Positions 1 to 64,000 of a stretch of 64,000 nucleotides of DNA are shown here, piece by piece. Location: positions 62,001-126,000 of the forward strand of contig CAIZWN010000015.1 in the NCBI GenBank assembly GCA_903936705.1, written 5' to 3'. The position numbers and the translations under genes are program-made. Below the pieces are notes generated by a model. That model worked only from the letters and a program-made list of their open reading frames with translations, did not search any database and had not been told where the DNA came from. Position 1 is the first letter of the stretch, and every line of letters begins with the position of its first letter. Origin of the DNA: an uncultured Myxococcales bacterium. Lineage in GTDB: Bacteria; Myxococcota_A; UBA9042; DTJE01.

Positions 1-686
1 TCGGGGCCGGTCAAGCTGGCGGGATCGAACACCGACGCAATCATGAACTCAGCAACCCACATGTAGTCCGGAAGGCCGCTCTGCATCCCCAGCAGCATGC
101 GCGTAGTGACCGCCGACCAGTTCGGGTACTCGGGCAGGTACGTCGTCAACGGCACATCCAGATCGACCTTTCCCTCCTCGACCAGGAGCATGATCAGCGC
201 CGCCATGTAAGGCTTGGTGTTGCTGCCAACCCTGAAGCCGGTATCGGTGGTCATTGGGGCGTTGGTGGCCGAGTCCGCCACGCCCGAAACACCCGCCCAC
301 GAAGCTCCATCGCCCATCCTCACCGCGATGCTGATGCCCGGGTCGCCGCTGAATGCCAGGTACTCGTCCAGCACGTTCTGCAGGGTTGCCGAAAGATTCC
401 CTGGCAACGGCTTCGTGGCCGGGCCGTCATCGATGGTGACAGGCACATCGGCACCGGAAACGTCGTCGCCCACTGCGTCAGGCGCCGGCACGTCAACGTC
501 TGACTGAAGCAAGTCTGCTGGAAGGATGTCTTCCGACACATCAACGAACGTATCCTTCGGAACGTCCTGGACCGAATCGCCCGGCACGTCCGTAACTACG
601 TTATCGGCCCCGCCGCCCGTGGAAGAGCACGCCTGGACCACCATCAACGCCACTACCGCCAACCGCCACCATCGCATCGCCTTCAC
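1..686 (-). CDS. Serine hydrolase lipoprotein (class C beta-lactamase/DD-peptidase fold), truncated at the window edge
   Basis: Only the N-terminal 228 codons lie in the window; the gene runs off the left edge. I start it at GTG 686, giving a lipoprotein-type signal (hydrophobic stretch, then VVQAC with Cys20). Residues 25-75 are a low-complexity Asp/Val/Pro linker. The folded part begins near residue 85. It contains the SxxK motif of serine beta-lactamase-like enzymes (GSNTKP, nucleophile Ser155, Lys158) and the usual following stretch (LLVEEGKVDLDVPL). Family knowledge predicts an envelope-anchored hydrolase acting on peptidoglycan peptides, esters or amides. The substrate cannot be told, and the second catalytic motif (YxN/YxS) lies outside the window. 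The linker resembles that of the acylase at 44482-47472. Confidence 0.85.
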   Translation of the reverse strand, partial: MKAMRWWRLAVVALMVVQACSSTGGGADNVVTDVPGDSVQDVPKDTFVDVSEDILPADLLQSDVDVPAPDAVGDDVSGADVPVTIDDGPATKPLPGNLSATLQNVLDEYLAFSGDPGISIAVRMGDGASWAGVSGVADSATNAPMTTDTGFRVGSNTKPYMAALIMLLVEEGKVDLDVPLTTYLPEYPNWSAVTTRMLLGMQSGLPDYMWVAEFMIASVFDPASLTGP

Positions 687-907
687 GTGGAAACTCCAGA
701 AAAAGACCGCGGGCACCTTACCAGACGGCAGACACAGATGCCAGGACCGGGCCCGCCCTATGTACGTGGAACTTGTGTGATGACATCCGCGTTCGATCGG
801 CTCGAATATCCGGGGACGAATCTTGATGGCAGCGTTTCCCAACTACCGCGCCCCGATCGCCCTGGCGCTGGTCCTGTCGGTTGCAGCGGAAATGATTCTG
901 GAAATGA

Positions 908-1822
908 TCAAGGCACCGGCTCCATGGCCTGCGGCGGCGCGGCGACCACCTCGATCCGATCCGTACTGGTTCTTCGCGGCAGGGACAGCTTCCAGGCGTG
1001 CAGCAGGAAACCGCCATCACCCGGCTTGGGGACCGGCTTGCCGGCGACCGGCGGGCGGGTCCCTCCCGGACCGTACAGGGAATCGCCTGCCAACGGGAAA
1101 CCGGCCCACGCAAGATGCACGCGGATCTGCTGGCTTCGGCCGGTGGCGATGATCACCTGGACCAGCGATTGGTCGGAAGCCGGATCCCGGCGCAGCACAG
1201 CCACCTCGGAAAACGCCTGCCGACCGTCAACGGAGACCCCCGAAACGAACCCAAGTGGAGGATACGCCACCAGCCCGATAGGCAGGTCCAGTACCAGTTT
1301 GTCCGGGAGGCCCAGCCCGGCAACGATGGCCAGATAGGTTTTGTGAACCTGCCGCGCGGCAAAGGCGGCGCACAGGTGGCGGGCTGCGACCGCCGAGCGG
1401 GCGAACGCCACGGCACCCGATGTTCCAGTGTCCAGGCGATGAACGGATCTGATCTCGGGACCGAATCTGGATCGTGCAAGTGTCAGCAGGGTACGATCCT
1501 GACAGCCCGAACCCGGATTCACCGGCAGGCCCGCCGGTTTGTGAAAGACGACCACATCCGGGTCCTCGTGCAGGATCGGCGCCTCCATCGGCACGTCAGG
1601 TTCGTCCCAGGGTGGACGGCTGTATTCAAGGCGGTCACCCGTGTGAAGCATGTCCTGGCAGGCAAGCACCCGACCGTCGCGGGTCACTCGCCCCGACTCG
1701 ATGCGCAGACTCCACTGGTCGCGATCAGCCCTGACGTGGCGCCTGGCGTAGTAGTCCAGGACACAAATGCCGTCGCACCCGGACGGCACCAGATCGACGA
1801 AGGTGTATCCGGCATTCGGCAA
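908..1822 (-). CDS. RluA-family pseudouridine synthase
   Basis: This 304-residue protein converts specific uridines in rRNA or tRNA to pseudouridine. The catalytic motif HRLDTGTSG is present, with the nucleophilic Asp near residue 131. It is preceded by the family signature HKPAGLPV and followed by the RSQQIRVHLAW block that closes the active site. An S4-like RNA-binding segment (SGRVTRDGRVL...TGDRL) precedes the catalytic domain. The reading frame is open much further upstream, but TTG 1822 is preceded by GGAGG at eight bases and lies 23 bp after the preceding gene, so I choose it. Target site and paralogue (RluA, RluC, RluD or TruC-like) cannot be assigned from sequence alone. Confidence 0.9.
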   Translation of the reverse strand: MPNAGYTFVDLVPSGCDGICVLDYYARRHVRADRDQWSLRIESGRVTRDGRVLACQDMLHTGDRLEYSRPPWDEPDVPMEAPILHEDPDVVVFHKPAGLPVNPGSGCQDRTLLTLARSRFGPEIRSVHRLDTGTSGAVAFARSAVAARHLCAAFAARQVHKTYLAIVAGLGLPDKLVLDLPIGLVAYPPLGFVSGVSVDGRQAFSEVAVLRRDPASDQSLVQVIIATGRSQQIRVHLAWAGFPLAGDSLYGPGGTRPPVAGKPVPKPGDGGFLLHAWKLSLPRRTSTDRIEVVAAPPQAMEPVP

Positions 1823-1845
1823 GGGCCACGCCTCCGACAACCCGG

Positions 1846-2835
1846 CTAGATTTGTGGTACCAGAGGACCCTCGCAGCCCGGTGGGTTGGCCATGACCACG
1901 GCGCGCACGATTGCGCGCGCCAATGCCTCCCTTCCTGCGATGCCCACAGCGTGCGGCTCGGCAGCGACGCGACCGGTCGCCGCCAGGAATACCGTGTCTC
2001 CATCGACGGCAGTCCAGGCCGGACGCAGGCACATCGGCATGGCTTGTGCCGCCAGCCAGGCGGCTCGCGAACACCTGTCCCGGTCCAGCGTCCCGTTTGT
2101 GACAACGATACCAATCGTGGTGTTCGAGGGCGACGAGACAAAGCGAGACAGTGCCCCAGCCAGGATCGCTTCTTCTGTGTCAACCAGGCCACCCAGGCCG
2201 TCTCGCGGTCCGGCTACGAACGCGCCGGTCCGTGGATCCACCACGCTTCCAAAGGCGTTGACGACCGCAAGCGCTGATACCACCAGACCGTCAGCCAAAC
2301 GGACGGTCGCTACCCCAACCCCACCCCACGACGCGCGGTCGATCCCCAGGATCTTGCCAACCGTGGCCGCCGAGCCGGCGCCGACCCGACCTTCCGCAAC
2401 CGGACCGGGCAGAGCGTTGGCAAGGGCCTGTGCACCCATACCGACATCCGGCCTGGCCTTCGGGTCGCCAATGTACAAATCAAAAATCGCAACGGCTGGT
2501 ACTGCCGGAACCCTCATGCGCCCGACTGCGGTCCCGCGGCCCGCAGCCTCCAGCCCAGCCAGCACGCCGCCCGATGCATCCAGGCCGAACGCGCTGCCAC
2601 CGGCCACCAGGAAGGCATCGGCCACAGCCACCGAGTGTCCCGGAACAAGGCCGGCAACCTGTCGCAACGACGACGCGCCGCCCCCGACATGAACGGCATA
2701 CGGACTTGCCCGTGGCATCACCACGACGGTGCATCCGGTGGAACGCGCAGGATTGCAGGCGTGACCGACGACCACTTCAGGGCAATCGAAGACGCCTTCA
2801 TCGACTGGAAAAATAGTTGGTCTGGATTCCATCAT
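1846..2835 (-). CDS. P1-family (DmpA/S58) aminopeptidase
   Basis: The 329-residue protein matches self-processing N-terminal-nucleophile peptidases of the DmpA type, which release N-terminal D- or L-residues or beta-aminopeptides. Visible landmarks are the TGCTVVV and GGGASSLRQV blocks, the highly conserved GGSAFGLDASGG loop near residue 80, the VVNAFG stretch, and SNTTIG near residue 239. The threonine after the Asn of that last motif is the expected autocleavage point and nucleophile. There are two adjacent ATGs (2835 and 2832) and neither has a good ribosome site. The gene begins 25 bp after the cysteine-rich lipoprotein gene and is probably co-transcribed with it and with the RluA gene downstream. 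There is no signal peptide, so it is probably cytoplasmic. Confidence 0.88.
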   Translation of the reverse strand: MMESRPTIFPVDEGVFDCPEVVVGHACNPARSTGCTVVVMPRASPYAVHVGGGASSLRQVAGLVPGHSVAVADAFLVAGGSAFGLDASGGVLAGLEAAGRGTAVGRMRVPAVPAVAIFDLYIGDPKARPDVGMGAQALANALPGPVAEGRVGAGSAATVGKILGIDRASWGGVGVATVRLADGLVVSALAVVNAFGSVVDPRTGAFVAGPRDGLGGLVDTEEAILAGALSRFVSSPSNTTIGIVVTNGTLDRDRCSRAAWLAAQAMPMCLRPAWTAVDGDTVFLAATGRVAAEPHAVGIAGREALARAIVRAVVMANPPGCEGPLVPQI

Positions 2836-2860
2836 TGACCGAGGATACCCGCGACTGGAA

Positions 2861-5800
2861 TCATGTGCCAACGCATCGTCCGCCAAGGCGGCAGCGATCG
2901 TCCACGGTAAGGGCCGAACCGTCGTCGCACGGTTCCCCGCTGCCCATCTGGATCCAGCCATACTGACTGGGTGCGCTGCCGACGCACACGTAGCAAGAGT
3001 CGTTGCCAGTGGCGCCCTTGAGGGCCATGTTTGCAACGCAGACGCCGTTGATCAGGCAGGTGTTCGCGTCCAGCTGATGGACACAAACCCCGCGCACGTC
3101 GCACGAATCGGTGGTGCAAATCACGCCGTCGTTGCAATCGGAATTCTGGACGCATTCCGGAACGCGCTGCATCAGAACAGCCATGTAGATTGTGCAGTGG
3201 TTACCCGCCTGATTGGCAATCTCCGGGATGTCGTACAGATCGACTGTCGTCTTGCCGGTCGCGGTACCATTATTCGCGAACGTCACAACGCTTGTTTCGA
3301 CGCTGGTGGTGTCCAAGGGACGTGCCGTAACCTCGCAGGTGACCTCGACGTTGCTTGCGAAAGTCCCTATCTGAACCGAGGTCCCGCCTGCTTGATAGTC
3401 GCAACTGCCACTGAAATTCAGCGTGTGAGGGTTGCCCTTATGGACGTCTCCTACCAGGAAGCGCGGGTCTGCCGTCTGGACCAACTCATTGCAGTCGGTT
3501 GCGATGGTCCTGGTTATGACGGTCCAGTAACCGGAACTGTCAAACGGCAACGTCTTGCCAATGTCGCATGCCGGCAGCTGGCATGTCTTGCCGTCATGCC
3601 ATGGCGTCGATGGCGGCCAGGGATCCGTGCAGGTTCCCTGCCAGCAAACCCCAACCGTCCCGCATTCGCCCGACTCGTTGATTGTGGTCCACGCGCTGGT
3701 GCTGGTGGCCACCACGCAGCCCTGGCAGGCGTTTCCGGGTCTGGCTGCGCCATCGATCGCGCAGACCCCGTCCACGAAGCATGTGGCCGGCTTGCGTACA
3801 TGGCTGCACGTGAACGTGTCGGGGCTGCACGTGTCGGTGGTGCAGGACAGGCTGTCGTCGCACCCTGCATCGTTCAGACATTCCGGCACGATTCCTGCGC
3901 ACACGCCGCCGAATCCGCAATGGTCGAACACCGTGCCGGCGTTCCCGTCGTTGCAGGTCTCGCCGCTTTGCAGGTAGATCCATCCGTACTGGCTGGGTGC
4001 CGAACCGACACACCTGAGGCAGGAACCGTCGCCCGTCGCGCTTTTCGTCGTTCCATCGGCCACGCAAGCGCCGTCGATAACGCAGGTGTCGGGGGCCAGC
4101 ACATGGCGGCAGATGCCGGCCTGCAATTCGCACGAGTCGGTCGTACAGTCGAGGCCATCGCTGCATTGACCGTCGCTTGTGCAGTCCGGGATGCGGTGCA
4201 TCTGGATTTCCATCTCGATGACGCACTTGTTTCCTGGCTGGCCAGCCAGGACGGGAATGTCGAACAGGGTCACCGTTGCCACTCCAGTCGCCGTGCCGTC
4301 GTCCAGGAAGGTCACGACGCCGGTCTCGACGCTGGTGGTGTCCCATGGCCTGGCCTGGACCGCACAGGTGATTTCCACGTTGCTGACGAACGTACCAATC
4401 TGGACTTCCGGGGTCCCAGCGGAATAGTCGCACCCCCCCACGAAGTCCAGCGGGTGTGGATTCCCGGTGTGGACTGCCCCAACTACAAAGCGGGCATCGG
4501 CAGTCTGGATCAATTCGTTGCATGTAGTTGATGTTGTACGGGTCGTGACGGTCCAGTTCCCGGAATGGTCGAACGGCAGGGACATGGATTCATTGCACAC
4601 GGGCAGCAGGCACTCCTTGCCAGATTCCCAGGGGAAGACTGGCGGCCATGGGTCATGGCAGATCCCGCCGGAACAGACGCCGGCGGTCCCGCAGTCCCTT
4701 GGTTCGTCGAGAATGGTCCACGACGACTGGCTCAACGCGGCATCGCAAGCCACGCACGTGTTGTTTACCGGTGTCCCGCCTCCGGAATAGCAGACGCCGT
4801 CGATCCAGCATGCATCGGCCTTCAGCAGGCTCCCGCAGGTGTACGTCGTCAGGTTGCACGTGTCAGTGGTGCATGTCTTGCCGTCATTGCAGTCGGGGTC
4901 GTCCAGACACGCAGCCACCTGGCCAGCACAATCCCCTCCAGTGCCACAGGCATCGAAAACCGTCGTCGGCTGGCCGTCGTCACACGCATCGCCTGCCACC
5001 AGGACCGTCCAGGCATCAGGTGTGGAAGCAACACAAACGCGGCACGAGGAATCGCCGGTCGCGGCAAGCAGCGCCCCACCCTCGATGCATGCGCCATCAA
5101 TCAGGCAGCTTCCGTCGTTCAACGTATTCACACAGGTAAATGACAACAAGTTGCAGGTGTCAGTCGTGCAGCCAAGGCTGTCGTCGCAAGCTAGGTCGTT
5201 CAGGCACTCGGCCACCTCGCCCGCGCAGACGCCATCCTCACCACAAACATCGAAAACCGTGGTCGCCATCCCGTCGTCGCAAGGTCCGCCATCCGTCATG
5301 ATCGTCCAGGCATCAGGTGCGGATGCCACGCACTTGCGGCAGGAACCGTTGCCTGAAACAGACTCCAGGGCCCCGTCCTCCACACACGCATCGTCGATCA
5401 GGCAGGCGTCATCAACCATCTGGTGTTCGCACGAATAGGTCGTCAGATTGCAGGTATCCGTCGTACAGTCCAGCCCGTCGCCACAGGGACCGTCGTTCAG
5501 GCAGCCCGCCTCAGTCCCGGCGCAGGTGCCACCCTGGGCGCATACGTCGAAGACCGTTGTCGCCACCCCGTCGTCGCAAGCCTCGCTGACACGCAAGTCG
5601 GTCCACGAGTTTGGCGCAACCCCAACGCACCTGTGGCAGGAGGCATTTCCGGTGGTGCCCTCCAGCATCCCGTCGTCCACGCATGCCCCAGCTATCAGGC
5701 ATTTGTCGGCAACAATCACGTACTCGCAAGTATGGGCGCCCAGATTGCAAGTATCCGTAGTGCAGTCCAGTTGGTCATCACAACCTTCGTCATTCAGACA

Positions 5801-6475
5801 AGCGACCAGCGTACCCGCGCAGACACCAGCCAGATTACACTGGTCATGCGTTGTGTTCGGGTTTTTGTCGTCGCAGACGGTTCCCTCGGCCTGCATGGAC
5901 CACAGGTCCACGGCGGACGCTGGAATGCACGTGCGACACTCAGTTCCCGGCTTCATCGTGTCCGACGCAATGCAAACCCCATCGATCCGGCAGAAGCCTG
6001 GCTTCAGGACAATCCGGCATGCGTTGTCGGTGCATTCCGCATTTGCGCACTCAGGGACGTCCTTACAGTCGGATGCCAGAAGGCACTGGACTGCTTTCCC
6101 CTCACAACGCCCCTGCCCGTCACACACGTCGTCAACCGTCATCGCGGTCTTGTCGTCGCACTCCGAGCCCTCTACCGCCGGGGACCAGATGGACGAGTCC
6201 GCGGTCGGGTTGCAGACCTCGCAGGCACTGGCCGGATTTGCCGCATCGGTCGGCCAGCACTTGGTATCAATCTGGCAGAAACCAGCCTTGAGGACATGGT
6301 TGCACACGCCGCTTGCCAGCATGCTGTCGGCCGTGCAATCAATTTTGTCGTCGCACACCGCAGTGCCCAGAATAGTGCCGCCGTCTGCACATCCCGAGGC
6401 AAGAACGGCCAGGATGACGCACCCAAACATTGCCACCAGCGGCTTCTTTCCCGCCAAGAACATGCGTATCGTCAT
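2861..6475 (-). CDS. Giant cysteine-rich repeat lipoprotein
   Basis: This 1204-residue exported lipoprotein (lipobox LASGC after a hydrophobic segment) is built of nine modules of about 85-100 residues. Each follows a pattern such as CDD-x-L-x-CTTDTC ... C-x-IDG-x-C ... SC-x2-C ... W ... CDDG ... D-x-C ... G-x-CAG. Roughly one residue in eight is Cys, so each module is probably a small disulfide-knit unit. Modules 6 and 8 are each followed by a cysteine-poorer domain of about 200 residues rich in predicted beta structure (DPWPP ... NWTV or YWTV ... NPH ... DTTSVET ... QAGN or QPGN). The module-domain-module block is duplicated internally, about 1.03 kb apart in DNA. The chain ends directly after module 9, with no sorting domain. 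ATG 6475 (or 6478) follows AAGGGAG. The function is unknown; such repeats are common in secreted proteins of Myxococcota-like bacteria. Confidence 0.85.
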   Translation of the reverse strand: MTIRMFLAGKKPLVAMFGCVILAVLASGCADGGTILGTAVCDDKIDCTADSMLASGVCNHVLKAGFCQIDTKCWPTDAANPASACEVCNPTADSSIWSPAVEGSECDDKTAMTVDDVCDGQGRCEGKAVQCLLASDCKDVPECANAECTDNACRIVLKPGFCRIDGVCIASDTMKPGTECRTCIPASAVDLWSMQAEGTVCDDKNPNTTHDQCNLAGVCAGTLVACLNDEGCDDQLDCTTDTCNLGAHTCEYVIVADKCLIAGACVDDGMLEGTTGNASCHRCVGVAPNSWTDLRVSEACDDGVATTVFDVCAQGGTCAGTEAGCLNDGPCGDGLDCTTDTCNLTTYSCEHQMVDDACLIDDACVEDGALESVSGNGSCRKCVASAPDAWTIMTDGGPCDDGMATTVFDVCGEDGVCAGEVAECLNDLACDDSLGCTTDTCNLLSFTCVNTLNDGSCLIDGACIEGGALLAATGDSSCRVCVASTPDAWTVLVAGDACDDGQPTTVFDACGTGGDCAGQVAACLDDPDCNDGKTCTTDTCNLTTYTCGSLLKADACWIDGVCYSGGGTPVNNTCVACDAALSQSSWTILDEPRDCGTAGVCSGGICHDPWPPVFPWESGKECLLPVCNESMSLPFDHSGNWTVTTRTTSTTCNELIQTADARFVVGAVHTGNPHPLDFVGGCDYSAGTPEVQIGTFVSNVEITCAVQARPWDTTSVETGVVTFLDDGTATGVATVTLFDIPVLAGQPGNKCVIEMEIQMHRIPDCTSDGQCSDGLDCTTDSCELQAGICRHVLAPDTCVIDGACVADGTTKSATGDGSCLRCVGSAPSQYGWIYLQSGETCNDGNAGTVFDHCGFGGVCAGIVPECLNDAGCDDSLSCTTDTCSPDTFTCSHVRKPATCFVDGVCAIDGAARPGNACQGCVVATSTSAWTTINESGECGTVGVCWQGTCTDPWPPSTPWHDGKTCQLPACDIGKTLPFDSSGYWTVITRTIATDCNELVQTADPRFLVGDVHKGNPHTLNFSGSCDYQAGGTSVQIGTFASNVEVTCEVTARPLDTTSVETSVVTFANNGTATGKTTVDLYDIPEIANQAGNHCTIYMAVLMQRVPECVQNSDCNDGVICTTDSCDVRGVCVHQLDANTCLINGVCVANMALKGATGNDSCYVCVGSAPSQYGWIQMGSGEPCDDGSALTVDDRCRLGGRCVGT

Positions 6476-6590
6476 CATGGACTCCCTTATCAATGCCAGT
6501 GTTCCCAATCCGGAATTACATCGTGGCGACCAGCAGCCGAAATTTCGACAGGAATGTCGTTCGTCCTGCACCGCCAATGATTTGGAGATG

Positions 6591-6619
6591 ATTATCCCAG
6601 GGGGGTGAACCGGAATCAA
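6591..6619 (-). promoter_or_regulatory. Predicted sigma-70 promoter of the cysteine-rich lipoprotein gene
   Basis: Minus-strand -35 TTGATT (6619-6614), 17-bp spacer and -10 GATAAT (6596-6591). Transcription would start about 110 nt before the ATG at 6475. The rest of 6476-6767 shows no coding signal on either strand. A short palindrome (CGACA-TTCC-TGTCG) lies in the leader. Confidence 0.55.
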
Positions 6620-6767
6620 TCCTCTTTCATGTTCGAACAAGTCCCAATGCCGCCTGCCCTGTCGCTTTTACCAAGGGGCGGGCCAACGTCGGAACCTGGA
6701 CCGACGAACTTTCGCAGAGGCAATTGGCCGCGGATAGGTGTAGGCAACTGGTACCGGCTTCACTGAC

Positions 6768-9700
6768 TCACGATGTCAGACACAAGGTCTCGTAGTCGAT
6801 AACGATCTTGTCACCAGGGCCGGGCATGCACCCGCCGGCCAGATCGAAGATGACCGCGTTGGACGGCGCATCGTAGTGCCAGCCCGCGGCACATGCCTTC
6901 CCGTTGACCTTGACGGTGACAGTGGTCGGATCGGCCAGGCGCGACAGGAAGAACTGAACCTTCGGGTGGAACGACACCTCGCCTATGTCGTTCATCACGG
7001 GGGCGTAGTTGTCGGCGCAGATGTTCCCGGTCTTGCCTCCCGTCTGCTTGGCTGCCTCAAGGTAGCGATCGCCAGGAGCCCCCTCGCCGCCGTCCAATGC
7101 TCCGCAAGACTGGGCAACCCCGTCGACGATGCCCGCAATCGCATTGAAGTGCATCATGTCGACGTTGTACCAGCCCTTAATGTTCTTCAGAAAGTCGATA
7201 TAGAAGGGCAGGCTTGCCGACGACTGGTCTTCCTCGTCCGACATCGCAATCAGTTCCAGTTGGGCGCTTTCCCGCAGGAAGCCGGCGTTGAAGCCGCCGC
7301 ATTCGCCCTCGATGCAGGAGTACGCGCACGATGTGGGGTCCGGACAGATGTTCGGGTCACCCGAACAATCCGTGTCAATGGCACAGGCTACACCGGTACT
7401 GGTCGATAAAGGTGCCGTCAGCGCTGCCTGCGCTGCCTGAAGCGAAGACTCCTGGCTGCTGGAATTCTGGCCTCCGGGGGGCGAACTGCTGTAGTCAACC
7501 ATCTTGGCGAAGTCGCCGCCGCTTGTGCGGGTCAGATAACGGGGGGTGACCTTGACGTCTCCGCGATTCAGGCGGCCGATGACCGGCCCGTCGATGACGT
7601 CCACGCTGATGGCGCCGACGTGGTAGTCGTTCTTCCAGACGCTGGCGCCGGCAATGAAGTCGTCGAATGACTGGGCCAGCCTGGACTGTTCCTCGGACAT
7701 TGAACCCGAGTCGTCGATGATGAACAGGATGTCGACTTCCTGGCCGGTCACCTGCGTGAACACGTCCGTCTGGTGGGTTTCCCGGGTGCCGGAACCCTTC
7801 AACTGCACGGCTATCGACGCCGCGGACTTGTCCGTCGAATCGATCTGGACGATGCACTGGTCCGGCCCCTCGTCCTGGGGCGCATAGACCGTTTCGAAAC
7901 ACTTCGGCTGGCCGTTCTTCACATAGGCAGGGAGTTTCGGGACGTTCTTGACCTTGAACTCGGGAGAGCAGCCCTTCAACGCGATGTCGCTGACCGTCAG
8001 CGGGGCGTTGCCCGAATTGTACACGCACACCTTGTAGGTCTTGCTGAAGCAACCGATCGTGGTCACGCCGAAGTTCACGCTGCCGGGCATGACGCTGACC
8101 TTTGCAATCCCGGCCGAGCCGCGAACATTGGACTGGTAGACCGCCGGGTTGCCTGTCCCGGCTGGGACGGTGATGATCTTTTGCAGCGTCTCGTCCTTGA
8201 CGCGCATGGCCAACAACCCGGCCCAACTGTTGAGTGCGCTGAACAATGAAGTGGTTCCCTTTGGCACGAAACGCACCGCCATGGTCGTTATCGACCCTGG
8301 CGCAAGGCCGTTCACCACTACCTGCGGCTTGTTCACCAACTGGAAGATCTCGGACTGATTGCCGGTAAAAGGCGCAGGACACGTGGCACCGCCGAACATG
8401 TCGGTCTGGCAGTCGGCGATCATCGCCATGTGGAAGGTGCAGTAACCGGTTCCGGTGTTTATCAGGTTGACCGGGATTTCCTTTGGCCATTCCCACGCAA
8501 TCGTCCCGAAATTCAGGGTCGGGGGCATCAGGGCGACGCTGCAAACCGGGGAGCCCGAGCGACGGACTATGATCGGCACGTCCATGGTCTCGTGGCCGGC
8601 GTAGTTCGAGGTGATCCGCAGCTTGGCGGTCACTTCGCCGTTGTCGGGACCACGATTGGTAAAGACGACCCTGATCGGATTGTACGAGTTGCCCTGGATC
8701 GTGCAGACGTCACCGGAATCGGCCGCGCACGACGTGGAATTTACCGCGAACTCAACGCCGTACTGGGTGACCGACGGCTCGACGACCTCCATCTTCGAGA
8801 TGTGCAGGACGCCAGATCCGTTGTTCTGCAAAGTAACCTGGCGCTCGACCGGGGTCATCAGGGCACCGAATCCCATGTCGATCGAGTCGGGGACGACAAC
8901 CAGTTTCGGAGCGTCCACCGTTCCGAACACTGGAATCAAGGTCTGCTTCATTGGGTCGTTGCTGGCTATCATCAACGAACACAAAGGGTTGCCGTCGTCA
9001 GGCGTCACCTCGGCAGGAGTCCACGCAATCTGGAACTGGACCGCCGCGGCGCCCGGAGCAATACGAACGTCCGCAGTCGGCTGGTTCTTTACGACAACGT
9101 TGTAGATTGTGTCGGGCGGCCACAGCGTAAGTCCGCCGGCCCCGATCACCAGATCCGCGTTCCCCTTGTTCTGGACCTCCAGCAGCAGCACTTTCTCTTC
9201 ATGCAGCTTGACGGCGCCGAAGTGCAACTCGCCGGGCATTGCCTCCAGCAGCGGACCCATCTCCTCGCCAATCACATCGAACGACCAGGATCGGCGCTGC
9301 CCCTGAGAGTCGCCCTCGACGACCAGTTTCGACTCGTCATTGCCGCCACCCGTCGGCGCGTACTTCATCACCAGAAAGATCTTCTCGGCTGGCGCCAACT
9401 CGAACGGGAACGTCTTGCCATCCGGATATTGTTCGACAGTAAAGTCGGTGCTGCCGTCAAGGCGCAGCGTCATCGACTTCAGCAGGATCGGCGCCGAACC
9501 GTAGTTCTGCAGCATCACGTCCAGCATCGAGTCCTTGCCCGATTCGACCTGCTCGAAATCGATCGGGTTCGGGTCGACCAGCAAATCACCCACGCGACCG
9601 TTTGCCGTTATCGGAATGCTTGTGACGTTGCCACGGCTTGCGACGTTGTGATTGATCAGAAGGGATCCGTCACTGGCGGATGCCCCGACCGGAGTATACG

Positions 9701-10013
9701 TGACAGTGACCCAGGTCGATTCGCCGACCGCCAGCACCATCTTCTCCGGAAGCTGGATCGTGAATTCTTCGCTGAGGTCCTGAAGAACCATGCTGGAAAT
9801 ATCAACGGTACCCTCGGTGCCGATGTGCTTGAGTTCCACCGACATAGGCAGACTGGCCCCCAGCTCGACCGTGCCGAAGACAAGAGTCGAAGGGGTCGCC
9901 AGCAGATCAAGGTCCACCGACCTCTGGCCGCTCTTGCACGAGCAGCCTGTCCCCAACGGCCCAACCATCATCGCAGCAGCCACAAGCAGCATCACCTGAC
10001 GAAAGGCCTTCAT
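6768..10013 (-). CDS. ASH-repeat (choice-of-anchor D) lipoprotein with C-terminal vWA domain
   Basis: The 1081-residue lipoprotein starts at ATG 10013, seven bases after GGAGG, and has the lipobox-like GTGCSC. Residues about 30-750 form a chain of Ig-like ASH/'choice-of-anchor D' domains with the recurrent pattern L-x-FG-x-V ... G ... L-x-N-x-G ... L-x-I. The C-terminal third is a von Willebrand factor A domain: VDILFIIDDSGSM, residues about 759-772, gives the DxSxS metal-binding (MIDAS) motif. A disulfide-rich insert (CAIDTDCSGDPNICPDP) sits inside it. vWA domains of this type bind protein ligands through a divalent metal, so a surface adhesion or assembly role is likely. It lies 26 bp downstream of glyA and may share its transcript. 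Confidence 0.85.
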   Translation of the reverse strand: MKAFRQVMLLVAAAMMVGPLGTGCSCKSGQRSVDLDLLATPSTLVFGTVELGASLPMSVELKHIGTEGTVDISSMVLQDLSEEFTIQLPEKMVLAVGESTWVTVTYTPVGASASDGSLLINHNVASRGNVTSIPITANGRVGDLLVDPNPIDFEQVESGKDSMLDVMLQNYGSAPILLKSMTLRLDGSTDFTVEQYPDGKTFPFELAPAEKIFLVMKYAPTGGGNDESKLVVEGDSQGQRRSWSFDVIGEEMGPLLEAMPGELHFGAVKLHEEKVLLLEVQNKGNADLVIGAGGLTLWPPDTIYNVVVKNQPTADVRIAPGAAAVQFQIAWTPAEVTPDDGNPLCSLMIASNDPMKQTLIPVFGTVDAPKLVVVPDSIDMGFGALMTPVERQVTLQNNGSGVLHISKMEVVEPSVTQYGVEFAVNSTSCAADSGDVCTIQGNSYNPIRVVFTNRGPDNGEVTAKLRITSNYAGHETMDVPIIVRRSGSPVCSVALMPPTLNFGTIAWEWPKEIPVNLINTGTGYCTFHMAMIADCQTDMFGGATCPAPFTGNQSEIFQLVNKPQVVVNGLAPGSITTMAVRFVPKGTTSLFSALNSWAGLLAMRVKDETLQKIITVPAGTGNPAVYQSNVRGSAGIAKVSVMPGSVNFGVTTIGCFSKTYKVCVYNSGNAPLTVSDIALKGCSPEFKVKNVPKLPAYVKNGQPKCFETVYAPQDEGPDQCIVQIDSTDKSAASIAVQLKGSGTRETHQTDVFTQVTGQEVDILFIIDDSGSMSEEQSRLAQSFDDFIAGASVWKNDYHVGAISVDVIDGPVIGRLNRGDVKVTPRYLTRTSGGDFAKMVDYSSSPPGGQNSSSQESSLQAAQAALTAPLSTSTGVACAIDTDCSGDPNICPDPTSCAYSCIEGECGGFNAGFLRESAQLELIAMSDEEDQSSASLPFYIDFLKNIKGWYNVDMMHFNAIAGIVDGVAQSCGALDGGEGAPGDRYLEAAKQTGGKTGNICADNYAPVMNDIGEVSFHPKVQFFLSRLADPTTVTVKVNGKACAAGWHYDAPSNAVIFDLAGGCMPGPGDKIVIDYETLCLTS

Positions 10014-10039
10014 CCGACAACCTCCGTGGGGGAACCAAA

Positions 10040-11293
10040 CTATTGAACGCTGATTCCAGGACAAGGGAACGCAGCCGTGAACTCACAGACATCAGATGAG
10101 ATTCGGTCCAGCGTTTCGGTGTCGTTGACGGCATCGGCCACGCGTCCGAACCAGCCGGCGATCCTTGCCATCTCGGCCTCGTTCATGCCTCGGGAGGTCA
10201 CGGCGGCCGTACCCAGGCGCAGGCCGCTGGGGTCGAAAGGCTTGCGCGGGTCATCAGGAACCGTGTTGTAGTTGCACTCCAGTCCGGCACGATCCAGCGC
10301 CTGGGCGAAAGCCTTGCCAGTCATGCCTCGAGGCGTAACGTCCATCAGGATCAAGTGGTTATCGGTGCCGCCGCTGACAAGTTTGAAGCCCTCGGCCGCA
10401 AGACCGTCTGCCAAGGCACGTGCATTCCTGACGATCTGGTGGGCATAGTTACCAAAGGCTTGCGTCGAAGCCTCCTTCAGCGCAACCGCGATGCCGGCCG
10501 TCGTGTGGTTGTGTGGACCGCCCTGAAGGCCGGGAAAGACAGCCTTGTCGATGTCCTTCGCCATGCTGGCCTGGCACAGCAGCATTGCTCCGCGAGGCCC
10601 GCGCAACGTCTTGTGAGTCGTGGTCGAGACGACGTGGGCATGGGGCACCGGGCTGGGGTGAGCTCCACCGGCGACCAGCCCCGCTATATGCGCCATGTCA
10701 ACCAGCAGGGTTGCCCCCACCTCGTCGGCGATTGCCCTGAAGGCTGCGAAATCGATGATGCGGGGGTAGGCCGTCGCCCCTGCGATCAGCAACTTGGGCC
10801 TCTCGGCCAGCGCCAGCGCGCGCACCGCATCCATGTCGATGCGGCCGGTGGTGCCGTCTACGCCGTACTGCACGCTGCGAAAGAACGCGCCGGTGATGCT
10901 GACCTTCCATCCGTGCGTCAGGTGACCGCCCGAGGGCAGCGCCATGCCCATCACCGTATCGCCCGGCTTCAGCGTCGCGAAGTACACGGCCAGGTTCGCC
11001 GGGCTGCCGGAGTAGGGCTGAACGTTCGCGTGGTCCGCCCCGAACAGCGCCTTGGCGCGCTCGATGGCAAGCGTCTCCAGAGGGTCCACACACTGCTGGC
11101 CCTCGTAGTAGCGCTTGCCGGCGTAGCCTTCCGAATACTTGTTCGTGAACACGCTTCCCGTTGCCTGCAGCACGGCCCTGGATACGTAGTTTTCCGAGGC
11201 GATCAGGCGGATCTTCCGGAACTCGCGCCGTTCCTCGGCCTGGACCAGGCCGGCCACCTCGGGGTCGCCTTCCAACAGCGTCATCTCGGACAT
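10040..11293 (-). CDS. glyA: Serine hydroxymethyltransferase
   Basis: PLP enzyme of 417 residues that interconverts serine and glycine, loading 5,10-methylene-tetrahydrofolate. The N-terminal block [11 protein letters not shown], the substrate-loop sequence [17 protein letters not shown] and the PLP-lysine motif [13 protein letters not shown] are all intact. Length is normal for bacteria. Several ATGs are close together; ATG 11293 has GGAGG at eight bases, so I prefer it over 11299 and 11308. It lies 58 bp after thiC on the same strand. Confidence 0.97.
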
Positions 11294-11351
11294 TTGCATC
11301 ACCTCCATTCAAGAAGCGCCAGGAACCGGCGTTACAAGCCTCGACCGCCGG

Positions 11352-12665
11352 CTATTTGATGCCAGCTTCCGGACGCAGGACCGGCGCAGCGTTCCTCATG
11401 GCACAGAATTTGGGGCCACACATCGAACAGTACGGGCTTTCCCGATGTTCAGGACCGGGAAGCGTCAAGTCGTGGTACTCGCGGGCACGGTCCGGGTCCA
11501 GCGCAAGGGCGAACTGTCCCTCCCAGTCGAACCCGTATCGGGCACGAGCCATGGCGTCGTCACGGTCCCGCGCGCCGGGGTGCCCGCGAGCCACGTCCGC
11601 AGCATGCGCCGCAATCTTGAACGCGATGACGCCTGCCCGTACATCCTCAACATCAGGGAGACCAAGGTGTTCCTTGGGCGTCACGTAGCACAAAAAATCG
11701 GCGCCAGCGACGGCAGCCATGGTTGCACCAATGGCACCGGAGATGTGGTCGTACCCGGCGGCGATGTCCGTGACCAACGGGCCAAGGACATAGAACGGCG
11801 CACCCGAACAAACCGTCTTCTGGCGCAGAATGTTGTCGGCGATCTGATTGAACGGGACATGCCCCGGACCCTCGATCATCACCTGCACGTCCCGCGCCCA
11901 AGAGCGGCGAGCCAGGTCACCCAACGTGGACAGTTCCGCAAACTGCGCCGCGTCCGAGGCGTCGGCAAGACAGCCGGGCCGAAGCCCGTCGCCAAGGCTG
12001 AGGGTGATGTCATGCCTGGCGGCGATGTCCAGCACCCGGTCGAAATACTCGAAGTAGGGATTCTCGCGCTGGTTCCGGTCCATCCAGCGGGCAATAAGCG
12101 CCCCGCCACGGCTGACGATGCCGATCGAACGCTTGCGAGCCAGCGGAAGGTGCGCGCGAAGAGTGCCGGCGTGAATCGTCATGAAATCCACGCCCTGCTG
12201 CGCCTGAAGTTCAACCACGTCAAAAAAGGCATCTACGGGCAGGTCGGCAAAATCCTCGACCGCCTCGGCAGCCTGGTAGATGGGCACCGTGCCAACGGGG
12301 GCCGAACACGCGTGAAGCACCGCGCCCCGAACATCATCGACATCGGGCCCTGTCGAGAGATCCATCACGGCATCGGCGCCGTACTTTAATGCCACGCGAA
12401 CCTTGTCCAGTTCATCCGCCAGGCACGAGGTCGATGTCGAACGCCCCAGATTCACGTTCACCTTGACGGTCAGGCCGGCTCCGATGCCGACCGGGTGCAG
12501 AGACAGGTGCGCCGGATTCGCTGGAATCACCACCTTTCCCGAAGCTATCGAGTCCATTACGACGCCAGGGTCCAGCCCCTCGTCACGGGCAACGACCTCC
12601 ATCTGAGGGGTCACGATGCCCTTTCGAGCCATGGCGAGCTGCGTCGAAATCCGGTTCACGTCCAC
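11352..12665 (-). CDS. thiC: Phosphomethylpyrimidine synthase (radical SAM, thiamine pathway)
   Basis: ThiC rearranges 5-aminoimidazole ribotide to the hydroxymethylpyrimidine phosphate of thiamine. The 437-residue length fits the short (non-Enterobacterial) form. The C-terminal CSMCGPKFC supplies the CX2CX4C ligands of the [4Fe-4S] cluster. Other family blocks are [16 protein letters not shown] and [14 protein letters not shown] 12665 is chosen because GGAGG lies six bases before it; upstream codons in frame lack a ribosome site. No other thiamine gene is nearby, and no TPP riboswitch could be recognised in the 260-bp leader region. Confidence 0.96.
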
Positions 12666-12711
12666 CAGGAACCTCCAAAGTCCGGCGCGTCCCCGACGGG
12701 CGCGCCCAGGC

Positions 12712-12740
12712 AATCTAGCGCCATTTCCCTGGACGGGCAA
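12712..12740 (-). promoter_or_regulatory. Possible thiC promoter
   Basis: Minus-strand TTGCCC (12740-12735), 17-bp spacer, TAGATT (12717-12712), giving a leader of about 40 nt. Both boxes match consensus at four of six positions. A GC-rich palindrome (GGGCGCGCCC) lies between it and the gene. Confidence 0.35.
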
Positions 12741-12807
12741 GGAAGGTTCCGTTCCCCTTTGCGAACATGCCGACCATGAGGCGCGACGTCGTACGCAACA
12801 CGGTAGG

Positions 12808-12835
12808 TTGACCCCGGACGCAGGATCTGGATACT
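12808..12835 (+). promoter_or_regulatory. Predicted promoter of the ABC-F gene
   Basis: TTGACC (12808-12813), 16-bp spacer, GATACT (12830-12835), about 90 bp before the chosen start at 12929. It lies in the divergent thiC/ABC-F intergenic region. Confidence 0.45.
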
Positions 12836-12928
12836 CGCCCCGCGATTGGCTTTATTGGCGTCTGCTGTCCGGACGCCAGCCCCGCAATGCAGCCGCGAGT
12901 GCAGGAGATCCTTGCTGGAGGCCGACTA

Positions 12929-14854
12929 GTGGTTCAGTTGAAGGACGTCGTCAAGGAGTTCGGCGACCGCCGGATTTTCGACCGGATAAACTGGCGAGTG
13001 GGGCCCGGCGAACGAGTCGGCCTGACGGGCGAGAACGGCGCTGGCAAGACCACGCTGTTGCGAATGCTGGCCGGCGAGGTCGAGGCTGATGCCGGTGGAA
13101 TCCAGTTCGCACGTGGCACCACCTTTGGATACCTTCCCCAGGACGGCCTCGAGCACCGCGGACGTTCGCTGTTCCAGGAGGTTCGATCGGGGCCGGCAAC
13201 GCTTATTGCCTTGGAGACCGAACTGGCGCGTCTGGAGGCCGAGGTCGAGCACGGTGCCGATCACGACACCCTGGTCCGCTGCGAAGAGGTCCGTGAATCG
13301 TTCAGGATGCAGGGGGGATTGACGCTCGACGCCGAGACGGGCCGGGTGCTGCGCGGCCTGGGGTTCCCGACCTCGGATTATGACCGGCCTTGCGAGGAAT
13401 TTTCGGGCGGTTGGCAGATGCGCATCGCTCTGGCGCGCCTGCTGGTGCAAAAACCCAACCTGCTGCTGCTGGACGAGCCCACGAACCACCTGGACCTGCC
13501 GGCTCGCGACTGGCTGGAATCCTACCTGAAGACAAGTCAGCACTCCGTGGTCCTGGTCAGCCACGATCGGTGGTTCCTGGAGAACGTCGTCGGGGCAATC
13601 GTCGAAATCTGGAATGGCGGCCTGACCGAGTACCCGGGTTCGTACAGTCGGTACGAGGCGGAAAGAGATCGCCGCGTGGCCGCCCTGCTGGATGCAAAAA
13701 CACGCCAGGACGAGGAGATCGCTCGCGTCCAGGCCTTCATCAACCGCTTCCGGTACCAGGCGAACAAGGCGTCGCAAGTCCAAAGCCGGATCAAGCAGTT
13801 GGAGAAGGTCGAACGGATCCAGGTGCCACCCGCACGCAAGCAGATCCTGTTCCGCTTTCCGGACCCGCCCCCATGCGGGCAACCGGCGCTGCGCCTGGAG
13901 GGTGTCGAGCACGGCTACGGCGCGCTGTCGGTCTTCGCGGGGGTCGATTTCATCGCGGAACGGGGCGAACGCGTGGCACTGGTCGGGCCGAACGGGGCTG
14001 GCAAGTCCACGTTGATGCGGGTGTTGTCCGGGGCCGAGGCGCCACGGTCCGGCGGGCGGTTCGAGGGCAACGGCCTGCGGATCGCCTATTTCGCCCAGGA
14101 TCAGGCCAAGGTTCTTGATCCTGGCCGCACCGTTCTGGAGGAAATTCTGGCGGCAGCCCCGATGGAGATGGCACCACGGGTCCGCGACATCCTGGGGGCG
14201 TTCCTGTTTTCGGGGGACGACGCCCACAAGTCGGTGTCCGTGCTGTCGGGTGGCGAGCGCAACCGCCTGGCCCTTGCGATTCTCCTGCTGCGCCCGGCCA
14301 GCCTGCTGCTGCTGGACGAGCCCACAAACCACCTGGACCTGAAGTCCAAGGACGTGCTGCTGCAATCGTTGCAGCGGTACTCTGGCACGATCGTATTCGT
14401 TTCGCACGACCGCCACTTCGTCGATCACCTTGCCACTCGGGTCCTGGAAATCGGCAACGGCGAGGTGGTTTCCTGGCCGGGGAACTACGAGGCTTTCCTC
14501 CAGGCCAAGGCCCGTGTCGGCGACGCAGGCCACCAGGAACTGCGCGTGGAACACCGGCAGGCACCCGTGTCGGCAGCTTTGACGGGAACGGCAGACCGGA
14601 AGCAGGCTTACGAGGATCGGAAGGAAGCCCAGAAAGCCCAGCTTCGCAGGGAGCGCCGGCTGACCGAAGCCCAGGGCCGGATAGAGATCGTCGAGGGACA
14701 GCTTAGGGAAGTCGAAACGGCCATGGCCGATCCGGCCTTATACCAGGACGCTGCACTATGGCGTGAGGCCAGCGAACGGCATACGGCCCTGGAGGCCGAC
14801 GTCGCGAAGGCATGGGCAGCCTGGGAGGCGATTGATGCCGAAACGTGCCTGTAG
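12929..14854 (+). CDS. ABC-F family ATPase (Uup/YdiF type)
   Basis: A 641-residue soluble protein with two ABC ATPase domains and no membrane segment, as in ABC-F factors that act on the ribosome. Domain 1 has Walker A GENGAGKTT (residues 34-42), signature FSGGW and Walker B LLLLDEPTNHLDL. Domain 2 has GPNGAGKST, LSGGERNRLAL and LLLLDEPTNHLDL. The linker between them is the expected basic P-site tRNA-interaction motif region (about residues 245-300). The C-terminal 100 residues are charged and predicted coiled coil, as in Uup. GTG 12929 is preceded by GGAGG at seven bases; an in-frame ATG at 12887 has no such site. Role: probably relieving stalled ribosomes or helping assembly. Antibiotic protection is possible but not indicated. 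Confidence 0.9.
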   Translation: MVQLKDVVKEFGDRRIFDRINWRVGPGERVGLTGENGAGKTTLLRMLAGEVEADAGGIQFARGTTFGYLPQDGLEHRGRSLFQEVRSGPATLIALETELARLEAEVEHGADHDTLVRCEEVRESFRMQGGLTLDAETGRVLRGLGFPTSDYDRPCEEFSGGWQMRIALARLLVQKPNLLLLDEPTNHLDLPARDWLESYLKTSQHSVVLVSHDRWFLENVVGAIVEIWNGGLTEYPGSYSRYEAERDRRVAALLDAKTRQDEEIARVQAFINRFRYQANKASQVQSRIKQLEKVERIQVPPARKQILFRFPDPPPCGQPALRLEGVEHGYGALSVFAGVDFIAERGERVALVGPNGAGKSTLMRVLSGAEAPRSGGRFEGNGLRIAYFAQDQAKVLDPGRTVLEEILAAAPMEMAPRVRDILGAFLFSGDDAHKSVSVLSGGERNRLALAILLLRPASLLLLDEPTNHLDLKSKDVLLQSLQRYSGTIVFVSHDRHFVDHLATRVLEIGNGEVVSWPGNYEAFLQAKARVGDAGHQELRVEHRQAPVSAALTGTADRKQAYEDRKEAQKAQLRRERRLTEAQGRIEIVEGQLREVETAMADPALYQDAALWREASERHTALEADVAKAWAAWEAIDAETCL

Positions 14855-15018
14855 ACGAGGGCACCAGACCGGCGGATCCTGCACGCTGGACGATTCTGGC
14901 GAACAAGGTGTTTGCTCCCACGTCAGGCGTCGCTCAACCTCACGACGACGGCCACTGCCGGCTTGTTCCTTGCGAATTCCGGTTCCATGCCGATGCATCC
15001 CGCGCTAGGATCTGCTGC

Positions 15019-15714
15019 ATGAGAATTGTTGAGACATTTCGTTCGATCCAGGGCGAAGGTACTTGGGCCGGATGCCCGTGCATCTTTGTGCGCCTGGGTG
15101 GATGCAACCTGCGATGCGCGTGGTGCGACACACCTTACGCACAGGGCGACGACGGCACCGAACAGACCGTGGCACAGGTGGTTGAATCGGCACTGGCGCT
15201 GGGGTCCGGGCCGGTCTGCGTCACGGGCGGAGAACCCCTGGTTCAGGCATCGACTCCAGACCTCGTAAGAGCCCTGATAGCTGCGGGACGAAACGTGCAG
15301 GTGATGACAAACGGCACGATACCGCTGACCAGCCTTCCGCGCGAGGCAACCCTGGTTGTCGATGTGAAGACACCGTGGTCGGGCGAGTCATCCGAAATGC
15401 AGGGTGCAGGAGGGCGGGCGCCGGACCGGTTCGACCTGCCACAACCACGCGACTTCCATCGTGACAACCTGGCATGGCTGTCCAGACGCGACGAGGTGAA
15501 ATTCGTGGTGCGCGACCGTCGCGAATTCGAGTGGGCCGCTTTGTGGGCCGAGAAGCATGGTCTTTTTGACCGCGTAGGAGCGGTGCTGGTCGGCGCGGCC
15601 TGGGGTGAACTGGAGACTGGCGTACTGGCCGACTGGATCCTGGAATCACGCCTGCCGTTGCGACTGAACCTTCAATGGCACAAGCTGCTTTGGGGAGGCG
15701 GGACTCGACGCTGA
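15019..15714 (+). CDS. queE: 7-carboxy-7-deazaguanine synthase
   Basis: Radical SAM enzyme of 231 residues that makes the 7-deazaguanine core for queuosine. The cluster motif CNLRCAWC (CX3CX2C) lies near residue 31, preceded by FRSIQGEGTWAG, which is diagnostic of QueE. GGEPL follows as the SAM-contacting GGE motif. I start at ATG 15019; the frame is open further upstream but that stretch does not resemble the family. No queC, queD or queF is in the window. It follows the ABC-F gene by 164 bp. Confidence 0.93.
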   Translation: MRIVETFRSIQGEGTWAGCPCIFVRLGGCNLRCAWCDTPYAQGDDGTEQTVAQVVESALALGSGPVCVTGGEPLVQASTPDLVRALIAAGRNVQVMTNGTIPLTSLPREATLVVDVKTPWSGESSEMQGAGGRAPDRFDLPQPRDFHRDNLAWLSRRDEVKFVVRDRREFEWAALWAEKHGLFDRVGAVLVGAAWGELETGVLADWILESRLPLRLNLQWHKLLWGGGTRR

Positions 15715-15755
15715 AGGCGCGACTGCCGAGTGCAGACCCGACGGCCTGACCTGGC

Positions 15756-16409
15756 CTACTCCTTGCCTGACCAGCCCAACGACCTGAGCGTCTCGTCAGA
15801 CAGGCTGCCACGAACGCCACCGCGGCCGGGAACCAGTGCCTGCACGTAGCGGGCGATAAGGTCCGCCTCGAGGTTCACCTCGTCACCAGGCCGCGCCTCG
15901 ACCAGCGTCGTTGCACCCAGAGTATGCGGAATGATCATGACCGTGAATTCGGCCCCGCGAACCTCGTTGACGGTCAGGCTGATGCCATCGATCGAAACCG
16001 AACCCTTGGCCACCAGGAAGGGCAGCAGGGCGTCCGGTGCAGTGACGGTAACCTCGCGGGCCTCACCGGACGGCGAGATGTGACGTATCCGCCCGACACC
16101 GTCCACATGGCCGGACACGATGTGGCCGCCCAGCCGACCGCCCAACTGCAGGGCACGCTCGAGGTTGACTCGATTCCCGGCCCTGGCCTTACCCAGCGTC
16201 GTGCGCAAGACCGTCTCGGACGATGCAAATACCGTAAAGCCGCCGGCAATAACGCGTTCGACGGTCAGGCATGGACCAGAAACGGCAACGCTCTCGCCTA
16301 TCGACAGCGGCTCGCCAGATAGCTTCGCCTCCAGCGAAATGGACATCCCACCACGCTCGCGCCGCAAGTCCTTTACTACCCCGATGACCTCGATGATGCC
16401 TGTGAACAT
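15756..16409 (-). CDS. ribE: Riboflavin synthase, alpha subunit
   Basis: The 217-residue enzyme dismutates two 6,7-dimethyl-8-ribityllumazines to riboflavin. It begins with the signature MFTGIIE. It has the internal duplication typical of the family: two lumazine-binding barrels with GxxxxVxGxCLTV near residue 45 and SVSIDGISLTVNEV near residue 145, plus GGHIVSGHVDG. It is the last gene of the yceD-rpmF-rpiB-nrdR-ribD-ribE transcript, 75 bp after ribD. The lumazine synthase and ribBA genes are not in the window. Confidence 0.96.
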   Translation of the reverse strand: MFTGIIEVIGVVKDLRRERGGMSISLEAKLSGEPLSIGESVAVSGPCLTVERVIAGGFTVFASSETVLRTTLGKARAGNRVNLERALQLGGRLGGHIVSGHVDGVGRIRHISPSGEAREVTVTAPDALLPFLVAKGSVSIDGISLTVNEVRGAEFTVMIIPHTLGATTLVEARPGDEVNLEADLIARYVQALVPGRGGVRGSLSDETLRSLGWSGKE

Positions 16410-16484
16410 CCGCGTCGCGACCTCGAACGAGCCAGGGGGGAATGGTATCAGCGCCTCAGGGCATTGGAAATCGGGACGAACAAT

Positions 16485-17594
16485 TCATGTCAAGACCGGA
16501 GTATCGGGCGCCAGATCGATGCGAACGTCCGGCCCGACGCTGCGAATGCTCTTAACGCAAAAGGACCTGGCAGCAGCCAGATCCCGAAGTCCCAGATCCC
16601 CGACAAGCGGCAGGGCCATCGGGTCGCCAAGCAACCTGGGAGCCACGAACAGGACCAGACGATCAACAAGGTCGTTGCGCAGAAGGGTCGCGGCCAGGGT
16701 CGGCCCACCCTCGACAAGAAGACTCCCGATCGAACGTCGGCCAAGTTCGGTTAGCAGGGCCTCGATGTCGATTCCCCCGTCCAACGCCGGCAGCTTGGCT
16801 ATCTGGACCTTTTGGCCTGCCAGAGCCTGGACCCTCGACTCGTCGGCTGCGTCCGTCGTCGCCACCAGCACCGGAGACTGAAGGGCGGTTGCCACCAGGC
16901 GCGACGACAGCGATAGGCTAGCCACCTCGTCAACAACCACTCGCAAAGGCTTGCGTCTTGAACGGAACAGGACCGGCAGCAGCAAGGGGTCATCCCTGCT
17001 TGCGGTGCCCGCACCCACCATCACCGCATCGGCGTGTGCTCGCATGCGATGAACCTCGCGACGACTTTCCACGGAGGTGATCCAGTGCGAGCCGCCATCG
17101 CGATCGGCTGTCCGACCGTCCAGGGTCATCGCCATCTTCAACGTCACAAGGGGACGCCCGGTGCTGATCCACTTCAGGAAAGCGGCGTTCAATTCCCGGG
17201 CCTCTGCTTCCAGAAGACCCACTTCGACCACGACACCTGCTGCGCGCAATGCTGCAACACCCTTGCCAGCCACCAGCGGATTGGGATCGACATGGGCCAC
17301 CACGACGCGCCGAATGCCGGCCGCAATCACGGCACGAGTGCAGGGCGGAGTGCGTCCAAAATGGCAACAAGGTTCGAGGTTTACGAAAAGATCGGCGCCG
17401 CGCGCGTCATCGCCAGCCTGCCGCAAGGCGTCAACCTCGGCATGCTCGCGTCCCACCGCGCGATGCCATCCCTGGGCCACGATCCTGCCGTCACGGACGA
17501 TCACCGCCCCGACCAGCGGATTCGGACTGACGCACCCCACCCCACGCGCGGCCAGGCGCAAGGCCCTCCGCATAAAGAGGCGATCGGCGATCAT
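16485..17594 (-). CDS. ribD: Bifunctional riboflavin deaminase/reductase
   Basis: Two-domain enzyme of 369 residues catalysing the second and third steps of riboflavin synthesis. The N-terminal deaminase has zinc ligands in HAEVDALRQAG and CCHFGRTPPC (residues about 50-85). The C-terminal half is the NADPH-dependent reductase (RPLVTLKMAMTLDGRTA, then LLVEGGPTLAATLL). The ATG at 17594 overlaps the nrdR stop as ATGA, implying translational coupling. Confidence 0.96.
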   Translation of the reverse strand: MIADRLFMRRALRLAARGVGCVSPNPLVGAVIVRDGRIVAQGWHRAVGREHAEVDALRQAGDDARGADLFVNLEPCCHFGRTPPCTRAVIAAGIRRVVVAHVDPNPLVAGKGVAALRAAGVVVEVGLLEAEARELNAAFLKWISTGRPLVTLKMAMTLDGRTADRDGGSHWITSVESRREVHRMRAHADAVMVGAGTASRDDPLLLPVLFRSRRKPLRVVVDEVASLSLSSRLVATALQSPVLVATTDAADESRVQALAGQKVQIAKLPALDGGIDIEALLTELGRRSIGSLLVEGGPTLAATLLRNDLVDRLVLFVAPRLLGDPMALPLVGDLGLRDLAAARSFCVKSIRSVGPDVRIDLAPDTPVLT

Positions 17595-18097
17595 CCGGCG
17601 TCCCCCGGGGCTGGGACCTTGGACTTGGCCTTGCGGGCACGGGTCCCGGGACGCAGCAACGCCCGGATCTCCTCCTCGAAGGCCGTAATGTCCGTGAACT
17701 GGCGATACACGCTTGCAAACCGGACGTAGGCTACCGGGTCACGTTCGCGCAGGAAAGCCATCACCTGTTCGCCAACCCAGCCGCTCTCGACCTCGGTAAG
17801 CATCTGGTCCTGTATGCCCTGCAGCAGACGATCAACGAAGGCGTCAAGGTCTCGCTGGGACACCGGACGCTTCTCGCATGCCCGAACCAGGCCTTCCAGT
17901 ACCTTGCTGCGCTTGAATTCCTCGCGCCGCCCGTCCTTCTTGATTATCCGCGGAACGAACTCCTCGGGGCGTTCGTACGTTGTGAACCTGCGTCGGCAAC
18001 CCTCGCACTCGCGCCTGCGACGGATTGACCCGCCTTCGCCGACTTCCCTGGAATCGACCACCCGGCTATCAGAATTGCCGCAAATCGGACACCTCAT
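17591..18097 (-). CDS. nrdR: Transcriptional repressor NrdR
   Basis: The 168-residue repressor of ribonucleotide reductase genes has an N-terminal zinc ribbon (MRCPICGNSDSRVVDSR ... CEGCRRRFTTYE) and an ATP-cone domain (FVPRIIKKDGRREEFKRSK). It senses dATP/ATP. The start overlaps the rpiB stop as ATGA and its 3' end overlaps ribD. A Lys/Arg-rich tail of about 20 residues extends past the usual end. The nrdR-ribD neighbourhood is common in bacteria. Confidence 0.97.
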   Translation of the reverse strand: MRCPICGNSDSRVVDSREVGEGGSIRRRRECEGCRRRFTTYERPEEFVPRIIKKDGRREEFKRSKVLEGLVRACEKRPVSQRDLDAFVDRLLQGIQDQMLTEVESGWVGEQVMAFLRERDPVAYVRFASVYRQFTDITAFEEEIRALLRPGTRARKAKSKVPAPGDAG

Positions 18098-18543
18098 GAC
18101 GCACTTCCCTTTTCGAGGGCTGCAATCTTGTCCAGACGACGCTGGTGGCGCGGATCAAAGGATTCGACCAGAAAGGCGTCGATGCACTCCATGGCCACCG
18201 TCGAGGCCAGCAATCGCGCCCCCATGCACAGGACGTTGGCATCGTTGTGCTGCCGAGCCAGGCGTGCGGTGGTCACATCGTGCACCACGGCGGCACGCAC
18301 ACCCACGACCTTGTTGGCGGCAATTGACATGCCGATCCCGGTGCCGCAAACCAGCAGGCCCAGTTTCAGCGCGCCGCTGGCAACGCCCTTGGCGACTTGG
18401 CCGGCGTAGTCCGGATAATCGACGGAGATTGCGGGGTCCGATGTGCCGAAGTCGACGACCTCGTGGCCCGTCGCGGCAAGATGCGCTGCAAGCAGGGCCT
18501 TCAGCGCGCACCCGGCGTGGTCCGCACCCAGCCCGATCCTCAT
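18094..18543 (-). CDS. rpiB: Ribose-5-phosphate isomerase B
   Basis: The 149-residue isomerase interconverts ribose-5-phosphate and ribulose-5-phosphate, which feeds riboflavin and nucleotide synthesis. GLGADHAGCALK at the N-terminus and GLLVCGTGIGMSIAANK (active-site Cys) in the middle are diagnostic. ATG 18543 is preceded within 5 bp by the rpmF stop. LacA/B-type isomerases are related but would not be expected in this context. Confidence 0.95.
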   Translation of the reverse strand: MRIGLGADHAGCALKALLAAHLAATGHEVVDFGTSDPAISVDYPDYAGQVAKGVASGALKLGLLVCGTGIGMSIAANKVVGVRAAVVHDVTTARLARQHNDANVLCMGARLLASTVAMECIDAFLVESFDPRHQRRLDKIAALEKGSAS

Positions 18544-18547
18544 GGGA

Positions 18548-18739
18548 TCACGCTCCGGTAGGCTCGGGAGCCACAACGATGCGGTCCTTGTAGAAGCCGC
18601 ACTTCGGGCAGGCCCGATGCTGCAACCGCGGCTCGCCACATCGCGAACACGAGCCGATCGTCTTCAGCTCGACCTTGTCGTGGTTCGCCCGCCTTGAAGC
18701 GCAGCGCGCCTTTGACATCTTTTTCTTTGGGACCGCCAT
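18548..18739 (-). CDS. rpmF: Ribosomal protein bL32
   Basis: 63-residue large-subunit protein with the family start MAVPKKKMSKAR and a zinc-binding CxxC...CxxC pair (CSRCGEPRLQHRACPKC). It follows the yceD-like gene by 10 bp, the usual order. Confidence 0.97.
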   Translation of the reverse strand: MAVPKKKMSKARCASRRANHDKVELKTIGSCSRCGEPRLQHRACPKCGFYKDRIVVAPEPTGA

Positions 18740-18749
18740 GGATTCCTCC

Positions 18750-19238
18750 CTAGATCTTCAATTCCTTCAGACGAGCCCACCGCGGGTCCACGACATCGGA
18801 CGCGCAGGCACAAGGGCCTTCGTTCAGGTTCGTGCCGCATTGCTGGCAGATGCCGCGACAGTTCTCGGAACACTTCGGCGCAACAGGCAGCGCCAGCACG
18901 ATTTCCTCGGACGCCAGCGGTTCCAGATCGACCGTGTCGCCATCGTAATAGGTCACTTCAAGGTCATCGTCCTCGCCAATCTCGCCCGGAACACTGGTCG
19001 CCCGTGCCGCGACCTCGACAAAGACGTGCGTGAACGAGTGGTCAATCTGCAGCGACGCCTCCTCGGCACATCGGCTGCAGACAAAGCCAAGGCCACCGGC
19101 AATCTGCCCCCGGACAATCACCGTATGACCGGCCCTATTCAATGCAAACGACGCCTTGACCACATCGTCGCGACCGAAGTACTGCGGCCCGACCAGCGGC
19201 TCGACCCACGAGCGCGGAAGGTCATGAGACACCTCCAT
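18750..19238 (-). CDS. YceD/DUF177 family protein
   Basis: 162-residue protein of the DUF177 family, which is regularly encoded upstream of rpmF and linked to 23S rRNA processing or large-subunit assembly. The CSRCAEE motif near residue 55 and a later Cys cluster (CSENCRGICQQCGTNLNEGPC) match the family. The frame is open to 19403, but a good promoter lies at 19338-19366, so the upstream codons would be untranscribed. ATG 19238 also gives the normal length. Confidence 0.88.
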   Translation of the reverse strand: MEVSHDLPRSWVEPLVGPQYFGRDDVVKASFALNRAGHTVIVRGQIAGGLGFVCSRCAEEASLQIDHSFTHVFVEVAARATSVPGEIGEDDDLEVTYYDGDTVDLEPLASEEIVLALPVAPKCSENCRGICQQCGTNLNEGPCACASDVVDPRWARLKELKI

Positions 19239-19337
19239 TCCGCTCTCTGGAATCTCCTCGACGCCGAAACGCAGCACGGGTGCCTCCGGGGCATTGGACC
19301 AGGGCGCGCAAGGCACCCCGGCCTTTTGGAGCGTCGG

Positions 19338-19366
19338 AATGTACTCGACAAGATGGCTGAAGTCAA
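19338..19366 (-). promoter_or_regulatory. Predicted promoter of the yceD-rpmF-rpiB-nrdR-ribD-ribE operon
   Basis: Minus-strand TTGACT (19366-19361), 17-bp spacer, TACATT (19343-19338). It would yield a leader of about 90 nt. It sits back to back with the rpsP promoter region. Confidence 0.55.
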
Positions 19367-19397
19367 GCGTCCCAAAGGCCCTTTGGAACGAAACCAC

Positions 19398-19425
19398 TTG
19401 CAAAGTCAGAATGTCGTGCTACCCT
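19398..19425 (+). promoter_or_regulatory. Possible rpsP operon promoter
   Basis: TTGCAA (19398-19403), 16-bp spacer and TACCCT (19420-19425), the latter preceded by TG as in extended -10 elements. It lies about 45 bp before rpsP. The match is modest. Confidence 0.35.
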
Positions 19426-19469
19426 ACGGCGGTTTCTGTGTCCCGACGGGACGGCAAAGGAGAAATCTG

Positions 19470-19721
19470 ATGGTCAAGTTGAGGTTGGCAAGGTTCGGGG
19501 CGAAAAAGCGTCCGTTCTACCGTATCGTAGCCATGGACTCGTGTGGCAAGCGTGACGGTCGTTATCTTGAGCAGTTGGGGACCTACGACCCGCTGCCAAA
19601 TCCCTCGGTAATCAAGCTGGTCACCGACAGGTTGGGGTACTGGCTGTCGGTAGGGGCCCAGCCCACCGAGTCGGTGGCACAACTGCTGAAGACGGCAGGG
19701 TACGTCCCGACCGTTAAGTGA
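19470..19721 (+). CDS. rpsP: Ribosomal protein bS16
   Basis: 83-residue small-subunit protein; [20 protein letters not shown] is the family N-terminus. The ribosome site AAAGGAG is seven bases before ATG 19470. It is the first gene of the translation operon. Confidence 0.97.
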
Positions 19722-19728
19722 GGACCCG

Positions 19729-19971
19729 ATGGCGGTGGAGATGAAGGAACTGGTTGCCTACATCGCGAAGGCCCTGGTCGACAGTCCTGATGATGTGAAT
19801 GTCAACGAGATCCAGGCTGAACAGACTTCTGTTCTGGAGCTGCGCGTGGCAAAGGACGACATGGGTAAGGTGATTGGCAAGCAGGGCCGTACCGCCAAGG
19901 CCATCCGTACGGTGGTCAACGCCGCGGCAACCAAGATCAAGAAGCGTGCGGTGCTTGAGATTATCGAATGA
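19729..19971 (+). CDS. khpA: KH-domain RNA-binding protein KhpA
   Basis: 80-residue protein consisting of one KH domain. The GKQG loop in [16 protein letters not shown] contacts RNA. The position between rpsP and rimM is the standard one. KhpA homologues bind many RNAs, often with KhpB. Confidence 0.95.
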
Positions 19972-20047
19972 TGGTTCCGGTTGCCTGCGATAGGCGGCCC
20001 TTGCGGACACTCCGACCCGACAAATCCCCGGAACCAGGGGAACACTG

Positions 20048-20557
20048 ATGAAACGTGACCATGACATTGAACTTGGCGTCGTAGGCGCCGGCCATGGGCT
20101 GCACGGCGAGGTTGTGGTTCACCTGCACAACCCGGATTCGGAACTGCTTGTGGCGGGCTGTACGATTCGTCTAGCGATGCCCTCTGGACCCGCGAAGATC
20201 CTGAAAGTGGCAGCCACCCGGACCGCCGGAAAGGGTCGTGTGGTCGCCTTTGAAGGATTCGACGACAGGACGGCGGCCGAAACCCTTCGGGGAGCCCGTC
20301 TGATGGTGCGACGCGACGAGTTGCCACCTGCTGGCGAAGGCGAATTCTACTATGACGACCTGCCTGGGATGGTGGTTCGCCTGACCGACGGCACCGAGAT
20401 CGGGCGCGTGACCGCAGTCTTCCGGGGCGCCACTGACATCCTGATTCTGGACTTGAAGGGGCGCGAACTCCTGGTCCCCTGCGTCGCCGGTTTCGTCGCC
20501 GAGGTCGGGGCCGAGGCTGTGGTAATCGAGCCGGCAGCCCTGGAGGAACCCGATTGA
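20048..20557 (+). CDS. rimM: 16S rRNA processing protein RimM
   Basis: 169-residue ribosome maturation factor for the 30S head. The N-terminal barrel has GHGLHGEVVVH and the C-terminal PRC-like barrel has YYDDLPGMVV and LLVPCVAGFV. ATG 20048 follows AGGGG at seven bases. Its stop overlaps the trmD start. Confidence 0.95.
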   Translation: MKRDHDIELGVVGAGHGLHGEVVVHLHNPDSELLVAGCTIRLAMPSGPAKILKVAATRTAGKGRVVAFEGFDDRTAAETLRGARLMVRRDELPPAGEGEFYYDDLPGMVVRLTDGTEIGRVTAVFRGATDILILDLKGRELLVPCVAGFVAEVGAEAVVIEPAALEEPD

Positions 20558-21384
20558 GCGACGGCCTCGAAGTCGATGCGGCCAAGGTCGCAAAGGCGGC
20601 AACCGCGGCGACGGCCTATCAATTCTCGGTACTGACCCTGTTTCCCGAGATGATCCGGCAGGCCGCTGGCCACTCGATCGTTGCACGCGGCGTTGCTGCG
20701 GGGCGGCTGGACATCCAGGTCACTGACATCCGGGATTTCACGACCGACCGCCACCGTACGGCAGACGACGTGCCCTACGGAGGCGGCCCCGGCATGGTGA
20801 TGAAGCCCGAACCTCTTGCCGCGGCGATCGCTGATGCTCGTGGTCGGCAGCCGAAGGCATGTACCGTGCTGATGTCGGCATCCGGGAGGCCATTTGATCA
20901 GGCAACAGCCAGGCGCTATGCCGACTTGGCGGGCGGGCTGATACTGATCTGCGGGCACTACGAAGGCGTTGACGAACGTATTGCGCTGCATTTCATCGAC
21001 GAGGAAATCTCGATCGGAGACTACGTGCTCAGCGGCGGCGAGCTGGCGGCATTGGTGGTTCTGGACGCGGTTTCACGGCTGGTGCCGGGCGTCGTCGGCA
21101 ACCAGGCCTCGTTGGCCGACGAATCGCACGAAAGCGGGCTGCTGGAGTACCCCCAGTTTACTCGACCCCAGGTATTCATGGGACATGCCGTACCGGACGT
21201 CCTTCTGTCCGGCAACCACGCCGATGTTGCCAGGTACAGGCGCGATGCGGCCCTGGCCAAGACCCGCCGATTGCGACCGGACCTTGCAGCCCGGGTAGTC
21301 GAGGTGGTTGTAGAACGCCGGAAGGTTGCCGCGGCAGGTAGACAGGCACATCTGGGCCGGCCAAGGTCGGAGGCCCCCGAATGA
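20554..21384 (+). CDS. trmD: tRNA (guanine-37-N1)-methyltransferase
   Basis: SPOUT-fold enzyme of 276 residues that methylates G37 in tRNAs reading CNN and some other codons, preventing frameshifting. Key blocks are FSVLTLFPEM, DVPYGGGPGMVMKPE, CGHYEGVDER and EISIGDYVLSGGE (knot). It starts at TTG 20554, overlapping rimM by 4 bp, with GGAGG at seven bases. The first 20 residues are Ala-rich and precede the usual family start, so a later initiation cannot be excluded. Confidence 0.95.
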   Translation: MSDGLEVDAAKVAKAATAATAYQFSVLTLFPEMIRQAAGHSIVARGVAAGRLDIQVTDIRDFTTDRHRTADDVPYGGGPGMVMKPEPLAAAIADARGRQPKACTVLMSASGRPFDQATARRYADLAGGLILICGHYEGVDERIALHFIDEEISIGDYVLSGGELAALVVLDAVSRLVPGVVGNQASLADESHESGLLEYPQFTRPQVFMGHAVPDVLLSGNHADVARYRRDAALAKTRRLRPDLAARVVEVVVERRKVAAAGRQAHLGRPRSEAPE

Positions 21385-21953
21385 ATGTCCCGTCGAATGT
21401 CCATTTGGCAATTGCGCTGGTCCATCACCCGGTGTACGACCGGATCCACGATATCGTCACCACTTCGGTCACCTCGGTGGACATCCACGACATTGCGCGA
21501 ATCGCCCGCACCTACGCTTGCGAACCGTACTTCCTGGTGACACCAATCGAGGCCCAGCGTGCGATGGTCAAGCGGGTCACAGAACACTGGGTCGAAGGAG
21601 AAGGCACCAAGGTCGATCACCCGCGGGTCGAGGCAATGAGCCGCATCCAGGTGGTCGACAGCCTTGAAACGGCCATCAAGCGAATGACTGAGGCGACTGG
21701 ACTTCTTCCCATTGTCGTCGTCACTGGTGCGAATTTTCGGGATGACGTCACGACCTTCGCTGGCTTGCGCAAGGACCTGGAATCCGGCGTTGATTCCAGT
21801 TGGTTGATCGTGTTCGGCACAGGTTGGGGCCTCACAAAGGACGTGGTTGACGCGGCGGACGTGCGCCTGGAACCCATCCTCGGCAGGCAGGGATTCAACC
21901 ACCTCCCAGTCAGGGCGGCGGTCGCAATCGTGCTTGACCGACTGCTGGGGTAG
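21381..21953 (+). CDS. SPOUT RNA methyltransferase of the TrmD-associated type (PF09936-like)
   Basis: 190-residue protein resembling the SAM-dependent RNA methyltransferase family that is found beside, or fused to, TrmD in deltaproteobacteria and some thermophiles. The N-terminal LAIALVHHPVYDR and the C-terminal knot-like segment LIVFGTGWGLTKDVV fit. ATG 21381 overlaps the trmD stop (ATGA). The RNA target is unknown. The 3' end carries the promoter for rplS. Confidence 0.85.
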   Translation: MNVPSNVHLAIALVHHPVYDRIHDIVTTSVTSVDIHDIARIARTYACEPYFLVTPIEAQRAMVKRVTEHWVEGEGTKVDHPRVEAMSRIQVVDSLETAIKRMTEATGLLPIVVVTGANFRDDVTTFAGLRKDLESGVDSSWLIVFGTGWGLTKDVVDAADVRLEPILGRQGFNHLPVRAAVAIVLDRLLG

Positions 21954-21962
21954 CATTATACT
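21934..21962 (+). promoter_or_regulatory. Strong predicted promoter for rplS, with leader hairpin
   Basis: TTGACC (21934-21939), exactly 17 bp, TATACT (21957-21962), each five of six to consensus. The -35 lies inside the end of the upstream methyltransferase gene. The leader (to 22051) holds the inverted repeat GGGTCC-ccgttta-GGACCC, which could be an attenuator or an autoregulatory site. I could not match it to a known L19 leader. Confidence 0.6.
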
Positions 21963-22051
21963 ACCATCCCTTTTTGCTGGGGTCCCCGTTTAGGACCCTG
22001 GCGACGTCCGCAGAACCGGGCGTGTGACTCGAACCGAAGACGAGGTGCCGT

Positions 22052-22456
22052 ATGCACAAGACGATTCAGATGCTCGACAAAATCCACCTTCGCCTGGATC
22101 TGCCGAAGTTCGACGCCGGCGATACCGTAAAGGTGCATTTCCGTGTTCGCGAAGGCGACAAGGAGCGCATCCAGATTTTCGAGGGCGTCGTAATTGGTCG
22201 ATCAGGCGGCGGGGCGCACGAATCCTTCACCGTCCGCAAGATCTCCTACAACGTCGGCGTGGAACGCGTGTTCCCCGTCAACAGTCCGATGATCGCCGCG
22301 CTCGAGATTGTCCAGCATGGCCGCGTTCGCCGCGCCAAGCTGAACTACCTGCGTGGTCTGAAGGGCAAGGCCGCGAAGATTCGCGAAAAGCGCGTACGCC
22401 TGCCCTCCACGTCAGTCTCGGCCTCGGCCGAGGCCCACGATGACGCCGCCAGCTGA
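22052..22456 (+). CDS. rplS: Ribosomal protein bL19
   Basis: 134-residue large-subunit protein at the 30S-50S interface. The blocks [35 protein letters not shown] and [15 protein letters not shown] are typical. The C-terminal 20 residues are a Ser/Ala-rich tail that overlaps rnhB by 17 nt. Confidence 0.97.
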
Positions 22457-23126
22457 CCTCTTCGATGTACCGCCGGCACGTCCCGGCTTCATTGAGGCAT
22501 GGGCCGAAGGGCTTGGTTTGACCCCGGTACTTGGGGTGGACGAGGCTGGCCGTGGCTGCCTTGCCGGTCCGGTTGTGGCCGCTGCCGTCATGTTACCGCC
22601 CGGATTCACCATCGAAGGTATCGACGACTCGAAACGACTGACGCCAAAAGTTCGCGAGATGCTGGCTGAACTTATCCGGAAGACGGCCACCGTCGGTGTC
22701 GGTCGGGTGGAAGCTACCCGGATCGACGACACTAACATCCTGGCGGCAAGTCTGGAGGCCATGCGGATGGCCGTTCGCGAAGTCCGGTCAAACATGTCAG
22801 GTCGGATCGGAATCGTGATCGTCGATGGTAACCAGCCCATTCCCGGACTGGACATCTTGCAGCGTCCCTGGCCACATGGCGACGCACTGTCGCTGGCATG
22901 TGGCGCCGCTTCGATCGTGGCGAAGGTGACCCGGGACAAACTGATGATGGATTTCGACCGCGAATATCCAGGCTATGGTTTTGCAAGGCACAAGGGCTAT
23001 GGAACTGCGGTCCATCTGGAGGCATTGCAACGCCTGGGACCTTGTCCGCAACATCGCAAGACGTTCGCTCCGGTGGCAGTCCTGCTGAGTGGCACCGGCA
23101 CAGATCGTCAGAAGGCATCCTCGTAG
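22440..23126 (+). CDS. rnhB: Ribonuclease HII
   Basis: The 228-residue enzyme removes ribonucleotides misincorporated in DNA. Active-site residues are visible in [14 protein letters not shown] (Asp-Glu), IVDG and [16 protein letters not shown]. An N-terminal extension of about 28 residues precedes the catalytic core. It overlaps rplS at its start, and its last 19 bp overlap the convergent yraN gene. Confidence 0.95.
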
Positions 23127-23461
23127 ATCCTGATTTCAGGGACCTCGTCGCGCCAGTTCACGGCCGCTACGAAGAATCGCACCTCATCGTAGTCCTCCGG
23201 TTTTTGGGCAAGCCATCGCTCCATGGTCTGACGAACCTGCCTGCGCTTTTTTCGTCCAACGCTGTCGGCCGCCGCACAACAGTCGCTGTTGCGCCTGGAT
23301 CTGACCTCTACGGCCACGATTTCACGGCCCCGACGGACCACGATGTCCAGTTCACCCCGCCGATCCCGCGCGTTCAGATCCAGGATGAAATAGCCCCGCG
23401 TTTCCAGTTCCTTTGCAACCGCCTGCTCGGCCGCATGCCCGACTGCGATGCGATCGTCCAT
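23108..23461 (-). CDS. yraN: YraN/UPF0102 endonuclease-like protein
   Basis: 117-residue protein with the restriction-endonuclease-like core of UPF0102: GHAAEQAVAKELE, RDRRGELDIVVRRG and VAVEVRSRR, giving the D-ExK type motif. ATG 23461 follows AGAGGT. yraN usually follows rnhB on the same strand; here it is inverted and its 3' end overlaps rnhB by 19 bp. Confidence 0.9.
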   Translation of the reverse strand: MDDRIAVGHAAEQAVAKELETRGYFILDLNARDRRGELDIVVRRGREIVAVEVRSRRNSDCCAAADSVGRKKRRQVRQTMERWLAQKPEDYDEVRFFVAAVNWRDEVPEIRIYEDAF

Positions 23462-23549
23462 GTGCACCTCTGGCAAATTGACCGCTGGCCATACCCAAGT
23501 GCCGGCTTCATGCATATCGAATGAACTGCCCCTGCGTTACACTACCGCG

Positions 23550-23726
23550 ATGGAAACCATGCGCATTACAAACCACGAAGCCGCCGGTGACATCAGGAGC
23601 ACCGAACTTTTGGAGCAACCACAGGCCCCTGACGATAGTGTCAGGTCCATCGTGAACGCGGCGATCTTGACCCTGACGAATTCGTTCACGGCGTTACTGG
23701 CATTACCGGAGTCGCCACCGAAGTGA
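23550..23726 (+). CDS. Small hypothetical protein coupled to the GT-C gene
   Basis: 58-codon frame from ATG 23550, unrelated to anything I recognise. Its stop overlaps the next gene's start as GTGA, which suggests coupling and is the main reason to list it. The predicted product is acidic at first and has one moderately hydrophobic stretch near the end (SIVNAAILTLTNSFTALLALP). There is no clear ribosome site, so it may be only a chance frame. Confidence 0.3.
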   Translation: METMRITNHEAAGDIRSTELLEQPQAPDDSVRSIVNAAILTLTNSFTALLALPESPPK

Positions 23727-25789
23727 AGAAAGCCAATCGACTCAAGTCCAGGGGAACGAACACGGCACGAACGCATGACTCCGGCTTGCCGGCAGGACAC
23801 GTCAATGGATCGGTACCGGTCGGGGCTGCCAGTGGTCAGGCCGCACGTGGCCTGGGATGGTGGCTGCGCCCGATACACGTGGCGTCATTCATGGTTCTGT
23901 TGCTGGCGGCGATGCCCATTGGCCCCTTTGCGTTCCTTCCACCAGTGGTGGCAGTCCCGATAGTCGTTGCAGTGTTGCTGATGACGCTGCACCGGCCCGG
24001 GACCCCCGAATACGCCGGCTTGCTGCCGCGCCGCGCCACGCTGGCAATCGAAGTCGCGGTGGTGGTCTGGTCCCTGGCGGCATACATGATCTTCAAGGTC
24101 GCAGGCCTCCACCCTTCAGGAACCGACGACAACATCTACTTCTACATGGCCAAGCGATTCTCGGAAGGCGCAGTCCCGTACAGGGATTTCTTCTTTGCCC
24201 ACCCACCTGTCCACCTTCTGGTCCCGGCCGCCGTGTTTGGCGTTGGCGGATACTCGATTGGTCTTGCCAAGATGATCCCTGTTGCCGCTCAGATGATCGC
24301 GGCTGCGTGTCTGTACCTGGCAATCCGCCCCGCCTCACGAACGATCGCCATGGTTGCCGTTGTGCTGCACCTGTTCGCCTACCAGGTCCTCATGGGTTCC
24401 ACCGACATGAATGGCGAGAACCTGATGACTGCGTTCCTGGCTGCAAGCCTGCTGGCCTCGACACGCAGGCTGCACGTGCTGGCTGGGGGCCTCGCCGGGT
24501 TGGCGCTGGGGTGCGGACTGTATGCGCTGGCCGGTGTCCTGGCGCTGGGTTTCGTCACGACGGCCGCCGGACGACGTGACGGCATGAAATTCTTGCTGGG
24601 TGTGGCAGCCTCGTTCGGCGCTTTGTGCCTGGTGTTCCGGATCATTGGCGGGGATGCCTTTTGGGATGGCGTCGTGACGTACCACCTGAACAAGGCGGTT
24701 CGAGACGCCGACAAGGTGCCGGTTTTCGCCGGCGCCAACCCGTTTGCCTGGCTGGCTGCGCTGGTTCGCAATCTGGTGTCCTTTCTGTCCGACCGCGACA
24801 CCGCGAAGTGGCTTTACTACCACCTGCCCGTGGTGCTGGCCTCGATCGTGGCATTGCTGGTGCTGGCATTGCCGACGCTGGCAGCCTTGTCGAAAAATAC
24901 CTTGCGCGCGAGCCGTGGTGGCAATCGCAGGATTCTGGGCCCCGCAAACCTCGCCGCTCTGGGACTGGTGGCAGCCGCGCTGTTCATCGTCCAATGGGCC
25001 GCGCTGGCCGAAACCTACGATTTCTACCTGGTTCCGATGTGGTTCTTCCTCGCGATTCCAGCCGCATATGGCGTTGCCTGGGCCTGGACCGGCCTGGGCA
25101 CGGCCGCATGGAACCGCAGCCTGGCACTTCCGTCGCTGGCTTGCGGCCTGCTGCTGCTGCACCCGCTTGGCGGTCTTGGGCTGTCGAACGGGCTATGGCC
25201 GGAAGAGTCAGCCGCCCCAGGCGAGGTTGTCACGTACGAGTGGCGCGAACCGTGGACACTTGCATCCCTTGGACCGGTATCAAAGGCCCTGTTCTTCAAG
25301 GACAATCGCGTGCGCGGTACCGACGAGCCTCCCTGGCGTCACGCCCTGTGGAACAAGCTGCTGACCTTCAGCACCGTCAGGGACATCGCCTCGGTGATCA
25401 AGGACGCCGGTCCCCCGGACGAGACCCTGTCAGGCGCATCGACCCTAGCCCCGCTGGTCGCACTGGAAGCGGGCCGCAGGTTGGCCGCCGACGAGGCGGA
25501 CACCAACGGCAAGCGGTTTCGCACCGGGATGCTGACCGACCTTGCTTTCGCGCGACGCATCTGCGCAGACCGGGTTCGCTGGCTGGTTGCAGCCCCACGG
25601 TCCCATTTCGAACCAAAGCGACTGGAATCCGACCCTCTGTGGTCGCGACTGTTCGAACGATATCGCGAGTTCGAGGATTCGCAACTGTTACACCGACGAG
25701 GCTTCCCGATAGTCCTGTTCCGCCTGAAGGACGGAGCGACGCTGCCTGACGGAACGCCATGCGGGCGCATCGCCGAAGTGATCCCATGA
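23723..25789 (+). CDS. Polytopic GT-C type membrane glycosyltransferase
   Basis: A 688-residue protein with roughly ten or more hydrophobic segments between residues 50 and 480 and a soluble C-terminal domain. The extracytoplasmic loop after the first helices carries an acidic pair (SGTDDNIYFYMAKRF) followed by PYRDFFFAHPPVHLLVPAAVF. This is the layout of lipid-phosphosugar-dependent GT-C enzymes (ArnT/PMT-like), where the Asp is catalytic. GTG 23723 is used. Acceptor and donor cannot be assigned. The TIGR02757-type gene overlaps its stop. Confidence 0.75.
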   Translation: MKKANRLKSRGTNTARTHDSGLPAGHVNGSVPVGAASGQAARGLGWWLRPIHVASFMVLLLAAMPIGPFAFLPPVVAVPIVVAVLLMTLHRPGTPEYAGLLPRRATLAIEVAVVVWSLAAYMIFKVAGLHPSGTDDNIYFYMAKRFSEGAVPYRDFFFAHPPVHLLVPAAVFGVGGYSIGLAKMIPVAAQMIAAACLYLAIRPASRTIAMVAVVLHLFAYQVLMGSTDMNGENLMTAFLAASLLASTRRLHVLAGGLAGLALGCGLYALAGVLALGFVTTAAGRRDGMKFLLGVAASFGALCLVFRIIGGDAFWDGVVTYHLNKAVRDADKVPVFAGANPFAWLAALVRNLVSFLSDRDTAKWLYYHLPVVLASIVALLVLALPTLAALSKNTLRASRGGNRRILGPANLAALGLVAAALFIVQWAALAETYDFYLVPMWFFLAIPAAYGVAWAWTGLGTAAWNRSLALPSLACGLLLLHPLGGLGLSNGLWPEESAAPGEVVTYEWREPWTLASLGPVSKALFFKDNRVRGTDEPPWRHALWNKLLTFSTVRDIASVIKDAGPPDETLSGASTLAPLVALEAGRRLAADEADTNGKRFRTGMLTDLAFARRICADRVRWLVAAPRSHFEPKRLESDPLWSRLFERYREFEDSQLLHRRGFPIVLFRLKDGATLPDGTPCGRIAEVIP

Positions 25790-26688
25790 AGACATCGCCA
25801 CCGGCAACAACGAACGCAAAACACTTGCCACCAAATGCGCCGCGGCCTCCGGATCACGCCACACTGGCCGCCCTGCTGGAGGCCACCTACGTCCGCTGGC
25901 ACCGCATCGAGGAGGTGGAACGCGACCCACTGCGCTTTCCGCGCCGTTTCCGACTTCGCCAGGACCGCGAGGCGGCCGGATTCATCGCGTCCGCCTTTGC
26001 ATTCGGACGGGTTGCCGCCTTCCTGCCGGTCCTTGAGACCTTGTTCGAACGCCTTGGGCCATCTCCGGCAGCCACCATAGCCAACCTGTCGCAGGACCAG
26101 GCACTTGCCCTCGCTGCTGGCCTTGGCTACAGATTTGCGCGTCCGCATCACGTCGCCGGCCTGCTGCGCGGAATCGGCGCCATGTCACGCATCGATGGCG
26201 GCCCCGAAAGCTTCATCGAACGTTCCCTGGGCGAAGGTCGCAGCGTGACTGCAGGGCTTTCCGATCTGGCCAGGGCCGTTCGCACTGGGGCTGGCGACCT
26301 GGACCCCGGCTTCCTGGTTCCCCTTGAAGGCCGGGCCGGGCCATTGAAGCGCCTGCACCTGTTCCTTCGCTGGATGGTTCGCAACGACGGAATCGACCTT
26401 GGCGAATGGGCGAAAATCCCCGCTTCCACGCTGGTGATGCCCATGGATGTGCATGTCGGTCGCATCAGCCGCCTTCTGGGCCTCATCCCCCCGCGGCGAT
26501 CGAACCCGAACCTTGCTGACGCGGTGGCATTGACCAGGGCACTGGCTGTCTTCGATCCACTCGACCCAGTCCGGTTCGATTTCGCCCTTTCGCATGTCGG
26601 GATATCCGGTCACTGCACGGGCCTGAACAGCGCTGCTTGCGAACGGTGCCCGTTGTCACCGGTGTGCACCGTCCACGCGCAACACTGA
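25786..26688 (+). CDS. TIGR02757/DUF2400 family protein
   Basis: 300-residue protein. Family blocks are DPLRFPRRF, the helical segment DREAAGFIASAFAFGRVAAF, LHLFLRWMVR and LGEWAKIPASTLVMPMDVHVGRISRLLGL, then FDPLDPVRFDFALSHVGISGHC. It ends in a four-cysteine loop, C-x7-C-x2-C-x5-C, close to the [4Fe-4S] loop of endonuclease III-type DNA glycosylases. That suggests, without proving, an HhH-GPD-related fold and a nucleic-acid role. ATG 25786 overlaps the glycosyltransferase stop (ATGA). Confidence 0.85.
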   Translation: MKTSPPATTNAKHLPPNAPRPPDHATLAALLEATYVRWHRIEEVERDPLRFPRRFRLRQDREAAGFIASAFAFGRVAAFLPVLETLFERLGPSPAATIANLSQDQALALAAGLGYRFARPHHVAGLLRGIGAMSRIDGGPESFIERSLGEGRSVTAGLSDLARAVRTGAGDLDPGFLVPLEGRAGPLKRLHLFLRWMVRNDGIDLGEWAKIPASTLVMPMDVHVGRISRLLGLIPPRRSNPNLADAVALTRALAVFDPLDPVRFDFALSHVGISGHCTGLNSAACERCPLSPVCTVHAQH

Positions 26689-26740
26689 ATTATCTTGTTG
26701 GAATTGCCTGTTCAAAGACACCCGGCATAACCGGCTGGAC

Positions 26741-26776
26741 CCAGGCATTGACGCCTGGACCGCAGACCAGAATACT
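26741..26776 (+). promoter_or_regulatory. Predicted promoter with palindromic operator, metalloprotease gene
   Basis: TTGACG (26748-26753), 17 bp, AATACT (26771-26776), about 80 bp before the ATG at 26856. The -35 box is embedded in a perfect inverted repeat CCAGGC-attgac-GCCTGG (26741-26758), the position expected for a repressor site. Confidence 0.5.
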
Positions 26777-26855
26777 TGATCATCATCCTGAACGACGGCC
26801 CAAAGGTTGCCCGAAAGGTCAACCCCGACAATTCATCAGGGGGGCAAGTCCATAT

Positions 26856-29312
26856 ATGCGCAATCCTGCCGGCTTCATCGTTCTTTGCATGTCCGTGCTG
26901 GGCGGCTATTCCTGCGGCACACCAGGGTCTCCCGGACAGCCTCTACCATCCGAATGCTCGAATCCTGCCCTGACCCAGAATGCCTGTGCCGAAGCGGACC
27001 TTCGCGAATGCCGTGAGGCCGAGGTCTTCCGATGCTTGATGGTCGGAAACTGCCTTCAATGGACGGCGGACACTGTCTGCCAAAACGGCTGCGAAGCGGG
27101 GACATGCAAGTTTTGCGAACCGCAGTGTGCTGGATGGGAGTGCGGTTCGGACGGTTGCGGAGGAACCTGCGGCAAGGGTTGCAGCGAAGGCAGCACCTGC
27201 GTCCAGGGAATCTGCGCCGCGACCTGCGCCACTGATGCGGATTGCACCATGGAAGAACGCTGCGCAGCATCGTCGGAAGGTTCATCCGTATGCCAGGCGC
27301 GGCCGTTCTGCGACAACTCGACCCCCTGCGTTTCGGCCGCGGATATCTGCGTGGAATTCTCGATTGGCGGACTTTGCGTGCCGAAGTGCACACCAGCGAC
27401 CGAAGCCTCGACATGCCTGGCTGCCAACTCCGCCTGCCTGGCCCTGTGGGATGGAACCTACGCGTGCCTGGGGACCGGAACGGCAAATACCGGGGATTCG
27501 TGCCAGTACCTGAACGATTGCGTCCGAGGCAACGCCTGCCTGGGTGACAAGTGCCAGAAGGTCTGCACCTTGAGCGCCCCGGACTGTGCCAGCAGATCGT
27601 CCTGCTATGACTTCGGCGCAGGTAAAGACGCCGGCGTCTGCTGGGTTGATGGCAACCTCGGCCCATGCGACTCGGGCACACTAAAGTGCGCCGGCGGTTC
27701 GGGCATATGTCTTGACCTGGGCTATGGGACCCGGGCCGGAATCTGTTTCGCGGCTTGCGACGTGTTCTCGCAGAACTGCAGTACGGAAGATGCCGCCTGC
27801 TACCTCTACTCGTTTGAAACTTCTGAAATACAGTTGTGCCTGCCGAGATTCACGTCGGACGGTCAGGAAGGCGAGACCTGCACGCAATCCACCGACTGCG
27901 GGCGCGATCTCGACTGCGCCCGGCTCGAGGGTGAAACGTCGTCCAAGTGCATGCGCTATTGTGCCGGGTCCAGCGATTGCCGATTTGACCAGGACTGCAC
28001 CCAGGTTGTTGGCGGCATCGGTCTGTGTGTCCAGGGACAAACACATATCGGCGAATCCCGAGTGTGGTGGGTCTACGACTTTTCCGATAATTCGACGTAT
28101 CAGACCCAGACCACACAGATAGCTGAATCCCTGCACGCAAGAATCTACCTTGAGCAGGGACAGACTCTTTCGGTTCAACGGGCGCAGGCGATTCTTGACG
28201 AGTTCGAAAACGGAATCTATCCCGGCGTCAGGAAGTATTTTGGTGACGAGCCCAACCCAGGAATTGACGGTATCCCACAGGTGATGATCGTCTACATGGA
28301 CATCAAGGACAGCTATTCATATGGCGGTTCCGAAGGATATATAGCCGGCTATTTCTCGTGGGTGAACGAGCTGACGGAAGCGCAGGCCCAGCAGCAGGGC
28401 CGATACAGCAACGAGGCCGAGGTCTTGTTCATGGACACCAATCCCTCGGACGTTGCTGGTCAGGAATCATTGTCCACCCTGGCGCACGAGTTCCAGCACA
28501 TGGTGCACTTCCAGGCAAAACCGAATGCCGGCGCCGAACATTCCTTTGTTGACGAAGGGATGGCGATGCTGGCCGAGGATTACTGCGGGTTTGGTCCCCA
28601 GTACGACCGCATGCAGGGGCTGATGGACGCAGACCACTCGGATTCATTGACCTTATGGGGCCAGGAGCTGGCCGACTACTCTTCGGCCTACGCTTTTGCC
28701 AGGTATGCTGCCGACCAGTTCGACAACGGCGGAAGCTTGTTGAACCTGGCCATGGAAAACGGCCTTACGGGATCCGGATGCTGGAACAGCGCCCTGGCCT
28801 CGGCTGCAGGCACCACCTTCGACATCACCTTTGGCAACTGGGTAATTGCGAATGTCATGGACACGAACGGCTCGATTTCCCCTTACGGATACACCAGCTT
28901 CAGCCTGCATGACGCAGCGAATGGCCTGAATGGATTCAGGGCCGACGGGACAAATGTGAACGGCCAACTAGGTTCCCTTGATGTTCGTTCGTTCGAGGCC
29001 TACTACTACTCGGCGCAATCGGGCACCCTGGTCTGGGAGAATGCCGGAGCCGGTATTCATGCATCAGCCCTGCTTGGCCGAACCGACGGCCTCTTCGATG
29101 TGGTTCCCGATCTCTTGGCCGGACAGGCCAGGTCATTCAGCGGCAAGGCCTGGCTGGTTATTGCGAATCATTCGGACACGACTTCCGCAGTCGGCGGCAC
29201 AGTGTCCTACCTGGGACGCGGACTTGGAGTCCCGCTGCCGGTCATGGCACAGATGCCACCCGCGCCGCGGCGCAACGTCAGGATGTGCGGAACGACCAGG
29301 CTGCCTTTCTAG
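26856..29312 (+). CDS. Secreted cysteine-rich zinc metalloprotease (M30/hyicolysin-like)
   Basis: 818-residue exported protein. The N-terminus is a lipoprotein-type signal (VLGGYSC, Cys20). Residues about 30-400 are disulfide-rich repeats of the type CTxxxDCxxxxxCxxxxxxxxCxxxC, distinct from but in the style of the other cysteine-rich lipoproteins here. The C-terminal half is a gluzincin-type protease: LAHEFQHMVHF gives HExxH at residues 544-548, with the third ligand probably Glu567 in FVDEGMAMLAE. The start has AGGGGG eleven bases upstream. It is likely surface-anchored or released; the substrate is unknown. Homology to M30 is judged from the motif and overall layout. Confidence 0.8.
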   Translation: MRNPAGFIVLCMSVLGGYSCGTPGSPGQPLPSECSNPALTQNACAEADLRECREAEVFRCLMVGNCLQWTADTVCQNGCEAGTCKFCEPQCAGWECGSDGCGGTCGKGCSEGSTCVQGICAATCATDADCTMEERCAASSEGSSVCQARPFCDNSTPCVSAADICVEFSIGGLCVPKCTPATEASTCLAANSACLALWDGTYACLGTGTANTGDSCQYLNDCVRGNACLGDKCQKVCTLSAPDCASRSSCYDFGAGKDAGVCWVDGNLGPCDSGTLKCAGGSGICLDLGYGTRAGICFAACDVFSQNCSTEDAACYLYSFETSEIQLCLPRFTSDGQEGETCTQSTDCGRDLDCARLEGETSSKCMRYCAGSSDCRFDQDCTQVVGGIGLCVQGQTHIGESRVWWVYDFSDNSTYQTQTTQIAESLHARIYLEQGQTLSVQRAQAILDEFENGIYPGVRKYFGDEPNPGIDGIPQVMIVYMDIKDSYSYGGSEGYIAGYFSWVNELTEAQAQQQGRYSNEAEVLFMDTNPSDVAGQESLSTLAHEFQHMVHFQAKPNAGAEHSFVDEGMAMLAEDYCGFGPQYDRMQGLMDADHSDSLTLWGQELADYSSAYAFARYAADQFDNGGSLLNLAMENGLTGSGCWNSALASAAGTTFDITFGNWVIANVMDTNGSISPYGYTSFSLHDAANGLNGFRADGTNVNGQLGSLDVRSFEAYYYSAQSGTLVWENAGAGIHASALLGRTDGLFDVVPDLLAGQARSFSGKAWLVIANHSDTTSAVGGTVSYLGRGLGVPLPVMAQMPPAPRRNVRMCGTTRLPF

Positions 29313-29329
29313 TTGTAGATCGGTCTGAC

Positions 29330-29374
29330 ACCAGGTTCCTGGTCCCCGCCGGAGGCCATGCGCGCCAGCATGGC
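29330..29374 (+). repeat. Two inverted repeats between convergent genes
   Basis: ACCAGG-tt-CCTGGT (29330-29343) and GCCATGC-gcgcca-GCATGGC (29355-29374) fill the 72-bp gap between the protease and rsmH stops. They could stop transcription from both sides, but no T-run follows either stem. Confidence 0.3.
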
Positions 29375-29384
29375 GTCTATCGAT

Positions 29385-30455
29385 TCACCGCGTCCTTACG
29401 GCCCAGCGAAGACGTGCAGACGCCGCGCGTGGATTCGACCGCAGTTCAGGCGCACCGGCGCGAATCGGTTCCTCGGCAACGGCCTCGTAAAGCCCCGACC
29501 GCATTCCGTCCCTGAATGCGTGCTTGACCCGCCGGTCCTCCCCGCTGTGGAACGACATGACGGCTATGCGGCCACCGGGACCAAGCAGCAAAGGCGCATC
29601 TTGCAACAGCCGCTCCAGCGCCCCCATTTCGTCGTTGACCAGGATTCTCAGCGCCTGGAAGGTCCTGGCCGCCGGGTGCGGTCCCGAATCGAATACCTTC
29701 GCTCGCTCTTTCCAGGTTGCGGCGGTCCAGCCCTTCGCCTCCAGCACCAGACGCGTAAGCTCGCCCGTTCTTCGCAACGGACGACGCAAGCGGGCAGCCC
29801 CGATTGCCTTGGCAACCTTGTCCGCATCCGGCTCGTCAGCCAGATCTCGCAGGGCATCCGCAAGCTCGGACGGGTCGATCGATGCCAATAGCTGCTGGGC
29901 CGTGCGCCCGGTTGAGCGGTCCATCCGCATGTCCAGAGGCCCGTCGGTCTTGTATGAAAATCCGCGCGTCGGATCGTCGATCTGCATGGAGGACACGCCA
30001 AGATCCGCGAGAATCACGTCGAACACCCGTCCATCCTCCGGGGCGTAGGAACCGGCCCAGGCAAAAGATGCGACGTGCAGCGACAACGCCTCCCCGAACT
30101 CGGCCAGCCGTTCGCTGGTCCGCCCAATCTGCTCGGCATCGCGGTCCAGCCCGATGACCCGGCCCCCGGGCAGCACCCGAGACAGCAGCTCACTGGTGTG
30201 ACCACCTGCCCCAACCGTGCAATCCAGGACAGTTTCACCTGGCATCGGGTTCAACGCCCGCAGCACCTCGGCAATCATTATCGGCACGTGCGACCCTGCG
30301 GGTGTGCCACCCTGGGAACGGACGTGTTCAACGATGCCGGGATAGCGCTGTGGCTGCAGCTCCTTGTAACGCTGGTCGAACCGTTTAGGGTGAGTGCCGG
30401 TGTATCGGGTTCTACGCACGTGTTCAGGGGGCGGGACAGGTTCGTCTGGATTCAT
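29385..30455 (-). CDS. rsmH: 16S rRNA (cytosine-1402-N4)-methyltransferase
   Basis: 356-residue SAM methyltransferase acting in the ribosomal P site. The SAM motif LDCTVGAGGHTSELL, DVILADLGVSSMQID, FHSGEDRRVK and the HPAARTFQALRI block are all present. An N-terminal extension of about 55 residues (THPKRFDQRYKELQP ... QGGTPAGSHVPIM) is longer than in E. coli; I recall similar extensions in several non-enteric lineages. The start is supported by GGAGGAAGC. It is not in a division (dcw) cluster, which is where mraZ-rsmH normally sits. Confidence 0.95.
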   Translation of the reverse strand: MNPDEPVPPPEHVRRTRYTGTHPKRFDQRYKELQPQRYPGIVEHVRSQGGTPAGSHVPIMIAEVLRALNPMPGETVLDCTVGAGGHTSELLSRVLPGGRVIGLDRDAEQIGRTSERLAEFGEALSLHVASFAWAGSYAPEDGRVFDVILADLGVSSMQIDDPTRGFSYKTDGPLDMRMDRSTGRTAQQLLASIDPSELADALRDLADEPDADKVAKAIGAARLRRPLRRTGELTRLVLEAKGWTAATWKERAKVFDSGPHPAARTFQALRILVNDEMGALERLLQDAPLLLGPGGRIAVMSFHSGEDRRVKHAFRDGMRSGLYEAVAEEPIRAGAPELRSNPRAASARLRWAVRTR

Positions 30456-30569
30456 GCTTCCTCCGACACCTATTGTACCACCGTGGATATTCTGCTTTGT
30501 CCGATCATCACGACCGGAGTAACATTGTTGCGAGCATCTATCGAGCTATCATCCATCTGGAGGATTCTC

Positions 30570-31784
30570 ATGAGCCGGATCGTGACGTTCCTTGCAGCCG
30601 CCATCGTGGTGACGGGACCCCTGGCCTGCGATTCTGAAGATCTGACCACGCCTCCAGAATGTTCCGTCGATACCGAGTGTGACGACAAGGCTCCGTGCAC
30701 CCTGGACCGTTGCGACCCGGTTGCAAAGGTCTGCCTTCATCCCCCGAAATCCTGCGACGATTCAGATTTTTGCACGCAGGATTCGTGCATTTCCGAGACA
30801 GGCGAATGCTTGAACGTAGCCAAGGTCTGCGACGACCTGAATTTGTGCACGAACGATTCGTGCGATCCCGCAATCGGGTGCGTTTTCGCCCCGATCACCT
30901 GCGTCGGCGACGGGGATCCCTGCACTATAGCAGAATGCCTGCCCGAGACCGGAGTCTGCCAGGAACACCAGAAGGCGTGCAACGACAACAACGTCTGCAC
31001 GACCGACGCATGCGGCGCCAATGGCGAATGCTCCTTCACGCCGGCCGCCGACGGATCGGCATGCAGTGGCGGACCCGATTTCACCGACGCCTCGATCTGC
31101 CAGGCTGGGACGTGCGTCCCCGCGGCTCAGATGCAGCAGGGAGCCTTCCGGGCCAACTCCCTTTCGCTTGCCAAACCCACAGTGACTTTCGATCTGGGCA
31201 ACGGTCCAGAGGTAATGAACGAGGCAATATCGGCCTTCCTGACATCCAAGCTGAACGAATTCGAGGGCGGCGGCCTTGTGGCAATCCTCGAGACCTTGAT
31301 GTTTGGAGGCCCGGGCACGCCCATGAGTGTCGGCGAGGGTCAATGCGCGTTCCAGGAATCAGACGTGCGTTGGTGCGGCCTTCTGGAAGGTGGACAGAAC
31401 GTGACCTTCCCCCTGGTGCAGTTGATTTCCACAGGCACCTGCATGGACCAGCCGGCCGTTGCTGCCCCGTGTTTCCTGTCGATCGAAACCGAATTTGATC
31501 TGCACGAAATCCTCCCCAACTTCTTCCCGAACCCGGTACCTCCGGTTAAAGGCAGGGTATTCGGAGGCCTGCCGGGCAACCCGATAAGTGGCATCGAGAA
31601 CGGCTGGGCGGCGGCATTCGTACCGAAGGAGATTGTCGATGGCCTTTCGGTTTCGCTGGGTGACCGGATAGTCACCGGCGCCGAACTGCTGAAAGACGTT
31701 CCGGTCGAAACGATCGACGCAACGGCCGGCTACACGGTTCACGTGTCTTTCACCGCGCCTCGCACTGCCGTGCAGCCCAGGTAA
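30570..31784 (+). CDS. Cysteine-rich lipoprotein of unknown function
   Basis: 404-residue protein with signal and lipobox (GPLACDSE). Residues about 28-150 are four to five short disulfide repeats of about 25-30 residues (CDD-x-N-x-CTxDxCDPxxGC), a style close to the first half of the modules in the 1204-residue lipoprotein. The remaining 250 residues form a distinct domain with six further cysteines and no motif I recognise. ATG 30570 follows GGAGG at six bases. Function unknown; surface exposure is likely. Confidence 0.8.
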   Translation: MSRIVTFLAAAIVVTGPLACDSEDLTTPPECSVDTECDDKAPCTLDRCDPVAKVCLHPPKSCDDSDFCTQDSCISETGECLNVAKVCDDLNLCTNDSCDPAIGCVFAPITCVGDGDPCTIAECLPETGVCQEHQKACNDNNVCTTDACGANGECSFTPAADGSACSGGPDFTDASICQAGTCVPAAQMQQGAFRANSLSLAKPTVTFDLGNGPEVMNEAISAFLTSKLNEFEGGGLVAILETLMFGGPGTPMSVGEGQCAFQESDVRWCGLLEGGQNVTFPLVQLISTGTCMDQPAVAAPCFLSIETEFDLHEILPNFFPNPVPPVKGRVFGGLPGNPISGIENGWAAAFVPKEIVDGLSVSLGDRIVTGAELLKDVPVETIDATAGYTVHVSFTAPRTAVQPR

Positions 31785-31830
31785 ATCGCCGCAAAGGACT
31801 TCAGGGCCAACCTCTGGCCACGACTCCCGA

Positions 31831-31859
31831 TTGACTGGAAACCGCCGACGCCCTATCTT
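31831..31859 (+). promoter_or_regulatory. Predicted promoter of the RND efflux operon
   Basis: TTGACT (31831-31836), 17 bp, TATCTT (31854-31859), giving a leader of about 55 nt before 31921. Just upstream lies GGCCA-acctc-TGGCC, a possible terminator stem for the preceding gene or an operator. Confidence 0.5.
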
Positions 31860-31920
31860 TCGCGGCATCGATGGTCCCCGGCACGACGTATTGTCCGGTT
31901 CCTTCCACCAGGAGTTCCTT

Positions 31921-32838
31921 ATGCGAGCAAAAATCGCCCTGGCCCTTGGCGTATCGTGGATGCTGGGTGCCTGCGCATGCGGCAACAAGGCAGCCAAGGT
32001 TTCCTTACCAGCCGTATCGGCGTCGGCACCGATCACGGCCGCGGCGGCATCGGACGCACCCACGCCCGTCGCAAAACCGGCGGCCATGACATTCGTGGCA
32101 ACCCCGAATTCAACCCTTACCGGCACGACCGAACCACACCGCCGCAGCACCCTGATGCCGGTGGTTCCGGGAATAGTCGAAAAAATCCACTTCTCCGAGG
32201 GCGACCGCGTAAAGGCCGGAGCCCCACTCGTCAGCCTGAAAACCGAGGATTTCGTCCTGCGTTCGCGGCAGGCCGACGCAGGCATGGCTGCTGCCCAGGC
32301 CCAGTTCGATGCCGCGACGCTGGCCTTCGACCGAACGCGTGGCTTGCGAGGCAAAGAAGCCGTTTCCCAGGGTCAACTGGACCAGGTTGAGGCGGGATAC
32401 AAGGGCGCCAAGGCCGGGCTGGACAACGCCAAGGTCATGCTGGACATGGTGCACAAGGCCCTGCGCGATACCACGGTTTACGCTCCATACGACGCCCTCG
32501 TCGTACGACGCCTGATCAGCGAGGGCGAGTCGGCCCTGACGATGCCGCCATCCCCACTGGCCGTCATCGAACAGACGGCCCTGCTGGACCTGAAGCTGCA
32601 GGTGCCTGCGGCCCATCTGGCAAGTCTTGCCGAGGGCACGCCATTGGTGGTCCGCTTCCCGGCCACGGGCCAGGAAGTAAAGGCGGTTGTGAAACGCGTG
32701 GTCCCGTCGGCCAACCCCGGATCCCGCACGTTCACCGTTATCGTCGAACTGCCTAACGAGGACGGCGCGCTGAAGGCTGGCCTGTATGCCGAGGCCCGCC
32801 TGGACAACGGAACCCGCGCCCCGGAGGCAGCCCGATGA
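31921..32838 (+). CDS. RND efflux periplasmic adaptor (membrane fusion protein), lipoprotein
   Basis: 305-residue adaptor linking an inner-membrane RND pump to an outer-membrane channel. Lipobox LGACAC near residue 18. The lipoyl/biotinyl half-motif VVPGIVEKIHFSEGDRVKAGAPL and the returning half TVYAPYDALVVRRLISEGE flank a short helical hairpin (QADAGMAAAQAQFDAATLAF ...), followed by the beta-barrel domain. AGGAG precedes ATG 31921. Its stop overlaps the pump start. Confidence 0.93.
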   Translation: MRAKIALALGVSWMLGACACGNKAAKVSLPAVSASAPITAAAASDAPTPVAKPAAMTFVATPNSTLTGTTEPHRRSTLMPVVPGIVEKIHFSEGDRVKAGAPLVSLKTEDFVLRSRQADAGMAAAQAQFDAATLAFDRTRGLRGKEAVSQGQLDQVEAGYKGAKAGLDNAKVMLDMVHKALRDTTVYAPYDALVVRRLISEGESALTMPPSPLAVIEQTALLDLKLQVPAAHLASLAEGTPLVVRFPATGQEVKAVVKRVVPSANPGSRTFTVIVELPNEDGALKAGLYAEARLDNGTRAPEAAR

Positions 32839-35800
32839 AGCTTGCCGAAATCTCGGTCCGACGCCCGGTTCTGGCGACGGTCATGGTATCGGTGCTGCTG
32901 GTATTCGGCCTGGTGGCCTACCCGCGCATCGGCGTCGATCTGATGCCGGAGGTCGAGTTCCCCTTCGTGACGATAACCGCCATCTACCCAGGCGCCTCGC
33001 CCGAGACCGTCGAGTCCAAGGTCATCGACAAGATCGAAGAGGCCGTGAACACCATCAACGGCATCAAGCTCCTTCGTTCGACCAGCATGGAGAACGTCGG
33101 CATCGTCATGGTCCAGTTCGAGCTGGAGCGCAAGGCCGACCAGGCGATTCAGGACGTCCGCGACAAGGTGTCCGGCATCCTGCGGGAATTGCCGTCCGAC
33201 CTCGACCCGCCAGTCATCGAGAAACTGGACATCAACGCGCAGCCCATCCTGAACCTGGCAATCTCGGGGCCGCTGTCCGTGCGCGATCTGACCCGTATAG
33301 CTGACAAGCAGGTCAAGCAACGCCTGCAGTCGCTGAACGGCGTTGGTCAGGTCACAATCGTAGGCGGGCAGGATCGCGAGATTCATGTCTGGATCGACCC
33401 GGCCCGTCTGGCATCCCACTATCTGTCGGTCAACGACGTGATGCAGGCGCTGGCCATTCAGAACATCGAGATCCCAGGCGGGCGCCTGGAGATTGGCGAC
33501 GACGAATTCGTCGTCAAGACCCACGGACAGGTGCGCGATGCAGACGAACTTGGCAACGTGATCATCACTGCGGCAATGGGAGCCCCCGTCCGCGTCCGCG
33601 ACGTCGCCCGCGTGGAGGACGGCGCCGAGGAGCGCCGCAGCTACTCGGCGGTCAACGGGGCGTCTGCAGTTGCGCTGCGCATCATGAAGCAGTCGGGCTC
33701 CAACACCGTGGAGGTGGCCGAAAAGGTCAAGGAAGAGGTCGAAAAGTTGCGCTCGAAGCTGCCGGCCGGCGTGACCATTTCCATGCCGCGCGACAATTCC
33801 GAGTTCATAAAGAACGCCATCGATGACGTGCGGTTCGACCTGGTGTTTGGGGCGGTGCTGGCCATCCTGATCGTGTTCATCTTCCTGCGGGACTGGCGCG
33901 CCACGTTCATCAGCGCACTGGCCTTGCCGACTTCCGTCATCGCGTCGTTCGGCTTCATGAAGATGTTGAACTTCACCTTCAACCAGATGACGATGCTGGC
34001 GCTGTCGCTGTCCATCGGCATCCTGATCGACGACGCCATCGTGGTGATCGAGGCCATTCACCGCCATATGGAGCGCGGCAAGACCCCGTTCCAGGCCGCC
34101 ATCGACGCCACGAAGGAGATCGGTCTGGCAGTCATGGCCACAACGGCATCGATTCTCGCGGTGTTCGTGCCAGTGGCCACAATGAAGGGCATCATTGGCC
34201 GCTTCTTCTTCCAGTTCGGCGTAACCGTGGCCTTCGCGGTTGCGGTGTCCCTGTTTGTTGCTTTCACGCTTACGCCAATGCTGTCGGCCCGCCTCCTGAA
34301 GCCGCACGCCGGCGAACACTGGGCCCTGTCGCGATGGATCGGCAGGATGCTTGACGGAATCGACGCCGGCTACCACTCGATACTGTCGTGGGCGCTGCGG
34401 CACCGCTGGCTGACCCTGGGCATTTCCGTTGCGACCCTGGTTGGCACCCTTGGGCTGGGCGGCCTGCTGAAGTCCGAGTTCTTCCCGCAGATGGACAGAT
34501 CCCAGCTACTGGTGACCGTCGAGATGCCGGCAGGACGGGGCCTGGACGCAACTACCGGGTACCTGGAAGCCATCGCCGCACGCATCCGGGGACTTCCGGG
34601 CGTCAGGGAGACGTTCACGACCGTCGGCGGCGGTGCCCAGGGCGAGGTCAACAAGGGCGAGATCCTTGTAAACCTGGTACCAAAGGCGCAGCGCACGTAT
34701 TCCCAGGAACAGGCGATTGTCTACATTCGAAATTTGCTTGGCGGCAGCAAGGAAGCCCTGGTCGCCGTCGAGACGGCGGACGAGCACGCAGGCGGAATGC
34801 GTGCCGCAGCCATCCAGTACAACGTGCGTGGAATGGACCTCGAGCAGATCCACCAGGCCGCCGGGCGGCTGGTCGAAAGGATGAAACAGGTACCCGGATT
34901 CGTGGACCTGGACGATACCTACCGTGGCGGAAAGCCCGAAGTCGCCGTGCAGATCGATCGCGACCGCGCGGCTGACCTGGGCGTCCCGGTGGGGATGGTC
35001 GCGATGGCCCTGCGTACCTTCTTCGCGGGGGACAAGGCGACCGATCTGACTTCGGAAGGCGATCGCATCGACGTGCGAGTCCGCCTGGATTCCCAATACC
35101 GTGCACAGCCCGCCGACATCCTGGGCCTTGGCGTTCGATCGACAACCGGGAACCTGGTTCAGATGGCCAATGTCTTGTCGGTTGAAACCGGCTCTGGCCC
35201 ATCTAAAATCGAGCGCCAGGACCGGCAGCGACAGGTGACCGTTCTGGCAAACCTGGACGGACTGGCATTAGGCGAAGCCATGCTGAAAGTCGAGGCGATC
35301 GCTGGCGAGGTGGTGCCAGCCGAACTGACACAGGACTGGGCCGGATTCGGCCAGATCATGCGCGAGTCTTTCGGATACATGATCCCCGCGCTGATCCTGG
35401 CCGTCATTCTGGTCTACCTGATCCTGGCGGCGCAGTTCGAGTCGTTCCTGCACCCGTTCACGATCATGTTGTCGCTGCCATTCTCGTTCGTCGGCGCCTT
35501 CCTGGCCTTGCTGGCGACAGGCATGACCGTCAACATCGCGACGTTCATCGGATTGATCCTCCTGATGGGCCTCGTGACCAAGAACGCGATTCTACTGGTC
35601 GACTACGCGAACCAGTTGAAGGAAAAGGGCGTCCCGACCAACGATGCGCTGTTGCAAGCGGGACCGGTTCGTCTGCGACCAATCCTTATGACCACCGCCG
35701 CGATGATCTTTGGCATGATGCCGGTAGCCGCGGCGCTCAGCGAAGGTTCCGAGCAGCGCGCCCCGATGGCCGTGGCCGTAATTGGTGGCTTGATCACCTC

Positions 35801-35891
35801 GACACTGCTGACGCTGGTCGTTGTTCCAGTCGCGTACTCCCTGCTGGACGGGATGATGGCGCGAGCAGCTGGCCGCAGCTCCAGAAGTTGA
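32835..35891 (+). CDS. RND family inner-membrane efflux transporter
   Basis: 1018-residue pump of the AcrB/hydrophobe-amphiphile type, proton driven. It has two repeats of six membrane helices around two large periplasmic loops. The proton-relay Asp pair is in TM4 ([19 protein letters not shown]) and the Lys in TM10 ([18 protein letters not shown]). The start motif [17 protein letters not shown] is typical. Substrate unknown. No outer-membrane channel gene and no regulator lie beside it, so the channel must come from elsewhere. Confidence 0.95.
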
Positions 35892-36006
35892 ACCCGACAA
35901 TCGCCGCTGGTTCGTACGCCAGGGGAAACCGTCCGAATTTACATGCTTCCACACCCCACGATTCGCGACTACAATCCGCTGAATCCGGAACCAATTTGGT
36001 GGGCCA

Positions 36007-36594
36007 GTGAGGAGTGCGTTGCGAGTGGCCAGAAGTGCCTGGCGCGTAGGCTTATGGCACTCCGCCGGCGCAGCTTTTCGCTTCCTGCGACAGGTCGTAC
36101 TGCAACATGGGGTGTCGTCCGACGGGTTCGTGAATATCCAGCCCCGGGCCTTCATCCTGGTTGAACCCGAAGCACGATTGGTCATCGGCCGACACGTCCA
36201 ACTGAAGAACGACGCCATCGTGTACGTCAAGCGCGGCGCAACCTTGACGATTTCCGACAACGTCTCGTTGGGGCATCACGCCGAGGTGTCGGTCAACCAG
36301 GACGTCAGGATCGGGACTGACACCTTTACTGCGCCCTACGTGTACATAACCGACAGCAACCACCGGTTTGATCGAACGGACGTTCCCATCCAGTCGCAGC
36401 CGATGGATGTTCGCCCGACCGCGATTGGACGGGACGTCTGGATAGGCCGCGGTGCAATGGTCCTGGCCGGGGCACAGGTCGGCGACCACTGCGTTCTTGG
36501 GGCCGGTGCTATCGTTACCCGAACGCACGCCCCGGGGGACCTTGTCGTGGGCATTCCTGGGCGAACGGTTCGAAACCGCTTCAAGGGTGGTTAG
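36007..36594 (+). CDS. Left-handed beta-helix (hexapeptide) acyltransferase
   Basis: 195-residue O-acetyltransferase-like protein. Repeats of the [LIV]-G-x4 type run from about residue 60, with the active-site-like segment YVYITDSNHRFDRTDVPI and the C-terminal block IGRDVWIGRGAMVLAGAQVG. This family usually acetylates sugars in surface polysaccharides, with acetyl-CoA as donor. Start uncertain: GTG 36007 is listed, but TTG 36019 and GTG 36025 sit behind GAGGAG. A good -10 (TACAAT, 35970-35975) lies just upstream. asnB follows in 9 bp. Confidence 0.85.
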   Translation: MRSALRVARSAWRVGLWHSAGAAFRFLRQVVLQHGVSSDGFVNIQPRAFILVEPEARLVIGRHVQLKNDAIVYVKRGATLTISDNVSLGHHAEVSVNQDVRIGTDTFTAPYVYITDSNHRFDRTDVPIQSQPMDVRPTAIGRDVWIGRGAMVLAGAQVGDHCVLGAGAIVTRTHAPGDLVVGIPGRTVRNRFKGG

Positions 36595-36603
36595 GGGGCG
36601 CGC

Positions 36604-38496
36604 ATGTGCGGCATTGCGGGCCTTCTGGTTGCTCCCGGCAACACTCCGGATACCAGTGTTCTGCGCCGAATGACCGATGCTCTTGCACATCGCGGCCCCG
36701 ACGACGAAGGCATCGAGATCCTGGGCCATATGGGTTTCGGACACCGGCGCCTGTCGATCATCGACCTGACCCCGGCCGGTCATCAACCGATGGCGTCCTC
36801 GGACGGCAAACGTTGGATCACCTACAACGGCGAAGTTTACAACTACCCGGAACTACGGGAAGAACTGGCTCACATGGGGCACAGTTTTCGCACCCAAAGC
36901 GATACCGAGGTCATTCTTGAGGCGTATGAAGAGTGGGGCCCGGCCTGCCTGGATCGCCTGAACGGCATCTTTGCGTTCGCGATCTGGGAACCTTGCACAG
37001 GGTGCGTTTTCCTTGCGCGGGACCGACTGGGCGTCAAGCCGCTCTACTATCACTGGGACGGTCGGTGTTTTGCATTCGCCTCCGAGATCAAGGCGCTGCT
37101 GGCTGTGCCAGGGGTGGCGCGCCGGGTTGATCGCGAGGCTCTGGGCGACTATCTGGCGTTTCGATACGTTGTCACCAACCAGACGATGTTTTCAGGCATC
37201 CACCGACTGATGCCAGGACACTGCATGGAGATACAGGCGGATGCACTGTTTCAGACAGGCCGCCTGCCAAAATCGCAATGCTGGTGGGACCCGCCGTTCG
37301 TATCGGACTTCGGTCCCGCCCCGGCTGACCTTGAGGAGCGCCTGGCCGATCTTCTTCAGGACGCCGTACGCATGCAGATGCGTAGCGATGTCCCGGTGGG
37401 ATGCCATCTTTCGGGAGGGCTGGATTCATCGACGATTGCATGCTTGGCCGCGCGACAGACAACAGGCGTGCTGCAAACGTTTACCGGACGCTTCCTGGAG
37501 GCGGGAGGTTTCGACGAGAGCGCCTATGCAAGATACGTCGTTGAGCGCACCGGCGCAGACGCCACATGGATCGACATACGCTACGGGGACCTGGCCGATT
37601 CCATAGTGACGGCTGTTCATGCACTGGACGAGCCTGTTGTCGGCTGGGGAGTGCTGCCGCAAATGGAGGTATCCCGCGTCTGCGCCCGCCGCGTGAAGGT
37701 GGTGCTGGGTGGGCAGGGCGGCGACGAACTTTTCGGTGGGTACTCCTGGTACAGACAGGGACTTCTTGGCCGATTTTTCGGCACTATGGGCCTTGGCACC
37801 GCGGGCCAGGGCGGCGGCATTACCGACGTGATGCGTCTGGTCGGCGTCCAGTCGTGGCGCGAGAGCCTGTCGATGCTGCGGCATGCCTCCCCATTCATCG
37901 AGAGCGCAGGCTGGCGCCAGGCGCGGGCCCCGGGTCTGCCCGCCGACCTCGTGCCCTCGATGATCAAGGGAAACCTGATGGAGGCGACGAAGGCCAGGTT
38001 CCTGGTCGCATTCAACGATGGCAATGCCGACCCGTTACAGCGCATGTTTCGCTTTGATATCAAGAATTTCCTTGCTGGTTTGTTGAAGGTCGAAGACCGG
38101 ACCAGCATGGCATTCTCGCTGGAGTCGAGGGTGCCGCTGCTGGATCATCGGCTGGTAGAACTGGCCGCACGGATGCCCGTGTTCTGGAAGGTGCCGAACG
38201 CCAGGGACAAGCCGCTGTTAAGACGCGTGGCACGTCGGTTCGTCCCGGCCGAGATAGTCAATCGCACCGACAAGCAGGGTTTCCCTACGCCCCTGGCTGC
38301 ATGGCTTCGGGACCCGGGCAATCCGGTTCATCGACGCCTGTTGCATCGTGATTCGCTGCGATCGTCCGAATGGATCAACCCGGACGCGCTGGAAAATGTC
38401 GTGAAACAGCACGTATCAGGCCGGCGCGATATGTCGGGCGTATTGTGGCAGGTCGCAAATCTTGAAGCGTGGCTACGAGAGTTCGACGTGGCGTAG
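36604..38496 (+). CDS. asnB: Asparagine synthase-type glutamine amidotransferase
   Basis: 630-residue class II amidotransferase. Cys2 (MCGIAGLLV) is the glutaminase nucleophile. SGGLDSSTIACLAA in the C-terminal half is the ATP pyrophosphatase loop, followed by GGQGGDELFGGY. A ribosome site (AGGGGGC) precedes ATG 36604. It could make free asparagine. AsnB paralogues next to acyltransferases also amidate sugar acids or peptides in surface glycans, so its role here is open. Confidence 0.92.
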   Translation: MCGIAGLLVAPGNTPDTSVLRRMTDALAHRGPDDEGIEILGHMGFGHRRLSIIDLTPAGHQPMASSDGKRWITYNGEVYNYPELREELAHMGHSFRTQSDTEVILEAYEEWGPACLDRLNGIFAFAIWEPCTGCVFLARDRLGVKPLYYHWDGRCFAFASEIKALLAVPGVARRVDREALGDYLAFRYVVTNQTMFSGIHRLMPGHCMEIQADALFQTGRLPKSQCWWDPPFVSDFGPAPADLEERLADLLQDAVRMQMRSDVPVGCHLSGGLDSSTIACLAARQTTGVLQTFTGRFLEAGGFDESAYARYVVERTGADATWIDIRYGDLADSIVTAVHALDEPVVGWGVLPQMEVSRVCARRVKVVLGGQGGDELFGGYSWYRQGLLGRFFGTMGLGTAGQGGGITDVMRLVGVQSWRESLSMLRHASPFIESAGWRQARAPGLPADLVPSMIKGNLMEATKARFLVAFNDGNADPLQRMFRFDIKNFLAGLLKVEDRTSMAFSLESRVPLLDHRLVELAARMPVFWKVPNARDKPLLRRVARRFVPAEIVNRTDKQGFPTPLAAWLRDPGNPVHRRLLHRDSLRSSEWINPDALENVVKQHVSGRRDMSGVLWQVANLEAWLREFDVA

Positions 38497-38509
38497 CAGG
38501 GTGCTGATA

Positions 38510-38686
38510 TCAGGAGCAGGCGTTAATACATGTTTGAAGAACATCATTGGTGCAACCCGAGGTCCGGCCGCAGGCGTCCTTGCATGCCTTCTCGCAAGCG
38601 CTTTCCGCACTGCACGCACTTGCAACCAGACCGAACGCGAACAACACGGCCAGAACCATCAGAACGCTCTTGACCTTGATCCGCAT
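38510..38686 (-). CDS. Small secreted twin-CX3C cysteine-rich peptide
   Basis: A 58-residue gene easily missed because of its length. ATG 38686 follows AGGGGG at five to six bases. Residues 1-24 are a signal peptide (MRIKVKSV, then hydrophobic to LVASA). Cleavage at ASA or lipidation at Cys25 (VASAC) are both possible. The mature part has seven Cys: 25, 31, 35, 39, 45, 53 and 57. Two CX3C pairs (31/35, 53/57) bracket Cys39 and Cys45, so a disulfide-pinned helical hairpin is plausible. It lies on the opposite strand to asnB and leuA. Function unknown. Confidence 0.65.
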   Translation of the reverse strand: MRIKVKSVLMVLAVLFAFGLVASACSAESACEKACKDACGRTSGCTNDVLQTCINACS

Positions 38687-38933
38687 GCTAACCCCCTATT
38701 CGAAACCCCCAGTCAACTACCGATTGACGTTGTCCAAGCATGATCGCAGCCAGGATACCAGTCAGGTGCCCCAGGATTAATCTGCCGCCTATCGGATAAA
38801 GGAAAGGTTACATCTACTGTTTTGCAAACTCAAGACACGAGCTCTGAAATGCCACGAAAACATTGACTGTACGGGCACTGCCTGAGTCCTTCAGGACTCG
38901 CTGGGCGAATTCTGGGTGTGGAACGAGAATCCG
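38687..38933. other. AT-richer intergenic region with 16-bp palindrome
   Basis: The longest gap in the window, 340 bp in all to leuA. It shows no coding signal. It must hold the promoter of the small peptide gene (minus) and the control region of leuA (plus). A perfect palindrome, GAGTCCT-TC-AGGACTC, is at 38884-38899, 35 bp before the leuA -35 box, which is a reasonable place for a regulator. No leader peptide rich in leucine codons and no T-box could be recognised. Confidence 0.4.
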
Positions 38934-38961
38934 TTGAATTCCAGGAATCTGGCATTATATA
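38934..38961 (+). promoter_or_regulatory. Predicted leuA promoter
   Basis: TTGAAT (38934-38939), 16-bp spacer, TATATA (38956-38961) in an AT-richer patch about 65 bp before the leuA start. Confidence 0.4.
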
Positions 38962-39026
38962 GGCGGCCTTTTGAGCCGTCTCCAGGTAATCTGGGCGGCG
39001 ATTCGTTTATTTGCCCGAGGAATCAT

Positions 39027-40604
39027 ATGGATACCGGTTCAGGAACACCCGAGGAACGCCTGGTGATCTTCGACACGACGCTGCGGGACGGCGAGCAGTC
39101 GCCAGGCGCAAGCATGAACCTGGGCCAGAAGCTGCGCGTGGCCCACGCGTTGAACGACCTGGGAGTGGACGTGATCGAGGCGGGATTCGCCGCCGCCAGC
39201 CCCGGCGACCTGGAATCGCTGCAGGCCATCGCCCGGCAGGTTAACGGGCCGCTGATCTGCAGCCTGGCACGATGCACGACCGGGGACATCGATGCTGCCT
39301 GGGAGGCGTTGAAAGACGCCCCGCGGCGGCGCATCCACGTCTTTCTGGCGACCAGCAAAATCCACCGGGAGTTCAAACTGCGCCTGGCAAAGCAGGAAAT
39401 CCTCAAGCGCGCCGCCGAGGGCGTCGCCCGGGCCCGCGAACGATTCGACGACGTCGAGTTTTCGCCCGAGGACGCTTCAAGGACGGAACCCGAATTCCTG
39501 GCCGAGGTTCTTGAACGAGCCATCGAGGCCGGCGCGACGACGCTGAACATCCCGGACACGGTCGGCTATGCCCTGCCGTCCACCTATTCGAACACCCTGC
39601 GGTATTTGCGACAGAACGTCCGGGGCATCGAAAAGGTCGTCATTTCGGTCCACTGCCATGACGACCTGGGCCTGGCCGTAGCCAACAGCTTGGCTGGCGT
39701 CCTGGAAGGGGCACGACAGGTCGAATGCACCATCAACGGCATCGGCGAGCGGGCCGGAAACGCCTCCCTGGAGGAGGTGGTGATGGCCCTGAAGACGCGC
39801 CATGACGTGCTGCACGTGACCACTGGCATCCGGACCGACCGCCTTTACCCGACCAGCCGCCTGGTTGCCCAGGTGACCGGCTTCCCGGTTCCGCGGAACA
39901 AGGCCATCGTCGGCCTGAACGCATTCGCCCACGAGTCGGGCATCCACCAGCACGGCATGATCAGCAATCGCGAGACGTACGAAATCATGCGGCCAGAGGA
40001 CGTCGGCTTTTCGCAGTCCAGTTTGGTGCTGGGCAAGCATTCGGGGCGGCATGCGCTGAAGGAACGCCTGGGGACGCTGGGATACGACCTTGACGACAAG
40101 CAACTTGACGCGGTGTTTGCGGACTTCAAGTCACTGGCTGACAAGAAGAAGGAGGTCTTCGATACGGACCTCGAGGCCCTGGTGCTGCACGGCCAGGTAC
40201 TGCACCCCAGGCAGCGAATCTGGGAGATCGTGGCCCTTTCAACCACGTCGGGCACCGGCACCCTGCCGGCAGCCTCGATTGCGCTGAAGGATGCCACCGG
40301 AGAATGCCACAGACAGGCCTCGTCAGGCGACGGGCCGGTCGATGCCGTCTTCAAGGCGATCGAGGGCATCACCGGGGTGCAGGTCCGCCTGCGCCAGTTC
40401 CAGGTGAACAGCGTAACGACCGGGGAGGACGCGCTGGGCGAAGTGGCGCTGGAGGTCGAGCACGAGACGGGAATATACCGTGGACGCGCCCTGTCGACCG
40501 ATATCATCGAGGGCAGCGCCGAGGCGTTCCTGGATGTCGTGAACCGCATCCTCTCGCGCACCGACGAGCCTCCGAAAGTGAAGCGCGAGGCCGAGGCAAT
40601 CTGA
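39027..40604 (+). CDS. leuA: 2-isopropylmalate synthase
   Basis: The 525-residue enzyme condenses acetyl-CoA with 2-oxoisovalerate, the first committed step to leucine. [16 protein letters not shown] (metal-binding Asp) opens the barrel; the HxH metal motif is in SVHCHDDLG, with NGIGERAGN after it. The C-terminal 120 residues ([12 protein letters not shown] ...) form the leucine-binding regulatory domain, so feedback inhibition is expected. ATG 39027 has GAGG six bases upstream. First gene of leuA-leuC-leuD-leuB. Homocitrate or citramalate synthases are related, but the operon decides. Confidence 0.96.
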
Positions 40605-40657
40605 GTTCGGGACGGTCTTGCGACACCAGGATTCAGTTTGACAACACCGGGGGATCC

Positions 40658-42142
40658 ATGGATTCGTCGATCTCAAACAAACCGCGGACCCTGTTCGAGA
40701 AGGTCTGGGATGCCCATTGCGTCCGTGCCCAGACTGCCGACGAGCCAGGGATCCTTTACATCGACCTGCACCTCGTACACGAGGTCACCTCGCCACAGGC
40801 GTTCGACGTCCTGCGAGAACGGGGCCTGCCGGTCAGCCGCCCAGCGCTGACCTTTGCCACGATGGACCACTCGACACCGACCACGCCACGGCAGCCCGAC
40901 GGCACCTGGATCTTCGGAGACGCCCAGGCCGAGGCCCAGGTGCGGACTCTCCAGCGAAACTGCCTGGACTTCGGTATCGAGCTGCACGCCCTTGGCGACC
41001 CGGGCCAGGGGATCGTTCACGTGGTCGGGCCCGAGGCGGGGCGGACCCAGCCAGGGATGACGGTGGTGTGCGGCGACAGCCACACGGCGACCCACGGGGC
41101 CTTCGGTGCGCTGGCCTTTGGCATCGGGACCAGCGAGGTCGGACACGTCCTGGCTACGCAATGCCTTCTGCAACGACGGCCCCGCACCCTGGCGGTCCGC
41201 GTCGAGGGGCGCCTGCGCGACGGCGTGACGGCGAAGGACCTGATCCTCGCATTGATCGCACAAATCGGCGTTGGGGGTGGCACGGGTCACGTGATCGAGT
41301 ACATCGGACCGGCGATCCGGGCACTGTCGATGGAAGGACGGATGACCGTCTGCAACATGTCGATCGAGGCAGGCGCACGGGCCGGCATGATCGCCCCTGA
41401 CGAGACAACGTTCGCCTGGCTGAAGGGCCGTCCGGGCGCGCCCCAAGGCAAGGCGTGGGAACAGGCATTGTCGGCCTGGCGCGCGCTGCCATCGGACGCT
41501 GCAGCGACCTACGACCGTGAAGTGGTCCTGGACGCCTCCCGGATCGAACCCATGGTCACTTTCGGGACCAACCCGGGGCAGGCAATCCCGGTCACGGGCC
41601 TGGTGCCGGACCCGGCCTCGTGCGAGAGCGCATCCGAACGATCGACCCTGGAGAGCGCACTGCGGTACATGGGGCTGAGGCCGGGAACTCCGATCGGCGA
41701 TGTCCTGGTGGACGTGGTCTTCATTGGAAGTTGCACCAACGGCCGACTGTCGGACCTGCGCGAGGCCGCGTCGGTGCTGCGCGGCCGAAAGGTACGGGCC
41801 AGGACGCTGGTCGTGCCTGGGTCGCGTGCGGTGAAGGCACAAGCCGAGGTCGAAGGGCTGGACCGCGTGTTCCTTGAGGCTGGCGCCGAGTGGCGGGAAC
41901 CAGGCTGCTCGATGTGCATCGCCATGAACGGCGATCGGCTTGAACCGGGCCAGGCCTGCGTGTCCACCAGTAATCGCAACTTCGAGGGCCGCCAGGGCCG
42001 TGGGGGGCGTACCTTCCTGGCCGGGGCCGGAACCGCGGCCGCATCGGCCATCCGCGGTCGGATTGCCGATCCCCGCCAGACGTACGATGCTGGCGAAAAC
42101 GCGGGCCCGGCACAAGGACCCACGAACCGGGAGGAAGGCTGA
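40658..42142 (+). CDS. leuC: 3-isopropylmalate dehydratase, large subunit
   Basis: 494-residue aconitase-family subunit isomerising 2- to 3-isopropylmalate with LeuD. [4Fe-4S] ligands are in FIGSCTNGR and CSMCIAMN. The block [25 protein letters not shown] is diagnostic. The ribosome site GGGGGA precedes ATG 40658. Its stop overlaps the leuD start by one base (TGATG). Confidence 0.97.
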
Positions 42143-42710
42143 TGGAACCGCTGCGCATCGTGGAAAGCCCAGTGGTGGTGATGCCCCGGGATAACATGGA
42201 CACGGACCAGGTCATCCCGGCGCGGTTCCTGAAGGTCACCGACAAGGTCGGGCTGGGGGCGGCGCTGTTTGCCGACTGGCGCTACCACTCCGATGGCACG
42301 CCGCTGCCGGACTTCGTCCTGAACCGGCCCGAGGCGTCAAAGGCGCAGATCCTGGTGGCCGGCGACAACTTCGGGTGCGGATCGTCCAGGGAACATGCCG
42401 CATGGGCCATCAGGGACTTCGGCTTCCGAGTAGTCATATCGACATCCGTGGCTGACATCTTCCGGAACAACGCCCTGCGAAACGGGATCCTTCCGGTGGT
42501 CGTGGATCCTGACGTCCACGCGAAACTAGTGGCCTCGCCCGGCGCGACCGTGCGGGTCGATCTGGAACAAATGACTCTGACGCTTCCCGACGGGACCCAG
42601 CGAACCTTCGCGGTTGACGCCTTCGCGCGTCACTGCCTTTTGAACGGGGTCGACGAGATGGGCTACCTGCTGGCCCACAAGGACGCCATCGCGGCGTTCG
42701 AGGAGAAACG

Positions 42711-42714
<4 letters not shown>
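42142..42714 (+). CDS. leuD: 3-isopropylmalate dehydratase, small subunit
   Basis: 190-residue swivelling subunit. [14 protein letters not shown] and [15 protein letters not shown] are the family blocks. It overlaps leuC and leuB at its two ends, so the three are translationally coupled. Confidence 0.97.
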
Positions 42715-43787
<1,073 letters not shown>

Positions 43788-43865
43788 CGTGGTGGCAAGT
43801 ACAATATCCCGGCAAGGATCGGAATTGGTTCAGGACCGGACACCACTCGGGGGGAGCAAACGACC

Positions 43866-44327
43866 GTGAGCCAGGCAATGAACAAGATACGCGCCCTGCT
43901 TTATAGATTCGAGCCGGCCGTCAATCGCCGTGCCCTTGCCATCCTTTCGGGATCGGTGTGGTGGGCCGTGGGCATCGGCCTGGTGATCACTTCGTCACGA
44001 TGGCTGGACGGGGCCCCTACCAACCAGGCGGCCATTCTCGGGGCAGTCGGACTACTTGGTGCGCTGGTCGCAGGGAAGGGCTTCGATCGGATTGCTCGAA
44101 AGAATCTTCTGCGCCTCGAAAACCTGCCGGATCGACGCTGCGTCTTCGCATTCCAGCCATGGCGCGGCTATGGAACGATACTCGTGATGGTCGCCCTGGG
44201 TTGGGCACTGCGCCATTCGCCGATCCCGAAACCGTGGCTGGTGCCGATCTACCTTTCCGTTGGCGCGGGATTGATCCGCGGTGGCATCGCCTATTTCCGC
44301 TGGACTCCCGGCGCCGCAAAAATCTGA
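43866..44327 (+). CDS. Small integral membrane protein of unknown function
   Basis: 153 residues from GTG 43866, with GGGGGAG nine bases upstream. Four hydrophobic segments (about 27-46, 55-70, 103-118, 126-143) are separated by a basic cytoplasmic-type loop (GFDRIARKNLLRLENLPDRR). I recognise no family. It follows leuB by 78 bp, with TACAAT at 43800-43805 as a possible -10, so it may be independent of the leucine operon. Confidence 0.65.
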   Translation: MSQAMNKIRALLYRFEPAVNRRALAILSGSVWWAVGIGLVITSSRWLDGAPTNQAAILGAVGLLGALVAGKGFDRIARKNLLRLENLPDRRCVFAFQPWRGYGTILVMVALGWALRHSPIPKPWLVPIYLSVGAGLIRGGIAYFRWTPGAAKI

Positions 44328-44481
44328 TCACCGCCAGCCAGCCAATCTGTCCGCCCCCTGGGTGTTCCGGTTCATCAGCTGGACCGGCCAGGGTACCAAA
44401 GGGACTTTCGCCTTGAATAATCGAGTTGTTGCAAGAACCAAGGAAAGCCTGGTGGGATCGATCTTCGCGCCAACTACCGCG

Positions 44482-47472
44482 TCACGGCTTTGCAAGACGC
44501 AGGCATGACTCGGCGTCGGGAATCAGCGGAGTCACGGTGGAATGGACGGGGTGGCTCTGGTTCCGGGCCCACAATTCGAAATCATCGCGGTAATGCGCAT
44601 TCGGGAAGGATCCGATCTCCCCGCCGGGAAGCGCATTCTGGTTCGGGATCCCGGCGGCGGCGTCCATATGGTACACAGGGCGCTGCGACGGGCCATGGGT
44701 ATAGGTAAAGTCCAGATCCGACAGGCCCGGGTTGCTGGCGTCCACCACGAAACTGTCGCCGGGGCGCGGGAAGCCATCCCGCCATGCCGATCCGGCCGGG
44801 ATGTTAGCCTCGGAACCGAGAGCGCTGGGCAGCGTAAGCGTGTGCAGCGATCCCCAGGTCCACTTCGTCATGTCGTCCACGCCAAAGCCGCCCTGCTGGC
44901 GGGGACCAATCTTTGCCGGGTCCGCCAGCCAGACCAGTGCATCAGCCAGGGCCTTCAGGATGACTGGGTTCCGGGTCTCGACGTCGTCGACGGTCGAAAG
45001 GTCGTCCCAGACGGCGCTGTCCTGCAAGTCCACACTCCAGGTCGCCAGCGTGTTCGGAGCAACGAACAAGGCGGTCAGCAGCTTGGCCTTGAACTGATCA
45101 GGCAAATTGGCAAGACCCTTGTTCGGGAACAACGCCTCCTCCAGGAACACCAGCCATGCATTGAAGATCGCGGTTGCCACGGCATCCGTCGCCTGCGTCG
45201 CCGTCACGCCGCCGCCCACGTCCACGCCGGCCGCGGCGTCGAACGTCCAGTCCTTCAGGTAGGCTGCCGCAGCCTCGACGGTTGCAGTCGCAAAACCAGC
45301 CAGCGCCGGGTCCGACCCCACGACACCCTCCCGCGCATCGACGGCCGCCTGGATCGCGGCCAGCAGGCCGGGCGTCAGCCGCAGGCCCATCGGCGACTGG
45401 TGGTCGGCCTGAACCGTCTGCATGTCCGCAACGGTCAGGTCCCCGCGCACCAACAGTGCGTTCAGCAACTCGCGAGCCCGGGTCGCCCGGAAGCCGATGT
45501 CATACGTATGACCCAGGTAGTTGGGCCCGTCGTTCAGTGGGTCCCCGTCCAGGGTCAGGCCGTTCGGATCATTGTTGGCCGTCAGGATCAAGCCACTGGC
45601 CGGGTTCAAGGCCTGCGGCAACTGCTCGACCGGCACGTAGCCTGTCCACTCACAGGAACCATCGCCAGGCATGGGCAGCCACGGCACGGGAGTCTTTGCA
45701 CCCGCCGCCAGATGCTTGCGAATCGGCACCTTCGCGAATGGGGCCCAGGCAATGTTCCCATCAACGTCGGCATAGACCCAGTTCTGGGCGCCAACCCCGA
45801 ACTTCGAGATCGCGGCGATGAACTCCTCGGGCGTCTTCATACGCCACAGGCCAGAAACGGCCTGGATGTCTTCCGAAGGCTCGAAGCCTGTCCATTTCCA
45901 TGTCAATGCGATGTCGTTGTTATCGCCGTCCTTTGTCCTGGACCCGGGGATGATGGGCCCGTGGTGCGGGACGTATTCCAGCGTAAGTGTCAGTTCGCAC
46001 GTTGTCCCCTTGTCGGCCACTACGGGCTTCAACGCGCCAAGGAAATCGGTCAGCGCCGATTCGCAGCCGGCAGTCGGTTTTGCGTACGTGAAAACCTCAT
46101 CGCGGGACGTCAATGCGACCTCGCCCCCGTCGAACTTGACCTTCCCCATATCCCCGGCGACGAAGGTCTCGATGTAAACGTCCGTAACGTCATAGTTGTG
46201 CACGGTGCCTGCCCAGGCAGCAAAGGCGTTGTGGCCCAGGATGACGCCCGGGATGCCAGGGAAGGACGCGCCCGCGATCGACAGCGTGCCGCCCGCTCGG
46301 GTGGTGTCCATATGCACCAGGTGGAAGACCGCCGGGTTACGCAGCGCCAGATGCGGGTCGTTGGCAAGGATCGCCTTGCCGTCCGCGGTATGGGCAGGCG
46401 CGACCGCCCAGTTGTTGCTGCCGGCACCAATCATGACGCCAGGCTGCATCCGGGGCTGGCGCAACGTGGTGGCCAACCGGCTGAAATACGAGGCCGGCAG
46501 GTTGCGCAGGGCCGCAGGCAGCTCGATGGCCTTTGCGGTCGCGACAACAGCGGCAGCCTTGGCCTTCTTTCCCGGGGGCGGCAGGACGGTGTCGGGGCCG
46601 CCGGGCTGCACCCGGAAGGCGTCCAACATCAGGCCCTGGTTCGTTGTACCTGCAACCTTCGCCTGCAAACCGCGCATCAGGCCCATCAAATCGATCTCGG
46701 TGATGTACTGGTCAAAGGACAGGTCCCACGACTGCAACCGCCCCATCGCCAGCGAATCGACTGGCGTCCAGGCATCCCAGGGCTCCAGGAATGCCCACTC
46801 GACCGGCCCGGCAATCTTCTTGGTCTTCACCGCCTGAATGTAATCGCTGACGCCGCCGGAATATGCCTCGATCAAGGCCGCCAGTTCCGGGTCAGCCGTT
46901 TGCAGGTTCGTCCAGATGCGGCCAGCGACGCCGTACATGTCCAGCAAGCGCATGTAGGCGTCGGTCGACAGCTCGCCGGGGCCGCCGCCCTTCGCAGCCG
47001 CGAATCTACCCTGCAGAATCAAGCGCATCGCCTGTATGGCCGCCGCGCGGTCCATGCCGGTCATGAAGCCCTGGGCGCGGAAAGCATCGGCCTCGGTTGT
47101 TGCGAAAATATGAGGAATGCCCCACTTGTCGCGCACCACATCGACGTTGGCCGCAAGGCCTGGCACCCGCACAACCTTCCCTTCCGGGATGGATCCCAGG
47201 CACGGTTCGCCTGGACCCTTGTCTTCGACCGCCAGGTCACTCAGGTCCGATGGCGGCAAATCCTCGACCTCGGCCGGAATATCGACTGGGACATCGGCCA
47301 GCACATCGGCAGGAACATCGGCAGTAAGATCGGCAGGAAGATCGGCAGTAGCATCAGGAACGTCATTGACCGGACCGGGATCGGACGGACTGTCTCCGCC
47401 ACCGCAACCAGCGATCGATGTTCCCAGGACGGCAGCCAGTATCAGTACCCGCAATGACAGCAGGTTTCTCAT
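44482..47472 (-). CDS. Penicillin acylase-family (S45, Ntn hydrolase) lipoprotein
   Basis: 996-residue self-processing amidohydrolase. Lipobox SIAGC (Cys23) is followed by a low-complexity Asp/Val/Pro/Ala linker (residues 30-80). The catalytic Ser is expected to become the N-terminus of the beta chain at MIGAGSNNWAVAPA (Ser352); NDPHLALRNPAVF after it is also typical. Family members cleave amides such as penicillins, N-acyl-homoserine lactones or cyclic lipopeptides; the substrate cannot be told here. GGAGG is six bases before ATG 47472. Divergent from lemA. Confidence 0.92.
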   Translation of the reverse strand: MRNLLSLRVLILAAVLGTSIAGCGGGDSPSDPGPVNDVPDATADLPADLTADVPADVLADVPVDIPAEVEDLPPSDLSDLAVEDKGPGEPCLGSIPEGKVVRVPGLAANVDVVRDKWGIPHIFATTEADAFRAQGFMTGMDRAAAIQAMRLILQGRFAAAKGGGPGELSTDAYMRLLDMYGVAGRIWTNLQTADPELAALIEAYSGGVSDYIQAVKTKKIAGPVEWAFLEPWDAWTPVDSLAMGRLQSWDLSFDQYITEIDLMGLMRGLQAKVAGTTNQGLMLDAFRVQPGGPDTVLPPPGKKAKAAAVVATAKAIELPAALRNLPASYFSRLATTLRQPRMQPGVMIGAGSNNWAVAPAHTADGKAILANDPHLALRNPAVFHLVHMDTTRAGGTLSIAGASFPGIPGVILGHNAFAAWAGTVHNYDVTDVYIETFVAGDMGKVKFDGGEVALTSRDEVFTYAKPTAGCESALTDFLGALKPVVADKGTTCELTLTLEYVPHHGPIIPGSRTKDGDNNDIALTWKWTGFEPSEDIQAVSGLWRMKTPEEFIAAISKFGVGAQNWVYADVDGNIAWAPFAKVPIRKHLAAGAKTPVPWLPMPGDGSCEWTGYVPVEQLPQALNPASGLILTANNDPNGLTLDGDPLNDGPNYLGHTYDIGFRATRARELLNALLVRGDLTVADMQTVQADHQSPMGLRLTPGLLAAIQAAVDAREGVVGSDPALAGFATATVEAAAAYLKDWTFDAAAGVDVGGGVTATQATDAVATAIFNAWLVFLEEALFPNKGLANLPDQFKAKLLTALFVAPNTLATWSVDLQDSAVWDDLSTVDDVETRNPVILKALADALVWLADPAKIGPRQQGGFGVDDMTKWTWGSLHTLTLPSALGSEANIPAGSAWRDGFPRPGDSFVVDASNPGLSDLDFTYTHGPSQRPVYHMDAAAGIPNQNALPGGEIGSFPNAHYRDDFELWARNQSHPVHSTVTPLIPDAESCLRLAKP

Positions 47473-47705
47473 AACAGTCCTCCCGGAAGGTGATAGTGGA
47501 TAGACTTCATCAGATTACGGCACCTACCGCAAGGGCAGTGCGCTGTATCTGGCGCCGGTACAGGCCCTGTCCTCGTTCTGCAGAACTGATGGTTTTCAGC
47601 TCACCCCGGGCGCAAATGGCTCGAAATCCGCAATTCGACATCCGAAATACGCTACAATGCCTGAACCTGACTGCATGGCGTGCGCGCCACGAATGGAGGA
47701 AGAAC

Positions 47706-48296
47706 ATGATCCCCCTGCTGGTAGTACTTGGCGTCCTGGTGCTGTTCGTGCTGTTCCTGATTGGCGTCTACAACGGGCTGGTCACCTACCGGAACCAGTA
47801 CAAGAACGCTTTCGCCCAAATCGACGTGCAACTGAAACGTCGCTATGACCTGATTCCCAACCTGGTCGAGACCGCGAAGGGGTACATCAAGCACGAACGG
47901 GAGACGCTGGAGGCCGTCATGGCAGCCCGCGCAGGCGCCGTGTCGGCCAGCAAGGCCGCAGCGGCAAACCCCGGCGACCCTTCGGCGATGACCGGGCTGT
48001 CGCAGGCCGAAGGAGCCCTTGGCGGCGCCCTGGTCAAGATGTTCGCCGTTGCCGAGGCATATCCGGACCTCAAGGCAAACCAGAACATGATGCAGTTGTC
48101 CGAGGAACTGACCTCCACCGAGAACCGCGTCGCATTCTCGCGCCAGGCCTTCAACGATGCCGTGAACTCGTACAACACCAAGTGCGAGGTCTTCCCGAAC
48201 AACATCGTCGCGGGAATGTTCAATTTCACCGTGGCCCAGTGGATGGAATCCACCGAGTCGCCCGAGGAACGCAAGGCGCCAAAGGTACAGTTCTAG
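47706..48296 (+). CDS. lemA: LemA family protein
   Basis: 196-residue protein with one N-terminal membrane helix (residues 3-20). The conserved block YNGLVTYRNQYKNAFAQIDVQLKRRYDLIPNLV is followed by a helical domain ending NFTVAQW. GGAGG precedes ATG 47706 by six bases. Its pairing with an HtpX-like protease gene 83 bp downstream is widespread, suggesting a membrane quality-control partner. TACAAT at 47653-47658 may be its -10. Confidence 0.93.
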   Translation: MIPLLVVLGVLVLFVLFLIGVYNGLVTYRNQYKNAFAQIDVQLKRRYDLIPNLVETAKGYIKHERETLEAVMAARAGAVSASKAAAANPGDPSAMTGLSQAEGALGGALVKMFAVAEAYPDLKANQNMMQLSEELTSTENRVAFSRQAFNDAVNSYNTKCEVFPNNIVAGMFNFTVAQWMESTESPEERKAPKVQF

Positions 48297-48379
48297 CGGG
48301 GTAGACAGGATCCGCACCGTCGTCGCCTGGAGCCCTGGCGCTCGCAGGAACCACTCGCTCACGATTTCCGGAGGCGGCA

Positions 48380-50296
48380 ATGAACTTCTTCGAGCAGCAG
48401 GCGACGGCGCGTCGAAATACCCGCCTGCTCGTTTTCTTGTTCATCCTGGCCGTAGTCGGGATTGCCATTTCGATATACCTGGTCACCCAGGGGGCATTCG
48501 GGATGTCCGAGTGCCGGCAGGACCCGGCTTGCCGCATCAACTGGTGGAATCCGATGGCCTTTCTGTATGCCTTCGGCGGCACGGTCGCTTTCGTCGGGAT
48601 CGCCAGCGCTTTTCGCATGATGTCTTTGAGGTCCGGAGGATCCTCCGTCGCCGAGATGATGGGCGGCCGGGCGGTCAGTCCCGACACGCGCGATGCCCTC
48701 GAGCGACGCCTGCGGAACGTCGTCGAGGAGATGGCGATCGCATCGGGCGTTCCTGTGCCCGCAATCTACGTACTGGACCAGGAAAAGGGCATCAACGCCT
48801 TCGCAGCAGGGTTCTCGACCGAGGACGCAGCAGTGGCCGTGACACGCGGCACTCTGGAGACACTGGACCGCGACCAGTTGCAGGGCGTCATCGCCCACGA
48901 ATTCAGCCACATTCTGAACGGCGACATGAGGATGAACATACGCCTGATCGGCGTCCTGTTCGGGATCCTCGCGATCGCCGTTGTCGGGCGGATAGTCATT
49001 GCCTTTGCCGGGCGGTCGCGTGGCGGCGACCGGAAGGACAACGCCGCTGCAGCCTTCGTAATAGCCGGCCTGGCGCTGCTGGTAATAGGTTACATCGGGG
49101 TGTTCATCGGACGCATCATCCAGGCGGCGGTTTCACGCCAGCGTGAATTTCTGGCCGACGCGTCGGCCGTGCAGTTCACCCGCAATCCGCAGGGGATCTC
49201 CGAGGCGTTGAAGACGATCGCAGGCTGGGACGAAGGGTCGCGCATTCGCGCGCCAAAGTCGGTGGAAGTGGGGCACCTCCTGTTCGGACAAGGCCAACCA
49301 TCGTTTTTCGGCGGCCTGATGGCGACACATCCCCCGCTTGAAGAGCGAATCCGCAGGCTGGACCCGAATTTTAGACCCGAGGAAGCGGCAGCAGACGGTC
49401 GGATGGCCCAGGGAGTCGCCGGGGCCGGGGCAGCCGCGGCCGGGGCAGCCGGATTTGCTGGCGGTGGCGCAGCAATCCGACCCGATGGTGTGGTGGACCG
49501 CGTCGGAAGGCCGACCGCCGCGCATATGGCACGAGGCGTGTCCATGCGGGCCGCCGTTCCCGAGGCAATTTCTTGTGCATTGCAGACCCCTGACGGCGCG
49601 ATGCAACTGACATATGCACTGCTGCTGGATGCTGACCCTGGTGTCAGGAGCCAGCAGGTTTCCTACCTGCGAACACATGCCGGCGAGGTCGCGACCGAAG
49701 CTACCTTGGCTTTGTCCCTTGCCCTGGCTGGCGGCTTCGACGCCCGGTTGCGCCTGCCGTTGATTGACCTTGCAGCGCCTGCCCTACGCAAGGTGCAGCC
49801 GGCTACAGCACTCGAGTTCATGAGCCACGTGGAAGCTCTGGTGGTTGCCGACCGACAGGTCAGCCTGTTCGAGTTCGCACTTCAGCGCCTGCTGGGTCGC
49901 AGACTTGCCCGCCGGCGCCGTCCTGTGGACGAGGCCCGAGGGCGTCCATCCGCGAACGACGTTTTGGCACTGCTTGCCGCATTGGCTGTCGCCGGTACAC
50001 CGGAGGACGCCCAGGCCCTGACCTTGCTGCGAACAGGCGCGGCACGAGTGCCTGGCCTGGACTCATCGAAACTTCAGCAGAGCCTGGCAACCGCGAGATC
50101 TTCGTCGCCGGCCACCGTTGGGCCAGCATTGGATCGCCTGGGCCGATCGACTTTCGAGACCCGCAGGGCGGTGCTGGATGCAGCCTGTTTCGTCGTGATG
50201 GCGGACGGTCGCGTCACCCTTGACGAGGCCGAACTGCTGCGGATTGTTGCCATTTCGTTGGACTGCCCAATGCCGCCCTTCCTGGAAACGTTCTGA
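48380..50296 (+). CDS. HtpX-like M48 membrane metalloprotease with C-terminal TerB-like region
   Basis: 638-residue protein. Two N-terminal and two central hydrophobic segments flank an M48 core with AHEFSH (HExxH, residues 173-177), NGDMR after it, and REFLADASAV carrying the third zinc ligand. THPPLEERIRRL closes the protease domain. The C-terminal half is unlike E. coli HtpX (about 290 residues): an Ala/Gly-rich spacer, then helical repeats ending ACFVVMADGRVTLDEAELLRI, which resembles a TerB-type domain. Expected role is degrading misfolded membrane proteins with LemA. Confidence 0.88.
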   Translation: MNFFEQQATARRNTRLLVFLFILAVVGIAISIYLVTQGAFGMSECRQDPACRINWWNPMAFLYAFGGTVAFVGIASAFRMMSLRSGGSSVAEMMGGRAVSPDTRDALERRLRNVVEEMAIASGVPVPAIYVLDQEKGINAFAAGFSTEDAAVAVTRGTLETLDRDQLQGVIAHEFSHILNGDMRMNIRLIGVLFGILAIAVVGRIVIAFAGRSRGGDRKDNAAAAFVIAGLALLVIGYIGVFIGRIIQAAVSRQREFLADASAVQFTRNPQGISEALKTIAGWDEGSRIRAPKSVEVGHLLFGQGQPSFFGGLMATHPPLEERIRRLDPNFRPEEAAADGRMAQGVAGAGAAAAGAAGFAGGGAAIRPDGVVDRVGRPTAAHMARGVSMRAAVPEAISCALQTPDGAMQLTYALLLDADPGVRSQQVSYLRTHAGEVATEATLALSLALAGGFDARLRLPLIDLAAPALRKVQPATALEFMSHVEALVVADRQVSLFEFALQRLLGRRLARRRRPVDEARGRPSANDVLALLAALAVAGTPEDAQALTLLRTGAARVPGLDSSKLQQSLATARSSSPATVGPALDRLGRSTFETRRAVLDAACFVVMADGRVTLDEAELLRIVAISLDCPMPPFLETF

Positions 50297-50311
50297 TACG
50301 GCCCCCGACCC

Positions 50312-50326
50312 AAACGAACATCGTTT
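50312..50326. repeat. Palindrome between convergent genes
   Basis: AAACGA-aca-TCGTTT lies in the 36-bp gap between the protease and speE stops. The stem is short and AT-rich; a weak bidirectional terminator is possible. Confidence 0.25.
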
Positions 50327-50332
50327 ATGGTT

Positions 50333-51178
50333 TCAGAAGCCGTCGCGCCCCTCTTCCATCAAACGCCCATACAGAAACGGCGGCAGAAAGCACGTCTTGT
50401 GGATGTCGGCACAGTAATAGCGGGTCGGCTGGACCGGAGGCTGAACCGGCGTTCGCAGCGACACTCCGTTAGTGCCGACTGCAAAACACCACCAGTTCCC
50501 GGCGTAGGTTGCAATCGGAGCCGTGTACAGGTCGGCGCACTTGAACGAAGCCAGCAATGACTGCTGGACCTCGCGAACAATCGGAAAGTGGAAATGCAGC
50601 GACTCCGACAGCGTGACAAAAGCACCGCCCGGCTTCAGGATCGCCCGCGCCCGCGCAAAGAAATCGGGAGTAAACAACGACTTTGCGAAGCCTACGATGT
50701 CGGTCGAATCCACCAGGATTGCGTCAGCCATGCCCACGAATTCCTCAAGAAATTGCGCACCGTCCATCGGGCAGTGCTGCACCCGAGGATCATCCAGACC
50801 CGACGCCACCGACGGAAAGAAGGCCTTCGTGACGCGGGTGACCTCCGGGTCTATGTCGACCAGATACACTTTCCTGATTGACGGATGCTTGACCACCTCG
50901 CGGATGACACCGCCGTCGCCTCCGCCAATGACGATGACGGTTTCCGGCGCCTCCATTGCGTGCAACGGCACGTGAGCCAGCATCTCGTGATAATAGAATT
51001 CGTCGCGCTCGGTAAATTGCACGACCCCATCCAGGATCAGCATACGCCCGAAAAACGGGTTCACGACAACGGCGAACTCCTGGTACGCGCTCTTCCCTCG
51101 GTACAGGACGTCCGTCACCTCGTAGGTGTACTGGATAGGGGCATAAGGGTCTTTTTCGAACAGACGCACGTCAGCCAT
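50333..51178 (-). CDS. speE: Polyamine aminopropyltransferase (spermidine synthase)
   Basis: 281-residue enzyme that transfers aminopropyl from decarboxylated SAM to putrescine. The GGGDGGVIREV nucleotide loop, LVDIDPEV, the acidic catalytic segment AILVDSTD and the N-terminal FGRMLILDGVVQFTERDEF all match. AGGGG precedes ATG 51178 by seven bases. No speD or arginine/ornithine decarboxylase is in the window. Confidence 0.94.
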   Translation of the reverse strand: MADVRLFEKDPYAPIQYTYEVTDVLYRGKSAYQEFAVVVNPFFGRMLILDGVVQFTERDEFYYHEMLAHVPLHAMEAPETVIVIGGGDGGVIREVVKHPSIRKVYLVDIDPEVTRVTKAFFPSVASGLDDPRVQHCPMDGAQFLEEFVGMADAILVDSTDIVGFAKSLFTPDFFARARAILKPGGAFVTLSESLHFHFPIVREVQQSLLASFKCADLYTAPIATYAGNWWCFAVGTNGVSLRTPVQPPVQPTRYYCADIHKTCFLPPFLYGRLMEEGRDGF

Positions 51179-51236
51179 GTTCCATCCCCTGCCCCTGGTT
51201 GATTAAGACGTCCGCCCATGACGGACTTCTGTCCGC

Positions 51237-51265
51237 ATCATTTCGGCCGTCCGGCCGGATGTCAA
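51237..51265 (-). promoter_or_regulatory. Predicted speE promoter
   Basis: Perfect -35 TTGACA (51265-51260), 17-bp spacer, AATGAT (51242-51237) on the minus strand. A small stem CGGAC-ttct-GTCCG follows in the leader. This separates speE from the two-gene unit upstream of it. Confidence 0.6.
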
Positions 51266-51346
51266 GGCGGCGTGACGATTCCGAATGCAGCGGGGACCTG
51301 ACCTGCTTCGCTGGCCTTCAGGGAATACTGGCAGGATGGGTATTCC

Positions 51347-52126
51347 TCAGGGCAGGCGGCTGAAAATCGCCTCGCCTTCCTTGCGCCACCAGGCCTCCCA
51401 AGCCTTGCGCTGGTCCGGAAGCTCGAAACTGCCGGTAAGATTACGCAATTGGTTGAAAAGGCTCTTCCGAAGTTCGACGTCGGGTTCGTCAAGAAATGGA
51501 AGTACAATCGGCAACGACTGCTTGACTGGCATGTTGTGCAGAGCGTAGTTGAACCCATGCCATCTGATCGGGTAGTCCGGCTGCTTCAAGGCCCAGCGGG
51601 TCCACTCCGAAGCATCTACACGGCCCTTGCCAAGAAAGGCCTGCAGCACCAGTGCCCGATCGTTTGCATCAACTGAAGCATTGCGAACGACATCCCTGAT
51701 CACCGCCTGGGTAGTCGCGGCGTCAGGATTGTCACCCTCGATCTCCATCAAAACGTCGGTAGCCCAACGCGCCGACAATGGATCAGCCAGCAACTTCAGA
51801 AGCTCACTACGGTTCTTTTGCGCTTTTAGCTGCAGAATTCTCTGAAGCTTCCTGGAAAGCAGCGCCTTCTTCGGATCCTCGGGGGGGGCCTCGCCACCCG
51901 TAACAGCCTCCGCCCCCGAGCCCGCAGCGCCAGAGGTTGCCTCGGGAGAGGATGCTGCACGCGACGACGCTTGGCCCCCGTCCGGCAGGGACCCCTTGCC
52001 ATCACCGGTAGTCGAGACCGCCAAAGACGATGGCGGAACGGCCGAATGCAAAACCAGCCATCCGGCCAGGCCAAGCGCCAATGCCCAGCCACAAAGGCCG
52101 AACCAGAATGTGGAACGTTTATTCAT
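51347..52126 (-). CDS. Membrane-anchored helical-repeat protein, unit 1
   Basis: 259 residues: one N-terminal hydrophobic anchor (about 7-27), a Ser/Gly/Ala/Pro-rich spacer to residue 85, then a helical domain that looks HEAT-like (SELLKLLADPLSARWATDVL ... RALVLQAFLGKGRVDASEW ... LPIVLPFLDEPDVELRKSL). It ends AWEAWWRKEGEAIF. It is clearly paralogous to the protein at 55126-55869 over the last 130 residues. It starts 6 bp after the fibre gene of unit 1 and so is its operon partner. There is no signature of a known enzyme. Periplasm-facing orientation is inferred from the single anchor. Confidence 0.75.
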   Translation of the reverse strand: MNKRSTFWFGLCGWALALGLAGWLVLHSAVPPSSLAVSTTGDGKGSLPDGGQASSRAASSPEATSGAAGSGAEAVTGGEAPPEDPKKALLSRKLQRILQLKAQKNRSELLKLLADPLSARWATDVLMEIEGDNPDAATTQAVIRDVVRNASVDANDRALVLQAFLGKGRVDASEWTRWALKQPDYPIRWHGFNYALHNMPVKQSLPIVLPFLDEPDVELRKSLFNQLRNLTGSFELPDQRKAWEAWWRKEGEAIFSRLP

Positions 52127-52132
52127 CTGGAG

Positions 52133-54841
52133 TTAACGTGACAAGCAGCAGGCCACCTTTGAACCGGTACCGGTCCCCAAAGCGTCGAAGGGATTCGATG
52201 CGGCCATCGTGGACTTGACAATCAGTCCACCGGTAGTGCCGGTAGTATCCGAAATCCAAACCAAATCCATGGAAGTAGTAGTCTCGCCCTGCTGGATGGC
52301 CTCACGCATCTCGGAATTCGAACAAAGATGCGCGCCATAAGCGCCAAACCGATCGCCACAATACTTAGCAGCCATTGACAATGTGTACGTAGCCTGAACG
52401 GACCGTGCGGAAATGCAGACACTACCCCGCTTCGCGAAAGCGATTGCAGCCAGCGTCTCGCCTGCATATGCGGGCGCGTTGACGGGCACAATCCCTGATA
52501 CCGTCGGACAACCCCGGTTAATCAAAGGCTTGGCACCCATGTCGATACCGTTCGAACCGGCGAACGCCAGCCAGGAGGAGGCCCCGCCACTTTGACTGAA
52601 GAACCCGCCATCCGAGCCGATCGCGATGCCATAGCCGGCCAGATTGTCGGGATTCGCGTCGATCGACGGCTTGGCTGCAACGGTCCCGACGTTTACCCAG
52701 CCGGCAGGCACGCCGAGGGAAAAAAGGTTGCCCCTGGCCACGACACCCGAGCGCGCGATGATTGTTGGCCCAGCCTCGACCTTTGTTGATTCGGCGTTCA
52801 GCGAACAGGAGGAGCCATTGGCTGCAACGTAGAGACTGGACTTGTCCATACGACGACCGTTACGCACCACGGTGCCTGCTGCGGTTGCGGCAGCAACCTG
52901 GGCAGTCGTACGGTTTGGCTGGCTTTCGCCACCGTAAGTCCCGGCGCCGGCTGCGGTATACGACGTAGATGAAATCTTGTCGTCAACGCGCTGGAAGGGA
53001 GAGCGATACGAGTAGGCCGTGTTGCTGAGAAGCCAGACAACAAAGGCATCGGTAGTGGCGCTGTACTGGTAGCCACCTACGAATGTGCCACCCGACTCGT
53101 GAATGTCCGCGTCACAAAAGTCCGAGCCGCTGCCCATGGGGGCATGGCAACGGAAGCGCGCCTGAACCGATGGCGACGTCGAACGAGTGATCTCCAGCAC
53201 AAACGGTCCGTCAGCCCAGCCGATATCCTTGAAAAATACCGGTACGAAATCAGTACCTACGCTAGCTGTAGGAGTAGTGAAGGTCCGAACATCGGGCTTC
53301 GACTTAATCACGTCTAACTCAAGCACCTTTGCGACCAACAAGCCGGTGTCCGGCCAGATCTGGATGCCGCCAGCAGCGGGGTCGGTGTAACTGCCACTGC
53401 CGGTGTTGTAGAAATGGATACCATGCGTGGTTGACGACCCGATCGAGACGTAATCGCCCGAGGGGGACTTGAAATCCAGGTTTGCCTGGGCCGCTCCCAT
53501 CAGAAGGGCAAGCGTCGAAGATCCTGTCGAACCGGCAACATTCAGCTTTGCGGTGCCGCTGAGGTTATCGATACCGACGGAAGTGCCATTATCGGAAATC
53601 TTGGACTCGACAAGCACCGTCGAAGCAGGCGATGTCAGGGCCGCACCTCGATACAGTTTGTTGGCAGCCAGGCCGCTGAGGCCGGTTCCGCCGTTCAAAA
53701 CCGGGATGATGCCCGACAGACCGATCGTCCCTGTCGTCTCGATCACGCCGCCAGACAGTGGAGCCTGGACCGTGAGCTTGGTGATGTTGCCCATGCTCAT
53801 CGGGGTACAGTCCCAGGTCTTCGCGGTATCGTTCCAAGTAAGGGTATTAGGAACATCTCCCACCTGGGGGCAGCCCGTGGCACGGCCGGTGCCGCCCTTG
53901 GTGTAGGGGACCAAGCCAACGCTGAGCGTCGTGGATTGGCCAAGTGTCACGGTACCAGTGGATACGTTAATGACGCCATCACCAGCCAGCACGATCGCTT
54001 TGTACTGCAGCATGTCGTTGGTGATGTTGCCGTTGCCGATCGAGATCGTGCCATCGGTGGTGATGACGGTCCCGTTCTGGTTGAAGCCAGCCCCAACGGT
54101 GAGCGACTTGACGGTACCGGTTCCAATCTCGTCCGGAGCGCAGACCCATTTCGGAATCAGGGGATTCGAAAGGTCAAACTTCATGACATTGTTTGTGCCG
54201 TTGCAATTGGTGGTGGCCAGCAAACCTGTATCCGGGTAGAGATTGATGTCGTGGAACTGAATCGTGTGGTCCAGAATCGCATCGGTGGTAATCGATCCGG
54301 TCTGAAGATTGTCCTGGGTCACAGTGTTCAACGCGAGGTCGCCGGTCAAACCACCACTGATGCAATGCGTCGGAGAACACTCGACATTCGAGGCCGACCC
54401 AGTCAATTCATCGCACTTGGCGGCAAGGTCAGCCGTGTTGGCCGTCCCAGCGGTCTGAGCGGTGATTGCGTACGGCACTGACACCAGAGGAACCCGGCCA
54501 GTGGGGGCGTCCGTGCTGCGATTGACCTCGAGGTAGATCTGCTTCTGAGCCTCGAGCTCGGCCATGACGCCGTCGGTGAACGGCCCCAGCAGTTCGTTGA
54601 AGACACCACCTACAATCGTCACCGAGCGTGACACACTGTAGATCGCCGTTCCTGACGATGCAGCCGCGAACAGCTTGAAGTCCACGCTGACCGAATACCC
54701 CTCAATCGAGGTACCGCCGGCATCACGAAGGACGCCTTGCACCGAGATATACCTCGGCACGCGCTGAACTTCCACCGCCTGGGCAGGCAGTGCAAGAGTC
54801 AGAAACAGACACGAGGCTGCGATCCACAGGGCTGTCTTCAT
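52133..54841 (-). CDS. Secreted fibre-like protein, unit 1
   Basis: 902 residues from ATG 54841 (GGAGG at seven bases). The signal peptide ends at PAQA near residue 22. The N-terminal domain (about 25-150) has the pattern YISVQGVLRDAGG ... VPLVSVPYAITAQTA, seen in many large secreted proteins of deltaproteobacteria and Bacteroidetes. The middle is beta-rich and resembles phage tail fibres, with repeated LxxGGTG motifs and PLSGG ... TGTIGL. The C-terminal domain has YGAHLCSNSEMREAI and ends in a vicinal Cys pair (KVACCLSR). An in-frame ATG exactly 20 codons upstream also exists in the paralogue, so a longer form is possible. Probably an adhesin or surface fibre. Confidence 0.8.
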   Translation of the reverse strand: MKTALWIAASCLFLTLALPAQAVEVQRVPRYISVQGVLRDAGGTSIEGYSVSVDFKLFAAASSGTAIYSVSRSVTIVGGVFNELLGPFTDGVMAELEAQKQIYLEVNRSTDAPTGRVPLVSVPYAITAQTAGTANTADLAAKCDELTGSASNVECSPTHCISGGLTGDLALNTVTQDNLQTGSITTDAILDHTIQFHDINLYPDTGLLATTNCNGTNNVMKFDLSNPLIPKWVCAPDEIGTGTVKSLTVGAGFNQNGTVITTDGTISIGNGNITNDMLQYKAIVLAGDGVINVSTGTVTLGQSTTLSVGLVPYTKGGTGRATGCPQVGDVPNTLTWNDTAKTWDCTPMSMGNITKLTVQAPLSGGVIETTGTIGLSGIIPVLNGGTGLSGLAANKLYRGAALTSPASTVLVESKISDNGTSVGIDNLSGTAKLNVAGSTGSSTLALLMGAAQANLDFKSPSGDYVSIGSSTTHGIHFYNTGSGSYTDPAAGGIQIWPDTGLLVAKVLELDVIKSKPDVRTFTTPTASVGTDFVPVFFKDIGWADGPFVLEITRSTSPSVQARFRCHAPMGSGSDFCDADIHESGGTFVGGYQYSATTDAFVVWLLSNTAYSYRSPFQRVDDKISSTSYTAAGAGTYGGESQPNRTTAQVAAATAAGTVVRNGRRMDKSSLYVAANGSSCSLNAESTKVEAGPTIIARSGVVARGNLFSLGVPAGWVNVGTVAAKPSIDANPDNLAGYGIAIGSDGGFFSQSGGASSWLAFAGSNGIDMGAKPLINRGCPTVSGIVPVNAPAYAGETLAAIAFAKRGSVCISARSVQATYTLSMAAKYCGDRFGAYGAHLCSNSEMREAIQQGETTTSMDLVWISDTTGTTGGLIVKSTMAASNPFDALGTGTGSKVACCLSR

Positions 54842-54935
54842 GCCAACACCTCCGATCCCACCGAACACCACCTTCGGAACGCATGTCCTACCGAGATTCA
54901 TCCGAATACCTCGCCTGGACGAGCCACGTCCGCCA

Positions 54936-54955
54936 ACCGTGCAAACAATTCACAG
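54936..54955 (-). promoter_or_regulatory. Conserved leader element, unit 1
   Basis: CTGTGAATTGTTTGCACGGT on the minus strand, 95 bp before the start codon. It differs at one base of 20 from the element before the unit 2 gene. GCACG within it can pair with CGTGGC about 10 nt downstream, leaving a bulge. Confidence 0.5.
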
Positions 54956-55094
54956 ACCGAAAGCCCGCCATACCGACGGCTACCAAAGGGCACCGACCCG
55001 CATCCCATCGCTGTCAAACGCCTTCCCGAGCCTGCGATCACGGGGGCGCCACCCGCAGGGCACGGCCCCGTTCCTTGGTATCAACGTCATGAAC

Positions 55095-55111
55095 AGCAAG
55101 TTGCGTACCAA
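55095..55111 (-). promoter_or_regulatory. Sigma-54 (-24/-12) promoter, unit 1
   Basis: TTGGTACGCAACTTGCT on the minus strand, against the consensus TTGGCACG-N4-TTGCW. The invariant GG and GC are ten bases apart, as required. Start of transcription is expected about 240 nt before the ATG at 54841. The surrounding gap (54842-55125) is non-coding. Confidence 0.75.
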
Positions 55112-55125
55112 GACAAGTTCAGCCT

Positions 55126-55869
55126 TCAGCGATTCCTGGAGCGACTCCATTCCTCGCCTTCGGTACGCCACCATGTTTCCCATAATTCAGGGTCGGGACC
55201 CAATTCCTGGACACCGGTTGTATCCTTGAGAAGGGACCATGCGGCCTCACGATTCGCATCAATCGGGTCACCAAGCATCGGAATTGCCAGGATGATGGCG
55301 CGCGAAATCGGAATGCCAAGCCTGGTATTGAAGGACTGACCGATTCCCACGCGTCGAATGGTCCATTCGGAACTCTGAATCGCCCACGGAATCCATTCCT
55401 CCGCGTCCACCAGCCGTTGATCGATCAACGATTGCAGCAGCAGGGCGCGACTCTCCCCGGCAAGATTGCCCTGTCGCACGGCATCCGTAAAAGCCTGGAG
55501 GGTCTCGGCGTCGATATCGCCCAGTTGCATCAGAGCCCCGGCTGCCATGTAGAAGGAATCGCGGTCCTTCAGAAGCGCGATCAGTGCGCCCCGGTCATGG
55601 CGAACACGGGCCTTGATAACCTCCTTCTGCCTGGCAGCGGCTACCGCCGGCGGGGTTTGTTCGTCAAAGATTATTTCCTCCCTGAAGCGTTCAGGGTCAT
55701 TCGGGGCTCGAATAGGTCTGACCTTGGACCGGGCGGGAACAACCGAAGTTGCAGCCGGCGACGGCTGTGCACGACGGGCATCGGCAACCAGCCAAAGGCA
55801 GGCGCCAACACCAGCCACAGCAATGGCCAGCAGCAGCAGCAGAACCCATGATTTACCCGAAAGTTTCAT
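55126..55869 (-). CDS. Membrane-anchored helical-repeat protein, unit 2
   Basis: 247 residues from ATG 55869, overlapping the fibre gene stop by one base (TGATG). One N-terminal membrane anchor (about 8-30), a variable spacer, then the same helical domain as unit 1 (LLKDRDSFYMAAGALMQLGD ... RALLLQSLIDQRLVDAEEW ... AIILAIPMLGDPIDANREA), ending WETWWRTEGEEW. Family otherwise unknown. GTG 55887 is an alternative start. Confidence 0.75.
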   Translation of the reverse strand: MKLSGKSWVLLLLLAIAVAGVGACLWLVADARRAQPSPAATSVVPARSKVRPIRAPNDPERFREEIIFDEQTPPAVAAARQKEVIKARVRHDRGALIALLKDRDSFYMAAGALMQLGDIDAETLQAFTDAVRQGNLAGESRALLLQSLIDQRLVDAEEWIPWAIQSSEWTIRRVGIGQSFNTRLGIPISRAIILAIPMLGDPIDANREAAWSLLKDTTGVQELGPDPELWETWWRTEGEEWSRSRNR

Positions 55870-58853
55870 CACAGAGAATAGCAGCACCTGAAACGCTGAA
55901 CATTTGTGACCGTGGCATCTGCGGTTCTCATTTCAGGATTGCCGTAGGTGCCACCTACGGTCCTGAGGCTGGTTGCTGGAGTTGCGCGCGGCTGCACTCC
56001 AACGACGGCCATGGCAACAGCGCCAGCCCCTGAAGTGCTCTGGTCGTTAAGCCAGACATCCTGGAAAAGGCCATACCAGGTGCCAAGGGCGGGGTCGGCG
56101 GTGGTGGTGGCGATGGCGGCACGAATCTCATCGGGCCCGCACATGTGAGCGCCTTCAACCAGGCCGCAGCTCTGAGCTGCAACTGAATAAGAGGCAAGCC
56201 CGGTGTACGGCGCCATGCAGACACCACCTCCGGCATATTGCGTCCAGCCACGGGGACAGCCGCGCTTGAGAGGGTATCCGTTCATGTCCAGCCCCTGCGC
56301 CCCCGTGAACGCAACATAATTACCGGACGGATTGTCATTGGTCATACTGGCGCGAGATACCAGGAGATATGGATCGGCACTGGCGTTTGAGTACGTGAAG
56401 AAACCGCCAGCTGCGCCAACCGTGAAGCCACCACCAGCAGTATTATCGGGATTCGAATCGATGGTTGCCTTCTTGTCCTTGTAGGACTGCGAGTCTCCCC
56501 CAACACCAGTGGTGGCTGCAGTGGTGGTTACCTTGCGGGCCCCGTAGTAACTGCCGGTCAGGTAGGGATCTGCCAAGGTCGACCCCGGGCTCGCCGCATA
56601 CCAAGGATACGATGCCTTAATCCCACCCAGGGCACTGAGCGGGACGGCGTTGACTTCGACCATGTATTTGTTGTCAGTACCAGCTGGAGTCACAACAGCC
56701 TCTGACTTAGTACCCGTGAACAGCACGTCAGACGCGCCAGGGGCGACCGTGAGGGCACCTTCCATCCGGATGCCGTTCGGTGCCACCACGCCCCACAGGG
56801 ATGCCGTGGAGTCCCATGGTCGCAGATTGACGGCTGCTAGACAGGCGCCCACGTCCTGCTTGACAACCAACTGGTTTGATCGGTACGTGTACGCCACGCC
56901 CCCCCTGAGATAGACGATCAGGCGCTTGGCTGAACTGTCGTGATAGTAGCCGGCAATAAAGCCATCCTGGATGGTCCCTGGAGAAACGGTCTTGCTGTCG
57001 TGGATTTCGGCACGGCAGAAATCGGAACCGCTGCTGGGAACCAAACCGTCGTGGCAGATGAACCGACTCTGAAGCGAACCGCTGGAACCGGCCATGGAGG
57101 CGGTGCGGTTGATCTCGAGGTCCATGGGACCTTCTGCCCAACCGCTGGTACCCGTGCCACTGAATACAACGTCGTCACTGAATGCCACGGCAATAAAGGG
57201 ACTGGCACCACATGTGGTGGGCGTCGTGAACGGCACCGATTCGAATTTCGCACGCAAGTTCCCCTGGAACGTGTGGGCGAACACGCGACCCTCCGCCGGG
57301 TAGAACTTGACGCCACCATCCGTAGCCGATGTGTGGGTGCCGACCACCTGGGTATTGTAGAACTGTATGCCGCCAACCGACGTCGAAGAACCTATCGAAA
57401 CAGTATCGCCGGTTCCCTTCATGACCAGGTTGGCAGCAGCAGCCCCAAGGAGCAGATTAAGGCCTTCGCTGCCCGATACGGTCAGTGCTCGGGCCTGGCC
57501 GCCAGCGTCCGTAGTAAACGTCGTGTTGATGCCGACACCATAATCGTCGGAATAGACCTGAGACTTCAGCATTGGCGAATCGACATCGCCCCGGTATATG
57601 TAACCTGGGTCCCACACACTCACACCGGTGCCGCCGTCGAAGGGACCAATGGTGCCAAGGCTGAGGACGCCAGCGCCTGATGTCAGAGGACTGGGCGTCA
57701 GGATCAGCGGATCAGTAGCGGACAGACTGCGAAGTGTCCCGACCTTGGAAGGGAGGCAACGCCATTCTCCGGTGTCCCAGGTAAGAATCGACCCGACGGG
57801 GCAACCGGTATCACGGCCGAGGCCGCCCAGACCAACACCGATCTTTGCTGCTATACCAATGGTCAGTGCGCTGGCGCCCAGGCTGATGGCTCCCCCGCCA
57901 GACAATCCGTCACCGGCATTGATGGTGATGGACGAATTTAGAAGCATGCTGTTCGTGATAGCGCCGGCAGAAATGCTGACGGTCCCTTCAGGTTGGGCCG
58001 CGTTGAGTTCGGGAATGACAGTAAGCGAAGGATTCTTGAGGGTGATCCCCGGGCCACTGGCCAGACGAACCAGCGTGCCGCCGCTGGTTTGATCGGAAAA
58101 ACAACCGAATGTCACGCCGTTCGACTTGATTATGCTTTTGTTGACACAACCCGAATTTACCAGGTCATCGAAAAGAATGGTCCCTGACTGGGGGGAAGTA
58201 CTTAAAAACTCGGTAGTCGTAACCGAACCCACCGCCATGTTGGAAGCCGTGATTGCGAAAGTTGAAACCCCGATGCCGGGGTCGGATTTGGTCGCGAGGT
58301 CGCCACTTGCGCCGCCATGAACGCAATTCGTGCAGATCAGGTTCTTGGCCGCAACGCCGTCTGACAGCGCAGTTCCCTGGACGCCACGAAGGGCCGAAGT
58401 CGCGGTCTGGGCCAACTGCGCGTTGACGGTGTAAGGAACGGAAATGACCGGCTTCCTCATGATCTCGCGACGGCTGGTATTGTCCAAATCGCAGGCGCGC
58501 CCGTCGTCGCAGACGGACATGCCAAGGTACGCCCCGGATTTACTGGGCCAATCCGTAACTACCGAGGTGTAATCGAACGTCAAATCGACGCTGAAGACAC
58601 CCGATTTCGGATAGACGGTTTTCGTGATGGCCCAGAAGGCGGGAGTTGCCTGATCCCCGTCCTCGTACATCTGGAAATAAAGTTCGTATCCGACATCTCT
58701 GTCTTCTACCAGGTAGAAGTCAGCGTTGCGCAAAACCCCCTGAACACTCAGAAACTTCGGTACCCCGAAGATCGGGTTGACGGCTCCGACCGGGGCTGGC
58801 AGGACCAGCACAAGGAAGAGGCAGGAGATTGCGATCCACTTTGCCGTCTTCAT
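55869..58853 (-). CDS. Secreted fibre-like protein, unit 2
   Basis: 994 residues from ATG 58853. Signal peptide to about residue 24 (MKTAKWIAISCLFLVLVLPA), nearly the same as in unit 1. The N-terminal domain (FLSVQGVLRNADF ... ISVPYTVNAQLA) and C-terminal domain (GAHMCGPDEIRAAI, terminal RFRCCYSL) match unit 1. The middle is beta-rich with GGTG/GGLG motifs, such as SIGSSTSVGGIQFYNT, aligned to SIGSSTTHGIHFYNT in unit 1. Other parts differ in sequence and length, with additional Cys pairs. Same upstream ATG as unit 1 at +20 codons. Probably a surface fibre or adhesin. Confidence 0.8.
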   Translation of the reverse strand: MKTAKWIAISCLFLVLVLPAPVGAVNPIFGVPKFLSVQGVLRNADFYLVEDRDVGYELYFQMYEDGDQATPAFWAITKTVYPKSGVFSVDLTFDYTSVVTDWPSKSGAYLGMSVCDDGRACDLDNTSRREIMRKPVISVPYTVNAQLAQTATSALRGVQGTALSDGVAAKNLICTNCVHGGASGDLATKSDPGIGVSTFAITASNMAVGSVTTTEFLSTSPQSGTILFDDLVNSGCVNKSIIKSNGVTFGCFSDQTSGGTLVRLASGPGITLKNPSLTVIPELNAAQPEGTVSISAGAITNSMLLNSSITINAGDGLSGGGAISLGASALTIGIAAKIGVGLGGLGRDTGCPVGSILTWDTGEWRCLPSKVGTLRSLSATDPLILTPSPLTSGAGVLSLGTIGPFDGGTGVSVWDPGYIYRGDVDSPMLKSQVYSDDYGVGINTTFTTDAGGQARALTVSGSEGLNLLLGAAAANLVMKGTGDTVSIGSSTSVGGIQFYNTQVVGTHTSATDGGVKFYPAEGRVFAHTFQGNLRAKFESVPFTTPTTCGASPFIAVAFSDDVVFSGTGTSGWAEGPMDLEINRTASMAGSSGSLQSRFICHDGLVPSSGSDFCRAEIHDSKTVSPGTIQDGFIAGYYHDSSAKRLIVYLRGGVAYTYRSNQLVVKQDVGACLAAVNLRPWDSTASLWGVVAPNGIRMEGALTVAPGASDVLFTGTKSEAVVTPAGTDNKYMVEVNAVPLSALGGIKASYPWYAASPGSTLADPYLTGSYYGARKVTTTAATTGVGGDSQSYKDKKATIDSNPDNTAGGGFTVGAAGGFFTYSNASADPYLLVSRASMTNDNPSGNYVAFTGAQGLDMNGYPLKRGCPRGWTQYAGGGVCMAPYTGLASYSVAAQSCGLVEGAHMCGPDEIRAAIATTTADPALGTWYGLFQDVWLNDQSTSGAGAVAMAVVGVQPRATPATSLRTVGGTYGNPEMRTADATVTNVQRFRCCYSL

Positions 58854-58945
58854 GCCAACACCTCCGGTCCCACGGAGCACCACCTGCCAGCCAGGAACTG
58901 CGCCGGGTTTCATCTAGACCCTGCAAGTACCAGCCACGTCCCGCG

Positions 58946-58965
58946 ACCGTGCAAAGAATTCACAG
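58946..58965 (-). promoter_or_regulatory. Conserved leader element, unit 2
   Basis: CTGTGAATTCTTTGCACGGT on the minus strand, 93 bp before the start codon; nearly identical in sequence and position to the unit 1 element. Confidence 0.5.
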
Positions 58966-59105
58966 TCGCACGCGGGGGTCGCCACAGGCGCAGTCTGGCG
59001 AGGAAGCGCCTGTTCCCGCCGTCGTCAAACGGCTTACGAACCCCGTCGGCCCGACATCCGAACCCGCCACCAGCGAGATCATGCCAAGGCAACCGATACC
59101 TGAAC

Positions 59106-59122
59106 AGCAAGTTGCGTACCAA
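59106..59122 (-). promoter_or_regulatory. Sigma-54 (-24/-12) promoter, unit 2
   Basis: TTGGTACGCAACTTGCT on the minus strand, identical to the unit 1 site, 253 bp before the start codon at 58853 and 23 bp after the activase stop. No sigma-54 activator gene is in the window. Confidence 0.75.
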
Positions 59123-59144
59123 GTTCGTCAGGTCGACCAGGTAA

Positions 59145-62100
59145 TCAATAGCCGGTAACCGGCTCGCGGGAGTGGGATTGGCGGACCTGGTGAGCGAAGG
59201 CCTCCAGTCGATTGACGTTATGGAGCGACTGCAGCCCTTCGTAGACCAGCGTGCATGTCGCAATACCCGGGTTATCCTGGCGCATCGCAGGCAACAAGGC
59301 CGCTGTCACGGTACCAAGCATGCAATTGTGGCACATGGCGTTGACCACTCCCGAGGCCCCGGCCCGAGCCAATTGGTCAATGCGTGAGAGGTTCAATGAC
59401 AGGCACTTGTCTATCCAATGACTGGCGTATTTATCGGAAACACGAGAAACATCCGGGAACTGGCGTTCCTGCGGGGTACGAATCACTGCCGGGAACAGGC
59501 GGTCCACCATGGCACGCATGGCGGCGACGACGGGAACAACGGCGCGGGCTGCATTGCCGCCCAGGTACGATCCCTGGCGCAACATCTCGGCGTGGAGCTG
59601 TTCACCCCCCAGGAAAGACACATCCACCAGCGAACATGACGGCCAGACTTCGAATCCCATCCCGCGCAGGCGATCGAAAAGCCCGTCGTTGGCGTGCCGG
59701 TTGATGCGCGTGTAGGTATCGCCGATGACACCTATGCGGGGCAGGGTTCCGCTGGAAGGCGACAGGCGGACGGCGGCCATGCCGGCAATAGCCTGCCGCA
59801 AGGCCGGAAAGACGCGACGGCGCGCCAGACCATCCTCGACAAGGTCGATCGCTGCAGCGTAGGCGCTCGCCATCGCGCCAGAATCGTCATACGGCTCGGA
59901 TTCCACCTTCCACTTCAGAAGACGGTCGATGGCGTACATCCCGAGGGCCAGACGTGCGACGTAGCCACGTCCCAGCGGGGCCATGGTAGGCGGGTCGGCA
60001 ATGTTGACCAGGCTGACAGCCGACAGGCCGATGCGATCAAGAACCAGCTTCATCGCCACCATGAATTGAGGCAGAAGGCACGGTCCGAAGTACGAGGGAC
60101 CATAGAAACAGGCCTCATCCGGAACAAAGTCGGGTCGCCGACTGGCCTTCAGGAGGTCCCCCAGGAAGGACACGTAGGGATGGCACTCGCGCCCGTAGGC
60201 GTGGGACAGGCCTAGCTGCCACGACTCGTCGTCGGTGGGCGGCAGAAGGACGACCTTGCATCCCACGGATTTCAGGGCGCCAACGAACGCTCGCGAGTGG
60301 TCCGACAGATACGGCACCCAGTACGTATATTCGCGCAAGGGGCGCGACGGGACACCGGGAGGCGTGCCCCGGCTGCGTTCGGTCCTGCCGGCGGGATGCC
60401 CGGGTTCACGTTCGCGCCCTACGGTTCTGGAAAAGGCCTCCAGGCGAGTCACGAGGCCGGCCTCGGCCTGGTGGTCGTCGAATTCCAGCACGATATGCGG
60501 TGTATCGTGCAACTCGTCTTCCAGATATTGATCGACGAAGGCATCCGGGCCGCAGCCGAAGTTGGTGACAATCACGACAGACAGCGAAGGCGTGCGGCGT
60601 GCGATACGTGCCGCCTGAAGCTGCTGGCGGCCAAAACCCCACCTGACGCGAGCCCAGAAGTCGGGAAGTGGCTCGTCCTCGAGAGGCAGAAAGTCCAACG
60701 GAATCGGCTCGATTCCCAACGAAGTCAGCCGGCGAGCGAGGTTCAGATTGAGGCTGCGGTCCGATGTGTTGTACGGACGACCCAGAAGGACGGCACCTGG
60801 GCGACCCTCGTCTGCCAGCCTCTTCAGCAAGACACGACCCTCGGCCCTGCAGGCCAGAACGAATCGTTGCCGGGCCGCATCGGCCAGAAGGAAGGCATCT
60901 TCAACCTCCCGTCGCGGCACCGAAAGAATTTCGGACGCACTGGAAATCCAATGGTTTTTTTCGCCCGGAACCGGGTCCTCCAGCGTAAGCACTTCCACGT
61001 CAGGGTTTGTCTGTGCCAACTGGGCACGAACGACGTACGGTGCGGCCTGCGTATATGGACAGGCGTAGCGGTTGACTGTGTCCGACGGCGGCATGAAGAG
61101 ACGAAGGTGGGGCAGAAAAATACGACGGGCGCCACGATCCACCAGGTCATGGACGTGCCCGAAGAGGACCTTCACGGGCTGGCAGAATTCCTCGGGCACG
61201 CGGGAAAGGCCCAGTGCTGTCTTGTTGCGATCGGTGTGGCCCGACAGCTCGACACGATATCCGAGGGTCGTGAAAAAGGTTCGCCAGAAAGGGAGACTGT
61301 CGTGGAAGCCCAGGGCGAATGGAAACGCCAGGACGCCGCGATCGGTCGGGGGCGAAACAGGGAAACCCGAGTCAATGGCAGGGGATGTGCCAGATATTCC
61401 AGCACTTTCCATCAGCAATTGTTCACGGGTGGCGAACGCGTCCGAGGCCGCCACCGCGCCTTCGCCGCCCTTTTCGAAACGATCGCAAATGCTGCCGAAA
61501 AAGGCAGTGCGACCATTGTCCGATCTGACCTGCTGAATCTCGCAAAGATTTTCGCACGAGGCACATTCGAACGCCTTTATGGCGACGTTGGTACCGGGCG
61601 ATTCCAGCCCGCAAAAGCCGGATTTCCCAGGAAACCGGATTGCCGAATCCCGGGCAATCAGGGCGGCGCCCCAGGCACCGGAAGTCTCGGGATGAGGGTG
61701 CAGTGTCACCGGGCGGCCCAAGAGGCTTTCAAAGGCGGCATGAACAGCCTGGTTTCGGGCAACGCCACCCTGGAAGACAATACGCGCGCCCACTGGCCTG
61801 GAACCCACGACCTTGTCGAAGTAGTTGCGAGCGACCGATATTGCCAGACCGGCGCAGAGATCGGCCGCGGGGACTCCGTGCTGAAGATGGTGAACCAGAT
61901 CGGAGTCCATGAAGACCGTGCAACGACTGCCCAGGCGAACCGGCGAGCCCGAAGAAAGGGCTGCATTCGCGAAGTCACGGCAGATGTCGATGCCAAGGCG
62001 GCCAGCCTGCTCCTCCAGAAAGGCGCCGGTTCCAGCAGCACAGGCCCGGTTCATCTGAAAGCGGGCGACACGTCCGCCGTGCAGCGAGATGTATTTCGCG

Positions 62101-63389
62101 TCCTGGCCGCCGATCTCGAAGATCGTGTCGGTGTCGGGAGCGAAGTGGACGGTCGAACGTGCCTGGGCCGTAATCTCGTCCACCACATCGTCGGCGCCGC
62201 TGAGATTCTGAGCAAGATGTCTTCCGGATCCAGTTGTTACGCATCGGGAAATGGTCATGCCTGACGGGGTCTGCCGGCGAATATCCTCAAGAACCGCACG
62301 CACCGCATCGACAGGCCGACCGGCGGTGGGAAGGTAGGCCGAGGCGACCAGGCGATGATTGCCGTCAATGACGACTGCCTTTGTGCTGACCGAGCCGCAG
62401 TCGAGGCCCAGGAATGCGTTTTCGGTTGTCTCCCGTGCCGAGGCTGGCTGAACGACCACGGGGCAAGAAGGGGCGACAAGGGGTTTCAGGCATGAGGGGC
62501 GCTGGTCGATTGTCCCCTGCGACGGCACAAGGGCGGCAAGGGCTGCCAGCGCGACCGGTTTCGCAAAGGGATTCTCGCGGGCGACAAGAGCACCGCCCAA
62601 GGCGCCCATCACCCTGTGCAGGCGAGGAACCACCAGGTCGCTGTCGCCCAATTGGAGGATCTCGCGCAGCGCGCGAACCACGCCAGGATTCGAGGCGACA
62701 CCACCCTGAAAGAGGATCGGCGGCTTCGGAGCACGACCGTGGCACAGGCTCGCCAGATACGTACGGACCAGGGCAAAGCACAGTCCGGCGATGATCTCGT
62801 CCGGAGGGCAGGCCCGTTGCTGTAGGTGGATCATGTCTGTCTTGGCGAACACCGAGCAACGGCCAGCCATTCGCGCTGGCCTGCGGGCAGAACCGGCAGA
62901 AGCGCCGAATGCCTCGATAGACAAGCCCAGCCTCTCGGACATCTGGTCCAGAAACGCGCCTGTGCCCGCGGCGCAAAGTTCGTTGAAGGCATGTTCGTCC
63001 ACGAATGGGCGTCCCGCTTCGTTCCGGCCGATACGAATGAACTTCGAGTCCTGACCGCCAATCTCGACGACACTATTGACGTCCGGATGCAGGGTCCACG
63101 CCGCCTGCGCGTGAGCCACAATCTCGTTGATGGTCGCACACCCAAGCGACCCTGCCAGCAGTTCCTTCCCCGAGCCGGTGACTGCCGCCCCCGCAACTTC
63201 CATTCCGGCGGGGAGGCTGGAAAGCGCCTCTTGAAAGAGCCCGATTACAGCCTGGATTGGCTTGCCGTGCGTGCGACGATATGCATCGAATCGGACATCG
63301 CCACCTTCGGTCAGAACCACCATCTTGACACTGACCGAACCGATGTCGATGCCAAGCGTGTCCAATCGGGCCTCCGGGATTTCAACCAT
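59145..63389 (-). CDS. Fused acyl-CoA dehydratase activase (two ASKHA domains plus DUF2229/HgdB-like part)
   Basis: 1414-residue protein of the BcrA/BadF/HgdC ATPase family in its long form. ASKHA domain 1 (about 10-270) has LGIDIGSVSVKMVVL, EIGGQDSKFI, and cluster cysteines in ELCAAGTGAFL (Cys139) and GRCSVF (Cys178). Domain 2 (about 325-625) repeats these: LGLDCGSVSTKAVV, EIGGQDAKYI, Cys450 and Cys490. The rest is DUF2229-like, followed by a dehydratase-subunit-like region with CASCENLC, NFGCGPDAF and CHNCMLG. Known relatives pass low-potential electrons to a partner cluster using ATP and are oxygen-sensitive. No dehydratase or CoA-transferase gene is adjacent, so the partner is unknown. 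ATG 63389 is chosen to fit the domain start. Confidence 0.88.
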   Translation of the reverse strand: MVEIPEARLDTLGIDIGSVSVKMVVLTEGGDVRFDAYRRTHGKPIQAVIGLFQEALSSLPAGMEVAGAAVTGSGKELLAGSLGCATINEIVAHAQAAWTLHPDVNSVVEIGGQDSKFIRIGRNEAGRPFVDEHAFNELCAAGTGAFLDQMSERLGLSIEAFGASAGSARRPARMAGRCSVFAKTDMIHLQQRACPPDEIIAGLCFALVRTYLASLCHGRAPKPPILFQGGVASNPGVVRALREILQLGDSDLVVPRLHRVMGALGGALVARENPFAKPVALAALAALVPSQGTIDQRPSCLKPLVAPSCPVVVQPASARETTENAFLGLDCGSVSTKAVVIDGNHRLVASAYLPTAGRPVDAVRAVLEDIRRQTPSGMTISRCVTTGSGRHLAQNLSGADDVVDEITAQARSTVHFAPDTDTIFEIGGQDAKYISLHGGRVARFQMNRACAAGTGAFLEEQAGRLGIDICRDFANAALSSGSPVRLGSRCTVFMDSDLVHHLQHGVPAADLCAGLAISVARNYFDKVVGSRPVGARIVFQGGVARNQAVHAAFESLLGRPVTLHPHPETSGAWGAALIARDSAIRFPGKSGFCGLESPGTNVAIKAFECASCENLCEIQQVRSDNGRTAFFGSICDRFEKGGEGAVAASDAFATREQLLMESAGISGTSPAIDSGFPVSPPTDRGVLAFPFALGFHDSLPFWRTFFTTLGYRVELSGHTDRNKTALGLSRVPEEFCQPVKVLFGHVHDLVDRGARRIFLPHLRLFMPPSDTVNRYACPYTQAAPYVVRAQLAQTNPDVEVLTLEDPVPGEKNHWISSASEILSVPRREVEDAFLLADAARQRFVLACRAEGRVLLKRLADEGRPGAVLLGRPYNTSDRSLNLNLARRLTSLGIEPIPLDFLPLEDEPLPDFWARVRWGFGRQQLQAARIARRTPSLSVVIVTNFGCGPDAFVDQYLEDELHDTPHIVLEFDDHQAEAGLVTRLEAFSRTVGREREPGHPAGRTERSRGTPPGVPSRPLREYTYWVPYLSDHSRAFVGALKSVGCKVVLLPPTDDESWQLGLSHAYGRECHPYVSFLGDLLKASRRPDFVPDEACFYGPSYFGPCLLPQFMVAMKLVLDRIGLSAVSLVNIADPPTMAPLGRGYVARLALGMYAIDRLLKWKVESEPYDDSGAMASAYAAAIDLVEDGLARRRVFPALRQAIAGMAAVRLSPSSGTLPRIGVIGDTYTRINRHANDGLFDRLRGMGFEVWPSCSLVDVSFLGGEQLHAEMLRQGSYLGGNAARAVVPVVAAMRAMVDRLFPAVIRTPQERQFPDVSRVSDKYASHWIDKCLSLNLSRIDQLARAGASGVVNAMCHNCMLGTVTAALLPAMRQDNPGIATCTLVYEGLQSLHNVNRLEAFAHQVRQSHSREPVTGY

Positions 63390-63502
63390 GCTACCTGCAG
63401 GAAAGTGTCGGAGCAAGACAGGGAAAGGAATTCGGGATGCTGGACGCCGAATTCCGGATTCGGGTTGAACCGGGAACAAGAGGGCGATGTGCCCTTGGGA
63501 AA

Positions 63503-63532
63503 TTGATCCTTTCTGCCGACCGGACGTACAAT
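63503..63532 (+). promoter_or_regulatory. Predicted promoter of the gene at 63562
   Basis: TTGATC (63503-63508), 18-bp spacer, TACAAT (63527-63532), about 30 bp before the start codon, in the 172-bp divergent gap with the activase gene. Confidence 0.45.
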
Positions 63533-63561
63533 CCCAGCGGCTTCCCAGGGTGGACTGTCGG

Positions 63562-64000
63562 ATGAATTCCTTCGTACGAAATACCGGCCCCATGGCTACA
63601 AGCGGACTAATGGTGGCGATGGGAGTCCTGCTGGCTGCTGCCAGTGCTTCGGCTCAATCAGGGGCGGTTGTCGCGGTGTTTGACGTTGATGCGCGGGATA
63701 TCGACCTTCCGGCGCCTACGCTGGATGCCATGGCCGATTACATCTGCAAATCGTTGACTACGGCGGGGTTTCAGGTGATCCCGCGCCAGGTTCTGGCCCG
63801 CACGATTGCCGCCCGCAAGGGTCCCAAGAAGGACGGGTGCAAGGATCTGAACTGTCAAATGGATGCGGCGCGACGGGCGAAGGCTGAAAAGTCGTTGTCG
63901 ATCCGTGTGGTCAAGGTTGGCGAGACCTGTCGATTTCTGGTCACGCTTTACGACATCGGCAGCCAGGCCAGCGAGGCTGCAGGAATGGCGGCAGGTGGAT
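63562..64000 (+). CDS. Exported protein of a PEGA/CsgG-like deltaproteobacterial type, truncated at the window edge
   Basis: 146 codons lie in the window. The signal peptide ends near ASASA (residue 31); ATG 63592 is an alternative start. The mature start AVVAVFDVDARD, then an amphipathic stretch (ADYICKSLTTAGFQVIPRQVL) and the block KKDGCKDLNCQMDAARRAKAEKSLSIRVVKVGETC, match a pattern I associate with exported proteins that carry PEGA domains further on. The C-terminal part is missing, so the assignment is tentative. Confidence 0.65.
   Translation, partial: MNSFVRNTGPMATSGLMVAMGVLLAAASASAQSGAVVAVFDVDARDIDLPAPTLDAMADYICKSLTTAGFQVIPRQVLARTIAARKGPKKDGCKDLNCQMDAARRAKAEKSLSIRVVKVGETCRFLVTLYDIGSQASEAAGMAAGG

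Follow-up and report, generated by a model that had tools for sequence, protein, structure and literature searches.

The 64,000-nucleotide stretch of DNA analysed here (the window) comes from an uncultured Myxococcota bacterium. On its minus strand (59122-51347) a pair of genes is present twice in tandem, each copy encoding a secreted fibre and a membrane-anchored alpha-solenoid protein, referred to below as the companion. Our preferred reading, to which we assign a probability of about one half, is that these are tandem two-gene operons with sigma-54-type promoters, each encoding a Sec-exported, lectin-tipped adhesin of the mosaic adhesive trimer (MAT) superfamily together with a HEAT assembly/export chaperone, and that the two operons have diverged after duplication. 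The features are as follows.

59101..59122, minus strand: promoter A, predicted sigma-54-type, TGGTAC-N5-TTGCT with -24/-12 elements, identical to promoter B
58932..58965, minus strand: leader block A, CTGTGAATTCTTTGCACGGTCGCGGGACGTGGCT, conserved in the alignment with the unit B leader
55869..58853, minus strand: fibre A, 994 aa from the GGAGG-preceded ATG (longer ORF from 58913)
58404..58781, minus strand: fibre A N-domain, MAT_N-like base domain, aligned with 46 relatives and homologous to the fibre B N-domain
55872..56270, minus strand: fibre A C-type-lectin-like tip, predicted from sequence profiles
55126..55869, minus strand: companion A, 247 aa, predicted N-terminal membrane anchor and HEAT solenoid, with an ATG that shares one base with the stop of fibre A
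55090..55111, minus strand: promoter B, predicted sigma-54-type, identical to promoter A
54922..54955, minus strand: leader block B, conserved in the alignment with the unit A leader
52133..54841, minus strand: fibre B, 902 aa from the GGAGG-preceded ATG (longer ORF from 54901)
54407..54781, minus strand: fibre B N-domain, for which Bdello_MAT_N is the top hit in NCBIfam (E 6.9e-6)
52136..52522, minus strand: fibre B C-type-lectin-like tip, predicted from sequence profiles
51347..52126, minus strand: companion B, 259 aa, with an N-terminal membrane anchor, a low-complexity linker and a predicted HEAT-like alpha-solenoid

All four predicted ORFs are present in the window in the same gene order, and both junctions of the original prediction were confirmed, i.e., a one-base overlap (TGATG) between fibre A and companion A and a 6 bp gap (TAA CTCCAG ATG) between fibre B and companion B. 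The better start of each fibre is the second ATG (58853 in A, 54841 in B), which has GGAGG 8 nt upstream and a signal peptide immediately after. The fibres align lengthwise (BLASTP E 7e-76, 38% identity), as do the companions at lower identity (E 3e-24, about 30-31%; 31% over 183 aa). By segment, the two fibres are 67% identical over the signal peptide and 31% over the N-domain; the values are 30-47% for the shaft, 28% for fibre A residues 681-814, 47% for the stretch immediately ahead of the tip and 35% for the tip itself. The N- and C-terminal domains are homologous, as had been claimed, but conservation is not restricted to the ends: the shaft is conserved too, and the supposed divergent middle amounts to fibre A residues 681-814, immediately upstream of the pre-tip segment and the tip. 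The genes flanking the two units in the window are cellular.

Searches of the whole fibres against Pfam, PHROGs and PDB sequences returned nothing usable, and a scan of the genome contigs with the whole fibre B protein gave no match. The fibre B N-domain, however, retrieved Bdello_MAT_N (NF053851) as its top NCBIfam match (E 6.9e-6), and this model also matches 32 of 47 relatives and 34/52 genomes of the class, compared with 0/14 control genomes; a single Myxococcota genome holds up to 35 N-domain matches. The MAT fibres of Bdellovibrio bacteriovorus were named in 2024 and serve in prey recognition (PMC10769870). When isolated, the fibre B N-domain scores 26 bits against NF053851, below the curated cut-off of 60 bits, which no genome among the 52 of the class passes. 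Because the matches lie below that cut-off, we place the window fibres in the wider MAT superfamily rather than in the Bdellovibrio subfamily, as remote relatives by profile-level homology of the N-domain. They show two traits of the superfamily, namely a conserved beta-rich N-domain right after the signal peptide and a variable C-terminal tip of an adhesive type; such tips may be S74, TNF-like or C-type lectin, and the window fibres have a predicted C-type-lectin-like one. Remote MAT relatives are widespread in Myxococcota, some of them C-type-lectin-tipped.

Searched against the PDB, a profile built from 22 tips retrieved C-type lectins almost exclusively and aligned with 8oks_B, the tip of Bd2740, over its full length (E 1.9e-6); PDB entry 8OKS comprises Bd2740 residues 518-627 (PMC10769870). 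The tips of the window fibres match solved C-type lectins at the profile level, with conserved cysteines. Neither window tip has a Pfam match, Lectin_C (PF00059) included, and only one of the 22 tips reaches E 0.0055 with that model. As the AF2 tip model, built from two sequences, is poor (pLDDT 35), the assignment of a lectin fold is based on the sequence profiles, by which the fibre C-terminus is a predicted C-type-lectin-like tip. Its homology to the Bd2740 tip makes it probable that the C-terminus is the exposed, distal binding end of the fibre. This does not support the earlier idea of two fibre ends serving as interfaces for assembly or export around an exposed middle, since the N-domain matches the MAT base and the C-terminus is lectin-like.

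The assignment of the companions as HEAT solenoids comes from AF2 modelling and from profiles chained through the companion of genome G007. As modelled by AF2, companion B has ten helices after its anchor, mostly at pLDDT >80, forming an alpha-solenoid whose best Foldseek neighbours are alphaRep/armadillo repeats (probability up to 1.0, E only 0.04-0.2). A match to designed HEAT alphaReps was also obtained with the companion profile, and all eight linked companion homologues tested lie above the Pfam HEAT_2 cut-off, as does G007:C94. Pfam HEAT models have no direct match to the window's two companions, and a single-sequence search with the G007 companion did not find them. Companion A has one weak PHROG match (E 6e-4) whose annotation carries no function, and a match of companion B to LcrE/SctW (E 5e-4), far below the cut-off, can be put down to helices matching by chance. 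Export is predicted for every form of the companion: by a transmembrane signal anchor in the window pair, G007, G046, G370 and G367, as a lipoprotein in G185, G098 and G225, and by a cleavable signal peptide only, with no predicted membrane attachment, in G076. A lipobox-like GVGAC is possible in companion A. The proposal of a membrane-anchored helical-repeat partner stands for the window, where an N-terminal anchor and a HEAT alpha-solenoid are both predicted.

A HEAT companion or HEAT analogue lies directly downstream of lectin-tipped fibre genes in seven genera of five Myxococcota families, so that the linkage extends well beyond the source genome, in support of the original prediction. By our computed count, a HEAT gene stands behind 10 of 24 lectin-tipped fibres (the two window units, G046, G370, G367, G007:C332, G185, G076, G098 and G225) compared with one at most among the 47 genes that come after other fibres (Fisher p 4e-5, with no correction for phylogeny). 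Since these other fibres share the N-domain, the companion follows the tip class rather than the base; within the family, fibres of the S74 type that share this N-domain are not followed by a HEAT gene. The TGATG junction of unit A recurs in G046, G370 and G367. Companion identity correlates with tip identity across pairs (rho 0.52, p 0.0016), which could stem from common vertical descent. Fibres ending alike are not, however, always followed by the helical-repeat gene: about half of the lectin-tipped fibres lack it, some having a TPR solenoid instead and others none. Lectin-tipped fibres thus do not strictly need the companion, and a HEAT protein is perhaps one solution among several. We would like to note that the fibre of G007:C94 is HEAT-linked yet has no recognised lectin tip.

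This pattern bears on whether the companion is instead a structural anchor or dock for the fibre base, i.e., the surface element that MAT N-domains would bind, their partner being stated as unknown (PMC10769870). Such a role would suit a protein that is paired with a fibre and always predicted to be exported, whether by transmembrane anchor, lipid or cleavable signal peptide. Nevertheless, the N-domain is common to many fibres with no HEAT gene, the companion goes with the tip class, and the G076 form lacks predicted membrane attachment, which makes an anchor the less probable role. Of the two roles first suggested for the helical-repeat protein, anchor or export factor, we tentatively prefer the one in export or assembly.

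HEAT genes might also have come to lie behind fibre genes by chance and been copied along with no functional coupling, as HEAT proteins are common in these genomes and the ten linked cases, compared by a Fisher test without phylogenetic correction, include related genera. The spread over seven genera and five families, with shafts that are beta-rich in some HEAT-linked lectin-tipped fibres and collagen-like in others, together with the recurring stop/start overlaps and the finding that 46 or more of the 47 other fibres have no HEAT gene after them, makes this unlikely.

The two units share an identical element, TTGGTACGCAACTTGCTGTTCA (59101-59122 and 55090-55111), which occurs only these two times in the 4.85 Mb genome even when 3 mismatches are allowed. 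It lies 268 and 269 nt before the respective ATG, bearing out the same promoter and leader spacing claimed at the outset. Within the window, TGGNACNNNNNTTGCW as a pattern is matched 2 times, where chance would give 0.31. In both units the computed motif, TGGTAC-N5-TTGCT, differs from the sigma-54 consensus TGGCAC-N5-TTGCW by one mismatch and has the right spacing, and rpoN is present in the genome; the common control element is thus a predicted sigma-54-type promoter. Sigma-54 control as a rule for the whole fibre family was rejected, as the motif is missing upstream of most other fibres; a motif score of at least 11 of 12 was reached by 4/107 regions upstream of fibres and by 0 when the opposite strand was scored, which is suggestive only. 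The leaders were dismissed as a known RNA element, having no Rfam match and ordinary folding energies, and the leader block was dismissed as a motif common to other fibre genes, being absent from the other fetched loci with up to 8 mismatches allowed.

A sigma-54-type promoter implies an activator-gated signal, and solenoids are general binding scaffolds, so one could picture the companion as a protein in the periplasm that senses either the occupancy of fibres or the presence of unassembled ones and feeds a sigma-54-dependent response. We consider this signalling or regulatory role improbable, given that the companion has no cytoplasmic signalling domain, the units hold no regulator gene, and most other fibres lack the sigma-54 motif.

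Phage fibre/chaperone pairs have a small helper gene directly 3' of the fibre gene. The window shows the same layout and MAT fibres resemble phage fibres (PMC10769870), but a prophage tail fibre with its assembly protein is a very remote prospect, as the fibres carry Sec signal peptides, the flanks in the window are cellular, and the fibres matched nothing in PHROGs and found no relative by tblastn in 50,697 phage genomes or in IMG/VR. Having come through these searches, surface-fibre-like products remain the better description.

Under our preferred reading, each operon would be read from its own sigma-54-type promoter. The fibre would be exported by Sec and held at the cell surface by its N-domain, and its long beta-rich shaft would end in a disulphide-rich C-type-lectin-like tip binding a target, e.g., a glycan on another cell. 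The HEAT solenoid, tethered to the membrane and facing the periplasm, would be placed beside the newly exported fibre by translational coupling (TGATG) and would act as a dedicated assembly/export chaperone that helps the tip end to fold or trimerise, or escorts it. In this role it would substitute in trans for the S74 intramolecular chaperone, which is missing from lectin-tipped fibres. We infer surface display, trimerisation and ligand binding for the fibre, and the chaperone role for the companion. After duplication, promoter and expression signals would have stayed fixed during the joint divergence of the two proteins, so that a single regulatory signal would now control two fibres that differ in specificity. 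The duplicated unit also offers a clean case in nature of promoters that stay fixed while recognition proteins diverge. That HEAT/TPR solenoids behind lectin-tipped fibres form a new class of trans-acting assembly/export factors for MAT-type fibres, in place of the S74 chaperone, is a wider and more tentative proposal, which we hold with somewhat less confidence. The companion is in any case a candidate accessory protein that follows tip type across lineages and bears on how fibres are assembled or held; if this is true, no accessory protein would have been assigned to the MAT fibre superfamily before it.

The first reading of this DNA had recognised no named system. For the fibre this no longer applies, as it belongs with the MAT superfamily; the companion, as far as we found, is not part of that description, for the main text of PMC10769870 mentions no companion gene and does not use the word "operon", and the open literature we searched yielded no published description of a fibre paired with a HEAT companion. 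Like the window fibres, the Bdellovibrio MAT fibres (PMC10769870) have a signal peptide and then an N-domain that is conserved, beta-rich and about 110-130 aa long, and they are mosaic fibres of 600-1,150 aa with variable C-terminal tips and many copies per genome in relatives. They differ in belonging to another phylum, with homology that is remote (all matches <60 bits), and the window has in addition a HEAT companion directly downstream and a sigma-54-type promoter. The Bd2740 tip (PDB 8OKS) is likewise the C-terminal tip of a MAT fibre, but window-type tips show strong extra conservation of W-x-D...DD-x-A-L...N...CC, and Bd2740 is short (627 aa) next to the 994 and 902 aa of the window fibres. 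Fibres of the same Myxococcota family that end in Peptidase_S74 (L030, L031) share the N-domain type but have an intramolecular chaperone domain, S74, at the C-terminus and are not followed by a HEAT companion, and in L031-type loci the next gene is, unlike in the window, a kinase-like APH-fold gene. Collagen-like adhesins (Scl/Lcl) resemble the HEAT-linked lectin-tipped fibres of G098 and G225 in their collagen-like shaft; the window shaft, in contrast, is beta-rich, and its N-domain and tip are unrelated to Scl/Lcl. A functional analogy is offered by the phage tail-fibre chaperones T4 gp38 and lambda/Mu Tfa, small helpers encoded immediately 3' of the fibre and specific to its distal end. 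We found no relation to them in sequence or fold, and these chaperones are cytoplasmic, whereas the HEAT companion is predicted to be membrane-tethered and periplasmic.

The source genome is a draft (4.85 Mb, 84 contigs, 96% complete), in which two copies of a two-gene unit (units A and B), each consisting of a fibre gene with a companion gene behind it, occupy the minus strand between the following genes:

59145-63593: 1,482-aa ORF, bordering the two units on one side
50333-51178: spermidine-synthase-like gene (named by inspection only), the other border

The overlaps and gaps between fibre and companion genes described in the original prediction were borne out at the junctions of both units. 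Between units, the fibres are 38% identical and the companions 30%. The preferred fibre start codons are the second ATGs, at 58853 and 54841, each of which has a GGAGG and an immediate signal peptide.

Searches of the entire fibres against Pfam, PHROGs and the PDB failed. A search of 53 genomes found homologues of their N-domain (about residues 45-170) in 35, with a maximum of 11 in any one genome. The sole curated model to fit this domain is Bdello_MAT_N of NCBIfam, with E 6.9e-6 for fibre B; it also matches 32 of 47 relatives. This model describes the mosaic adhesive trimer (MAT) fibres of Bdellovibrio bacteriovorus, all 21 of which carry the MAT N-domain directly after the signal peptide (PMC10769870). 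By genome, it found matches in 34 of 52 members of the class (as many as 35 in one genome) and in none of 14 controls. Since every score in this survey lies below the NCBI cut-off of 60 bits, the window's fibres are classed, by profile similarity, as a remote branch of the MAT superfamily outside the Bdellovibrio subfamily.

S74-type fibres of the family to which the window's genome belongs (L031, L032, L079, L080, L083) share a conserved locus with an APH-fold kinase and a nucleotidyltransferase that is AmgK/MurU-like by appearance, joined in L031, L032 and L083 by a divergent lipoprotein gene. Two further N-domain fibres (L038, L039) hit the model for AgmC, a myxobacterial gliding protein, at E 6e-18 and 6e-19, below its cut-off. 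Acidobacteria-type and Raymondbacteria fibres that share the N-domain are directly followed by a different secreted companion of 170-181 aa:

L084:9832-10371, secreted companion
L090:9532-10074, secreted companion
L086:8174-8683, secreted companion

The C-terminal ~130 aa of the window's fibres follow the pattern CP-x-G ... C ... A-x-x-x-C ... H-x-C-x-x-x-E ... W ... CC, and a four-sequence profile found this tip in 25 of 379 genomes of the phylum. Against the PDB, a 22-sequence profile matched C-type lectins almost exclusively and aligned end to end with 8oks_B (profile 5-108 of 111, chain 8-116 of 118, E 1.9e-6); the data availability statement of PMC10769870 identifies 8OKS as the tip, a C-type lectin, of the MAT fibre Bd2740. 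The AF2 tip model (pLDDT 35) is not usable, so it is the profiles that point to a C-type-lectin-like tip. The original prediction had both fibre ends as assembly or export interfaces and the middle as the exposed part; by analogy with MATs this is partly reversed, the C-terminus probably being the distal, ligand-binding end. Two fibres (L196 in G098, L197 in G225) unite modules of three adhesin types within one protein: one domain is MAT_N-like, the shaft is collagen-like (Gly-X-Y) and the tip is a C-type lectin.

In each companion, a basic start and one hydrophobic N-terminal segment are followed by a low-complexity linker that leads into a helical domain. Pfam recognised neither companion. 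AF2 predicts companion B to be an alpha-solenoid; the mean pLDDT is 73.6, with most values >80 from residue ~90 onwards, and the model's nearest structures are HEAT-type alphaReps. Homologues were reached stepwise, and those that are linked score above the Pfam HEAT_2 cut-off. The A2 profile found one in another genus of the family (G007:C94; E 1.1e-6, hhalign probability 93.6%), 54 bp downstream of an N-domain fibre; then followed G046, of another family in the class, and G370 and G367, outside the class (E 5e-17 and 8e-20), all three behind lectin-tipped fibres with the TGATG junction of unit A. HEAT proteins of a second type, either lipoproteins or proteins with a cleavable signal peptide, lie downstream of lectin-tipped fibres in G185, G076, G098 and G225, and a weaker relative lies about 515 bp downstream of one in G007:C332.

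Overall, a HEAT gene comes next in 10 of 24 lectin-tipped fibres (the window's two, which lack a Pfam call, and eight called by Pfam), against at most 1 of 47 genes behind other N-domain fibres, namely G007:C94; because the sequences are related, the Fisher p of 4e-5 (3e-4 without the window pair) is a guide and not an exact probability. Across ten pairs, companion identity tends to rise with tip identity (rho 0.52, permutation p 0.0016), which is compatible with co-evolution as well as with simple common descent. A TPR solenoid comes directly after five further lectin-tipped fibres (L150, L151, L205 and L206 of genus g196, and L198 of G139), bringing helical-repeat neighbours of any kind to 15 of 24. 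The G139 gene overlaps the fibre stop and encodes a membrane-anchored product, as if another solenoid had taken the companion's place. In G025 and G034, the start of a gene for a secreted TPR_19-repeat protein (L161:2090-3067, L183:2188-3156) overlaps the stop of a fibre lacking the lectin tip.

Both units carry an identical 22-bp element, TTGGTACGCAACTTGCTGTTCA, which reads TGGTAC-N5-TTGCT and, judged against the consensus TGGCAC-N5-TTGCW, is a predicted sigma-54-type promoter. It occurs at these two sites only in the whole genome, 268 and 269 nt from the ATG, and the genome encodes RpoN. Amid diverged leader sequence, the ribosome-binding/start region and a 34-bp block are also conserved between the two units:

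58932-58965, minus strand: 34-bp leader block, unit A
54922-54955, minus strand: 34-bp leader block, unit B

With proteins only 30-38% identical, neutral sites should be saturated, and these stretches thus appear selected or gene-converted. The 34-bp block matched no Rfam family and showed no unusual fold or folding energy to account for its conservation. Sigma-54-like sites with 11 or 12 of 12 consensus positions also lie upstream of other N-domain fibres (L009, L083, L035, L070); the opposite strand had none in the 107 upstream regions scanned.

Because the N-domain is common to many fibres without a companion, while the companion tracks the lectin tip, even with a collagen-like shaft (G098, G225), its function most likely relates to the tip end or to the assembly of that end. 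The Peptidase_S74 end is a fibre's own intramolecular chaperone, and fibres ending in it have no HEAT neighbour, which favours a companion that would act in trans on the fibre as a membrane-tethered periplasmic chaperone or escort. An anchor, one of the two roles originally proposed, is possible; a sensing role is less likely. The results on which this proposed mechanism is built are the domain homologies, the linkage of the genes and the promoter motif.

The fibre itself represents a new branch within an already described type. Some N-domain relatives end in Peptidase_S74 (L030, 24.6 bits, above the 22-bit cut-off; L031, 20.1 bits, just below), as do 13 of the Bdellovibrio MATs (PMC10769870). 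Apart from the Bdellovibrio work, the open literature on MAT, C-type lectin, HEAT and Myxococcota, with subscription papers and preprints outside its scope, yielded nothing but unrelated papers. As far as can be told from it, the pairing of a solenoid with such a fibre is undescribed.
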